Shown here: piece by piece, positions 1 through 64,000 of the stretch
Position numbering within the stretch: position 1 is the stretch's first letter
How the letters are laid out: every line of letters starts with the position of its first letter
From: Owenia fusiformis
Lineage: Eukaryota > Annelida > Polychaeta > Sabellida > Oweniidae
Assembly: GCA_903813345.2 (NCBI GenBank)
Contig: CAIIXF020000006.1
Span: forward strand, 23,629,936-23,693,935
Direction: 5' to 3'
Length of the DNA: 64,000 nt
Program-made: the position numbers and the translations under genes
Notes under the pieces: model-generated
What the model saw: the letters and a program-made list of their open reading frames with translations, nothing else
What the model was told of the DNA's origin: nothing
Database searches by the model: none

Positions 1-139
1 TCTTAGGCATCGGACGAAGGCTTATTATTCGAAGTATCCACCTCCTACAAACAAAGAAAATAGCATGAATGGCACACAGTACAAACGGGACCATAATCAA
101 TCGAAATTAACCATTTTATTTTGAAAGCATTTCTTTACT
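1..139. other. No recognisable feature
   Basis: AT-rich sequence beyond the LINE tail. I see no gene. Confidence 0.4.
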
Positions 140-625
140 AATATTTTTTTATTTATTTATTTGCCAGCACTTTTATAACAGTGGCACATGGATTATTATC
201 CAGTGCGGCTACATACAACTATACAATATGAATAGAATACAAAGTCATGTATAATTTCTTTAAAACAATGTTGCATATACTAAAATAATCAAAGACATAA
301 ATCTCTGGGCTTGTACACTTGGGTTAAAAAGCGTTTTACAATGCTATCAAATAATCTAAAATAGTCTTGCCCCCATTTTGAAAAAGTCTCATCACCAAGA
401 ATAAAGGTCAATTTTTCAGTCAGATTGCCCTTAATGAAATCAGAAAATAAATCGGAGGGACATTGCTTACAAACAGTGTGGAAAAAGGATTCACGTTCTT
501 CTTTAAAATGTTCACACAGCAGCAACCTATGCTGTCAGTCTTCATGTACATTCAAACTACAAAGTTTACATTTGCCATCACTTTTGCCCCATACAGAGTA
601 ATTATCCCATCGAACGAAGTTCGGA
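140..625 (-). pseudogene. Non-LTR retrotransposon 3' remnant
   Basis: On the minus strand a reverse-transcriptase C-terminal zinc-knuckle-like segment is readable (CKLCSLNVHED, stop, then QHRLLLCEHFKEERESFF), continuing open to 289. This C-x2-C ... H ... C pattern is typical of the end of LINE ORF2. It is followed about 130 bp later by an (AAAT)n tail (complement of 147-164), the usual LINE 3' end. An in-frame stop shows it is dead. Confidence 0.55.
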
Positions 626-643
626 GGGATATAGGGAACGCCT

Positions 644-680
644 CCGTCCGTCCGTACGTACGTACGTCCGTCCGTCCGGG
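644..680. repeat. CCGT/ACGT tetranucleotide microsatellite
   Basis: Short run of CCGT units interrupted by ACGT units, at the left edge of the tandem repeat block. Confidence 0.8.
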
Positions 681-689
681 CAATAACTC

Positions 690-1680
690 AAATACCGTTG
701 GCCCGATTTTGTTCATATTTTGTACACATATACCCTATGGAGGTAGAAGTTCTGCTCGAAAGCCGATTTTCAAAATGGCCGCTCATTTCAAAATGGCGGC
801 CATTTTAGTGCCGATTTTACAGTAATTTAGGTGCAATATGTAAAACTGTAATAGCAATATGTTTTAAATGTAAAAAATTATAAAGGACATTAATAGTGCT
901 ACAAATGTAGATATTAAAGAAGCACATGGCAGCCATCTTGAAAAATGGCGGCCTTTACTCGTCATTTTACGATTTTTGCTGTAACTCAAAAAATAGTGGA
1001 GCGATTTTGTTCATATTTGGTATGTGAATACTATAAGCGTTGCACACTGTCTAAAGACACTTTTGGTAGAAGGCGGCCATTTTGAAAAATCGCCGCCATT
1101 TTGACGTATTTTACTATAACTCGAAAAGTAGTGGAGCGATTTTGTTCATATTTGGTATGTGAATACTATAAGCATGGCACACTGTCCTATGACACTTTGG
1201 GTACAAGGCAGCCATTTTGAAAAAAAATTGAAAAAAGGCCACCATTTTAACGTATTTTACTATAACTCGAAAAGTAGTGGAGTGATTTTGTTCATATTTG
1301 GTATGTGAATACTATAAGCATGGCACACTGTCCTATGACACTTTTGGTAGGAGGCGGCCATTTTGAATTTTTTTTGAAAAATGGCCGCCATTTTAACGTA
1401 TTTTACTAAAGTAGTAGAGCGATTTTGTTCATATTTGGTATGTGAATACTATAAGCATGGCACACTGTCTATTTCTAATGACACTTTTGGTAGAAGGTGG
1501 CCATTTTGAAAAATGGCTGCCATTTTAACATATTTTACTATGACTCGAAAAGTAGTAGAGCGATTTTGTTCATATTTGATATGTGAATACTTTAAGCATG
1601 GCACATTGTCTAATAAAACTTTGGGGAGTAGTCGGCCATTTTGAAAAATGGCCACCATTTGTATGTGTGTTATTTTACAA
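690..1680. repeat. Tandem repeat of about 140 bp with GGCGGCCATTTT palindromes
   Basis: A shared core (GCGATTTTGTTCATATTTGG, then TGTGAATACTATAAGC) recurs near 1003, 1136, 1282, 1419 and 1560, with a diverged copy near 701. The period is 134-146 bp. Each unit carries short AAAATGGCNGCCATTTT-like palindromes. No reading frame is conserved across units. Confidence 0.8.
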
Positions 1681-1960
1681 GTACGTGTGCGATTTTTCAA
1701 AAATTTTAGAGGTGGCTACTTAAAAGCATATTATTTCTTCTGATGACAACATGGCTAGTGAGCAACCATTTTGAAAATGGTGGCCTTTCTGGTGTGTTGT
1801 TTTATGATATTTGCTATTCGTTTGTAAAAATGCCAGCCATTTCTGTTCGATGGGATTCGCTACGCTTTCGCGTTGCCGTTGTTCTGGTTGGATTCAAGGC
1901 AAAAATTGTTGGTTCTTGCAAGAAATTTGAGTCTAGAACCATAAAAATCAAAGTCTTGTT

Positions 1961-2747
1961 TCAGATAATTTTCTTGGTATGGAAAAAGGTGGAATAAGTA
2001 TTTAGAGATTTATAATGGGAAATGTCATCAATAAAATTAGTGGTGCGTTCCTGTCTACAAATGCCTTCATAGGTATTGTACCACTCACAGTCATCTCGAA
2101 AAAGAACGTCATCAAGGCCCCTCTTGATTAAAATAGACTATATGTTAGACACATATTTCGAAGGGGCTTCGTAAAATTACCCAATAAATATTGTTTCTTC
2201 ATCAATTTAAAACCAAGTTGTACAGTTTATGCTCTATTAAATCTAATAATTTTCATTCGCATCTTATAAGTTTACGTAATTTATAACTTAATCGGCATTT
2301 CAAACAATTCATTTAACTCCCAATTTGAGATATTAATGCTACACTTCGAAGTCAGGCATAACTTACCTCTACATTTCTTCTATTTACTGATGCCATTGCA
2401 AACTAAAACAAAACAAAAACGGATAAATATTAACCTACGTTATGTAAAATTACCCTATAAATAGGTGATTTTAGAGTTGAAATTACCCGATGTAAACACT
2501 AGTGGGTATACCATAGATACAGCACGGTATTATGTTACTAAAACAGTGACATGTGAAAAAATTATTAAATCCATGAATGCTATGAACACACTACAATCAT
2601 TCAACGAATTAGGTCTACAAACATCATTGACACTTTCCTTCTTGTGGGAACTCGTTGGTAATAGCTATAGTCTTACTTACCACTGTTTCATCTTTCTCAT
2701 CCATCGTGTCATATAACGGATTATCTAAACTTCCACCCTTGAACAGC
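1961..2747 (-). CDS. Exons 74-76: cytoplasmic tail
   Basis: Exon 74 (2681-2747) gives [20 protein letters not shown], with an NPxY-type motif that usually recruits PTB or AP-2 adaptors, and ends at a GTAAGT donor. Exon 75 (2367-2402) is a 36-nt microexon ([12 protein letters not shown]) with a pyrimidine-rich acceptor and GTAAGT donor. Exon 76 (1961-2122) is the best in-phase continuation, about 53 residues to TGA, with acceptor AATCAAG. Exons 74 and 75 look good; exon 76 is uncertain and could be replaced by read-through of exon 75 (stop after six codons). Confidence 0.6.
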
Positions 2748-5700
2748 CTAACAACAAGAATAAAATAAGGCAGTGTTCCACAGTGAAAAACGTGCAATAT
2801 CTCTTGTTTTAGGTTTAGCGTGTGATCACCAAACAATGGACAATATATACAAATGTATTTTTGACCCCCTGGTTATGATAGGATTAATGAACCAACCCTT
2901 AAATGAAACAAATCAATATCATATCGTATTTTTTACGAAAACAGGGATCGGGACTAAATGTATACAATTAAGCTGAGAAATTAAAATGGATTGCTCTGAA
3001 CTTTGTCAGAAATAATTTGTATACTGGTCTTGTATGCTTACATGTTTATTTTGCGTCTCCTCGCGACAAAAAGGATCAACAGTGCCGACACCAATATAAC
3101 CAGCAGTCCCGCAACAACACCTAATACAATATAGGCAGTGGTGTCTGAAAATAAATGGTGCTACTCTTCAAGTGACTGTATAATTCGAAATATGATTGTG
3201 AATGCTTCCAAACATAGAGCTATAAATAGGAAATGATTTGTCTGCAAGTCAGGCTGTAAATTATATGATCATACTGTAAACAGTTGTAGACTTCTCTTGA
3301 GGTCTACTGGCAAAATTGTATACTGTGGACCTTGAAACTACTGTTGACCGAGGCCAGAGTATAATTTGCTAGTGAGTACAACTGCGTCGTCTCTAAAAAT
3401 TTCAAAACTGGGCGATGTGAATTCTTAAGCTCAATAGAATTATCCAGTACTAACAACAATTTCTTCCTTGTCTTTTTGAAAAAAAGGTAAATAATGACAT
3501 ACTTTTGTTGTCGGCATTATTTTTGTTAGAGGTATTTCCCTGTGCAGTGGGATCTTTTGTAGTAGTTGGTATATGCATGGTCTGTCTGGACGTTGTTGTT
3601 CCTTTATTTGAAGTAGGCATATCCGTTGATGGTTTCATTGTCGACATTGTAGTGGTGGTTTGATCTGTCGCAGATGCAGTCGTACCCGCAACTGTTGTTT
3701 TTATGGTACCTGAGGTTGTAACACTTGTACTTGACTGCATAGTAACAATGGTTGTATCGGGTTTCCTTGGAGGCGGAGGTAGCATGTTATTTGAGTTCTG
3801 GCAACCAGGTGTAACTGAAATATCATCAATCGCAATGGTTGAAGTGTTGTCAATGCCAGCTCTACCCTCTATGATAATTTGAAACGTGTACGGAATATTA
3901 ATTGTTATTTCTGCTCTGTTCCAGTAATCCCCCAGGGAGCCCTGTCGCTGCCATAACGTCGAAGTAGGATCCCCAAATGCATAGATACGGGAATATACAG
4001 AGAGGCTGTTGGTATGGAGACCATCCATATAATACCAGAACCTCATCTTACAACTGCCATCAGATGTTTCATGATATTTGTGGCTCAATAACCAGTCGTT
4101 TTTATCATAGTCCATTGATGTATATTGCAGATATAGATAGTATCCCTTATTTGTGCCAAATGTGTGGTCCCTTCCCGGGGATCTGAACGAATCATACTGC
4201 AAGCCTTGGGTGCGGAACCATCGGACAGTGTCACTTACATGGACATACGTAAACTCTCCTATGTTTGTTTCAAAGTCAAAGCGTTTGTATGAGGTACATA
4301 TCACAGCATCTTCATCAGAATTATCTGAGCAGTCATCCGAAATATCACAAAGTTGAGATTTATCAACACAGGCTTTTGAGAATGCACACTGGAATTTAGA
4401 CGATGAGCATCTTCTAACAGGCGCGGGAGGTTCACAACCTTCAAACGCGATGTCGTCCAATGCAATTGTCCCGGAGTAAAAGTCTGAATCTGAATTCCCA
4501 GTAAATGTGATCGTCATTTCACCATGTCTTCCAAGTCCAATTACAGCATGTCTCCACTGTCCATTCGTCTTCTCCGTTAATCGTGATAAAGCTGTTGTTG
4601 TTACAGTGTTACTTGCAGTGTTATTGTTTTCATCTATGGTCACGAGTATATCTCCAGGGTGTTCTCCATTGATGTAGTAATAAAATGAAAGTTTACAATT
4701 GGCGCTTGTCTGTGGATATGCTCTGCTCGTCAGTTTTGCGGGGTTCTTGTTTCTAACATTTTGGGAGATGGACATGTAATACCCAGCTGGAGATTTTAAT
4801 GTGTTGTCCGATGCTGGAGCAGAGTTGTACTTCTGATTGGTTGATCGTCCATCTCCTCTTGTCCAATCAAATCCATTCACGTATGAAATGTCTGACCAAT
4901 CACAAGTGTCAACTTCAAAGTCACACGAATAAGTGCAGTCTTCTTCATCTTCACCTGATGGACAATCGCTTACAAAATCACACTTTTTAGAGCTATCAAC
5001 ACATCCACCACTATTGCATTGAAATTGGTCGAGTTTGCATTGTGGTTTGAGTGTACTTGTTGTTGGAGGTGTTACTTTCATAGATGTAGGTTTGGGGGTT
5101 GTTGATGGTGAAGTAGATCTTGTAGGTGCTACCGTGGTAAACATTGGTAATGTTGTGTTATGTTTGATACACCCAGGCGTAAAGCTGAAATCGTCAATCA
5201 CCAGACTGTTGTCTCTAACACCTCCACCTATCGTACCCTCTATCACCACCTATAAAGTACACGTACACTGAAGATTTACCCATGTATGTGGGATCCATAG
5301 TCTGTATTATCCCTTTCATTAGATAAATAGAGACTCTGATACATCTGAATAATGATTTACACCAGTATAACAAATTGCAACAAAGGTAGGATTGCTTGAT
5401 GATAGATACGATGTAACCAGTTGCAATTGTGAATTTGTTTCAGTATATGACTTAGCCACGTTAGTGAACACGCTTCATGTGAATATTGAATTGCAATGAG
5501 CCATGTCAGTGGTGATACTCTTCCAAAAACATGTGAATGGAAGACATGCACCACGTCATTAATCACTTTGTGCGAGAATGTATATGAGAAAAAACAAATG
5601 AGAAAATATGTTTTGATCAATGGCAAGATGATACCTAGTCAACATACACTGTAATGGATATACATGTAATCATAGATGGAATTGACTACGTACCTGGAAA

Positions 5701-8700
5701 GCTTCAGTCTGATAGAGTTGTATCTCGGCACGTTGGAAAAAAGTACCAATATCACCATTTCTTGACCAAACCTTCCTCATGGGGCCATCTTGTGCTGTTT
5801 GTGTATAAACTGTTATTCCTCGGACGTTTTTACCGTACATCATATACCAAAATCTAAACTAAAAGACAATGACAGTTTTGAACTTAGTTAGCCTGATATT
5901 TGTAGAATGAGCCAAGATAATGGGCATTGTTGGAGATGAATACAAATTATAAACCTAAATCATTCGTACCATTTCAAGAAAATGATAGAAAAATCAAACT
6001 CCAACGCGATATCAATAGCCTTCTAAAATTCTAAAATGAAAAACAGCTCTCCAGTATGATTTTTTGGTATATACTGAATAAACAAGCACATTCATTGGCT
6101 ACTCTATTACTAAAACTGCATCTACAACGTTTCTCATATTTGTGAATTTAACATTAAACTCACAGTACATGTGTTCCTAACTGAACGTTTCCGAGATGCT
6201 GAAGCTCTGAATACAGGGCTCACCACCCGACCTTGCCACCCGACTCTCCTAGAATAGTGCCCTTGTATGTAGAGAAAATGGCCTGTAAAGTCAAAGTTAA
6301 ACACTATAATAGTACTACATTTATTCAGATGACTAACATTTACTTGTAAAACATATTCAGTCTGATAAATGATAGTTCCAAAGGGATACTTGTCCTCCTT
6401 CTACTTGTAAAATTATAATCAATTTTGTCCTAATTATGGAATATGGGGAGGAAATACTCATCTACATCGGTTTCTTGGTTGCATTATATTTTTGTGGTTA
6501 TTTCAATTGTTCTATCCATGGTCCTATGGGTTACCCTACCTGTATAAAGACCTGTGGTGTGGTCTCTTGTCGGTCTTGTTCCTCTGTAAGAACTACCTGT
6601 AGCCCATAGCCAAAACGTCTCTGCCGTTCTATCATGTGACCAGTCACACAGGGCACTCCTCTCAAAGCTGCAACTCCCAGGGAAATCATCTGAAATAGAA
6701 ATAATACAACACATGGATAAGAATCATGAACAGAAAACCATAAAATACAGAATTATTAGGTCAGGATATATACAATTAGAATTTTAAGAAAAAAGTCTAA
6801 GGACTCAAGCACATACCACAAGGACTCAAGCACATACCACAATTATTTTCGTCACTGCCATCACCGCAATCATTGGAGAAGTCGCATTGCTTGTTTTCTT
6901 GTATGCAGCCACCAGAGTTGCAGCGGAACTCAGTCGGAACACATTGAGACTGAGGGGCTGGAAAAGAAATGGAAATTAACTGAAAACTGAGATTACACAG
7001 TAGTTTTTTGTCTCTGCGCTTATTAGAATGAATCCATCTTGAGACATTCCTAGATTTGCATCTGATCTATACAAAAAGGTGTGGCATTTAGAGATTATGG
7101 TGATTTGTAAAAAATAAATAATAGTAAACCACTTTTACCTGGGAACCCACAGTTCTCCATGGATATATCATCTAGAGCAATATCTCCAATAATGGATACT
7201 TTACTTGTGGCTTTGAACACCATCTAAACCAAAACATTCAAAAATATGAAGATGATACAAAAATAAAAATAAAAATTTTCAAAAGGTATAATAATTTTAA
7301 TGCAGTTGCAATATAAATTAAATCAGCCTTAAGTTTTCAAAAGGTTTAATAATTTTAATGTAATTGCAATATAAACTAAAGCAGCCTTAAATTTTCAAAA
7401 GGTTTAATAATTTTAATGCAATTGCAATATAAACTAAAGCAGCCTTAAATTTTCAAAAGGTTTAATAACTTTAATGCAATTGCAATATAAACTAATAATT
7501 TTAATGCAATTGCAATATAAACTAAAGCAGCTTTAAATTTTCAAAAGGTTTAATAATTTTAATGCAATTGCAATATAAACTAAAGCAGCCTTAATGCACA
7601 AATATTATATCTATCATTATCTATATGACTTTGTATCATTGTAATTGTAAGCTTATCTGGCTTTCACTCTTTATTTTTAGGTAAAATGTCCAAGTGATTT
7701 CTATAACAATTGTTTGGCCATTTTACATGAGGACTTTCGATATTGTTGACTGTCATAGAACGCGTATCACTTACTTCAAATGGTGTAGCCAAACTGCCAA
7801 CAACTGCCTTGCCCTGTCGCCAGGTGTCGCCATTGTCACCCTGTGTGTACCATATCTCAGTATAACGTGACTCAGCAGTTCCACGCACACTTATCGAGAT
7901 TTCTCCAACATCTGGATGTGAAAAATCGCTATATCATCAAAAATATGTAACATAAGGACAAGGCTATCTCCATACTGCCATCATTTTCAAGTTTTATGGT
8001 CCACATACGTACAGATGCATACACGATACGATTTGTCACTCCCAAGTTTAGAGAAGGGTTTGAAGAATGACAACACACTGTTTCTAAAGACAATTGGTCA
8101 GTTATTGAGAAATTGTAGAATTTTTGTCTGCCCAACTGACCTTTTCCGTAGAGGTGATACCAAAAGGTTACGGTGCACTGTGGGCCTGAGGATTGTAAGG
8201 GTGGTCCGCTTAACTCAGCAGTGTGTCTCAGCTGTGGACGCTTTACACCACCCGAAGCGTCCGTGAACATGTACCAGCCTATATATAATCATTTTTATTA
8301 AATATACCGTTGTTTTAGGGGAATATTGAAAAAGAAATTAAGACACAAGTTCATTCTGTTTGTATCATTGTATAGGAAAATATTGTAGGTCTGTAATTGT
8401 AAGGCGATAAAATGTTAATTTTGCATTTTCAGTGTGTTCTTTTATCACGTTTAACCTGTATGTGATCCAGTGGTGTGATCATTCGTTGGGCCACTCAGCA
8501 TTGTTCCTGTACCATTCCTTCCTCTTTTCCACAACAGGCCGTCATTACTCGTGTCCACCCATTCGCAAGTATCCATTTCAAATGTGCAATCTCCTAAAAT
8601 CATCGTGTGGCAATATTTGATTATTAATACTTTTGAGGGCAAATGCCGTTCAGATTGAATCAAGGCTTCGCCACAGCAAGGACGCACAATACAGGCCAAA

Positions 8701-11700
8701 ATGTACTTTTATACTGGCTTAAACCGACAATTTGGTAAAAATGGAATTATATATTTTTGTCATAATATAAAGCCTACCACATATTAGCTCATCGGCGTTG
8801 TTTCTGCAATCTCTGACGAAGTTGCACACTTTATCAGCAGCAACTTGTGTACCCTCTCCACATTGAAATGGTGGCCCACTGGTGTGGTTAGAGCACAGAC
8901 CGAAATCAAGCCGTGTATCGTCAATGGCAATGTCCCCACGTGATGCTAATCCGATTATTCCTTCAATCGTGATCTACAATTGATTGTCTAAAAGCTACAT
9001 GGATGAAGGAGGCAAGAGACAATTCGCATTTGCTTTTCATAATGGCCCGGATAGAGTAGTGTGTGTAGTGCGTAGATAAAGACGATATACCATCGATCAT
9101 TTAATTTACACCAACAATTAAACTATTTACTGCCAAAATGTTATTTATTTTCGAAAAAATTGAATAAGTGTCATGAATCATTTCATCACAAGCAAAGAAT
9201 GCGATTAGTGTATCCTTACATCAAAAGGACTAAGCACATCTGATATTTGGACAACCCCATAGTTCCATGCTTTTGATTGGTCACCAGTCTTGGACCAAAT
9301 TCTTGTGCCATATTTCAACTTTGCATCATCGTCATCACGGACAGCTTTTTTGTAGACGTTGATTGTCCCAATATCTTTACCATTCATGTGGTACCTTTGA
9401 AGAATGAAAAGGATGCAGAATTAGAAAATTTTGACTTTTTTGATTCAATAATGATTTTTTGAAGTTTTTATTATCACCCAAATGAAGATATCTTGTTTGT
9501 TAATTATTTAGCAGTAGTTTTCAGTCTATAGTGAGTATACATCTCTAGTCTAAAGCCACTTTTAGTACTGAAAATATATTATATGTTGAGACGTTACCAT
9601 GTGGCAGGTCGTGAGTTCGAGTTCATTCATTTTTTATAGTTTGTAGATGGTTAACTTTGAGGAATACGTTTTTGCTGACCTTGATCTTTTATACATAATT
9701 AAATTGAGGAGAAGGAAAAACAATGATTTTTTGCTAATTGGATAGCTGCAACGCTTTTTATAATATCCATCATCGCTATGGTCACTATAAAGACCCCGCT
9801 TAAAATCAACAGTACAGGTGCTGAACCTGATTTGAAAAATTGACCTAAGGTTTCCCGGCACAAAGGTTTACAGGTGTGAAAGAAATGATGGTCCCCCCGG
9901 GATTATGGCCCCCTTTCTTAACGGCCCTCACTGGCCCTGATTGCGTATAAGATAATGAGGGAAAGAGTTGTATTTAGGTCACCATATAAATCAATGGAGA
10001 GTAGGACCATAATTTGATAGGACCTCCTATCCTTTTACACCTGTACACAGTCTTACCAGAAACTAAAACAAAACTTTTTGAATTCAGTATTATCATCATC
10101 TGCTAATGACTTATAGAGGTATGGGATGATTCTCTCAGACAATAGCCTCGCTTTCATGCCTGGCTTTGTAGCGGGACCAGACGCACTCAAGTACATATAC
10201 CATCCTATAAATATGAAATTGTGGTTGTGTTTGAACCAATTTTACTTGACATCACATAATTATAAATGTGTTTCAAAACAAGTATCCACTCAACGATATC
10301 AGAGTCCAGCCTAACGTCAGGCTATAATTTTACAATTGATATTTCTATAATGGATTAGAGATATCAAAAATATGATATAATTACAGGGTGGTTCAAAAAA
10401 TGGGACACTTGTATTTCAAAAATAAATATTGATTTTCTTGATAAAAACATGTCATATTATATACCATTGGATAGGGAATTCACTTATCTTTAATTTGGTA
10501 TATCATAAGTATNNNNNNNNNNNNNNNNNNNNNNNATACATAAGTACAAATTAATCATAATAGGGAGGTTAAGATTAGCGTAAAAATATACATGTACCTA
10601 TCCCTATCCGTATGTTTGTTACGGATACGTATAGGTAATGCGTATTGCAAAATGAGTTTAAGATTAACGTAAAAGGCTACGAAACCGTATGCTATAATTT
10701 ATGATAAAATCAACTCCTAATCATAGACTAAAAACTATGCGATGGCTTATATAGCATATACCAGTACATGTCACCTCCAAGAATTGTTATATACTTCAGA
10801 GAGTGTGTGGTGTAGCTACTGTAGTTGGGAGGGGGTGATGCTTGAGGGTCCGCTAATGGGGCAGTGACTTAAGCCGAAATGTTAAATTTCTAGCATGATC
10901 TAGCAATGAGAGTGGCCAAATAGTAAAGTTAAACAATTAAAACCACGATATAATGGCTGATTTCATACATTTACAATAAGCAAAACTGATGAAGAATTTG
11001 TAAATTCAACAATTTCATGCATCATCACATGGCATCGTTTATCGCATCAATGAATGTGTTCGACCACTTAATTTCTATGCAGATCGAATGAGAAATGTTT
11101 GGTGTTACTATTTTAAAGTTTAATGGATGATATTTGATCTAGAAATGACACAATTTGTTTGATAAAAATATACGTTTTCGAATTACCTATCTTCGGCCAT
11201 TTATAGTTAATTACGTATCGTAAACCCTGTAACTTAGGTAAAATACCGCTTAGTGTAATAACAAACTACGTATAGGTATAGGTAAATGGGTTATTTACGC
11301 TAATCTTAAACTCCCTAATGTCTGTCAACCAACGTCCGTAATATAAACGATGTTATTTTCATTTCAAAACGGGTTTACCAAAACTTGCAAAAAACAAGTT
11401 TTTTGTCAACTTTATTTACATAAACAGATATTCAATATATCCACCGTTTTGATCAATTGTAGTCCTCAATTTTGGCCTAAACTGGTCAATAGTATTATTG
11501 ATATGCTGTTGAGACAATGAATTTCGCTTCATAATTGCTTTGACAACCAACCGACGATATGCTCATTACTAAAATGAAGATTACCCCATTTTGTGTTTGT
11601 TGTATGGTCCTTCGTTGGTCCCGTACCATACGCAGGGGTGGAACCCTGATATCTAAGCCAGTCTAAATCATCGTCTCGCCCCTGTTGCCAGGTACAAGTG

Positions 11701-14700
11701 TCAACCTCGAAACCACACGATGCTGAAATATTAAACTCATTTATCTTTTAACCTGAAAGAGCCCAATTTAAGTACCAGAATCTGTTTACAAGAATTAGAC
11801 ATGTGGTGTATATTAAATACATCATTTACTCAATGAAGTTTCGTCTTTTGGTGAAAAGTTTATAATAAATACAAGGTCACAAGGCAATCAAATTAGAATA
11901 CAACAAAAATGTTCATGCTAATAGGCAGAGAAAAAAGGTGGGAAATTATGGGTGCTAGATTAGATTAGACTAGTGTGGTTAGATGCCTTAAAAGGAATAT
12001 GATGGAAAATTGTGTGACTTCTATGATATTATGTATATTGTATATGTTAATATAACTGCTGCTTTCAAATGTTTTTCTCTGAATAAAAAAAGGAATAAAT
12101 TTTTTTTCATGCTGTCTAGAGATGGTCTTTCTAGAAAGGCATTCTCTATTCATGGATTTTGGATAAATTCCATCGCACGGACTGTTTCAGTACCTTGTGG
12201 ATCACACTCTCCATCGAGTATTTCTACATCATCAATTGCCATATAGCCGGACCTAGCTGTACCTCTGTATGCTTGAAACACAACCTGAAAACATTCAATT
12301 ATTCAAACGTGTTGTCTTAGTCTACGGTATGCAGCTATTTTAGGGCTTGGTTTGGAATGAAGAAATGACATGATATGGTATGGTATGGTATGGTATGGTA
12401 TCGTATCGTATCGTATGCCAAATATATCGATCGAACTAACCATTCGACGGTTTGTAAAATAAAGCAAGTATGATTAAGTATGATAACTCGAGTAACCATT
12501 GATATCTTTTAGTAAATATTAACTACAATATGCACTTTGTGATGTTTTATGGTTTGGTTTCTGTAGTTCTGTACTTTAATAATCCCATAATTATAATAAC
12601 CTGATAATTCATCAATGGGCTCTTGACGGTTACACTCCCATACTTCCAACCAGTTCCCTGTGTATCATCTATAGACCATATGGCGTCACCCAGTCCAGCC
12701 TTAGTCTTTGCATATACTGTGATAGTCCCTACACTTTCAATGGGAGGACCGTTGATCGTGTACCAGAATGTTAGACACTGTGCATTCGTTGGCGGATGAG
12801 GCTCACTTATCATTTGGGCTTTGGTGCGGGCCTTAGTCGTATCCGCTGACGCATACATATACTTACCTACAGATAACAAAATGTGGTGTTACTCAATTAC
12901 ACTTTCTTGTTATTTATGCCTTAGCTCTACCGCAATTTTTACAATTTTTCTAACCAGGCATTAGTTGTCAAGCCGTTTTTGAGGAATTATTTGTTTAAAG
13001 GAGACTGGTTAATTTGTTATATCTAATCGGGCTTCATTCTAACTGCCATTTTACCATCTCTTGTGCCTGTTGTATGGTCTACTGCAGGTGCCATGTCCGC
13101 TTGGGTACTATTCCCATCTCCCTTAATCCAGCTAAAATCTTGATTTAGTACGGCCTCGTACTCACACACAATCGAATTTTCAAAGTCGCAAACTCCTACA
13201 ATTTTAAATGGTATTTTTTACAATTTAACAGTGCTAAAATCGGCCAGTCAAAGTATTGTCCCACACTGCCCGTCTTGCAATGACATCAGTTTAGAATAAA
13301 AAAGTGAATAAAATAGTGAATATAACATCTTACTTGATGGCGGGCAATCTCCGGGGACTACTTTGATATCATCTAGCGCTATTTCGCTTAGGACATCACC
13401 CATTTTACCACGCACTCCCTCAAACACAATCTATAATGAAGGATGCATGGGCATGTATTATGCAACAGAATAAACGTGTGATCATGCTTTTGAAATATTC
13501 TTCTTCCTTCCTCTAATTCTTACAAAATTAATAATGATTACCAACCTTGGCCCCGGGCTGTGTCTTAAAGAACCCCTGACCATAATTCCATCGGTTTCCT
13601 TGGTTGCCAGATTTGGTCCACACGACATCCGTGCCACCTATTATTCGCCCCTTGTAGTTATAGACCACATAGATGTTAAGTGTTTCTACATGTAGACCAT
13701 ACATGTGATACCACCAACTTAGGCACCATGATTGAGCCTTATCTGATATTGTAGGGCTTGTAATTCTGGATGCACTTTTTGAGTCTGTGTCTGACCCTTT
13801 GATGAATATATAATAACCTGGAAAAAATTAGAGAGAGAATTTCGGGATAATAAATGGCCGACATTTTGATTTTGTCAAAGGAGTGAATATTCATTGTCAT
13901 TCTGGGTCGCTTGGGAACGCAAATGAGAAACACGAGTCATAACATTACCATTGATAGTTCCAAATGTATGATCATATAATGGACCAGTTTTACGTGTGGG
14001 TGTTCTACCATTTTGTCTTAACCAATCATATTTGTTGTTAGAGTCCTGTTCCCAACCACAAAAGTCATACTCAAATGTGCATTCAAGTAGGGGAGCTGAA
14101 AATAAACGCTTTAATGTATTTGACGAAACCCCAAAGATTGAGTTCGCATTTTTTGGCTTGGGGAAATGTGACCAACCACAAATAATCTCCATTAAATATT
14201 GAATGAGCAAATCAATATACAGAACCATTCACATTGATGAATTCTTTTTTTCTGCTAGTTATATAAGCACAAGTGGCACATGGGAAAAGAAAATACAAGA
14301 AAAAGTACACATTATGCATCGACTTGTTTGTATCTGCAAACCTTTAGTTGGCGGTGGAGTAAATGGTGCCATAGTTGTTGTTGCCTGCGCACCACATGCT
14401 TTAAGACTGACATCAACATCATCAATGGCAATGCTCCCTATGACTCTATCACCATAAACAACCTCAAACACAATCTGGAACGTTGAGTTCAATCCATCTG
14501 GCAAATTGAGGATCTTCTGGAACCAGTTTGTTCCTTGATTCATTGATGTGCTCCATAGTAAAGTTCTTGTTGCTGACACGGTCTCTCGTGTGAACACCGA
14601 CAGCATATGAGTAGCTGCAAAGGTAAAGGGTAAAGTCCCATTTCTCAATGAAATTGATTAATTGAATAATTCCATGCATTAACTTGCACTTATCTGAAAC

Positions 14701-17700
14701 GTCATAGTATTCGAGTATATACATATAAGGAAACAAATGAGGTAGCCTGAATGCTGTTTACGTACCAATTTGTCTAGTTGTTCAACACAAGTTCACGTAA
14801 CACATTATAATCAGTAACCAAAGGTAATAATTTAACTCACTTGGCCGAAATATGTCAATATTGTACCAGAAGGAAATACACTTTCCATATCCATACTCAA
14901 TATCAGGACTTTCGAGTACTGCAGTAGTGTTGGGAGTTATGTCAATATTCAATGGCGTATACATGAAATATCCTTTTTCAGACTTTGTTGTGTGATCAAT
15001 GGCTGGCCCAATGAAGTCAACATCATCCCTCCCATTGGCTCGTAACCAGTCAACCTCTCCCGTGGAGGAATACCCACAAGTTCCGGTCTCAAAGTCACAT
15101 GGTCCATTTGGGACACAAGGACCCGATGTCGTTTCTATATCATCAATGGCGATGCCACCCTTTTTACTGATACCATGGATTGCTTGAAGGACTACCTGAA
15201 TGGAAACAATGACTGTAACTACTTCTTTCTATCTCTATACATTGTTCATCAGTAGAAAAGATCACGCTCATATACTTCAATATTCAAATTTCGACATGTA
15301 CGTACGAGGGGAGATTCATAAGTAGTGGGACTTTTCTGAGGCAACAAGTCCCCGTGTACATATCTCAACCAAATTTGGCACATGGACGGACTAGGATATA
15401 ATAAGGCATTGTTTGGTGAAATTTCAATTTAATTCATTTTGTTCCCTAGCAACAACGGTTGCTATGGTAACCAAAAGTAGGGGTTAACGGAGCAGTTAAA
15501 AAATGACAGCCATTGCATAAATCAAAATAGCCATCACCAGAAAAAGGATGTACCTGAAAGCTAGCATATCTCTTCACAGTAACCTGACCATATCTCCATT
15601 CTTTCCTGTTGACTCCTGGACTTGTCCACATAGCTTTACTCAATCTTCCATATGACTTTGTATGGATGCTGATGGATCCGCCATCTTGATTTCCATATGT
15701 GTAATACCAAAACCGCACACAGTCTCCCCTGCGTGTTTTAGGATAGTTTGGACTCGTTAAACTTGTCCTATATCCATATCTGGTGTTCGAGTTTGAACTT
15801 AGCATGTAAAAACCTAAACATGACACACCACACAATAATGAAAATTTAGTTATAACGAAACTTCCTATTCGGATACTACAGGAAGTATATGATGCTTTAC
15901 CAAAACATATTTTAGTTCTATTAATTACAATAAGGCTTGGAAATAAATTTACGTTTGTGAACTAGTGTCGTCTTCTTTCCACCGTAAGTAGATGGTTGGC
16001 GTAAATTATTTTTACTTATTGTACCGTACCTGATGGAGATCCTAACGTGTGATCTATCACGGGTCCATTTCGTCCAGTACGCGTGTTTCCTGTTTGCCTC
16101 GTCCAGCGATATGTAAGTCTATTATCGTCTATCCAACCACATGTATCCACCTCAAAGTCGCATGTTCCTGAAAAAAAGTTTTCTGTAGAGCCTGACTATG
16201 TAGACGAGTAAACATCTGACTATTTTCTTGAATTTTAATGTCAAATCAAAAGGGGAGGAAGGGGAAACAGATCAAACTGAGCAGTAAAACACAGCTAGAA
16301 AATCAAAGTCATTGGATTAATGAACTTCAATAACCTAGATTTCGTACATATCTGACAACTCTCTTCACTGACCTAATTGACAATAACATTTTTGCTGATT
16401 CAATTATCATAGTCAAATGCGAATACATTTATGAGCATTTTTCAGTCAAGCAGTTGCTTACTCTTAACGGGACAAGCTCCTAGTACAAGATCAAAGTCAT
16501 CAAGAGCTATTGTTCCGATCCATTGATTTGTATTCATCCTAACCTCAAATGTTACCTGAAATAAAATCAAAATATTTAGTGCACAAGATTGAACCAAAAC
16601 AATTGTTAAATGTATTTTTTTATCTTTAAGTAGTAAGTGCCATCAGACAAGCCATTAACATGCAAAGTATCACCATCTGCCTTTTATTACAGACGCCGAA
16701 CTCTGACCGCCAAACACTGTCCTCAAAAAGATGGAGACTATAACAATATGTCATCACTTCTGGTGGTGACATAATAACAAAATTATCGGGGCAATGTTGG
16801 TAGAACAGTCCAGAATGAAAGCAGTGATTCTTATTATGACATGTAAACCGCCGTTTTATCATGAAGTAACAAGCATTTGATTTGGAAACAAAGCAGTTTC
16901 AGTTTGCAATAAAATGGACCACAAACGTTATTTCTTGAACCATTTTCTCACTTTATAATTGTAGTTATACTGTAGATTTAGGCTCTCTTCCAACCATATG
17001 TTACTCTGTGAGCCTGTTTTAACCCACAGAAGCTGCTTGGTGCCATCTGTCAGGGTTGTGAACACCCTCAGCGACCCTATCTCAGGCCCATACATATAAT
17101 ACCAGAACGTAAAGCAGTTTCCAAGGTCATCAGTTGGAGGGAGATTAACACTGTAATATGACACCATGTCACCTTCACGCAGTATGTTGTTGGCGATGTC
17201 AACGAAAACAAAGTTCCTAGTGCCTAAATTCAGGTAAAGTGTATGGTTTATAAAATGCCGTGTCTCCATAAAATTCTGTTTCGACATGTTTTATACAGTA
17301 TATAGGTTGACACCCTGCTAAAACTAACTGTAAAATTGTAAATGCGCTTCTGTTAAAAACCATTGACAATTTCATGAACAATTTCTAGTCTATCAAGCTA
17401 TAATTCATCTAAAAATGTTATGATATCTACCCATATTACTATGATCCTTCGTTGGTCCAATCTTTGGAATGGTGCCATTCGATTTCTTCCAAGCCACACT
17501 CGGCACATTTGATTTGCTTTTCCAACTGCAAAATCCACCACTGAATTCGCAGACTACCCCAAGCGCACCTATATAACAAAGATATACGTTTTTACACAGT
17601 TCTTTAAACTGTGTTCTTTAAGTACTTTGTTTTGCACTTTCCAAATAATTCTCATTATGTGACACCTTACTCATGTTAAAATCTCATCTTATTCTAAAAT

Positions 17701-20700
17701 CTCTAACGATGAATAAAATTGTACATTGGCATTACCCTCGGGCGACACGTCGGCATATTCTGGATCGAGTTTGCATGGGGCTTCCAGTATGTCTATATCA
17801 TCAATGGCTATTTTACCATTGAAACCACTTTCCCTTGTTGATGTAATTAATATCTAAAACAATGAACCACGTCAAAATCAAATCAACCAATACGAATAGT
17901 CAACTCTATTGCACATGAATTGTAATGATTAGAATTGCTAGATATTAATTTTCCAAATGCACATACCAGGCATGGTGTGTAAAGGATCAACTGGACAACA
18001 AAATATGTATACCGAAAACAGAAAACAGGCGAAAGGTCACTTACCTGCGATGTCAATTTGTTGTATCGGGATTTCAGACTTATTTGCCCATGCAACCATG
18101 AATCTGAATTTTCATTTACGACCTTCCAAAGTTTGGCATCTAGGGGCATTTCGAGTGTAACTTTATTCCTGATGGCAACAGTAAGAGATGCAATCCCAGA
18201 ACCAGTGAAGAAGTACCAAAACGAGAGACACCTATCGGCTCTGCTCGTTGGCAGTATGTCACTGATTAGAATAGCATTGCTTTGCTTGGTTACACGTCGG
18301 GATGCATCAACAAACATGTAGAAACCTTTAAAACATAATTCACCAGAATTTATGACACTGCTGAAGTTTGCTGCATGCATTTAACATTAACAGTTCAATG
18401 TTTTTGAATTAATGCAATCCCAAGGAAGCGTTTAGAATTACATTAAAATGCAATTGCCCCGTGCACTACAGTTACTCATGTACTTACCCTTGGGTAGTCC
18501 AGTCGTGTGATCAAAAGCAGGGCCAGCTATTTCGTTCATTGAGTTACCTCTGCCTCTTAACCAATCAGAGTCACCTGTCTCATCATTGATCCAGTTGCAA
18601 GTCCCCATCTCAAAATCGCAGGCATCTGAAAAACGCACGAAGGTTGCTTACATTTTAAATCATATTGCTGCCATCTAAAACGCCATTGTGGAAATGGCAT
18701 TGCCATTCGTGGAATTTGATTCATTTGGTACGACCTATAGGCTAAGCACTACTTTACTTGATAGACAAATTGTTGAAACAATATTTACAGGGAATATGTT
18801 ATTCCTTTACTTACTTTGGTTTTCGCACTCTCCATTTGTCACATCAACGTCATCAACAGAAATGTCCCCCAGTTGTCCAGAGTAATGTCCTTCAAATACT
18901 AAATCAAAACTTCCCGCGGGGTACACAGTCTTTTTAGCCAACCTCCATGTGTTACCCATATCGTAAGATCTACTCCAAAACGGTATTTCTAAGGTTGTTG
19001 TCTCATTAGTCATGTAAACATTCAGCTTTCCTATGTTTTTACCAAACATGTGTGTCCAAAACCTAATGCAACTTGCTTGGAAGGGTGTTACATTGAAAGA
19101 AGATAGCCGAAATCTTGCTGAATTGTTAACCTTATCAAACGATCTAGTATCAAGTACCATATAGTGCCCTACTGATGTCTGTAATGTATGGTCTACATCA
19201 GGACCTGATCCAAAGTTTTTAGTTCTTCCAGAGTTTCGAAGCCAAGTAAATTGTTGGGAATTGTCAAGTGATATAGAACACCCTTGTTCTGTCTCAAAAT
19301 CACACTGGTTGTCTAAAAATGAAATCTATCCTGATAATACAAGTTTTCATTAATTCGATCTTTAAAATCATCATCAGTTTCATATGCTTATAGATCGAGC
19401 ACTCAAAATTGCAAGGTTTCTTATTCGTGTTCCAATTTTATACGCTGTTGTTATCGGCCTAATATTTACAGAAGTATATATCAACTCATGTAACAAGATT
19501 TCATCCTGTTTTTTATTTGAAACAATTTAGTATTGTTGTGTTCTTAATTGAGTATTAAGTTACATTATGTTGTAATCGTACAGCTTTACTATGTTACCTT
19601 TTCGTGGACATACACCAGGTGTAATTCGAACATCATCAAGTGCAATGTCTCCCCTAACACCATAACCTCTTATTGCTTCAAATATTATCTGAATACAGAA
19701 ATCATGTAAAGATGAATTGAACTTAATTTGATGAACACTGATATACTGCGAAGTGGATTCATCACTGAGAATTCAAATCATAAGCCAAAACTCTTACCTT
19801 TGTATCTTTTGTCAAAGTAACAGTCAATTGGGTGTATACCCAACGGTCTTCTTGCGATCCTTCTCGTATCCATATTACGTCATCTGGCTTGGATGCTTGT
19901 CCAACCTTGAGAAGCCTGAGTTTTCCTACATCGCTCCCATACATATGGGACCAGAAATTGAGACATACCTTTCCAGGTTTCAACGTTGGACTTTGAACTC
20001 TTGCTGATTGACCTGGTCGTGATCTGATCGAAATTGCAGCAATGTACCAACCCTCATCTATTTATGAAGTAAACATTTGAAGTTTAGATATGTTATGAAA
20101 AAGAGAAGTTTATTATTGAGTTCTCTAATTATAACATCACTATTACAAGCGAGTAACCATGGGGATGGAATGTATTAAGTGTAAGTTATTAGTTTCCCGA
20201 TGGATTGTATTTTAAGGCATTTGGTTACCTGTTCCCTTTGTATGATCAACGATAGGCCCTGTTTTTGATACACCTGTCGGACCCTGCATTCTGATCCATG
20301 GAACATAACCATTCAACTTTGTGATCCAGTTGCACACCCCAGTTTCGAAATCACAGTCGTTTGCTGTTGGTGCTATGGTAAAATGATAATGTTTATCACA
20401 AAGCAGACATGTCTGAACATGCATATGGAGATCAAAAATATATAATGATTGAACAATACTTTGAAAAGCAATTACTACTGTTGTAAACATGACAACACAG
20501 AATGTGTACATTAGTTTTACCTGGAGTCGAGGCTGGAGGCATGGATATGGCTGTTGTTGGAATATCCGTTGTCATAAATCCAGGTTTAGCATACGATGGT
20601 TCCACTGAAAGAATGCATATTAATTAGCACCCTGAATTAATTTTGATATAGTGTACGGGATGAATTATGAAAAGGGATCGATATCTTTAGTCCATCTCTT

Positions 20701-23700
20701 TTTCATTCTCTATTTAAAACTTACAACTACACGTTTCATCTGTAAAAGTTATGTCATCAACAGCAATGTCACCAAAATGGTTGCTTCCTCTCACACCTTC
20801 GATCAAAACCTGGAAAGATTCGATGTAAATGTAATTGTTGTTTCGATTGGTAAATTGATTTTGATTTTGTTCAGCTGTCGCCTTTTTATAATCGTGAGGT
20901 TCAATTCACGTTTTGCATACGTCACTGTAAACAACATCTCTAAAATGGTCTTCGCAATCCTTTATCTTGCAATATTAAAAAGTTAATACTTACATTTGGT
21001 ATATTAATATAAATATATCTTAATGGACTTAAATTCGATATTAACGTGACAAAGTGGCACCAGATGATTGAAATTACAAACGTGTAACAATATGGTACAG
21101 ACGTTAAACGTCGACGCTTAAACCAAACACCGGTCATTGACATAGGCTATAACAATATGTCATCACTTCTTGTTGATAACCCTTAATTTACCTTGTAATC
21201 ATAAAGGCTACTTCTGATAACAACTTGTGCAAACTTCCAGTCGTTCCCTTGTTGCCCACTCAGCTGCCAAACGCGCCTAGGCCTTAATGAAAACCCACGT
21301 CTTATACTCTGCACATATATGTTTAACGTACCAATACCTAAAATGGAGAAGTTATCACCACCAAAAATATCAATATCATCTAAATGAGATAACTTAAACA
21401 TATTATTATGAATTCATATTTTTGTTTTTGTGATTCTTTCTCTTGTGGAATATGATTATGTGATAAAAGAGAGGCCTTGGAATTGTATAAAATAAGTCCA
21501 AACCCGACAATACTGCAAGACATCAACATCCTACCAATCAGACACATTATCAATTGACATGTTTTTCGACCGTACAAAAATGGTCCATACCTTCTCCGTA
21601 CATATGATACCAGAACTTCAAACATCTAGCTTTTGTACTTGGAAACCATTCGCTCTGTACTTGAGCAGTATCCCCAGCTTTACCCGGCCTGCTGCTTTCA
21701 ATAAAAAGATAGTGACCTAAAACAAATAGAAAAATATAGGCCTAGTTGTCTTATATTCAATTATATAATATTAGCTATATCTACATAACAGTATATGCTT
21801 CATTACACACATACAAATTGCCATTCGTCAAGTATTGCAGAGCGACAATTCTGAATTCCCTCTACCATAGACACACTTACCCTCTAAAGAATTGCGTGTA
21901 TGGTCGATTTCGGGTCCCGTAAATCTGCTCTTAGTCCCCCCATATCCTCTAAGCCATTGATAGTAATTCGTGTTTGTCCATGTACACATTCCATATTCAA
22001 AGTCACAGTTTCCTAAAATATTCTAACATGTTGTAATCCCGGGGTTGTAATGTTCTATAATAAGGACAGGATTCAGGTCATATAGGTTTCAGTGGCGGAT
22101 CCAGGAACCAACAGGGGGGGGGGGGCAAATTTGAGGTCAGAGAAAAAACCTTTTGGGCCCATATAAGTGAAAAGTGGGCCCAAATTTTGAAAATTTGAGG
22201 CCCATTTTCTTCAAAATTTGGCCTAAAATTAAAAAAATAAGGCCTTAGAAGGCCCAATAATGACCAAAAGGCCCACTTTTTGGCCCAACTTTTTTTTTAT
22301 TGGCCAACCTTAGGGGGGGGGGGGAGGCCCGGGCCCCATGCCCCCACCCGGATCCGCCATAGGGTTTCAGTTTGGAATATACTACTACTATGTTTTGCAA
22401 ACGGCTGGGTTCGATTTTGCTATGGAGTTGTGTTATTATCATGCATTTGGGATAAGAGTAGTATTATAAACTGACCTGGTTTGGGACAAGATCCTTCAAA
22501 AATAGCTATATCGTCAATTGCAATATCCCCACGTGGTCCATTTCCAACAATAGCTTCAAATAACACCTTGTAATCAACTCCTGACGTAAGACTAGTCTGA
22601 GCGACATTCCAAGCATTTCCTTTATTGCCACTGGTCGTCCATAGTTTATCCTTTAGCGCCTTGTACGTCATATACACATTAAGGGTTCCCATATCATACC
22701 CGTACATGTGGTACCAAAACTGCAGACATTTACCACGAGTTTTAGGGTATTTCGGTGACTGCGTACTCACTAACGTCAATGGTTTACGTCCAGAAGAACG
22801 CGCATAAAGATACTGACCTAAATCAGAGTATTGAATTTACGAAAATAATAAAGAAATCCGAAAACAAAAAGCGTTGCAAATAGGACAAATATGAAATTGC
22901 AAAGGATGTGTCCGGGTATATGCCCTTTTGGTCCCTCAGTCAAATGTATGTTAAATATGTTTTTTATTACTGTCCTAGTTATATTTGATAAGTATATTTA
23001 CTTTTTCACGAGTTTTGATGCAAAATTAACCCCCTGCTGAGAGTCAGAATAAGTATCTTAACCAAAAAAAATAGTCATTATCATAGAATAAAAACCTCAA
23101 TGGCAACATGTATGACTTGCAAAGAAGATATAACTTAAGACCCATAAAGAATTTAAAAGAAAATCATATTTTTGAAATATATTTAAGGATTAAATTTTTT
23201 TTCAAATTTTTGAATTTCCCGCCATTTTAATTTGAAGGGGGAAAAACAAGATGGCTGCCATTTGATGTAAGAAATATCAGAAAAAAAGTTGCTTCACTTT
23301 TAGTTTTCACAATGAGCACAGTTTTCCGGTTTAGGTTTTTTGACTGATTCTGACTCTTCATCACCAGGGTCATGAATAGAGATTATAAAATTGAAACCGG
23401 AATGTTGTGCTCAGCATGAATTTGACTGAAATATGTGTAACTTCACCAACACAATTGAAGTCTCAAAACTGGATGCTCAGTAACTTTGAGTGACTATAAT
23501 CCCTTGATTACCCAGATAAACACCAATTCACTTATCCAGAAATGCCATTCAATGTCTATACAAAGAAAGTAAGCAATGTTTTGGAGGATATGTTTCAAAC
23601 CTTTTGTATAAATAATTCATTTAATATTTGCCATTGATTTTTTTTCAATTCTGACAAAGTGATATGCACTGTCTTTGATGCCAATATTCTTCATTAATTG

Positions 23701-26700
23701 TGATACAAATTGATATTTTTGTACTCTCAGAAGAAGGATAAGATATTGAAGTTTAATAATATGTGTGATTGAGTTGGTTTTTCAGACATTACAATTTTCA
23801 ATATTTTCTAAGTCGATACCTAGACTCATTCCCAGACTCATCCTTTTAAAACAGTATAAAAAGGCACCTCAGAGATTTGGGGATTTGAAAATGTACCTGT
23901 TGATGTCCCAAATGTGTGATCAACACTTGGTCCGGTGAATCTGGTGGGTGTTTGTCCGGAATTGACTGTCCAGTTGTATTTGGAACCCAAAAGGGATGTA
24001 TATCCGCACATATCGCCACTTTCAAAGTCACATAGGCTATCTGTAATTGTTTTGAAAAAAGAGTAAAGCTGAAGAATAAAGCTAAATAATTACAATGAGT
24101 GTAACACTATAGAGGAGTTTACCCAAGATAGAAGCAAATTATGACCAGCTTGCCTTTTATACTATTCAAGTAGAAACTTACATAAATCACCCTTGCAAGG
24201 ACCCATATCAACCATAACGTCATCCAAAGCAATGACACCATTCCAGAGTACACCTCTCATTCCTTCAAAGAGAATCTACAAGACAAGTAAGTAAATAATG
24301 CAGCATTGTCAACCCACACTGGATCAATGGCTTTAGACCTAATTTCTCAGGGGCAATATGTATACTTTCTTTTTTATGCATGCGTTTGGTTACTGTTAAC
24401 CCCCCTATCACACCAAACTAGTTCTTACCCGTTCTTGCCAGTCCTACGAAAACGTCGTCAAACGGGCTCAATCTGGCTGTGGTCGGGAAATGTGTCTGAA
24501 ATAATTAGCTTCTTCGTTCTTAAACAGTCTTCAATAAGTCCATCTCGTTCGCAGTTCGTTCAGGTCGCACCACGTCGGAGTGCAACGTCGTAGAACGCGT
24601 CCCTTAGTCTAGAAGGTCAACATGACCTGATTACAAAACGGTATGGTCGTCATCGAATTTTGAATCGATTCAAAATTCTAAAATCACATTCCCGTCTGAG
24701 AACGTTCAAAAAGTTCGTAAATAGACCTTAGAAAGTTGCAGCTACGTTCATTCCGTTTGCACACAGTTTAAAACCAGTTTTGAAGAACCCAGTGACAACT
24801 TGTTTGGTGTGATAGCTATATTTTTGCTAACTCGTTCATAAGCAGTGTTAAATAAGTTCTTAAACAGTTTAAACCCGTTTGCAATTAGTTCTACCTCGTT
24901 CTCAACACGTCCGCAGACAGTTCAACTCGTTGTTAAAACGTCCCTTACGACGGTTCCGTTCGTAGTACGTCCAGCTCGTCGTTAGTACGTTGTCACTCGT
25001 TCTAATTGTAGAACGTGACGACCACGAGAACATTTTGAGCATTGTCTAAGTTCTAGAGGACCTACCGTTCGAGTACGTTCGATGAAGTTTGTAAATAGAT
25101 AGATTTCGAGAACGCAGTGAGAACTAGTTTGGTGTGATAGTAGGGTTACCGAAATATGATAAAATTGCCGAATTTGATGTTTGTCAACATTGCTAGTTTC
25201 AACAGCGAAAATACACGTCGGGGACTAAAAATATTGTAAATTACAATTTTTTAGAGGATTGCAAACTATAAGTTAATAATGAGATTATAGAGCGGCAGCC
25301 TTTTGGAGAACCATATCATTTTCTCAATTCTATCTAGTAATATCTAGCCCCATATGTTTTACTGTAATATTTTTTATTCATCAATGGATAACTGATCTAT
25401 TGGATGGGATTATAACTAAGGTCGCCAGAGAGAAACATTGTAAGTCTTATATTTTACTAGGCAATATAGATCAAACTATTTTCGAGAGAGAATCTTCAAT
25501 AAAAGATTTTTCCTCAACAAAACTATTATAGCCATTTATCGAGTCATAGCCTCTGTTCAATATCTGACCTGGGACGTATAATTAGTTCTGATTGTAAGTT
25601 CCCCTTGGTGCCATTCATTTCCCCTGGATCCCTTTCTTGTCCAAACTGGTAGTCCTTTGTCTTGATTCACCGAGGCAATATACACATTTAGTGTATTGAC
25701 CAATGGACCATACATGTAGAACCAAAAACTCAAGCAGATTCCTTCAGTTGGAGGGACGATGTAAGATCGAATCCTGGCAGAGTCATTAGCGGTCCGTATT
25801 GTGCCAAAGGGGATTGTCATAAACCATCCATTTTCTGAAATTAGATAGAAAAAAATCCGTTGATAGATTCTGAATATATAGCCAATAAATTATGAATATT
25901 AAGCAAAATCTGATTACATAACTGAGAAGACTAGATTTAAAGAGCACCAATACCTGTTTTAGTGGTATGATCAAATGTTGGACCGCCATCATTGTCAGGT
26001 GACGTTGCCTGTATCCTCATCCAATCAAAGTCGTTATCAGAATCACGTGTCCAGTCACATGTTCCGATCTCGAAGTCGCAATCATACCTAGATGGCACTC
26101 TTGGCAATGGTGTACTCTGCAGTGTTGTTGGTGTTGCTGTTGTACCAAAAATATTGGCATCGTATGGAATAACTAGAAATAAAATTTATCAGGATTTCAA
26201 CTTAAAGTTTAAGCAGTTTATATTTTATAACTAGTTTTAATGTCATCCACGTCCATAATGTCATCCACGTCCATACATTCGCCAGGCCTATACATGTAGT
26301 TAATGGCATCTCAAATGTGTTTTCTTTTAGCCAACCATACACACGTGCACAACGTAAATGAGAGGCAAAACACCAATATTTTCAAACTATCATATTTATG
26401 TCGCAGGAGCGTAGTTAGCTTTCAGTCAGGGGGGGGGGGGGGGCGATCGCCAATCAAATTTCGGTTTTCAATCTGGGCGATCGTGGCATAACCGAGCCAA
26501 AAAAAGATGTTTTTGTATTTTACAAAAGATAATGCAAACGTCCTTCAAAATTGAGCTAGAAGCTAGAAAAAGCATTCGCGCGTTCGCACCCGTCGCCCCC
26601 CCCCCATGGCTACGCCTATTTGTTACATTTTGTGCATGCTATACACACAATGCTTATTATTATACAGATATAAAGACAGCGTGACGCATGTGATCAATTA

Positions 26701-29700
26701 TTTTATTGAAGTACAATTACAAAAAAGCTGTTATTAAGCTGTAAGCATGTAATGTTGTTTTTCCACATTGTGTAGGAACTATATTATGATTATAATTTCA
26801 CTTTTGGATTTATCTGTGTGCAGGCATTAATCGTATATTTTTATATTTTATATCATGACTTTGTGTTAAAGTAACACTTGATAACAATTATATTACATAA
26901 ATAAATAAAAAAAATAGTATCATACTTATTTTTTTTAAGCGAGGACTCATTTAAACAGGGGAACATTTGATGAAACTGCAAGGCACACGTGACCGGTTTT
27001 ATCAAATTTATTTTATTGCATGCTCCTGTTTAATTTGACAGAAAACAACGTTCATCTCATTTTTCATCACTTAAAAGATCTTATCATTGTCCATATTGTC
27101 CATGTTACAACAATTTACAACATGTCTGTTCCGAACGGTAATACTAGAACATTCCTATCCAACCTATGAACACGTTCACGGTAGACTTTTTTTTACAAAA
27201 ACACAGCCAAATAAATTTTAAATCTAGGCCTTCTCCAGATAAACTAATCAAAAGAAAGATCTCCCCAAGGTGACTCATCGTTGATAGCATATATAACAAC
27301 CAGTGGGAATAATTGGGTATTTGTAAGCAATTGAGTAAGACAAGATGCAACATCGCATATTCATAGCAATTTTGATGTTCAAATTCACAATCGAAGGTTC
27401 GGTTGCAATTACAAAGGATCAAGTAAAGGAGATTAAAAAGGATATTGTGGAACTTATCGAGGCTAACAGAGATCCAAAGGACGGTGCACTCCATTTTATT
27501 CCTGGTTTTGTCCGAGTAGCATTCCACGACTGCGTAGGCGGCTGTGATGGGTACGTGGAGCATTATACATTACATGCATGAACGCGCATGAAATAACTTT
27601 TTACTTTTAAGTTTGATCCAAGAACTATATGTTGAAGTAATTTATATTATTCTCACGTCTTATATATCGATTCATGATCATCAAATGAACAAGTACGTGC
27701 AATTTATTATATCGAAATATTATATATAATTGCGATTAATTCTCTGTAGGTGCCTCAATCACTCTGATGAAAATAATGCTGGCTTGAGTGTATATGTTGG
27801 ACCCCTTGAAACAATCTACTTAAAATATAAGACCCTCTTGTCCAGGGCAGACTTCTGGCAGCTAGCCGGTATAACAGCAATAGAAAGGAGTGTCGAGAAA
27901 TGCAAAGACTGCATTAAACCAGATTTGCCATTTGAGACAGGTTTGGAAACATATATATACAGTTTTTTTTATATGTATGCACCCCCTCTAGAACCATACA
28001 CGTAGAATTGCCACCCTATCATGTAATACTTAATTTTGTTCCTTACCCCCCTATCACACCAAGCTAGTTCTTACCCGTTCTTGCCAGTCCTACGAAAACG
28101 TCGTAAAACGGGCTCAATCTGGCTGTGGTCGGGAAATATGTCTGAAATAATTAGCTTCTTCGTTCTTAAACAGTCTTCAATACGTCCATCTCGTTCGCAG
28201 TTCGTTCAGGTCGCACCACGTCGGTGTGCAACGTTGTAGAACGCGTCCCTTTGTCTAGAAGGTCAACATGACCTGATTACAGAACGGTATGGTCGCCATC
28301 GAATTTTGAATCGATTCAAAATTCTAAAATCACATTCCCGTCTGAGAACGTTCATAAAGTTCGTAAATAGACCTTAGAAAGTTGCAGCTACGTTCATTCC
28401 GTTCGCACACAGTTTTGAAGAACGCAGTGGCAACTTGTTTGGTGTGATAGCTATATTTTTGCTAACTCGTTCATAAGCAGTGTTAAATACGTTCTTAATC
28501 AGTTTAAACCCGTTTGCAATTAGTTCTACCTCGTTCTCAACACGTCCTCAGACAGTTCAACTCGTTGTTAAAACGTCCCTAGTTGGATTGAAGTACGACG
28601 GTCCCGTTCGTAGTACGTCCAGCTCGTCGTTAGTACGTTGTCACTCGTTCTAATTGTAGAACGTGACGACCACGAGAGCATTTTGAGCATGTTCTTAGTT
28701 CTAGAGGTCCTACCCGTTCAAGTACGTTCGATGAAGTTTGTAAATAGACCCCAAACGGTTCTAAGTACGTCCAGTCCGTTCGTACACAGTTGAAGCCCGT
28801 TTTCGAGAACGTAGTGAGAACAAGTTTGGTGTGATAGTAGGGTTATGAAAAGTAGCATAAGACTGCAAAGTTTCAAGATCAAGGAGTGTCCCTGAAAAAA
28901 GTTACAATGTATCGAAGTATGCGGGTACGTGATAATTCATAAGCATTTTTGTAAGCATTTTTGGACCCTTGATCTGTTCACTATACCCGTTACCCATTTC
29001 TATTAATTAAGTTGGTACCATACCCCTGGCCTCCCTATAAGCCACTCTGCCTATATATCCTTTAATTGATCTCAAAGTAACCAGGAATTGCCCCTAAATG
29101 ATCCCGTACCCACATATTTCGATACATTGTTTCTTTTTTCAAGGACATCCCTAGATTCTGAAACTTTGCAGTCGTATGTAACTTACTATGATGAACAAAA
29201 TGGTATATATCATGATAGGGTGACAATGCTACATATTTTAAAGGGGGTGCATACATATGGACATACATATGGTATACAGTGTGTATAAAAAACGCAACAG
29301 ATTGTTATCTCGGAAAGGCACAAAACCAGTGATAACAGCCTTGATTTAATTCAATGCACCATAAAGCCACGTGTTTCCTCTTTACAATGATATATCATTC
29401 ATTGATATTTGGTCATGGTTGGGCGAGAAATCATTTCATTTGCAAAGTTGGCCAAAATTAGCTTGGGACCAAGTTATAAACATCGCAAAAGTCAGTGTAC
29501 GGAGCACGATGCAATATTGGAAAAAAACATAAAACCAATGCTGACTGCATCCTTTTCATTCAATGTACCAAAAAGCCAAATTACTCCTCTTTGCGATGAA
29601 ATATATCATTCATTCACAGGGAGTCATGGCTGGCCGAATAATCAAAAATTGCAACAAGTAGTTATCTCGTAAAATCAAAAAACTAGTGATGACTACATCA

Positions 29701-32700
29701 ATTTCATTCAATGTACCATAAAGCCACGTCTCTCCTCTTTGCAATGATATGTCATTCATTCACATGTGATAATGGTTAACAGTGGGTCAAAATCGGCTCT
29801 GCACCAAGTTAATTTCGATATTGAAAAAATCAGTGCAAGGGCTAAGTGCCAACAGAAGTTCCTCTTACTTGAACTGTTGTGACTTTTTCTTTTGGAGCAT
29901 CTGTGCTCACAATTTCTCCACCAGATATTGAAAAACATTGAGAAAGAATTGCTCATGGGCTGATTTTCTCTGCTTTAACCCACAGATGACTCAGGGCTAA
30001 ACCATGCATGACGTCGACAGATGAGCGCATCTTTATGTGCAAGGAAGTGGTAGTAATTTGGAAGGGTATAGGATGTGTTCTTGCAAGAGTATGAGTATGA
30101 ACACTTTACTGTCTATGCCACACCTGTCGCACCTTCTTCCAATAGCCCCTATGCCCCGTGTAATGACTTTTGCAATATTTAAAAATTGGGTCCGAGCTGA
30201 ATTTTGCCCCACTTTGCAAAATTAATGATTATTCGGCCAGGGATGACTCCCTGTGAATGAATGATATCCCATTGCAAAGAGGAGTAATTTGGCTTTTTGG
30301 TACATTGAATGAAAAGAATGCAGTCTGCATTGGTTTTATGTTTCCTTCCAATATTGCATCGGCCTCCGTACACTGACTTTTGCGATGTTTATAACTTGGC
30401 CCTTAGCTAATTTCGGCCCACTTTGCAAATGTAATGATTACTCGCCCAACCATGACCAAATATCAATGAATGATATATCATTGTAAAGAGGAGACGCGTG
30501 GTTTTATGGTGCATTGAATGAAATCCATGCTGTTATCACTGGTTTTGTGCTTTTCCAAGATAACAATATGTTGCGTTTTTTTGATACGCACTGTATATGA
30601 AGCATTGAGTTATATCTAGGATGAAGAAAATAATTAAGAATTAAGATAAAACGAACTGTTATCGAGGTGAAGGAGAGGCGGTGTCAAACCCCGTGTGTCA
30701 ATCAAGTGTGTACGATCCAAAAGGTGACATTGAAATGATAGTGACCTTGCATGTACATCATGTTTGCAAACTGGATCACGTTGGAGTTCTGAGTCAACTC
30801 AAAATAAAAAAATGATATGATGGGAACATTTTGCAAACCTTTCGATCATGGGTTCACTTGAAATCCTCGAGGATGTAATACAAACCTTGATATTGAATTT
30901 ATCGTGGTCCTGAAGTTCAAGGTTTACAACTAAAACGTGCACGAATTCAACTGCTCGTTTTGTTTGGTTGTTTATGACTTACAGTTGACTTAACAACTTA
31001 TTTAAATCAATTCTGTTTACACATTTAATGCTAGACATAAATTAATGATGTCGACGCATCTGTACAAAACATTCATTTTCAAGAGACTTCAAATCTTCAT
31101 TAGGTCCTAAATTATCACAGTTGTCTTATCAAGTATTGGCCAAAAATGCATGGCTCAAAATCGCTTTAGACCACGATATGTTTAGTGAATGGTAGTGTGA
31201 TATAAAAAAAGAGAACAAAAATTGAAAAAAATGAAAATTATAAATGAAAATATATAATATTTGTGTTTAGGGAGAAAAGATTGTAAAGATTCGCCTAATT
31301 ACACAGGTGACCCGAGAAGTTTTCCTATGAACGCGGGTCATGGGGACATCAACAATGCATTGACGTTCATGGAAGAAGCATTTGGTAAAAATACGTATTA
31401 TTTTTACGTACTTATAAAATCATTTGATACAAGAATCGTGAATCCAAGGTTTTAAAGAGGAATCATGAAATTATTTAACTAAAACTTTTATCTTTTATGA
31501 CTTTCAAAAAATCCAAGTTGATCTTATTTGTTGAATCAAAATAACTATGACATCTTTAGGTTGTATAAGTATATGTAATGGATACACCAGAGATTAGCAC
31601 ATAGGACCGCAGTCATCCTACATGCATTAGTATCACGTATATTCGTACGTAACTTATGCAGGTCTCCCACGCAATGAACCTGAATTGGCCACAGCTTTAA
31701 TTGGAGCTCATACCCTTGGCGAGGCCCATAGGGAACATTCAGGTTGGGAAGGTATTTGGACAGAGACGCCTGACCAACTGAGTAATCGTTACTACAAAAG
31801 CCTCGTGAAACAGAAATGGTCTCAGATTAATCTGAATCAAGGTGATCCTCGCAAAGATCCAGTGTGGCAATGGCAACCGGGTAAAAAACGTAAGTGTCAC
31901 ACCATGACGATCTCGCTTATTTTCCACATTTTTGTCTAACATATAACTATAAGAACATATTAGATATTTCTTATTGTGTTAGTTCATTGTTTCTTTTTAT
32001 GAACAGAAAATCCTCTTGCGGCTTTTAAAGTTTAAAATGTGTCTTTTTTCTCAGCGACGAATATGATTTCAAAGTCACATATCCTTTACTGACTCCTTTA
32101 GTATGTGTGGAGTACATTTGAATTTCTTAAATTCTAATAAGTGCAATTCCAATAAAACGTTGCAAAGCCTGCTTCTTTTTAATGGTGCGGTAAGATTTCA
32201 TAAGTAGGTCCATACCATGGACTATGATGGCTCCATCAATCCATACCATACCATCATTTATCGCACGTCTACCGAACCACAAAAGTATGATACCTAAGCG
32301 TATCAAATTGTCAGCCTCAAAAGTACATTATTGTTATTTTATGAGTTCGAATCGCTTTACTTGTGTATATTTTAGTCACTACTACGAAGGCGCGTTACCT
32401 TAAGAAGAGGAAGGAGAAGATCATGATGTTGAACACAGATATGGCTTTTGCAAAGAAACTTTCACCAGATGCAACAGGAGAAGCCATATGTAAGGTTTCA
32501 TCTAAATGTAAGGCTCAGCCGGAAACAGCCGAATGGGTACTGAAATATGCGAATGATGCTAAACTCTGGGAGAAGAATTTTGCCATTGCTTACATGAGAA
32601 TGATCCGTACGGGATACAAGGATGGAGATCTAACCCTTGTTAAGTAAACCTAATAACCCAAATGATTCTTGCTGAACATTTGATACGCACATTAATTATG

Positions 32701-35700
32701 GCGTCTGCTGTATATTATGCATGCGCCTTATAAAGATCGCAGTGCAATTGTTGCGAGAACTTACCATCACAGTTATCATTTCTAATTATGATGTCATCAA
32801 TCGCAATCGATCCTTTACCCTCGTAGTCCTTCATAACCTCAATTCTAAGCTGGAATATATTTGATATACATTTTGTTTATTACACAGTTTATTGGTATGT
32901 TGTGTGACTTCTCAATAGTAGAGATAAACCTATACATATTGCTTGTACTATATTTTGATCAGATTCAAAGATTGTGAGAAACGTCCGTGTGTAAAGAATG
33001 AATATGGATTAGAACAGAATAAGATGATAGAATAAATAGTGCTGGGATTATCATTTTAGAATTAAAGCAATTAGATAAAAGTGTTTTAATTACCCAATAG
33101 TCGTATTGACTTGAATAGCCAACCTGCCCATAGTTCCATTTGTTTTGCCAGTTATTGGTCAATGCGTATAGAGGAACCGTAATATTGTTCCCCGTGCCTG
33201 CGAGTTGCTCCAAAAATACTCGGATAAAACCGAGGTCTTTGTCCATATGAAACCAGAATGTGAGGCACATTCCTTTAGAACTCGTTGGAGAAAATACTTC
33301 ACTGAGCAATGATGCCTTATCGTTATTGTTTTTGTTTGTAATATCCACAAAGGCGTATTGACCTGAAAACACATGTATAGTATATACTAGCCTATGCTTG
33401 ACGATATTGAAAAACTGTAAACTTAATGTATTTGATTGTTCAAATTTATTGCATAATGAATATTATAAATATAAATATAATATAAATGACTTTTATATGT
33501 GATGAACTGCTTTTCTTATAAATAAATGTTCAGATTTATTGTATGCTATATAAAAACTTTAAAAAAGATTTATTGAAAACCATTTATCTAAAATAAAATG
33601 TTGATGGACCAATAGCCTAAATGTTTCAGATTTTTTGCACACACACACATGTTTTGCTCGTTAAAAATACATGACATTTACATTCATTTGGAACAATATG
33701 TGTTTGTTTTAAAATTTGGATTTAGAATTCACCACCCAAAGTTTCAGTCAGATTTTTTTACCTTGGGCTGTCCCTTTGGTGTGGTCAGTACCAGGTCCAC
33801 CGTATCTTGTCATAACGTAGCCACGTCCAATGTTCCAGTCCATATCATTATCAGCATTGTTAAACCAGCTGCATAAACCATTCTCGAAATCACAATTGCC
33901 AGGAGCTTGGCATTGGCCTGGTTTTAAGCTTATGTCATCAACTGCTATATGTCCTTTGTTTTCATTATATACAATTGCGTAAAACTCGACCTGCAAATGT
34001 CAACATGCATTGAAACAAAGTGTTTTAGTATAATGTTATTGAAGCATGAATTTAGATTTTTGAAAGACTTTATAAGATTTACCTTGTAAAATCCATTTTG
34101 TACAATAGATATCTGACCAAGCGTCCACCTCGCTCCCTGATCATGGGCGTTTGACCAAACGGGGTACTGTTGCCTCTTGCCATCTATCGACAGGTACACA
34201 TTGAGGACTCCTAGGCCCTTTCCATTCATAATGTACCAGAAGTTTAGACACTGTGATACCGACTGTGTGAACGTTGGGGAGAGGATGGAAGAGGTGCCTG
34301 GCCCTCCTTTCCCCGTGGCGATTATATAATTTCCTAAAATATGAAAATACATGTAATAATTAAATTGATTGCTCATTGAAAAGTTTTACTTTAAAGATGA
34401 GTAATATCGATTGTTTATCTAATTAATAAAGTCACAAAAATATGTGCACAGTACACCACCTCAAAAAGTTTGAAAATCAGTAATCTCCTTTTGACCACAT
34501 ATCTAAGGCTCTCGGACAGGTGAGGTTAGAGATCTGATTACAACCAGACTTCACCTTACAGGTAAGGCTCATCCCGGGGGCTTATCTAATTCTATAATTA
34601 ACGCTTATATTTGGGCTTTAGCAGATTCTAATTCATATTACATGTTTTAGTACCTCTTTCAGTTCCCGTAGTGTGATCTGATTTAGGTGCAGCTCCAGTG
34701 GAGGTTATACTGGTTTGTCGTAACCATGTATTTGTGTCGTTAACAGGAACCACCCAACCGCAAAGACCAGATTCGAATGAACAGAATCCAGCTACAGGTG
34801 AGTGATTGTAAATTTAAACAATGCAATATATTAACTTATTTCTAACATTATATTGAATGCTATATGCCTACCTATTAGACAATATGGAGGTATTCTTTAA
34901 AAAAAGGATGGACCCAAAATATTTACCCGTTGGGATTGAATATGAATTTAATAACGGGTATATTTTTCACAAAAGTACTTGTTTTAAACGTGCATTTACC
35001 TGGTTCTTTACAAGAGCCAGCTCCAATCCTTACGTCATCAAGAGCTATCTCTCCATAGTAACCAGGTTTCCTGTTCCCAACAAACATCACTTTATACTTT
35101 TCATTCATTCGCAGTTTCACTTGTCCAAAGTTCCATGCAAAGCCGTGTGTACCAATTCTCGTCCATATGGGTCCTTCGATGACACCATTTATCTGAGTAA
35201 TGATATTATTGTTTGAACAAACGCATTATTTAAGTGTCATCGTCTAACATAAAAATGTGGGACAGTCAGTTAAAATTTAAAACCTTAATGTAACAGTGCA
35301 ACAATAAAAAATGTTTGTATACTCTCAATGCACGCGTCTTTTGGTAATGCCGCTCTTAATGCCAGGAAAATACACAATTGATTACATTACATACGGTTTT
35401 TGCAACAAATCTCGTCAGCATCTCATTCAACGGTAAGTGAGATGAGACAAAAAAAGTTTGTTCTCGATGTAATACCACATCATATTAGAATCAACCACCT
35501 ACATCAATGTAAACGCTGAGACGTCCAACATTTGGACCGTACATGTGATACCAGAAGCTTAAACATAGTGTAGTGCTTGAGCCGATCAAACTTGATACCA
35601 GCTTCGCCCTTCCGGATTTACGGTCATCCGATGTTGCCAAGGGAACGTAGACGTACCAGCCCTGACCTTATGAGAAAAAAGAGTTGTACATTGAAGATTT

Positions 35701-38700
35701 GCATTGTGTAGATTCATATCCATCATAGGAACAAAGATGAGATGAGATAAATGTCACAATTTCATATTTCCTCACTCATATGATTCCCTGACGTGCCCAC
35801 CCTCTAAAATATGAATAGTTCTGGCTTCATCTCATAACATTCTGTTTTCAAAGTTATTAAGCAATACCTTTGGAAATGGATGTCCACCCTTTCAATTTTA
35901 ATATTAAATATTAAAATCAAGTCATTTTGTTTATATGTATTAAGGAAATAAAACATTGGGATGTATGTCATGGCTCTTAACATTTTACATTTAATCCATC
36001 GCCGCCGTTTTAACTTGCACGTGTAAGAATTTGAACAATTTTATTTAAGTTCTAGATCTACAAAACGTTTAGGATGAGCTATACGTTTGATAATAGTATA
36101 CGTGATAAACATTACCTGTGCCTAGAGTGTGGTCAACGGTGGGACCTGATGAAATGTTTCCCGTTGGTCCCTGGGCCCTTACCCATGGAACATCTGAAGA
36201 GTTCGATGTCCATGTGCAGAAATCTTTCTCAAAACTGCAGTCAAACTTTGTATCGGGCTCTAAAAGTAGAATTGAAGAATTTAGAAGGCGGATAGTATAT
36301 TCTTGCATAACTGTACACTCCCTCCAATAAGTTCCATTTTCACAATGTGTATCCATTTGGTGATCCGAAAAATTTATCTCGGCCTATGATAACTGAGAAA
36401 ACCAACTTAAGATTCGAACTTTTCGAGATACCTCTGGATTGAGTGGCTACGTCTGGTATAATCTAGCTGTACCTATTAAATAAAATTCCTGGTCCCTGTA
36501 AATAAGTACTACTTTCTTTTGTCTTAATGGTCACTGTCTATTTAATTAGCACTTGATACTTACTCCACTGAGTCGGTACTACAGTTGTCGGTCTTTGAGT
36601 TGTTGAAATAAATCTTCCATCAGCAACGGATGGTGTAACTGGAAAACGTCAATTAAAACAAAACATTGTAAACATAACCATCTAAAATAGCCATAAACAG
36701 AGCCATAAACTTAAAATCCTAAGGTAAGCACGGATGAAAATGGGTAAAATCCAACTATGGAGAACATTATATGGGAAAATGAAACAACAAGCAAGTCATT
36801 ACAATAAAACAACCCCAAAATCCGGAACTATAATTTTACGCATGATCGACTATATAGCTACTAACCAGCACAAGAAGATTTGATTATTTCCACGTCATCA
36901 ATTGCGATGTCCCCTTCTGTATTTCCTCCTCTGGTACCTACTATAACAATCTAAAAAATAGTTTGGTTTCCTTATTAAACACGTAAATATTTAAATATCT
37001 CCTTCTTAGTTAAAATTCACTCTTCCCTTTTGAAATTTTCTGTTGTGATAAAAAATAATAATATCTGCTCTTTAGTTTTGTATTTATTCGTGGTATTATG
37101 TAAAAAATGTATCGAAAATCGTTAAAGTAAAGCCAGTTAATCGGTCATACTTTTAAATATTTTACTTATTAAAGGCCGACTTCGCGTATTTTCAATGTTT
37201 TTGGGGGAAATAAAGACTTTTATTTGAATTCTATAGAATGTCCAATGTATTGAACCTTATCTTTCATTTAACACCACCATCAGCTCAAACGGGCCACATC
37301 AAAGCTTACAATAATTAATCAAAAATATTTTCGATCTGTCAAGCTTTATATAATTATCAAGTTTTTATCAATGTCATTAAAAGATGGCAAAGTTGTTTGT
37401 ATTACATGATACATTCATTTTTATAGTAGTGTCGCCATCTTTGAAATCAAAATTAATTAAAAAACATGCACTTTGTTTAGCATGTGCATGCATGTCTAAT
37501 GATCTCTGAACTTCAAATGCTTATTTCTTTGTGAGTTATTTTTTTCTTGGTTCAATATTAAAGCAAATCAAACTTTGTGCGAGTGTGTGAGTAATATGTT
37601 TCAATGATAATTTTTTTCTTTTTTCTTCTAAAATTAAGTATAATGGGCCTTAATTAAATTGACCTACTTCGTGCCAGTTAGCATAATTCCATGAAGCTTG
37701 GGCGAATCTCCATTGGTCAGCCTGTGTTCCACTTAGCTGCCATAGCAACACATCACCAGTTCTTTTGCGCAGGAGTACACTGAGGGTGCCTGAACAAAAT
37801 TAAGGATTTGTTATAAATATCACTAAACATATGATCTTAGTATAAAACACAAGTCTGAACGATATATTATTTCAAGGTTCGGTGCAAATTGTCACAAAAT
37901 ATTACATCATAAAAATAGAAAAATATACTTTCAGAATGTCAACCCGGAATTTTTTAATAGTATGTTAATAATGTTATGTGAAATTCAAAGTTTCATCAGG
38001 TTCAAACATTCCCCATCATTCCCATTTGACGAAAAAAATCAAATCAAATACAAACATAAACAGGCTGCGTAAATGCTCTCAAACAGGCAGTCGGAGTTAC
38101 ACATTTGAAGTGGAACGTGTACCTGAAATAATTTACTAAAACCTACCTATGCCATCTCCGTACATATGATACCAGAAGGTTATACAATGTCTGTCTGTCC
38201 AACCTGTAGTCTCAAACTGTTCACTGAGAAGTAAAGCTTTCTGTCCCGGGATCCTTGGGAGTGAAGCATCAAGAACCATGTAGTATCCTACAATATGAAT
38301 AACATCAAAACTAATTATTGTTACGTTTCTTTAATGTTGAGGACTTATTAATTGAATTTTTCTGTAATTCTGAAGAGTAATTACTTTACCTTTGCTTTAA
38401 TCTCACAGAGAAATTACTTTTTAAGAAAATTCATAACTTATAAAATATAAATATTAGTCATAAATACCCTCGGGACTACTTTTTGTATGATCAATAGTCG
38501 GCCCACTAGGTTTTCCTCCCTTTGCTCTAATCCATTGAATATCGCCCTTGTTATTGTTGGTCCAAGAACAAATGTTAGTCTCAAAATCACAGTTTCCTGG
38601 ATGTGGGCATTCACCTTCGGTGTAGCTAACGTCGTCAACTGCTATATGGCCTTCTTCGCTAGGATTAATTCTTGCACGAAACACAAACTAGGGCCATAAA

Positions 38701-41700
38701 GAAAAAATTATCTATATTTCTACTAATAATATAACCGTGCCTCGATCTGGATTACAGTTTCAAGTCTATGGTCCTTTGCTGGCATCTTGGGGAATAGAAA
38801 AATCATTCTGTAAATGGGGACACGTTAGAACTCTCACAAAACATTAATTTGATAATTTGTGTTTACCTGCAGAGATTGACTGGACCGTATGGAAACCTGC
38901 CCCTTAGTCCATTCTTTCCGTTCCCCCGTTTGAATCCATCGTCCACCAGCTATTTTAAGTATAGGAGAAAACCTCCCTTCAACTGCTAGTTCATTTGTAC
39001 CAGATTTGTGGTAATAGAAAGAAATACAAGATCCCTTTGTTGGTGGGTGAACGGGACTGCGAAGACGGGTGTATATTGAGGTAGAGTTGACACTGCTATC
39101 CACTAGCATGTAGCTCCCTGTTGTGACAAACATATGTACATATTTGTAATAATAATTAATAACAGCGTCGTATGGAACTTTTATAAAGCATAATATAAGA
39201 AATATAGATCCTTTTGAATATCTAATAACCTCCCCTGTAGCCTTCTGGTGTAATCTTTGGACATACTAAACCTATGCATAATGAAGTTATCAATGAGGCG
39301 AAGTGTTACTTTCATGACATTTTGGAAAGGACTGAAGATGTATTCTGTTGTGTACGTTTCAATCATATGCCTATTTCTTATAACCCTAAGTACTATATTA
39401 TCTATCTTTGACATTAATGGTATCACGTCACCTTTCCCAGTCTCGTACGTGTGATCAGCGGTAGGGGCAGTTGGGTTATTAGTATCGCCCCCTTTCGTTT
39501 GAAGCCATTGTCTTCCAGTTGAATTGTCCGCAATAAACCCACACAAATCTTTGTCTTCAAAATCACATGTGTTTGGATCGACTGAAATGTATATTATAGA
39601 ATATTCATTTTATAGTATAACCTCTTTACGAACAAGTTGATGTACTTATATATTCAAGTGTTCGTTCAACCAAAATACGGCATACATTAGTTCTGTGTGC
39701 ACACGAAGATATGCAGTAACTCACCAGGACACCCTCCTTCAAGTATAGAGATATCATCCAAAGCAATGACACTCGACACTGTAGACCCTCTATAGCCCAC
39801 AAATACGAGCTGGTAGGATCCAGTCTGCATAATATTCACGTGTCCATGATACCATTGGTCGTCAAGTCCACGCACTCTCTGCCAGATCTGAGTCAATTTA
39901 CCTCCTGCTTCTCGGATGAATATTTCGAGCTTGTTTACATACCTTAGAATATTTAAGAGTGGTGTAAGTATCATTTTTTCAGTGTACTTTTCATCAGTTG
40001 TTTCTCAGATCAAAAGCAGAAACTATCATGCCACTTCGATTTGAACAAATAATTTAAATATTGGATATGACCATATACGCGTAGTCTTAATCGCATGCGT
40101 GTATGTTTCCCCTTACCCTGCGCGTATAAACGAAGCTCTCTTTTAAGGAACGAAGTCTAGCAAATGAAAAGGGTCGCTAATTTCCCCTTTTTTGCTTCAG
40201 ATAATCGTAAAACTTTGTAAACTTACGACCCTCTCATGTAAAACCAAAACGACAGGCACTTGGTGGTCGTCGTACTACTGGGGTTGGTGATCATTATACT
40301 TAATTTTCCTGTCTCGCCTCTTCTTCCAGTTCTCGTATCCAGGTACACGTAATAGCCTTCAGCTGTAAATTATTTTATAAAATCTTCATAAACACATTGG
40401 ATAATCGACGATGTATATTTATCTCACACAAAACACAGGCTCGTCATACAATGACTTGAAATACTACTTAAAAGGTTCATTCTCTACTATTTATGATCCT
40501 AAGAGTTAAAGATCAAAACAACATCATATAATAACTAGCTAGCATTATCAGAGTACTTTTATACGATCCTTTTTAGTGTTTATATAACTTATCATACATC
40601 TAAGTCGCCCGACTAGTCGAGCACTTTTAAAGTATTTTTCAGAAAACAAGAACTGTATCAAAGTATATTCATAATGTATTCATGGCTATCATGGTTCTTT
40701 AAAAATTATGTATGTAAGGTTAGAATTAAACAGAGACTGAGATTTCAATATTTCTTCATTTGGGGATTTTCAGTGAGATGATTGGTGTACAAGAGAGTGG
40801 ATCGATTTCATAAATAATATCACTTCACGGAGTAAACGTACCTGTTCCTAATGTGTGGTCGACAGTAGGGCCTTGGCCAGACCCATAAATTCCCGTTTTC
40901 CCTTTGTTCCTTTTCCACTGTAGATCAACCTTCTTGGTTTCAACTTTCCACATGCAGAACCCGTCTTCGAAGTTACAGTCATATGGGGAAACTGAAATTA
41001 CATTTGTTTATTATTTAATGTAGGCCTACTTAATTGCTTTAACCAGTTATTATTTATTTCAACTGTGGTCAGAAACTACAGTGCAGCTATAAATAAACAA
41101 GACGTTCCATTATATGTAAAGAACATACTTCTATTTTACCTGTACATGTCATAGGGCAAATTATAGATGGCCACACAGATTCGATACCTCCCTCAGAACA
41201 TAACTTGTGAACTGGGCTATGAGACATGCATGACGTGCCAAGTTCATAACTGATATATGCTTTTAGTGCAATTTTGGTCAGGTACAACAATAAAGTGTAT
41301 CTTACCGGACATGGGAGTTGTCATAAGCTGTGTAGTGACTACTGGTATATCTGTGGCATTCTCTGGCAAAGCATCTAGTGGACTGGCTACAACGATAAGT
41401 CAAAATGAGGAATTTTGAATATGTGTATACTTTCGACTTTAATTCAAATAAACGAAGCATTAACATGCAAAATGTCAGAACCTAATTTTTGTCACACATG
41501 CCGAATGCCGACCACCTCCAGCCGAACGCAGAATGCGGCCCACTATGCAAAAAGTTGGATAAAATAACAATATGTCATCACGTGTGGAGGTGATAGAACA
41601 AGCAACCATTGACAACTTGAGGGAAATAATCAAATAATTTTTTTTTTATAAAATGGCTTTAGTGTACTAATCTGTCTAAATTACTATGATCGGTATATTG

Positions 41701-44700
41701 TTGGCACTTTATGTACAGGGCGTCAAATAAGTCTGCCCCCCCCCTTACTTTTTTTAAGAAATCATACTTTCTCATATATCATTTTAAAGCTTATGGGAAA
41801 TGCCCACCCTCAAAAAATCAATCATAAAATCTTCATAATAAAATTGCTGCAATGTTTCTTGTAAGGTTGTATATGTCCTTTGATTACTTCATCAAAACAA
41901 GTAAAATTACCAGTATAATAGTAAATGAAAGGAGATAAGTCAATACTGAAATTATGAAGAACAGGGTTGAAAATTGAATCAAAGATCAACCAGAGGAGAA
42001 ACAACATAGTCATGAAACATTGCTCAGATGTATCAAGAAAGCTCTTAGCTGTTTGAATTAAACCAATAACTCTGGAAAGATAGGTATCGATATGGTGAAC
42101 TGAATTCAACAATCTCTTAAACCAATTATTGAAAACATTCTGTAAAAAACATGGTCCTTTATGTAATGTTGACTGATTGACAACAATTTAATGCAAAAAG
42201 TAGTTATATATATTTTGTTAAAAAAATTTCCTTTCTACCAATTCTTGACAATGAAATAAAATGTCTTTCCGAACCTTGTTTGAACAAAATAGCATATACA
42301 ACATTTTCTTAGACCTCTCAATAGTATAGTTATACAAAGGAAATTTTGGTTGATTTAACAAAAGGTCTGCAAAAAATTAAAACAAAACCCCCAAAATATA
42401 TAAAAATCAAGATAACCCTTTCATTCAAACCTTTCATTAACAAGATACTTTTTTTAAATCAACCAAACTTTCCATTGTACAATTACAATATTAAGAGACC
42501 TAAACACAAGTCGTTTTGTTCCAATGAGGTTCGGAAAGATGTTTCATTTCATTCCGAACATATGATACCAAGATGAAAAGAAGTGTACACTTCTTTTCAT
42601 CTTGGTACACTACACTTCATGTCTAATGTGTTTTCTAAGACAATATAGAGAAAAGTATATCAAATTATAATGTGACCATCTAAAAGATGACCATTATATT
42701 GACGATGTGTAAAATTTTCAGAATTTTTTGATGACTGATTTAAGAGAAACGTGTGTTCAAAAAGTTCACCATATCGATACCACTTCTTTGGTGTGTGATC
42801 AGCAAATTAAATGCCCTTTAAAATGATATATAATAATCCTATGTTATTTCTAAATTAAGAAAGTTAAGGGGGATAATAGACTTATTTGACGCCCCGTACA
42901 TCGTCTTACTTGGGCAACGTCCAGATGTAAACGTGATGTCATCAATAGAAATGTCACCCTTAAAACCAGACCCACGTATGCCTTCAATTATAATCTCGTG
43001 AGAGTTTGACGAGTAGTACGAGACTTGGCCATCTCTCCACTCATTTCCTTGCTCCCCATCTAGACTCCATAATAGCGTCAGATCAACACCCTTATTGATA
43101 AAACATAGTTTCATGTAAATGGAAATCATAAATGACATTCAAGTTTGTAGCGATTAAAATCCAATTAGAATTAGAATTATAACATCCTGATTTTTGGAAG
43201 AATAGTAAAGTTAAGTAAAAGTTCTGTCAGTAAAATAAATGTTACGTCAGTTAAAAGGGGATTTCAAAATTCAGATGATTACTCTGAATAATCCGAAACT
43301 ACATATGCCGACTGGGGTTCTTCTTTAAGACAAAAACAATGGAAGTTCCGTTAGTCATGTGAGACAACTGCACTAACATTTACTCACATTCAAAGTGAAT
43401 TTAAATAGTTTAACCCGTTCTGACCTCTTTTATCCAAATGTTCAGTTTTCCAAGCTCCCTTCCATACATATGGTACCACCAGCGAATACATTTCCCTTTA
43501 ATGCTTGTGGATTGAAACATTGGGGATATAACTTTGGCTACGTCGCCTTTCTTTCTTGGCGCCGAACTTTCAATAAACAGATAGGTACCTTAAAAGCATG
43601 GTTACAATGATCAATAATCAATAATATTCGTTGTCAAAAGTAATTTTACGAGGGTTGATAACTACTATATATGGGGTGGATGAAACCAAATATGAACATT
43701 GTTCATTTAGTATAAGATTTTTAGAACGGAGTTTTCCGTGTAAGTTAGGAACAAAATTTAGTTTCACACTGACACATTCATGGCGTTTTCAGCTATTTAG
43801 GCTCTACAATTAAAACTTTCGGTTTCAACGTTTTCTTCAAATACCTGATGAATTGCCAAAGGTATGATCTACTGAAGCTCCAGTGCCTGTAGACTTGGTA
43901 GATCCACGTCCTAGTGTCCAATCAAATTGAGTTCCATCTTGAAAATGGGTCCAACCACATATTCCATTCTCGAAGTCACAATCACCTGGCATGTAGAAAT
44001 TATGCATTAACGAAACATCATTGCGATAAATTGTTTTTAGGTAAAGTTGTGAGTTCGGCATTACGACAGACATTCTTTTTTCAGTTTGGGATAGTGAAAT
44101 TTCTTTTGAACCTGTGGGAGTGAACATCAGGCGATCAATCTTACACGTATGACAGGTCTACAGGTCTAGCCAGATAACACATGATAGGTTCTTACCTGTA
44201 AATGGACATGATGTTTTTAAAACTTTGACGTCATCAAAAGCCATCTGACTTCTAGTTCCTGGGCCAAAAACACTCTCAAAAACCATCTAAATCGTGAAAC
44301 AGTACTCGGGTACATGTATACATGTCATTTTATGAAAGTAAAAATAACAAAATATATAATTTATCATTTGTGAAAACGTAAGGATCAATTGCAAACCAAG
44401 TTAAATGTGCAAATAGTGTTATATTTCTAGCTCTTACGTTGGATGATGTTGCAGCAGGTATCGGGATTTGAACCCTGAACCAAGTATTTCCGTTATTACC
44501 ACCAGCTGACCAAACTCGTGATCTCAGCGAAAGTTTAGATTTTTCATATGCCCCCATGTACACATTCAACCGACCCATCTGGCTATTCGAACCATACATG
44601 TGCAACCAGAATTCGAAGCACTGGTCAGTATTTCCAGTCGTGAAAGTAGGTGAAATAAGTCGTGCTCTACTATTTGGCTTGGAAGCTGACTCGGCAACCA

Positions 44701-46980
44701 TAAAGTAACCTTCAGCTGTGCCATATGTATGATCGATACTCGGACCTGTGCCGCTTATACTACCAGGGCCTTTTCGTCTGGACCACTTAAAATCACCCGC
44801 TGGGTCGTTGATATATCCACAAAGTGTCACATCTTGGAAGTCACAGTTGACACTGGAAGGCTTTTGCTTCGCTAAAAAGAACACGATTTTTTGTTTACAT
44901 AATTCAATTTCCCAAAATGGTAATTCATCATCATAGCTGGATTATGAAGTTGAATGTTTGAATATTTACTGTTTTGACAAGACGTTGGTTGAATCGTTAC
45001 GTCATCAATGGAAATATCTCCTCTTTGTCCCTTTCCAACTACTCCTTCGAACACAACCTAAAATAAAATGATAACTAATCTAATGAAAAACTGCGAGTTG
45101 CATTACTTTTTAATTTATTTCCAAAGATAAAACGCTGTATTTTGGAATATAACATACTGTTTCTCAATATGGCTTTACGTGTTTAACATCAATGTTGGCA
45201 TAATTTATATCTCATTTTGTCGAGGAAATAAGAGAATATAGACCTGACAAACTAGACCCGAAAGATGTGTTGGACTTGATATGATCAAACATAGAAATTA
45301 TAAATAGTAACCTTGAGTTTTGTTGCTTGTTTTGGAATATCCATTGTAGCAAAAAGCCATTTTGTTCCTTGATTGCGTTTTTTCTGCCACTTTGGTCTCG
45401 TTCCTAACTTTAGTATTCGCTGGCTCCTTGTTACAAACACATTAAGTCTGTCTATGTCTTTGCCGTTCATATGATACCAGAAGGAAACGCATTGCTGCGA
45501 CTTTGATGCGTCTACATCCGGGCTTATGAGTCTTGCCTTGTGGCCCCTCTTTTGTTGTATTGCCCGGATATACATATAATATCCATCTGAAATCAAATAT
45601 ACCGCAAAACTAGAATTTTTATCTTTAGCTTTGTATTGAATTGAATCGTATTGTATTGAATTGTAAATGGATTTTATTGTATCATTCTGTATTTTATTGT
45701 ATTGTATTGCATTGCATTGTTTTGTATTGTATTATATTGTATTGTATTGTTTCGTAATGTATTAAATTGTACATACTGTATTGTAATTGTATAATATTAG
45801 TTGCAGTCATATAGAAAAACAAGTCTCAAATAGTATTTCGTATCTTTGTGTTGGATTGGCTCCCTTGGATTGTGCTAAATTATATCGTATGTATTGCATA
45901 GTATGACATTGTATTGTTTTATATTGTATTCTATTTAATTGTATCAAATTGTATTGTAGTGTATAAATTATATTGTATATTAGTGAAGTGTGTAATGAAG
46001 TGCAATGTAATTTGGAAATGTATCTTTTATTGTATTGGTTGTATTGTATTTTATCAAATTGTATTGTATTCTATATATTCATAGTTTCAACATGAAGCTT
46101 CTAAAATTATGGGTATAGCTTCTTATCACTTCTTTTACATTGATGAAATTTATTTCTGTGATAAAACTAATTAATGTAAGGCACCGTCTCAGCAATAGGA
46201 TGTTCGTCATACTGACAAGATTACTATATCTAGTAACTAATTGTCTACGCCTCTTACCGCTCGTTCCAAGGGTATGGTCTACAGTGGGACCAGTGTTGTA
46301 CGGCTTGTTACTTCCACGACCCCTTGTCCACTGAAAGTTACCACGTTTATCACCTTGCCAACCACAGAGTCCCTTCTCAAAATCACAGTCAAATGGAGGA
46401 GCAGCTTTTACGTGTACGTCTGAAAATAAACGGCATCGTTTAGTGCATTTATATACAGAGCAATATAATACTCATATATTGTTAGAATAGATCAGTAAAT
46501 TGATACTAATTTAAAATATGTATAATACGTTTGAAATATAATCGTCATTTCGTGAATTGAGTAAAACTTAATTTGAGATTGCTATGTACCTAGAACCTCA
46601 GTACGTATGGAATACAATATGATATATGAGTGTGAAAATCTCACAAAGTTATTTAAGACCTTCCAAGAAAATTCGTACCTAAGTACGTTTATTAATTCTG
46701 GAACTTTATGATGTATAATGTATCTAAAACTTCAGTAGGTAAAGAATATATTTGTAACGTACGGTCGGTCCCTGCTGTTCCTCAGAAGATATATTTCCCT
46801 TGGGATAAACCTGTATCCAAATCAACTTAATTAAGACTACCGATTGCCTTTTATTAGAACAACTTCAAAAGAACATTAATCAAAATTCATAGAAGTTCAT
46901 TAATCAAAATAAAAAGTTTACTTACATAAGAAAACGTAGAGAAAGCTGAAAATGAGTAGAGTTACACCATGTGTATTCAT
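1961..46980 (-). CDS. Giant multi-MAM, LDL-receptor-A type I membrane protein (76 exons)
   Basis: Type I surface protein of about 4,782 residues: signal peptide, 25 MAM domains, four LDLa modules, Thr/Ser/Pro linkers, one transmembrane helix and a tail with NPLYD. It resembles the family named MAM and LDL-receptor class A domain-containing proteins (MALRD1/MLRP2-like), but has far more MAM units than the nine of human MALRD1. MAM domains mediate adhesion and homo-oligomerisation, and LDLa modules bind calcium and ligands; a role in matrix, adhesion or endocytosis is inferred. I chose the start because ATG at 46980 begins a hydrophobic leader ([18 protein letters not shown]) and no other exon has one. 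All 75 introns have GT/AG ends, and running length modulo 3 matches phase at every junction with no internal stop. Coordinates of individual exons are in the module entries. The last exon is the least certain. A peroxidase gene is nested antisense in intron 29. Confidence 0.9.
3042..3144 (-). CDS. Exon 73: transmembrane helix
   Basis: Encodes about 23 hydrophobic residues ([20 protein letters not shown]) followed by VARRRKINM, the positive-inside stop-transfer signal of a type I protein. The exon ends at AT|GTAAGC. Read through, the next codons would be ATG TAA, but splicing gives an in-phase tail exon, which I prefer. Confidence 0.9.
3503..5249 (-). CDS. Exon 72 (1,747 nt): LDLa 3, MAM 24, LDLa 4, MAM 25 and mucin-like stalk
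   Basis: The longest exon, open throughout. In order: end of MAM 23; a Thr/Ser/Pro linker; LDLa 3 (4935-5039, six cysteines, [16 protein letters not shown]); MAM 24 (4434-4925, [10 protein letters not shown] to [11 protein letters not shown]); LDLa 4 (4296-4409, [14 protein letters not shown]); MAM 25 (3801-4286); then a stalk of about 100 residues very rich in Thr/Ser ([17 protein letters not shown]), likely O-glycosylated. MAM 25 has [10 protein letters not shown] where others have CDFExxxC, so the first disulfide is gone. All internal introns of MAM 24 and 25 are missing. Confidence 0.95.
5160..6689 (-). CDS. MAM domain 23 (exons 69-71, start of exon 72)
   Basis: Exons 6540-6689, 6164-6282, 5694-5858 and the first part of 3503-5249, about residues 3934-4105. 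Motifs [53 protein letters not shown]. For exon 71 the acceptor at 5859-5860 keeps frame, whereas the AG four bases further in does not. Confidence 0.85.
6800..6841. repeat. 21-bp tandem duplication covering the exon 68 splice donor
   Basis: AGGACTCAAGCACATACCAC occurs twice in a row, 21 bp apart. Each copy carries the complement of a GTATGTGC donor, giving two possible 5' splice sites. The distal one would add seven in-frame residues (GMCLSPC) after LDLa 2. Confidence 0.8.
6838..6957 (-). CDS. LDLa module 2 (exon 68)
   Basis: A 120-nt phase 1-1 exon with a complete LDL-receptor class A pattern of six cysteines: [30 protein letters not shown], including the acidic calcium-binding D-x-S-D-E. 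Its donor has been duplicated by a 21-bp tandem repeat (see 6800-6841). Confidence 0.92.
7139..8593 (-). CDS. MAM domain 22 (exons 64-67)
   Basis: Exons 8456-8593, 8141-8278, 7775-7911 and 7139-7223, about residues 3728-3893. Motifs [54 protein letters not shown] and [13 protein letters not shown]. The B segment is split at the YGKG site, as in MAM 6 and 12. Confidence 0.88.
7275..7600. repeat. Tandem repeat of about 62 bp in MAM intron 66
   Basis: Five to six copies of a unit containing TTTTCAAAAGGTTTAATAAT and TGCAATTGCAATATAAACTA, with one shortened copy. Intronic and non-coding. Confidence 0.85.
8778..11722 (-). CDS. MAM domain 21 and degenerate LDLa 1 (exons 60-63)
   Basis: Exons 11585-11722, 10057-10204, 9220-9394 and 8778-8973, about residues 3509-3727. 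Motifs [40 protein letters not shown] (split in phase 2), [10 protein letters not shown]...LC. Exon 63 continues into an LDLa-like stretch with [15 protein letters not shown] and ADELIC. That module lacks cysteines 1 and 3, which normally bond to each other. Intron 60 contains nested transposons and an assembly gap. Confidence 0.85.
9871..10043. mobile_element. 173-bp TA-flanked TIR element (MITE) in MAM intron 61
   Basis: Ends CAGGTGTGAAAG and CTTTTACACCTG form imperfect inverted repeats flanked by TA on both sides (9869-9870, 10044-10045). The element begins 14 nt inside the intron, next to the exon 61 donor. Confidence 0.55.
10513..10535. other. Assembly gap (23 N)
   Basis: Run of N inside the intron 60 transposon cluster. 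The true length is unknown; no exon is missing from the gene model here. Confidence 1.
10561..11317. mobile_element. 757-bp TIR element nested in the Tc1-like relic
   Basis: The left end (AGGGAGGTTAAGATTAGCGT) and the right end (inverted, AGGGAGTTTAAGATTAGCGT) match in 19 of 20 positions. Subterminal TACCTATACCTATACG-like sequence is also shared. TA on both sides suggests a TA target. No transposase is seen. Confidence 0.7.
12194..13195 (-). CDS. MAM domain 20 (exons 57-59)
   Basis: Exons 13055-13195, 12601-12866 and 12194-12284, about residues 3343-3508. Motifs [41 protein letters not shown] and [15 protein letters not shown]. The intron between exons 57 and 58 is only 188 bp. Confidence 0.87.
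12372..12418. repeat. GGTAT/CGTAT pentanucleotide microsatellite
   Basis: About five GGTAT units then four CGTAT units, in MAM intron 58. Confidence 0.9.
13334..14095 (-). CDS. MAM domain 19 (exons 54-56)
   Basis: Exons 13949-14095, 13546-13817 and 13334-13430, about residues 3171-3342. Motifs [40 protein letters not shown] and [15 protein letters not shown]. Standard cassette. Confidence 0.89.
14342..15107 (-). CDS. MAM domain 18 and Thr/Pro linker (rest of exon 52, exon 53)
   Basis: Rest of 14841-15195 plus 14342-14614, about residues 2993-3170. Motifs [32 protein letters not shown] and [15 protein letters not shown], followed by [14 protein letters not shown]. Exon 52 holds C, A and half of B, the most rearranged intron layout in the gene. 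Confidence 0.86.
15107..16167 (-). CDS. MAM domain 17 (exons 50, 51, first part of 52)
   Basis: Exons 16030-16167, 15554-15813 and the upstream part of 14841-15195, about residues 2829-2992. Motifs [40 protein letters not shown] and [16 protein letters not shown] is joined without an intron to the A segment of MAM 18. Confidence 0.88.
15304..15480. mobile_element. Possible mariner-type terminal fragment
   Basis: ACGAGGGGAGATTCATAAGT resembles the end of the mariner relic at 58383 (ACGAGGGGTGATCAATAAGT). No transposase or second end is visible, so this is a fragment at best. Confidence 0.3.
16462..17568 (-). CDS. MAM domain 16 (exons 47-49)
   Basis: Exons 17431-17568, 16952-17223 and 16462-16555, about residues 2661-2828. 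Motifs [40 protein letters not shown] and [15 protein letters not shown]. It is slightly divergent (CEF for CDFE, DHS for DHT) but keeps all four cysteines. Confidence 0.87.
17736..18625 (-). CDS. MAM domain 15 (exons 44-46)
   Basis: Exons 18488-18625, 18045-18325 and 17736-17853, about residues 2482-2660. Motifs [39 protein letters not shown] and [15 protein letters not shown]. The C exon has a short acidic extension ([12 protein letters not shown]) before MAM 16. Confidence 0.88.
18815..19312 (-). CDS. MAM domain 14 in a single exon (exon 43)
   Basis: A 498-nt exon, phase 1-1, carries the whole domain: [57 protein letters not shown] (about residues 2316-2481). Both internal introns of the cassette are absent while its outer boundaries match the neighbours, so this looks like local intron loss. 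Confidence 0.92.
19598..20372 (-). CDS. MAM domain 13 (exons 40-42)
   Basis: Exons 20229-20372, 19798-20057 and 19598-19688, about residues 2151-2315. Motifs [41 protein letters not shown] and [15 protein letters not shown]. Standard A/B/C cassette. Confidence 0.9.
20521..20604 (-). CDS. Exon 39: Pro/Thr-rich linker
   Basis: An 84-nt phase 1-1 exon containing [17 protein letters not shown]. It is a spacer between MAM 12 and MAM 13, probably O-glycosylated. Confidence 0.75.
20725..22012 (-). CDS. MAM domain 12 (exons 35-38)
   Basis: Exons 21881-22012, 21591-21716, 21192-21337 and 20725-20809, about residues 1960-2122. Motifs [52 protein letters not shown] and [10 protein letters not shown]...TC. 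The B segment is split in phase 1 at MYGEG, the same site as in MAM 6. Confidence 0.88.
22093..22362. mobile_element. 270-bp hAT-like MITE in MAM intron 34
   Basis: Inverted ends TGGCGGATCCAGG and CCGGATCCGCCA, flanked by identical 8-bp GGTTTCAG (22085-22092, 22363-22370), as expected for hAT target duplications. The interior is rich in GGCCCA and long G runs. Confidence 0.65.
22476..24040 (-). CDS. MAM domain 11 (exons 33-34)
   Basis: Exons 23897-24040 and 22476-22817, about residues 1798-1959. Motifs [42 protein letters not shown] and [15 protein letters not shown]. The B and C exons are fused (342 nt). The intron between the two exons (22818-23896) is AT-rich with no recognisable gene. 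Confidence 0.88.
24182..26172 (-). CDS. Linker and MAM domain 10 (exons 30-32)
   Basis: Exons 25954-26172, 25569-25834 and 24182-24275, about residues 1605-1797. Exon 30 starts with a Thr/Pro linker ([15 protein letters not shown]) fused to [12 protein letters not shown]. Then [29 protein letters not shown] and [10 protein letters not shown]...PC. Intron 31 (24276-25568) carries a Harbinger-like MITE. Confidence 0.88.
24400..25145 (+). mobile_element. Harbinger-like MITE, copy 1 (MAM intron 31)
   Basis: A 746-bp element starting CCCCCCTATCACACCAAAC and ending GTTTGGTGTGATAGTAGGG. Flanks are TAA and TTA. Compared with copies 2 and 3 it lacks about 50 bp near the right end. The interior is an array of CGTTC-like pentamers (see Findings). 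Confidence 0.85.
26395..26625. mobile_element. Possible degenerate GC-rich MITE in MAM intron 29
   Basis: Bounded by AGGAGCGTAGTTAGC and a rough inverse, ATGGCTACGCCTA, next to poly-G and poly-C runs; it resembles the 22093 element in style. Weak match. Confidence 0.3.
27271..27296 (+). promoter_or_regulatory. Peroxidase core promoter: AP-1-like site and TATA box
   Basis: A perfect TGACTCA (27271-27277) lies 12 bp upstream of TATATAA (27290-27296), itself about 50 bp before the start codon at 27345. A TATA box at this distance implies a very short 5' UTR. AP-1 control would fit an oxidative-stress gene, but this rests on motif matching only. Confidence 0.45.
27345..32647 (+). CDS. Secreted plant-type haem peroxidase, nested in MAM/LDLa intron 29
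   Basis: Hydrogen-peroxide-dependent haem oxidase of the plant/fungal/bacterial peroxidase superfamily (PF00141 type). Exons 27345-27550, 27750-27940, 31271-31384, 31662-31889 and 32376-32647 sum to 1,011 nt (336 residues) with consistent phases. Residues 1-21 form a signal peptide (cleavage likely after GSVA). The distal site is [16 protein letters not shown] (Arg57, His61); the proximal haem ligand is His187 in [10 protein letters not shown]. Animal members are often labelled ascorbate peroxidase-like, but HDC..GCDG and the signal peptide are closer to secreted class II/III forms, so the substrate is unknown. The exon 4 donor was set by alignment with the paralogue at 60422. Intron 2 (3.3 kb) holds a MITE and a foldback element. 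Confidence 0.9.
28046..28842 (+). mobile_element. Harbinger-like MITE, copy 2 (peroxidase 1, intron 2)
   Basis: 797 bp, same TIRs, flanked by TTA on both sides (28043-28045 and 28843-28845), a 3-bp TWA target typical of PIF/Harbinger. It is sense relative to the host peroxidase. No coding capacity. Confidence 0.88.
29275..30595. mobile_element. 1.3-kb foldback element in peroxidase 1 intron 2
   Basis: Two inverted arms of about 420 bp (29275-29700 and 30170-30595) are closely similar, ending TACAGTG and CACTGTA with TA on each side. Within the left arm about 190-bp units repeat directly (GATGACTACATCAATTTCATTCAATGTACC-type blocks). No transposase seen. The transcribed arms could form a long hairpin. 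Confidence 0.8.
32765..33905 (-). CDS. MAM domain 9 (rest of exon 27, exons 28-29)
   Basis: Rest of 33762-33990, then 33094-33362 and 32765-32849, about residues 1441-1604. Motifs [37 protein letters not shown] and [10 protein letters not shown]...NC. The donor at the end of exon 29 opens the 6.6-kb intron that contains the plus-strand peroxidase, whose stop codon is only 117 bp away. Confidence 0.87.
33905..34791 (-). CDS. MAM domain 8 (exons 25, 26, first part of 27)
   Basis: Exons 34654-34791, 34083-34333 and the upstream part of 33762-33990, about residues 1281-1440. Motifs [38 protein letters not shown] and [16 protein letters not shown] is fused to the A segment of MAM 9, the same fusion as between MAM 5 and 6. 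Confidence 0.87.
35000..36259 (-). CDS. MAM domain 7 (exons 22-24)
   Basis: Exons 36116-36259, 35503-35666 and 35000-35192, about residues 1114-1280. Motifs [41 protein letters not shown] and [15 protein letters not shown]. The B exon splits after VYID in phase 0, as in MAM 3. Confidence 0.88.
36564..36638 (-). CDS. Exon 21: Thr-rich linker
   Basis: A 75-nt phase 1-1 exon with [16 protein letters not shown], a likely O-glycosylated hinge between MAM 6 and MAM 7. Confidence 0.75.
36866..38600 (-). CDS. MAM domain 6 (second part of exon 17, exons 18-20)
   Basis: Rest of 38468-38687, then 38147-38287, 37668-37789 and 36866-36950, about residues 929-1088. Motifs [48 protein letters not shown] and [10 protein letters not shown]...SC. 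The B part is split in phase 1 after YGDGIG. The 85-nt C exon is the same length as those of MAM 9, 12 and 22. Confidence 0.88.
38600..39581 (-). CDS. MAM domain 5 (exons 15, 16 and first part of 17)
   Basis: Exons 39432-39581, 38867-39117 and the upstream part of 38468-38687, about residues 766-928. Motifs [32 protein letters not shown] and [15 protein letters not shown]. The usual FWYHM is FYYHK. The C exon continues without an intron into the A segment of MAM 6. Confidence 0.87.
39725..40991 (-). CDS. MAM domain 4 (exons 12-14)
   Basis: Exons 40842-40991, 40227-40362 and 39725-39942, about residues 598-765. Motifs [41 protein letters not shown] and GGCPG. The B exon is interrupted in phase 2 after MRGS and the remainder is fused to C. 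Confidence 0.88.
41140..41259 (-). CDS. Exon 11: 40-residue four-cysteine insert
   Basis: A 120-nt phase 1-1 exon with a good acceptor (after TTGCACTAAAAG) and a GTAAAA donor. It encodes a compact segment with four cysteines, including [13 protein letters not shown] and ICPMTCTG. It matches neither MAM nor LDLa, and I do not recognise the fold. The exact length multiple of 3 and matching phases support a real, perhaps alternative, exon, but transcript evidence is needed. Confidence 0.55.
41306..41386 (-). CDS. Exon 10: Thr/Pro-rich linker
   Basis: An 81-nt exon, phase 1 to 1, coding about 27 residues rich in Thr, Pro and Ser (includes [10 protein letters not shown]). It is probably an O-glycosylated spacer after MAM 3. 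Being symmetric, it could be skipped without a frameshift. Confidence 0.75.
41716..42896. mobile_element. 1.2-kb foldback TIR element in MAM intron 9
   Basis: Ends CAGGGCGTCAAATAAGTCTG and, inverted, CGGGGCGTCAAATAAGTCTA, flanked by TA. A second inverted pair of about 110 bp lies inside (around 42250-42360 and 42450-42555). A perfect 42-bp palindrome sits at 42566-42607. The element starts 14 nt downstream of the exon 9 donor. Confidence 0.78.
42910..43985 (-). CDS. MAM domain 3 (exons 7-9)
   Basis: Exons 43845-43985, 43425-43588 and 42910-43090, about residues 369-530. Motifs [29 protein letters not shown] and [10 protein letters not shown]...RC. Here the B exon is split after NIWIKE and its second half is fused to C, a different intron layout from domain 1. 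The 3' donor (42905-42909) is followed within 14 nt by a foldback transposon. Confidence 0.88.
44196..44871 (-). CDS. MAM domain 2 (exons 5-6, A and B fused)
   Basis: Exons 44438-44871 and 44196-44286, about residues 194-368. Motifs [32 protein letters not shown] and MAFDDVKV...SC. The usual A/B intron is missing and the sequence reads straight through at GTAEGYFMV, so the intron was probably lost in this copy. It ends in phase 1 like other cassettes. Confidence 0.9.
44970..46419 (-). CDS. MAM domain 1 (exons 2-4)
   Basis: Exons 46258-46419, 45312-45586 and 44970-45057, about residues 19-193. Shows [33 protein letters not shown] and GDISIDDV...SC, so all four MAM cysteines are present. It is the type example of the three-exon cassette: A ends at DHTxG in phase 1, B runs through the FWYHM strand to phase 0, and C carries GDIxIDD and the last cysteine and ends in phase 1. 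Confidence 0.9.
45630..46080. repeat. TTGTA-rich low-complexity tract in MAM intron 2
   Basis: Degenerate pentamer TATTG/TTGTA repeats over about 450 bp, with interruptions near 45780-45890. Confidence 0.85.
46926..46980 (-). CDS. Exon 1 of MAM/LDLa gene: start codon and signal peptide
   Basis: Translation begins [18 protein letters not shown], a short polar start followed by a hydrophobic core, typical of a secretory signal. The exon ends one base into a codon at a GTAAG donor. Exon 2 accepts in phase 1, giving residues YVHVKAAPP before the first MAM cysteine, a reasonable place for signal peptidase cleavage. Confidence 0.85.
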
Positions 46981-47081
46981 TCTGAAATTTCTCCTTGCGC
47001 ACTGTTTCTAAAATCCCATTGTATGGATAGAGCTCAGCTCTTTGTAGTTGATTTCATTTTCGAATGTAAAACGACTAAAAT

Positions 47082-47089
47082 GTATATAG
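47082..47089 (-). promoter_or_regulatory. Possible TATA box of the MAM/LDLa gene
   Basis: On the minus strand TATATACA lies about 100 bp upstream of the start codon at 46980, which would leave a 5' UTR of about 70 nt. No upstream exon is obvious. The region is AT-rich, so chance is possible. Confidence 0.35.
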
Positions 47090-47099
47090 TAGTATCAAA

Positions 47100-48670
47100 C
47101 TATTTTGAAAACAATTGATGACCATTAAAATTTTACAAGTTATGTATATATCTGAAATCGTCACAAATGTCAATAGGTACGTTTTGCGACAATCATATCA
47201 TCAATGGAATTGTTATCAAAAACGAGAAGTTGATATTTTAAAAATATGCATTCTCAAAATACATTCTCCCGTTAGAGAAATTTGGATTTTATATTTTAAT
47301 TGTCAGTAATTAGAATATATTCTTTTCTGAGTTATATGAATAAGGGAAATGTGTAATGCAATTTAATATTCTTCGCCAATTGTTATTGACAATCACTCTC
47401 ACAGCTGGTTATCTAAGTAAACAGGATTTTGTCCATAGTCTGAGATAGATTCATTGTGTTTTGGGTGGACTACCAAGATAAATAATTAAATATCGGTCAT
47501 ATAGTTCTTAAGAACAGCAACTTAATAAGTTTATGGGGATCGGCAAATATTTTTGTCACCCACGTCTAGGACTCTACCACATGGGTATATCATTTTTTAT
47601 AAAACCGATTTGCAAAATAATATGACGGTTGACTTATTTGAATAAAAGGTAAACAATGAAAAAATTCTAGAGGTCACAAAATGTCGAAGTAGTTTTAAAT
47701 GTTCTTGTCTCATTCCTCTTCTTACTATAAAGCACCGTGGTCTGTCTGTTATTTTGTTATTTCTGTCTGTCCGGACATCTCCTCCTAGACCTAGACCGTT
47801 TGACTTTGGGCTCTCATAGTAGGTCAATATAGTAAGTGGGTCGGTGGATATTCTACGAAGGTCAAGTTCAATATCTAGGTATTTGGCTATTTAAAACCCG
47901 TGTTGTAACCCTTGACGACACTTGGTGACCTAAGATCAATGTCAACTTCGTGACAATTGGGGCTGCTTTGACCCATGACGACGCACGATTAAGTGACCTG
48001 AGGTCAGTGTAAATGTTGTACTGGTCACGGTCATCTCAAGGTCAAAGGTGAATATCAAGGTATATGGCGTTTTAAGGCATTTGGACAAATTCACCTCAAT
48101 TCAAGAATCAGTCAATAGTGATAAAGGGATTGACAAATTTTTTTAAATACCTCCTGTTCAAGTTGCAATCATTTTATAGATTATGTTGGTAGATTTAATA
48201 TCACTGAATATGGTATTGCTTGTTGAGGACCACACAACATTACCGTTTATCATTTATTTGAGATTTAAGCAGGGGTCCATTTTTTAAAGAAATAATTGTT
48301 TTAAAAGATTCCTTGTGCATACATAATAAATAAGTACAAAAAGTAAGAATTATTATATATTAAGAACTTTATGTAAAATTTCAACTGAAAAATTATTGCA
48401 AAATGGAATCCAACATCACAGTAGGGGTATAACTCATCGAACACTGTATACTTTTTTGAAAGCTTATTGTTACAGTCTAATGTTCTTGCTTTTGTTAGTT
48501 GGGATTATATCATTGACTATTTATGAATTTTTTAGCACCATACAAGGTTACAGAACTTCATTTATGCTTAAAAGGTTTATCATTTAAGGTTCCTGGGTCT
48601 ATCTTCAAGGTTAATTACGTAAATTACGACCGATATACGGGATATACCCAAGAGGTATTGCTCACCTTCA
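47100..48670. other. Intergenic, degenerate repeats only
   Basis: I see no gene. 47760-48080 contains TGACCT/AGGTCA-rich sequence resembling old dispersed repeats. Short open frames lack coding character. Confidence 0.5.
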
Positions 48671-48678
48671 TTGGTCAC

Positions 48679-51074
48679 GGTGTTATAGCATGACGGTTAC
48701 GCCACCTCTGAAAACGAGGTTGGACGGCTACGTTCACTGATTTATCCAATAACATGGCTGCGATGGAAGAGAAAACTAAGGTTGGTGCATTATTTTCTAC
48801 TACTATGTATCAATGAAAGGATGAACGATTTATGTCAGCGTCGCATTCGGTGATACATTCAGTAATGTATATGTTGAACCTAGTCTGCAAATTGATGCCC
48901 GGGGCATGAAATAAGAGAAAAACTGTCGAGTTTGAAATTCAAAACTACACAAAATTTAGCAATTTGTTTATTTTTGTTGTTAGGGCATGGTCTACATTGC
49001 CTAAAAGCCTTGGGGTATATAGATGTAACCTACATACGATCATACAAAGCCAATTAAGCATTGGAAACCACCTAATATGTTCTACTCAAGCCATACTAAT
49101 GTATTTTGAATTTGCGGTAACGTGAAAAATTGATGGACGGTTACGCGAACCTGATTCAAATATGAAACCCGGATTCATTGTCATTAATTTTGTCATCTTC
49201 ATCAGTACTTGGTCCTTGTCTTCTTTTGCCTCTTCATTGGTATCTTTTACACTTTCATTGTTTTCATAAATAAAGCAACCCTATAGAGGCTGATACAAGA
49301 GCGTCTCTAGCGAGTCCTGAAAACAAATATAGGAAACTCAATATTCTATTTCTTACCCATTATAACAATAACCTGGAAAGAGGCTATCAGATCTAGCAAC
49401 CTTGACTTGACAGATGTACAGGCACGTAACCGTCCGCTAAATATCTTATGTACAACTAGTACAATACGTTACCGTCCATATAATTCGATAGAAGTCATAC
49501 GTAGTCGTCTAACGACATTGCGTTATAAACCTTATTATTTACGATATTCACCACGTTCCTGTTCTGGATTTGTCATTTTATGCCTTGTTTATACACAGTT
49601 TACTTACAGTTATATTAATATTTTGAGTGGCTCTGAGGCACATGTACTGAGAAAACACGAGAATGGACCAAAAATTATGAACTTGGATATCTCTGTCGGT
49701 AGGTTTACAGCTTATATTCTGTTTCTTGTAGACCACCTGGCAGATTTGACCCAGTCTTTATAACCATCCATATATATATACGTCACCGAATGGATCCGGA
49801 ACTAGTTTAAAAGGAAATCTTATCTGTGAATATTGCCTACAGGCGGACATGCTGCCCTTCCCATCCGCCAATTTTTGTTATCGTTACCGCAAAATTTTGC
49901 AAATCGACTTGACGTAACCGTCATGCTATAACACCATGTTGGTGGTAGGCAAAATGTGATACAATACAATAAAAGACCAACGTTTTTTCAGCGTAGACAT
50001 GTAAACTGAACAAGTTCAATTTAAGACTCAAGATTTCAGACTTTTTCAAGCTGAGTCATCCAGAATACTTGTAAGCTGTAAAACTACACAAAATTTAGCA
50101 ATTTGTTTATTTTTGTTGTTAGGGCATGGTCTACATTGCCTAAAAGCCTTGGGGTATATAGATGTAACCTACATACGATCATACAAAGCCAATTAAGCAT
50201 TGGAAACCACCTAATATGTTCTACTCAAGCCATACTAATGTATTTTGAATTTGCGGTAACGTGAAAAATTGATGGACGGTTACGCGAACCTGATTCAAAT
50301 ATGAAACCCGGATTCATTGTCATTAATTTTGTCATCTTCATCAGTACTTGGTCCTTGTCTTCTTTTGCCTCTTCATTGGTATCTTTTACACTTTCATTGT
50401 TTTCATAAATAAAGCAACCCTATAGAGGCTGATACAAGAGCGTCTCTAGCGAGTCCTGAAAACAAATATAGGAAACTCAATATTCTATTTCTTACCCATT
50501 ATAACAATAACCTGGAAAGAGGCTATCAGATCTAGCAACCTTGACTTGACAGATGTACAGGCACGTAACCGTCCGCTAAATATCTTATGTACAACTAGTA
50601 CAATACGTTACCGTCCATATAATTCGATAGAAGTCATACGTAGTCGTCTAACGACATTGCGTTATAAACCTTATTATTTACGATATTCACCACGTTCCTG
50701 TTCTGGATTTGTCATTTTATGCCTTGTTTATACACAGTTTACTTACAGTTATATTAATATTTTGAGTGGCTCTGAGGCACATGTACTGAGAAAACACGAG
50801 AATGGACCAAAAATTATGAACTTGGATATCTCTGTCGGTAGGTTTACAGCTTATATTCTGTTTCTTGTAGACCACCTGGCAGATTTGACCCAGTCTTTAT
50901 AACCATCCATATATATATACGTCACCGAATGGATCCGGAACTAGTTTAAAAGGAAATCTTATCTGTGAATATTGCCTACAGGCGGACATGCTGCCCTTCC
51001 CATCCGCCAATTTTTGTTATCGTTACCGCAAAATTTTGCAAATCGACTTGACGTAACCGTCATGCTATAACACC
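48679..51074. mobile_element. TIR element containing a tandem duplication
   Basis: GGTGTTATAGCATGACGGTT starts a 23-bp terminal repeat at 48679-48701. Its exact inverse occurs at 49913-49935 and again at 51052-51074. Further GGTTACG/CGTAACCG and GCGGTAACG motifs lie just inside both ends. No transposase recognised. Confidence 0.6.
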
Positions 51075-51218
51075 ATGTTGGTGGTAGGCAAAATGTGATA
51101 CAATACAATAAAAGACCAACGTTTTTTCAGCGTAGACATGTAAACTGAACAAGTTCAATTTAAGACTCAAGATTTCAGACTTTTTTAAGCTGAGTCATCC
51201 AGAATACTTGTAAGCTGA
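48941..51218. repeat. 1,139-bp direct tandem duplication (two copies)
   Basis: 48941-50079 and 50080-51218 are almost identical; I noticed one mismatch (C at about 50047 versus T at 51186). Each copy includes the same 118-codon open frame (49407-49763, 50546-50902), which I do not recognise. Either a very recent duplication or an assembly artefact. Confidence 0.9.
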
Positions 51219-51727
51219 GTCATTCAGAATAAGCTGAGTCAGCTAGAATATAGACAATTAGACAACTCTTAAGAATGTAATCTTCGACTCCATTGGCTTA
51301 ACATGGGAATATCATCATATCGACTTTTCAAGACTTCAAACGGCTATAGCTATCTAACCAGAAGTTGGATCGAAATTTGGTTTAAAGATTCTGATTCCTG
51401 AGAAAATCTTTACCCTTAATTCATAACTCATTCGTTAAATTTGGAGAACTTTTTATTTTGACCTACTTGTCGGACACCATATCTCAAAAGTGGGTCAAAA
51501 TACTTTCTGACGGCAAAAGGCTAACTATACTTTAAGCACACTTTTTGCTACCTGTATACCAAAGGATCACGTAGGTTATCGCAAGCAATTTCAAACGATT
51601 CTAACTTGAATTATGAATATTTTCTGATCATGAACATGGGTGTATCTTTTAGATCCATTCATTATCTTCAAGAAAAATATATATAATGATAATTTAGTTA
51701 ATCAGACCTAAGTGATATTGGAGGGGC

Positions 51728-52114
51728 AATGGACCAATCAACATACTTTTTTAAAAATGTTGACCTAATTTTCACCAAAAATGCAACCTTTTATTATATG
51801 TTGTTGAATGCATAATTAGAATGTGTTTTGAGACATGTTCGATTTCCTGAAAGGAAAAGTTGATTGCTCCAGGGACTTTAAAGATACTGCATTTGGATGA
51901 CCAAAATGAACTGAAACCAATGGATAGCATGAGATTTTTCAATGGAGAAATAACATGAGGAACACTTATCTTAAAACAATTAAGTTTTCCTTTCAAGAAC
52001 TATTTGAAACATCAAAATAGAGGATAGTAATGCATTAAACATTGTAAAAAATGATTGCATATTTGGTGAAAATGGGGTCAACATTTTTGAAAAGTGTGTT
52101 GATGGGTTGATTGC
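51728..52114. mobile_element. 387-bp inverted-repeat element
   Basis: Arms of about 55 bp at 51728-51785 and 52055-52114 (CAATCAACATAC ... GTGTTGATGGGTTG), inserted in a copy of the surrounding repeat. Non-coding interior. Confidence 0.6.
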
Positions 52115-52887
52115 TAGTTAAATATTCCCAAGTTTGTTTGACTTAATTATTACTGCATATAGTTTTCTTTGAGATAATGAATTGATCTAAAAGATAAAAC
52201 TGTCTTCATTGTCAGAAAATAGCTATAATCCAAGACATAACCTTCTGAAATTGTTTGCGATAACATACGTGCTCCTTTCGAAGCAAATCATTAAAGTGTA
52301 ATGTCATGATTGCAAAAATATGGAAAAACTATGAATTTGACATAGATTTTGACCTAGGCATTTTGGTGTCCAAATTTTAAAGCTAGATAGCCTTCGAGGT
52401 CCCCTTCTTTTATAGGCTTTCGGAATGTTAAGCTGTACTCAGTCTTTATCTGGTATTTTACACTTCAAAAAAATCTTTTTTTCTCATTGACATAATATGG
52501 GGCACCAAATTTAGCGATTTTGAGCTTTCAAAACGCTACAATTTCCGAACCGATTGGAATTTTGTTTGCAGATTTGGATTCCTGATAAAATTTTACCCTT
52601 AATTCATAACTCATACGTTAAATTTGGAAAACTTTTTATTTTGACCTACTTTTTGGACACCATATCTCAAAAGTAGGTCAAAATACTTTCTAACGGCAAA
52701 GGCTTACACTATTAGCACACTCTTTGCTACCTGCATACAAAATTTGGAAGCAAATCATTAAAATGTAGTGTCAGAATCACAAAAATAAGGAAAAACTATG
52801 AATTTGACCTAGATTTTGACCTAGGCATTTCGCTGTCCAGATTTTGAAGCTAGTTGGCTTTTGAGGACCCCTGGATTAGCTTGAAAA

Positions 52888-53735
52888 CGGTAAAGTCAGA
52901 TACCGTTGTCACAAATGGCGGACATAACCGTTCAATTAGATTTTCATGAATTGTATGTTTAATAGAGCACCTAGACTAAATTCCTTTGGAACAACAGCCA
53001 ATCAAAGTGTCTTAATACTCATTGTATAGTTAATAATGTTCTACCATCGAAATAAAGTCTTTAAAGGCAGAATCAGATCTATATGGGGTGACAAAATTAC
53101 AAGCAACTTGTATAATTGACCTACCAATCTATTCCTTAAAATATCAAATACAACATCTCCCAAAAGATTCACAATATGTTATAAATTGGTGAAGTTATTT
53201 ATGATTCAAAGTCCAAAAATGGGTGAAAAATGTTTAGATTCTCCCAAATAATAAGAATGGTAACCATTCTTATAGAAAAATAATACATTATTGTAAAAAT
53301 CATTAGTTTTCCTTGAATAAAGTATGCAGTTTTGTGATTTTTAGAAAATAGACAAGGAATGACATGAGCCAAAAATATTCTAAAATTGAAACAATTTTTT
53401 GTTTAGCCTGCTCGCTATCTCTGATTCTCTCTTTAATTTAACCGATAAAAATGAGATACGGGACAACGGACACTGTAATTACCATATGCCGTTGTCTTTC
53501 TAAATTACTCAAATTCAGATTCCGTTGTCATTTATCGATATCGAAGACGCTATATTGTGGCGATTCACGGCCCAATTTGTTCGAAAATGGGATTTCATAT
53601 GGTAAATTATCAAAAGAGCTTACTGCAAGCACAGAATTAGCGACGATGAAATCCCATGAAATGAGGACCGAGTGATTAACCAGTTGAAGCGACGGTTATG
53701 TCCGCCATTTGTGACAACGGTATCTGACTTTACCG
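52888..53735. mobile_element. 848-bp element with perfect 43-bp TIRs
   Basis: 52888-52930 and 53693-53735 are exact inverse complements. The TIR motif CCGTTGTC/GACAACGG also recurs internally (about 53464, 53489, 53523). No open frame of note, no clear target duplication. Perfect TIRs suggest recent mobility. Confidence 0.85.
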
Positions 53736-54599
53736 TAGTGAGGCTATTCCGGTGTGAAACGGGAAGTCAGGTCGAAATTTGGTTTGCAGATACAGATTCC
53801 TGAGAAAATTCTACACTAATTTCATAGCTCATATGTTAAATTTGGAGAGGTTTCTAGTTTGACCTACTTTCCGGACGTCATATCTCAAAATCTCTAAGAG
53901 TAATCAAAATCGGATGGCACACACTCGATTTATTTTTTTCTTAGCTACAAAATGAGATGTACATCTAGGTGTTACGATAAATAATGACGAAGATAATTGA
54001 CAGAATGTTAAATATGTAAGATTTGACCTAGTTCTTGACCTTTGACCTAGATAAAAATTTTGACTTAATTTCCCAGAAACTAGGTCGATAGGCTATGTTA
54101 GCCATGTAAGTAGGTTAAAGTAAGTTCTTCTAGTTGCTGAGAAAAAGTGTTCGGAAAGAAAGAATAAGAAAACTTTTTCAATCTGGAGTCTAATAATCTG
54201 TATCACGTTCAATTACTCACAACTCCCGCTAGACTTCAGATGTTATTTGTTTAATTCATTTCAAAACCTAACTACAAGTAATTTTCCAAAGACATCTTGT
54301 CGTACAGTTGCCCAAGTTGATCATATTTCACGCATTATATTGATCTAGTACAGGATCTTCGTCGTCCAAAAGTATCATTTTGTTGGAAACGATGAAGAAA
54401 TGAAATCGTGAATCTTTGTAGGATGAAACAACTCTATATTGCAATAAATTTTATCCGCCCGAGCAAGTTGAAGGGTGGGTATTACAAGAGAAAATTAGTG
54501 TAGACCCCCTCCCCCAAATTATTTTGGGGGCCAAAATGAAATATTTTTTTATGGGCACTATATATAACCTGAGTTCCTCATAACTATACCCAAAATGGT

Positions 54600-56060
54600 C
54601 AGTTGATATAAGTTCACTATTTATTAGGCATTTTGCAGGATATTTTAGATTTATTTGTGATTTTAAGCATTTTACTACCCCCAATTCAATTTTGAGTATA
54701 TCTAATTTCAAGAATATTCCCTCATAACTTTTGTTTTAGCTCCTTTTAGCACAACTTTGCTCAAGTACCATTTGATAGAGCCAGAAAGTATGACGGTGAT
54801 GTGTCCATGTAATGTTGAGAGAATAAATCCTAACAAACCCACCCAATCTTCACCAGTGGGGAGGGGGTAAATATCAAAAAATTATTTTGTGAGTACATTA
54901 TTTGTTCAAATTCTTTTTATCTTGCCTATTTGCCTATTTTTATTTGTGATTTTAAGCATTTTACTACCCCAAATTCAATTTTGAGTATATCTGTTTTAAA
55001 GAATATTTCCTCATAACTTTTGTTTTAGCACATTAATGCCCATGAAAAAAATCCACAACTTTGCTCAAGTACCAAATGATAAGACCGAAAAGTATAAGAG
55101 AGATTTGTTTATGTAATGTGGAGAGAAAAAATCCCAACAAACCCACCCCTTCTTCACCAGAAGGGGATGGGTCAAAATGAAAAAATATTTTGTGAGTATA
55201 TCATTTATTCAAATTCTTTTTTATCCTGCTTGAGATGGTAAATTAATATGAAGTTCACAATTTATTAAGACATTTTGCAGGATATTTTGAATTAATTTTT
55301 TATTTTAAGCCTTTTCCTACCTTTTACTACCATCAATTCCATGTTGAGTATACCTCATTTCAAGATGATTCTCTCATAACTTTTGCAATAGTACATCAAA
55401 GTCTATGGAACAATTCCACAGCATTGTTCTAAAATCATTCCATAGATCCAGAAAGTATGACAGTGATGTGTCCTATTTATATTGAGAAAAAATCAAAGCA
55501 GCCTCACCCACTCTTCAACAGGGGTCAACATGAAAAACTATCTAGTGAGTATATTATGATTTGCAAACTCTTTTTTTATCATGCTTAAAATGGTCAATTA
55601 ATGTACAGTTTGCTATTTATTTGACATTTTGAAAGATATTTCGAATTTCTTTTTAATTTCAAGCTTTTTACTACCCCCAATTCAGTGTTGAGTATACCTA
55701 TTATCAAGAATATTCACTCATAGTTTTTTTTGCATCACATTGATATCAATGACAAAAATCAACAACATTGCTCAAGTATCATTTGATAGATCCAGAAAGT
55801 AAGACAGTGATTTGTTTGATCAATATTGAGAAAATAAATCACAAGATCCCAACCCATTCTTCAACAGGGGGTAGGGGTCATTATGAAAAAGTATTTTGTG
55901 AGTACATTACTAGTATTTGTGCAAACTTTTTTATCATGGCCTAGATGGTCTGTTCATGTAAACTTCACTTTTTGTAGGTATTCTGCAGGGTATTTAGAAT
56001 TTATTAGTGATATTAATCCTTTTACGCCCCCCTCCCCTCTCCAGATTCATTGTTCTGTAC
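54600..56060. repeat. Degenerate tandem repeat of 300-360 bp, four to five copies
   Basis: Units share ATTCAATTTTGAGTATA, TCATAACTTTTG, TTGCTCAAGTACC, CAGAAAGTATGAC and a GGGG run, starting near 54680, 54975, 55330, 55680 and (partial) 56040. Non-coding. Confidence 0.8.
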
Positions 56061-56099
56061 ATAATGGAATCCAATGAAAAATTCTTATATTACATTACT

Positions 56100-57880
56100 G
56101 ATATATGATTTTATAGATCCAGAAATTATGACAGTGATGTATCTAGATAATATGAACATATAAGTTCATATAAACATTACTCCACCCCCATCAACCCGAT
56201 GTCAATGGGGGATTTAATAATGATTCATACATGCACATACATTACCCACTGTATTGCATCAACCATGAGATTTCTACTACTATTATTAAGTACGTCTATT
56301 AACATATTGTTCAAAAACTGATCCTTGTGTGGGGGTCCCTTGAGAAATGTACAATTTAACTTGATTTTTACCTACATGATCTTCTAAGGTATTTCATACT
56401 CATAGATAGATCATCATGCACTATTAGGCAAATCATTGTATTCTGTGCATCTTATGGTGTATTTAAACAATGAATTGATTCATCCTTCTTGCAATTAAAT
56501 AATATGGTTACAGTATTTTTTATGGTAAACTTTGACCATGAAAAAAACAATGGCCTCGAAATGCCATGCTATATTAACATAAAGCTGTTTGACTTTACAA
56601 GTATAAGACTGAGAGGAATAAAACATGTTTAATTTGAGGCACAGTTATGGTAAAATGCAAATTTTCAGGGTATTAGCATGTAGTTTACAATTTATTTTGC
56701 TAGCTTGATAAACTAGATCGCTCAAATTGATTTAAAGATTCTCGCAATCTTTATCCAATCAGCGTTTGCGAGTGTGTCGGCTCACGTATAAAAGGCGAAT
56801 CCAACTCAAATCCATGCAGGGGTGTATGAGGTACTCGAATAGGAAAGAGCTCGTGAAATCTGAATTTATATGCACATGGTCAATGTTTACACATGTTTGG
56901 AGTTATTGAAGAAAATGTGATATGGGTGTGGTTCCGAATTTGAAGTCATTGCTGGAAAATATGATTTTAATACGTGAAATTATATCTATAAATGCAGCAC
57001 TAAAAATAACAGTACACATGAAGTACATGTATGATTGTGTTCAGAAATGTTTGAAACCCTTAAGTAAAATTCTGTCTGCATTTTGTCACCATTGCTCTTT
57101 CTTCCCACATTCTAGTGCTGTTTGAATGAATATATTAATTAATGTATTTCTAACTAAAATATATCACTTTTTTTTATAAACCACAAACATTTAGATCATA
57201 AAAAAATTATTCAATACTTGAGTGAGCACGATATGCAAGGGTTACTAAGTTGACACAGTAAATGACCACTGATATTGTGTTAGTCCATGCACACAGCAAC
57301 ACCCCTCACTTTCATAGTGAAGTGACTAATTGGTTTATGTTTACGTTTTAATGTGTTTTGGAATTCCTTGTTACAGCAAGGGGGGCCAGTAAAGTAGACT
57401 AACATGTTTGCATGGCAAGTTTTGATCGAATATGTGAGACACTTTAAGAAAATGTAAAAGAGTTTTTAAATTTCTTCTCAGTCACCCCCTTCCCTTTCAT
57501 TGTCTCTTGTTAAATGGGTGAAACAATGATTTCAAAACAGTTTCTCCAGCCATTCAGGGAGAGATTGTTAACTCCGCCCCCCCCGCACAATAGACAAATT
57601 CTTTTTTCTGCATCATCAATATTTGTTATAATATGAAATCAGTTTGGACATAAGGTTTATATTGAACCATTTTTAGCTGAATTTTCTTGATTAAACATAA
57701 AAAGATCTTAGAATAATGATATAATATCCTCAAAATTAATGTTAACAAAACTTGAAAAGGTGGACATCAAAGGGTTAAAATTTCAATTTTGCAATAAACA
57801 ACTAATTCCAATGATCATTACCTATAATAAACACATATTACTAATTCTTATGATCTTTACCTAATAGGATCAGTTATTTC
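56100..57880. other. Intergenic, no gene recognised
   Basis: AT-rich. A 67-codon frame at 56922-57125 follows a promoter-like CCAAT/TATA pair but shows no recognisable domain. I see no introns or homology to the flanking genes. Confidence 0.4.
56755..56794 (+). promoter_or_regulatory. Orphan CCAAT and TATA box pair
   Basis: ATCCAATCAGCG followed 32 bp later by TATAAAAGGCG, spacing and sequence like compact pol II promoters such as replication-dependent histone genes. No histone or other recognisable gene follows. Confidence 0.35.
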
Positions 57881-57899
57881 ATGAAAATCTGGGAAAGAG

Positions 57900-59490
57900 T
57901 TTGCTCAAAAATATTTCCTTAGAGTTTGACTCCCCTCACCCCCCCCCCCTCGGACCCTCTCCAGAGGTGGGAGTAAAACATAAATCTTGAGGCAAAAAGT
58001 GAGCAAGAAGCTTGCTCAGATGGATTTTTCATCTAAATCAAAATATTTATGAAATTTATGGCTTAATTTCTGCAGAAATTCAAACAAGAAAGAACATGGA
58101 GATCCTGGACTAACCCCCCCCCCCCCCCCCCTCCTTCTTGCTTCTTGACTTAGTTGGCTAAGAATTTTTTCTCTTTATTAAATGATTCCTATAGTTTGAA
58201 ATTCATTGAGCTTATAGAATGATATCAGAGCTCACTTAGAATCTTAGAATTATGACAAAATATCATCAAAATCCATGTTACCAACAAGAATCACTGGACA
58301 TTAAGTGATCAAAATATTGGTAATATAAATTATAAAAATACTGAAAACAAATTTTCGTTATATCTTCTAATTGAACGAACATACGAGGGGTGATCAATAA
58401 GTAATGGACGCTTTTTTACACGGATGCTTTTTATGAACCAATCTCTTTGATTTTTCTGACCAGTGATACATCATTCAATTATCTGTCAACTCTGAAGATT
58501 TGAAGACAAGATATGTAATGCGTGTTGATATATCTTTAGTTTCGTGAAGGGGGTACAGGTACCCCGGGACCGACATTAACGTCACATACTGAAGTAATGC
58601 CAATTTAGCATATCAGTTAGATTTGAACTTTTTGATATGCCAAAAGAGTTGTGTTGTTTGAATATCATGCTGCCTGTGGTAACACAAAGATTATAGTATT
58701 GTGATGTCAAAGTGTTGTATGGTCAGGGTTTGCAGGTTGATTTGAAAATGCACTGTGGAAGAAGGGGCTAGTAAGAATAGGTAACACAGTACTCCATGTG
58801 GATAATGCCCCTGCCCAAATATCTCAAACTGTGCAGGATACAATATCCCTGGACCTGAACACGAAGCCCTTGGCCCATGCAGCCTTTAGTCCAGATCTGG
58901 CCACACATAATTTTATGAGACAAAAAGTGACCCAAGAATTTGCTCAGGCAGATTTTTTCATTTGAAACAACCAATATATTCATAAAGTCACAAGATTCGA
59001 ACAAAAAATAAGAGAAGTGCTAAGGCTAGGGACAATATACCTCCCCCCTCCCCCACTCTTGCTTCTTAGCTTACCGGTTAAATAATTTTTTTCTCCAATA
59101 TTAATGATTCTTATAATTTGAAATTTGTAGGACTTATGGAGGCATACTAGAGCTCTCTTCCTGATTTTTTCCATCAATAAATATTGAAAGATCTTATAAT
59201 TATGACAAAATATCTTCAAACTTCATGTTACCAACATTGTTAATTACTGAAAATTAAATAATTTAATTATTGATTTTACTAAGTAATATGAACAAAAAAC
59301 ACCTAAAACTTTTTTCTAATATATTTACTTCTTGAATCAACATATTTTCTGTTGTTATATAAAAAGCTTTTCTTGAAATAATTTTTTTTCGTTTTGACCC
59401 CCTGCCACCCCCTGGGGGTGGGGGCAAAACATAATTTTCGGGGACAAAAAGTGACCGACAAACTTGCTCGGGTGGATTTTTTTATTTCAA
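57900..59490. repeat. Dispersed repeat blocks with C-rich tracts
   Basis: A block with ACAAAAAGTGACC, TTGCTC and AATATATTCAT(C/A)AA recurs near 57990, 58920 and 59445, each close to a run of C (for example 58111-58132). The inverse GCCCGAGCAAGTT is at 54458, so this may be part of one large, worn composite element. Confidence 0.5.
58383..58920 (+). pseudogene. Mariner-type transposon relic
   Basis: Starts ACGAGGGGTGATCAATAAGT after TA, a mariner-type terminal repeat. At 58792-58920 the plus strand reads LHVDNAPAQISQTVQD and later FSPDLATHNFM, matching the HxDNAPAH and YSPDLAPSDF motifs of mariner transposases. Most of the gene is deleted (about 540 bp remain), so it is inactive. Confidence 0.7.
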
Positions 59491-59654
59491 ACAATCAATA
59501 TATTCATCAAATCATACCCTTTGCATTCGTTTGACTTCATTTCTTAAAAGAGAGCTTCGTCTTCTTAACTAGACTCTGCACGCAGGGTAATCAAATCATA
59601 ATGGCTTAATTTCTTCATTGTTTCGAACAAAAAAACGAAGAGCCTGGACTTAAT

Positions 59655-59795
59655 GGTGAATCCTATACGGCATATTATATGGCACATGTTTGACCAATCA
59701 CAAAATATTTCTCGGACAAGGGCTGAACCAAATGCTGAAATCTGATTGGTCAAACATCAATAATATACCATATGCCGTGTAGGATTTACTCGCGT
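59655..59795. repeat. Imperfect inverted repeat of about 140 bp
   Basis: Arms with GAATCCTATACGGCATAT / ATATGCCGTGTAGGATTTAC and TTTGACCAATCA / TGATTGGTCAAA flank a short loop. Looks like a small palindromic MITE. Confidence 0.6.
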
Positions 59796-59799
59796 CTGT

Positions 59800-60340
59800 T
59801 CGAAAATTGTAATGTTGACTCGCAGTGCATTCTGGGACTTTACCTAAAAAACGAACGCAATTTTCGCCATTAGAGCAGTCTGCGTTATTAGGGCTTGGAG
59901 TAAAACATGAAATCGAAAGTTTATTAATCTTGATTGTTTATTAATTTCGAATTACATGTTAATGCTTTACCAAGTTTTGGTCGAGTTCGTTTTTTCATCT
60001 AGCCTGACGAAGGTGTAATTGCGATCGTTAATTATGTAAATCTAATATGGCGAAAACTTCGAATGACCACTGTTGTAAAAACTTACGTTTATCTTTATTT
60101 TATAAATATGAGCGGTATAAGAACATACCAATATGATTTAGGGTATCACGGTAGGGACGTTTTTTTATTTTTCATACTCCGTCTTTTTTATTCAAAAACA
60201 GCTCAAATCACGATCGGAGAATTTATTTTATTGTGCTACGGATTCTTCATACACCGGCGCCATACCCATAAACTAGCAGTTCTGTTGTACATTACTACAA
60301 AAGTCTTTTTACACGTTACATTTTGAAATGTTTTTCTAGT
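59800..60340. other. Intergenic, no gene recognised
   Basis: Downstream flank of peroxidase 2. An 87-codon frame at 60063-60326 lacks recognisable domains. Confidence 0.4.
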
Positions 60341-60346
60341 TCATTT

Positions 60347-60352
60347 AATCTA
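60347..60352 (-). terminator. Possible poly(A) signal of peroxidase 2
   Basis: ATTAAA on the minus strand about 70 nt after the stop codon at 60422. It is the most common AATAAA variant; AATAAA itself is not seen nearby. Confidence 0.3.
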
Positions 60353-60421
60353 AATCTAGATCTAAATATATATCATTTATAACTTCAGTAGTGGAAGTTC
60401 TAGGATGAGCATCGTCAATGG

Positions 60422-63400
60422 TCACGGTGCAGTGGTTGCATGTAGGTCTGTAGCGTTGTACCCAGTTCTAATCATCATCATATACGCAATGGCAAAGTTT
60501 TCCTCCCAGAGTGTCGCATTATCCGCATATTTCCGTACCCACTCGGCAGTGTCCGGCTGATCTTTGCACTTGGATGAAACCGGACATCCCGATAAGCCTG
60601 TTGCATCTGTAGATAGATTTTTAGCAAAAGCAAGGTCTGCATTCAGCATCATTACTCCTTTCTTCCGCTTGTCAAATATATTCTGTTTCTTTGAGTGAAC
60701 TAAAATGATATAAAATTGAATATTCAATATCATGTAATTCACGTAATTAATTAAATGGTATGATCAACGAAAAATACGTTAATTTTGTACATCAACTTAC
60801 ATTTGCCTGGTTGCCATTGATAAATTGGATCTACACCGGGTTTTCCCTTATTGAGGTCGATCTGTGACCACCTCAACTTGATGAGATTCTTGTAGTATCT
60901 GTTTGTGATCTGATCGGGATTTTGGGTCCAGCGTCCATTCCATCCGGAAGCTGAAGCATGGGACTCACCAAGACTGTGGGCGCCAATCAAAGCAGTTGCC
61001 AATTTAGGATCGGTGCGTGGAAGACCTGGTAAGAGTGTAAAGGATTGTTAGCATTGATCGAATCCATTTTCGAAAGTTAGAATAGGGCTTCTTAAACAGG
61101 ACATTAAAGCTTAACCACTGTAACCAAGGCCTTTTTAAAAAATTTGTTTAGTACTACAGGGTGACCGGAAAAAAGGAGACTATTGGTGTAGGCAATATCT
61201 CCTAAACTAGACAAGTGACATCAATGAAATTCAGTACACATCAGAACAGTTCCTGAAAGTTTCAATACAACTTGTCGACTGGTTCAAGAGCTGTGATCAT
61301 TTATATTACCGACTCCAATTTGCCACAATTGAGACCAAGGCAGAAATGGATTCATAAGACAAGATACCTTTACATATTCAGCTCTTGTACTGGCATCACA
61401 TCAGCAGTGATTGCCTTCTTTAGGTCAGAAATTTTCTGAGGATTGTTTTGATAAAGTCAAGTTTGGGGTATATGAAAATGAAGGGTCATCTGACTAATGA
61501 CTCAGTGGCGCTGCTCAGTTTCCGATAGAAACCACTCACTTAGAAGTTTGGCGAAGAATTGCAAACTTCCGGAAATATATTAACACTCTACGCTACAATT
61601 ACGTGTCACTCTGTACTCACCAAAGGCATTTTCCAGAAAAATCATTCCACTGTTGATATCAGCATGACCCCCGCCCATAGGAAAAGTTCTTAGTCCTTTA
61701 TAATCAGGGGAATCGGCACAGTCTTTTCGTCCTATAAAATGAAAATTTACCATATTCTTAGTTCCGTATTCTTAAACCTACTTATTACAAGTCAAGTTGC
61801 ATATTATAATTTGGCGCAAAGCTAGAAAATATAGCCTAGTTTCTTCGAATTTGGAATTTGTTTTGTTTTGGCGCAAAGCTAGAAAATATAGCCTAGTTTC
61901 TTCGATTTGGAATTTGTTTTGTAAATGAACTTGCAATTCATATATTTAGCCCCTCGCTTTTGTTACATTGACGAAAGTCCGTTATACATGTTATATGAAC
62001 AATATTCAGTCTAAGTAACTAGTTGTGGAACAGTGGTAAAGATTGTTTTTGATTGACCTCTGATTTTTCAACGATATTTGCATTTACTGAGCTTCGCATA
62101 GGCCAAAATGCCCTAATACGTTACTACCGCTGAATAAAAGAAGTAGTTTTCAAAAATAAATGTAGTCCCAACACATTTGTGATCATGACGAGTCAGTAAG
62201 CTAGAATGTAGGCACAGTTGTCATATTTTTGCAATGACAACATGCCATTTCTTCTGAAAATGCGTTTATTTGGGTTATCTGAAGGAAAATTTCGAGTCAA
62301 GTGGCGTATTAATTTTGCCTTCATTTTTGTGAATATCACTTTCTGTCGGCAGAGAGAGGGGGTTTTGTCACAATTGATCAATTATTTCAAAAAGTAGATG
62401 TTTGGCCCTTATAGTAGTGTCAAAATGTACCTTTAAGAACCTCAGATAGGCCAGTGAGGCCACATAAATCCCTAACTCGAGATAAAAAGTCAGGCGTTTG
62501 CCCTTTTGCCCATTGGCTAGTATGGTGACGTGAATTGGGGCAGTTTGGCCATAGCTCGCATATAGTTCCACTGCGTTCGACGGGAGCCGAGTTAACCCCC
62601 CTATCACACCAAACTAGTTCTTACCCGTTCTTGCCAGTCCTACGAAAACGTCGTCAAACGGGCTCAATCTGGCTGTGGTCGGGAAATATGTCTGAAATAA
62701 TCTTCAATACGTCCATCTCGTTCGCAGTTCGTTCAGGTCGCACCACGTCGGAGTGCAACGTAGTAGAACGCGTCCCTTATTCTAGAAGGTCAACATGACC
62801 TGATTACAGAACGGTATGGTCGTCATCGAATTTTGAATCGATTCAAAATTCTAAAATCACATTCCCGTCTGAGAACGTTCATAAAGTTCGTAAATAGACC
62901 TTAGAAAGTTGCAGCTACGTTCATTCCGTTCACACACAGTTTAAAACCAGTTTTGAAGAACGCAGTGGCAACTTGTTTGATGTGATAGCTATATTTTTGC
63001 TAACTCGTTCATAAGCAGTGTTAATTACGTTCTTAATCAGTTTAAACCCGTTTACAATTAGTTCTACCTCGTTCTCAACACGTCCGCAGACAGTTCAACT
63101 CATTGTTAAAACGTCCCTAGTAGGATTGAAGTACGACGGTTCCGTTCGTAGTACGTCCAGCTCGTCGTTAGTACGTTGTCACTCGTTCTAATTGTAGAAC
63201 GTGACGACCACGAGAACATTTTGAGCATTGTCTAAGGTCTAGAGGACCTACCCGTTCGAGTACGTTCGATGAAGTTTGTAAATAGATCCCAAACGGTTCT
63301 TAGTAGGTCCAGTCCGTTCCTATACAGTTGAAGCCCGTTTTCGAGAACACAGTGAGAACTAGTTTGGTGTGATAGTAGGGTAACGAAGATGCGCATCTTA

Positions 63401-64000
63401 GGTTGGCTAGTTTCTACCTGTTGTTTTACTTTTTGCATAAAAATGGGTATGCCAAAACAAACCTGTTTCAAATACAAGCTTTGGCCTGATGCATGCTCTA
63501 CAATTTCTCGCACTTCGTTCAATTGCAGTTATTCCCACCAATTGCCAAAAATCTGCTCTCGTCAAGTCAGTGTTGTATTTGGCATAAACTGTTTCAAGCG
63601 GCTCGACATAAACATCAAGTCCGGCATTATTGCTATCTCTCAAATTGAGACATCTAAGAACATATAAAACAATATATTAAGAACTGTACACAGTGTACAG
63701 TATATAATACTTGGATATCATCGTATGGGCAAACTTAGTCGCTGACTTTAGAAATTAAAATATCCCGGCGGGACAGAAATAATGGCTCAACATGATTATT
63801 GTCTCATTCCATACACATGAAATGCCTCATTCCGATACATGAAATAAGCGTAAACTAAACCATTCGTGAGGAGGAGTTTTAATGCTATGGACATCTATAC
63901 TACCAGGTCATGAACTCAGATGACTTACCCATCGCATCCTCCAACACAATCATGGAAAGCTACACGAACAAATCCCGCGATGAAATGAAGTTCACCTTTC
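60422..64000 (-). CDS. Second secreted-type haem peroxidase paralogue (5' end beyond window)
   Basis: Exons 63929-64000 (partial), 63463-63653, 61621-61731, 60801-61025 and 60422-60699. Same intron positions and phases as the 27345 gene. Distal motif [16 protein letters not shown] and proximal LIGAHSLGESH are intact, and exon 4 continues to YQWQPGK as in the paralogue. Proteins are clearly diverged (many substitutions per exon, exons 3 and 4 each three bases shorter), so this is an old duplication. The C terminus is NATDLHATTAP. The signal peptide exon is cut off by the window edge. Intron 2 has a MITE, and intron 3 a 457-bp TIR element abutting the donor. Confidence 0.88.
61157..61613. mobile_element. 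457-bp TA-flanked TIR element in peroxidase 2 intron 3
   Basis: Ends CAGGGTGAC and GTCACTCTG, with TA on each side (61155-61156, 61614-61615). The right TA overlaps positions +6 and +7 of the exon 3 splice donor. Non-coding. Confidence 0.55.
62596..63380 (+). mobile_element. Harbinger-like MITE, copy 3 (peroxidase 2, intron 2)
   Basis: 785 bp, flanked by TAA on both sides (62593-62595 and 63381-63383). It is antisense relative to the host gene, unlike copy 2, so it is an independent insertion in the equivalent intron. Confidence 0.88.

Follow-up and report, generated by a model that had tools for sequence, protein, structure and literature searches.

A MITE family of Owenia fusiformis built from helically phased CGTTC words, a possible binding array for its mobilising protein

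Three copies of a non-coding MITE of ~800 bp, at 24400-25145, 28046-28842 and 62596-63380 of a 64,000-nucleotide stretch of Owenia fusiformis DNA (the window), are composed of CGTTC-type words that recur at one turn of the helix; in a consensus of 33 family copies, the best period for [CA]GT[TC] words was 10.44 bp. Among the explanations tested, the most probable, at about 0.45, is that the MITE body serves as a binding array for the protein that mobilises it, followed by a decayed tandem repeat and then by an array for a host factor. We infer each of three steps here, namely binding of the words by a protein, the identity of this protein with the mobilising one, and its possible membership of PIF/Harbinger.

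The element is a MITE: it is short, contains no reading frame of at least 100 amino acids, has terminal inverted repeats (TIRs) at both ends, is flanked by a target duplication and exists in many near-uniform copies. The terminal repeat reads CCC(CC/TA)CTATCACACCAAACT[AC]GTTCT and is inverted at the opposite end. Exact ends of the form TWACCCNNCTATCACACCAA numbered approximately 2,600 in the 498-Mb genome, searches of which met 12 large contigs, versus 0 in a reversed control, and paired ends defined size classes of 565-588 bp and 792-825 bp (~570 and ~800). All three window copies lie on the plus strand; copy 1 (CCCCCC...GGG) is flanked by TAA (24397-24399) and TTA (25146-25148), copy 2 by TTA on both sides (28043-28045 and 28843-28845), and copy 3, which is missing ~22 bp of its left half, by TAA on both sides (62593-62595 and 63381-63383). 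The consensus includes a perfect 24-bp palindrome at 259-282. At some sites, for example C1:46984798-46984827 and C12:34385527-34385556, one terminal repeat almost touches the other (CTATCACACCAAACTACATGTAGT...), and these may be very short derivatives. MAM and LDL-receptor-A domains are encoded by two reading frames of the window, in which neither Rfam nor tRNA searches gave a match.

One copy, L011, had inserted into a repeat whose unoccupied form was found elsewhere in the genome, and comparison of the empty site (...AACGACATAAACACAAC...), which has a single TAA, with the filled site (...AACGACATAA-CCC...GGG-TAAACACAAC...) revealed a TAA duplication. A TWA flank was present at ~98.6% of MITE ends (2,600, versus 37 TSA), and where the rare TCA/TGA flank pairs occurred, both ends matched in 3 of 3. 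Among 55 W-type copies (27 plus 28 from two sets, one copy possibly being common to both), the central flank base, A or T, was mismatched between the ends in 23 (42%), with correlation absent or nearly so, which would be unusual if the flanks were a simple target-site duplication; mPing transposes less when its TTA/TAA flanks do not match (PMC4561436). At L002, L018, L092 and C1:5176644-5176680, copies lie end to end with a single TWA between them; therefore, the target duplication of one copy can serve as the insertion site of another.

The TWA targets suggest PIF/Harbinger, whose second protein is Myb-like, and the MITE word C[AC]GTT is one that we take to resemble a Myb site. Membership is unproven and is not claimed, because no autonomous, transposase-bearing relative was found through TIR pairs or at loci behind TIRs, and because the exact TIR core was absent from the 1.5-kb flanks of the best 30 of the 150 DDE_Tnp_4 matches in the genome; TIR matches with up to 3 mismatches beside those 30 Harbinger-type loci were approximately as numerous as expected by chance. 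Several candidates were discarded. Two TIR pairs spanning 8.5 and 4.1 kb each proved to be separate MITE copies, and the 31 loci at which the sequence behind a TIR diverges resembled deletion or insertion derivatives of the MITE, solo ends or chance matches. A near-TIR (TTAACCTATCCCACC) beside Harbinger transposases at L054 and L055 was set aside because the homology of the two loci extends past both sides and such matches occur at chance level. Assignment to hAT was rejected on the 8-bp target duplication of that group, the duplication here being 3 bp, and assignment to piggyBac, despite ends that do start with CCC, on flanks that are TWA and not TTAA.

The initial annotation, made from the window alone, had proposed that the CGTTC words of the MITE copies are helically phased and that a peak near 10.5 bp should appear by autocorrelation of a family consensus; the 10.44-bp period of the consensus, with a periodicity signal beyond that of shuffled sequences, establishes that the phasing is real. 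The four pentamers CGTTC, CGTCC, AGTTC and CGTTG occur 25, 30 and 25 times in the three copies, against the 2.7-3.1 expected from base composition, and in the consensus the distances between pairs of [CA]GT[TC] words pile up at 10-11, 20-21, 31, 41-42, 52-53, 62 and 72-73 bp, with the intervals between nearly empty; ~18 additional words sit on the opposite strand. A motif-free autocorrelation statistic for the consensus was greater than in 500 of 500 dinucleotide shuffles, and a cyclic hidden Markov model (11 columns with skips, random starts and no preset motif, the gain being measured over background) yielded a log-likelihood gain of 116, versus 34-42 in shuffles. The resulting unit of ~11 columns, A..ACGTTCTT, is read as A-(G/A)-(A/T)-A-C-G-T-T-C-T-T; conservation peaks at the G of CGTTC, with 1.45 bits of information versus 0.05-0.7 elsewhere, and the A five bases before that G is weakly conserved. 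When 400-bp plus-strand segments of the window were scored for the array, the best 16 all overlapped the three MITE copies (27-82; window median -50).

Phasing is most apparent in copy 2, in which eleven words (CGTTC/AGTGT/CGTTC/AGTTT/CGTTT/AGTTC/CGTTC/CGTCC/AGTTC/CGTTG/CGTCC) cover 0-106 bp of the plus strand at 28468-28578, their starts falling at +11, 22, 33, 43, 54, 64, 75, 86, 95 and 106 from the first; this spacing is nearly that annotated initially, and the run begins at 28468 rather than at ~28472. After a 31-bp gap, a second plus-strand run occupies 28605-28650, with CGTTC at 28605, CGTCC at 28616, CGTTG at 28636 and CGTTC at 28646. Phase coherence in the family was strong to ~60 bp (mean cosine 0.51) and still evident to 120 bp (0.22), and at greater distances it was absent or negative; thus, the idea that every motif occupies one face of the helix holds within segments of ~100-150 bp and not for the whole element, the phase of which drifts past ~120 bp.

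A period that equals the helical repeat, together with AA and TT that are each periodic, could also signify curved or nucleosome-positioning DNA, as the initial annotation had suggested. GT and CG are likewise each periodic, whereas WW and SS are not so beyond shuffles, and AA and TT lie ~5 bp, or a half turn, apart, so their bends cancel; three simple bend models (WW/SS, AA/TT and roll-based sums) remained at shuffle level. From the lack of bend signal and the antiphase of AA and TT, the array is distinct from nucleosome-positioning or curved DNA, and we consider that reading highly improbable. The periodicity resides in strand-specific words and not in WW/SS, as would be predicted for protein sites rather than for bendability. 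Elsewhere in the window, a different MITE-like repeat (CAGTGGCGGATCCAGG...CCGGATCCGCCATAG) at 22080-22362 coincides with the strongest stretch of 10.35-bp signal, apparently produced by alternating GGCCC/AAATTT of the bend or nucleosome type, which the CGTTC family lacks; a tandem array at 963-1660, with 135/146-bp units rich in AAAATGGCCGCCATTTT, has a period signal of 10.35-10.45 bp.

De novo DNA methylation by a methyltransferase favouring CpGs one turn apart would provide another use for phased words, and CpG observed/expected is 1.51 in the MITE consensus versus 0.75 in the window. However, 14 of 44 words have A in place of the C, and in the unbiased model the G is nearly invariant, making GT, and not CG, the constant part; a methylation array is accordingly the reading to which we give least credence.

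The ~800-bp MITE carries an internal copy of its own right end and, judged by comparison with older copies, is a dimer in which two monomers of ~500 bp are fused. The first half (H1) is a shortened monomer and the second (H2) is another monomer minus the first ~108 bp, with the junction at GGTGTGATAG/CTATATTTTTGC. In copy 1, H1 (24400-24815, plus strand) ends in the internal right terminal repeat GGTGTGATAG at 24806-24815 and H2 follows at 24816-25145 (plus); in copy 2, H1 (28046-28450, plus) likewise has the internal terminal repeat at its end, and H2 (28451-28842, plus) is where the phased array is strongest. A diverged relative of ~920 bp (L063/L064, ~70% identity) belongs to a local duplicate cluster (C7:36.1-37.1 Mb, C29). 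The array is weak in L063, with 400-bp scores of -6 to +20 (window median -50; window copies up to +82); L063 was dropped as an independent consensus, as its close copies sit in the duplicate cluster and its array is weak. In L069 (C6:2530500-2532010) and L074 (C12:36494400-36495860), the left terminal repeat is broken at the identical place (CTAGTTCTT, then a run of T) by unrelated sequences that resemble retroposon insertions.

Alignment of H1 with H2 yielded identities of 76-78% for word cores and 64-65% for spacers, corresponding to conserved sites of 135/174 versus 133/207 (p 0.005) and 132/173 versus 136/208 (p 0.02). Neutral simulations taken through the same procedure gave a difference of 0.004 +/- 0.05 and produced one as large as that observed in 0 or 1 of 120 runs; the observed difference persisted without the terminal repeat (p 0.012) and was weaker with the register taken from H2 (p 0.09-0.13). 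The 24 fixed subfamily differences lowered the array score less than did 24 random private substitutions (7/400; in the other direction, 34/400). Counted per site, the fixed differences that separate young from old subfamilies numbered 10/368 in cores and 15/435 in spacers (p 0.84), without depletion in cores. Selection on the word cores is suggested by these comparisons and not demonstrated, because the H2 register weakens the core test and the per-site subfamily count gives no core depletion.

The second-ranked explanation is that a unit of ~10.5 bp (or 21 bp) expanded to give the monomer and has since decayed, leaving a phasing without function. One-turn spacing would follow automatically from such an origin, which would also accommodate the frequent indels of near one unit (9-13 bp) among copies, including a +11-bp insertion common to 16 of them, the absence of core depletion among subfamily substitutions, and the weak conservation of the unit at the A five bases before the G. 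In a simple fossil of this kind, nevertheless, cores and spacers should have decayed equally, whereas cores outlasted spacers between the halves although CpG should decay faster. Most simulations of uniform decay also placed less of the conservation on a single column, though their array scores were lower. Internal direct repeats extend to no more than 22-31 bp at ~80% identity (those of H2 do not exceed 31 bp, with ~80% identity in the longer of them), and the monomer consensus has none at E<1, which counts against recent expansion of a tandem unit, the cause that the initial annotation had said would undo its proposal. A genome-wide search for exact CGTTC phased triplets returned 13, versus 4 in a reversed control, of which 6 were one GC-rich 11-bp satellite sequence, and no source satellite for the CGTTC array was seen in it. 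On balance, we regard a fossil tandem repeat as rather unlikely.

The periodicity of the consensus, the strand-specific words and the preferential retention of cores between the ancient halves lend support, at the level of sequence comparison, to the protein-binding array that had been proposed initially. We reasoned that the MITE, as a non-autonomous DNA transposon, would be mobilised in trans, and that its body words would be degenerate sites recognised by a sequence-specific DNA-binding protein on which mobilisation depends; this would be the transposase, through its DNA-binding domain, or a partner like the Myb-like protein of PIF/Harbinger. Spacing of the sites by one turn would allow many protomers to sit next to one another on a single face over ~ten turns; binding by multiple protomers would offset the weak recognition of 4-5-bp words, and the array would make the MITE stand out from the rest of the genome as a target. 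Against an array for the mobilising protein stand the failure to find a transposase-bearing relative and the spread of the words over the whole MITE, known subterminal arrays being near the ends.

That same spread, together with the great number of copies (2,600 exact termini), would suit an array for a host protein outside the transposition machinery, such as a chromatin factor or a silencing or anti-silencing factor; in C. elegans, PATCs, which are helically periodic A/T clusters, shield germline transgenes from silencing (PMC7725773). The pattern in the MITE, however, is of neither the A/T-cluster nor the bend type, and its first words already lie in or beside the terminal repeats, the presumed transposase sites, pointing inward from both ends. 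Because of this placement, a transposase or its companion is favoured over an unrelated host factor, and we judge a host-protein array to be unlikely, more so than the fossil repeat.

A stronger form of the array for the mobilising protein is that the whole body is kept for this purpose as some 60-75 sites at one-turn spacing, on which a stack of transposase or companion protomers would coat the element. We consider this form doubtful; if true, mobility in trans would be selected via the quality of the array, and the success of a MITE would be set by array length and phase. How gene-less MITEs reach thousands of copies is an open question, to which a phased, element-long array would offer a specific answer that can be tested, namely that the mobilising protein is recruited better. 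The role of subterminal repeats would then be widened from the tips to the whole element.

The statement in the initial annotation that no MITE of this design has been described agrees with a limited search of the open-access literature; dense arrays of 4-5-bp transposase sites are, however, known in the ends of hAT and other transposons. The PATCs of C. elegans are likewise non-coding DNA with words at the helical period (PMC7725773), but consist of A/T runs, have no CGTTC words and are not transposons, and in the MITE AA and TT are in antiphase. The mPing/Tourist-like MITEs of PIF-Harbinger share with the present family a 3-bp TTA/TAA preference with rare TCA/TGA, short non-coding sequence and inverted ends (PMC4561436). 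Non-matching central flank bases in 42% of copies set the present family apart from mPing, and a transposase or Myb-like protein acting on it is putative. We know of no phased array in mPing. Galileo and Foldback elements also have repeated binding sites, THAP sites in Galileo, within long, internally repetitive ends, read as a source of specificity; Galileo, of the P-element superfamily, differs in having only 3 located sites, far apart and not helically phased (PMC3688188). In piggyBat, subterminal sites can inhibit (PMC11707139), and therefore the effect of the array in the MITE could be of either sign. Among hAT elements, Hermes has AAGT sites in arrays to which BED domains bind, and Tol2 and Ac need subterminal sequence; like the MITE, these elements carry many 4-5-bp words, the first at or beside the terminal repeats, in both orientations and in quasi-palindromic pairs, and multimerisation has been proposed to offset weak recognition of single sites (PMC10368747). 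The hAT arrays, in elements with an 8-bp target duplication, are situated near the tips and have not been described as helically phased, whereas the words of the MITE, with its 3-bp TWA duplication, fill ~800 bp at a spacing of one turn.
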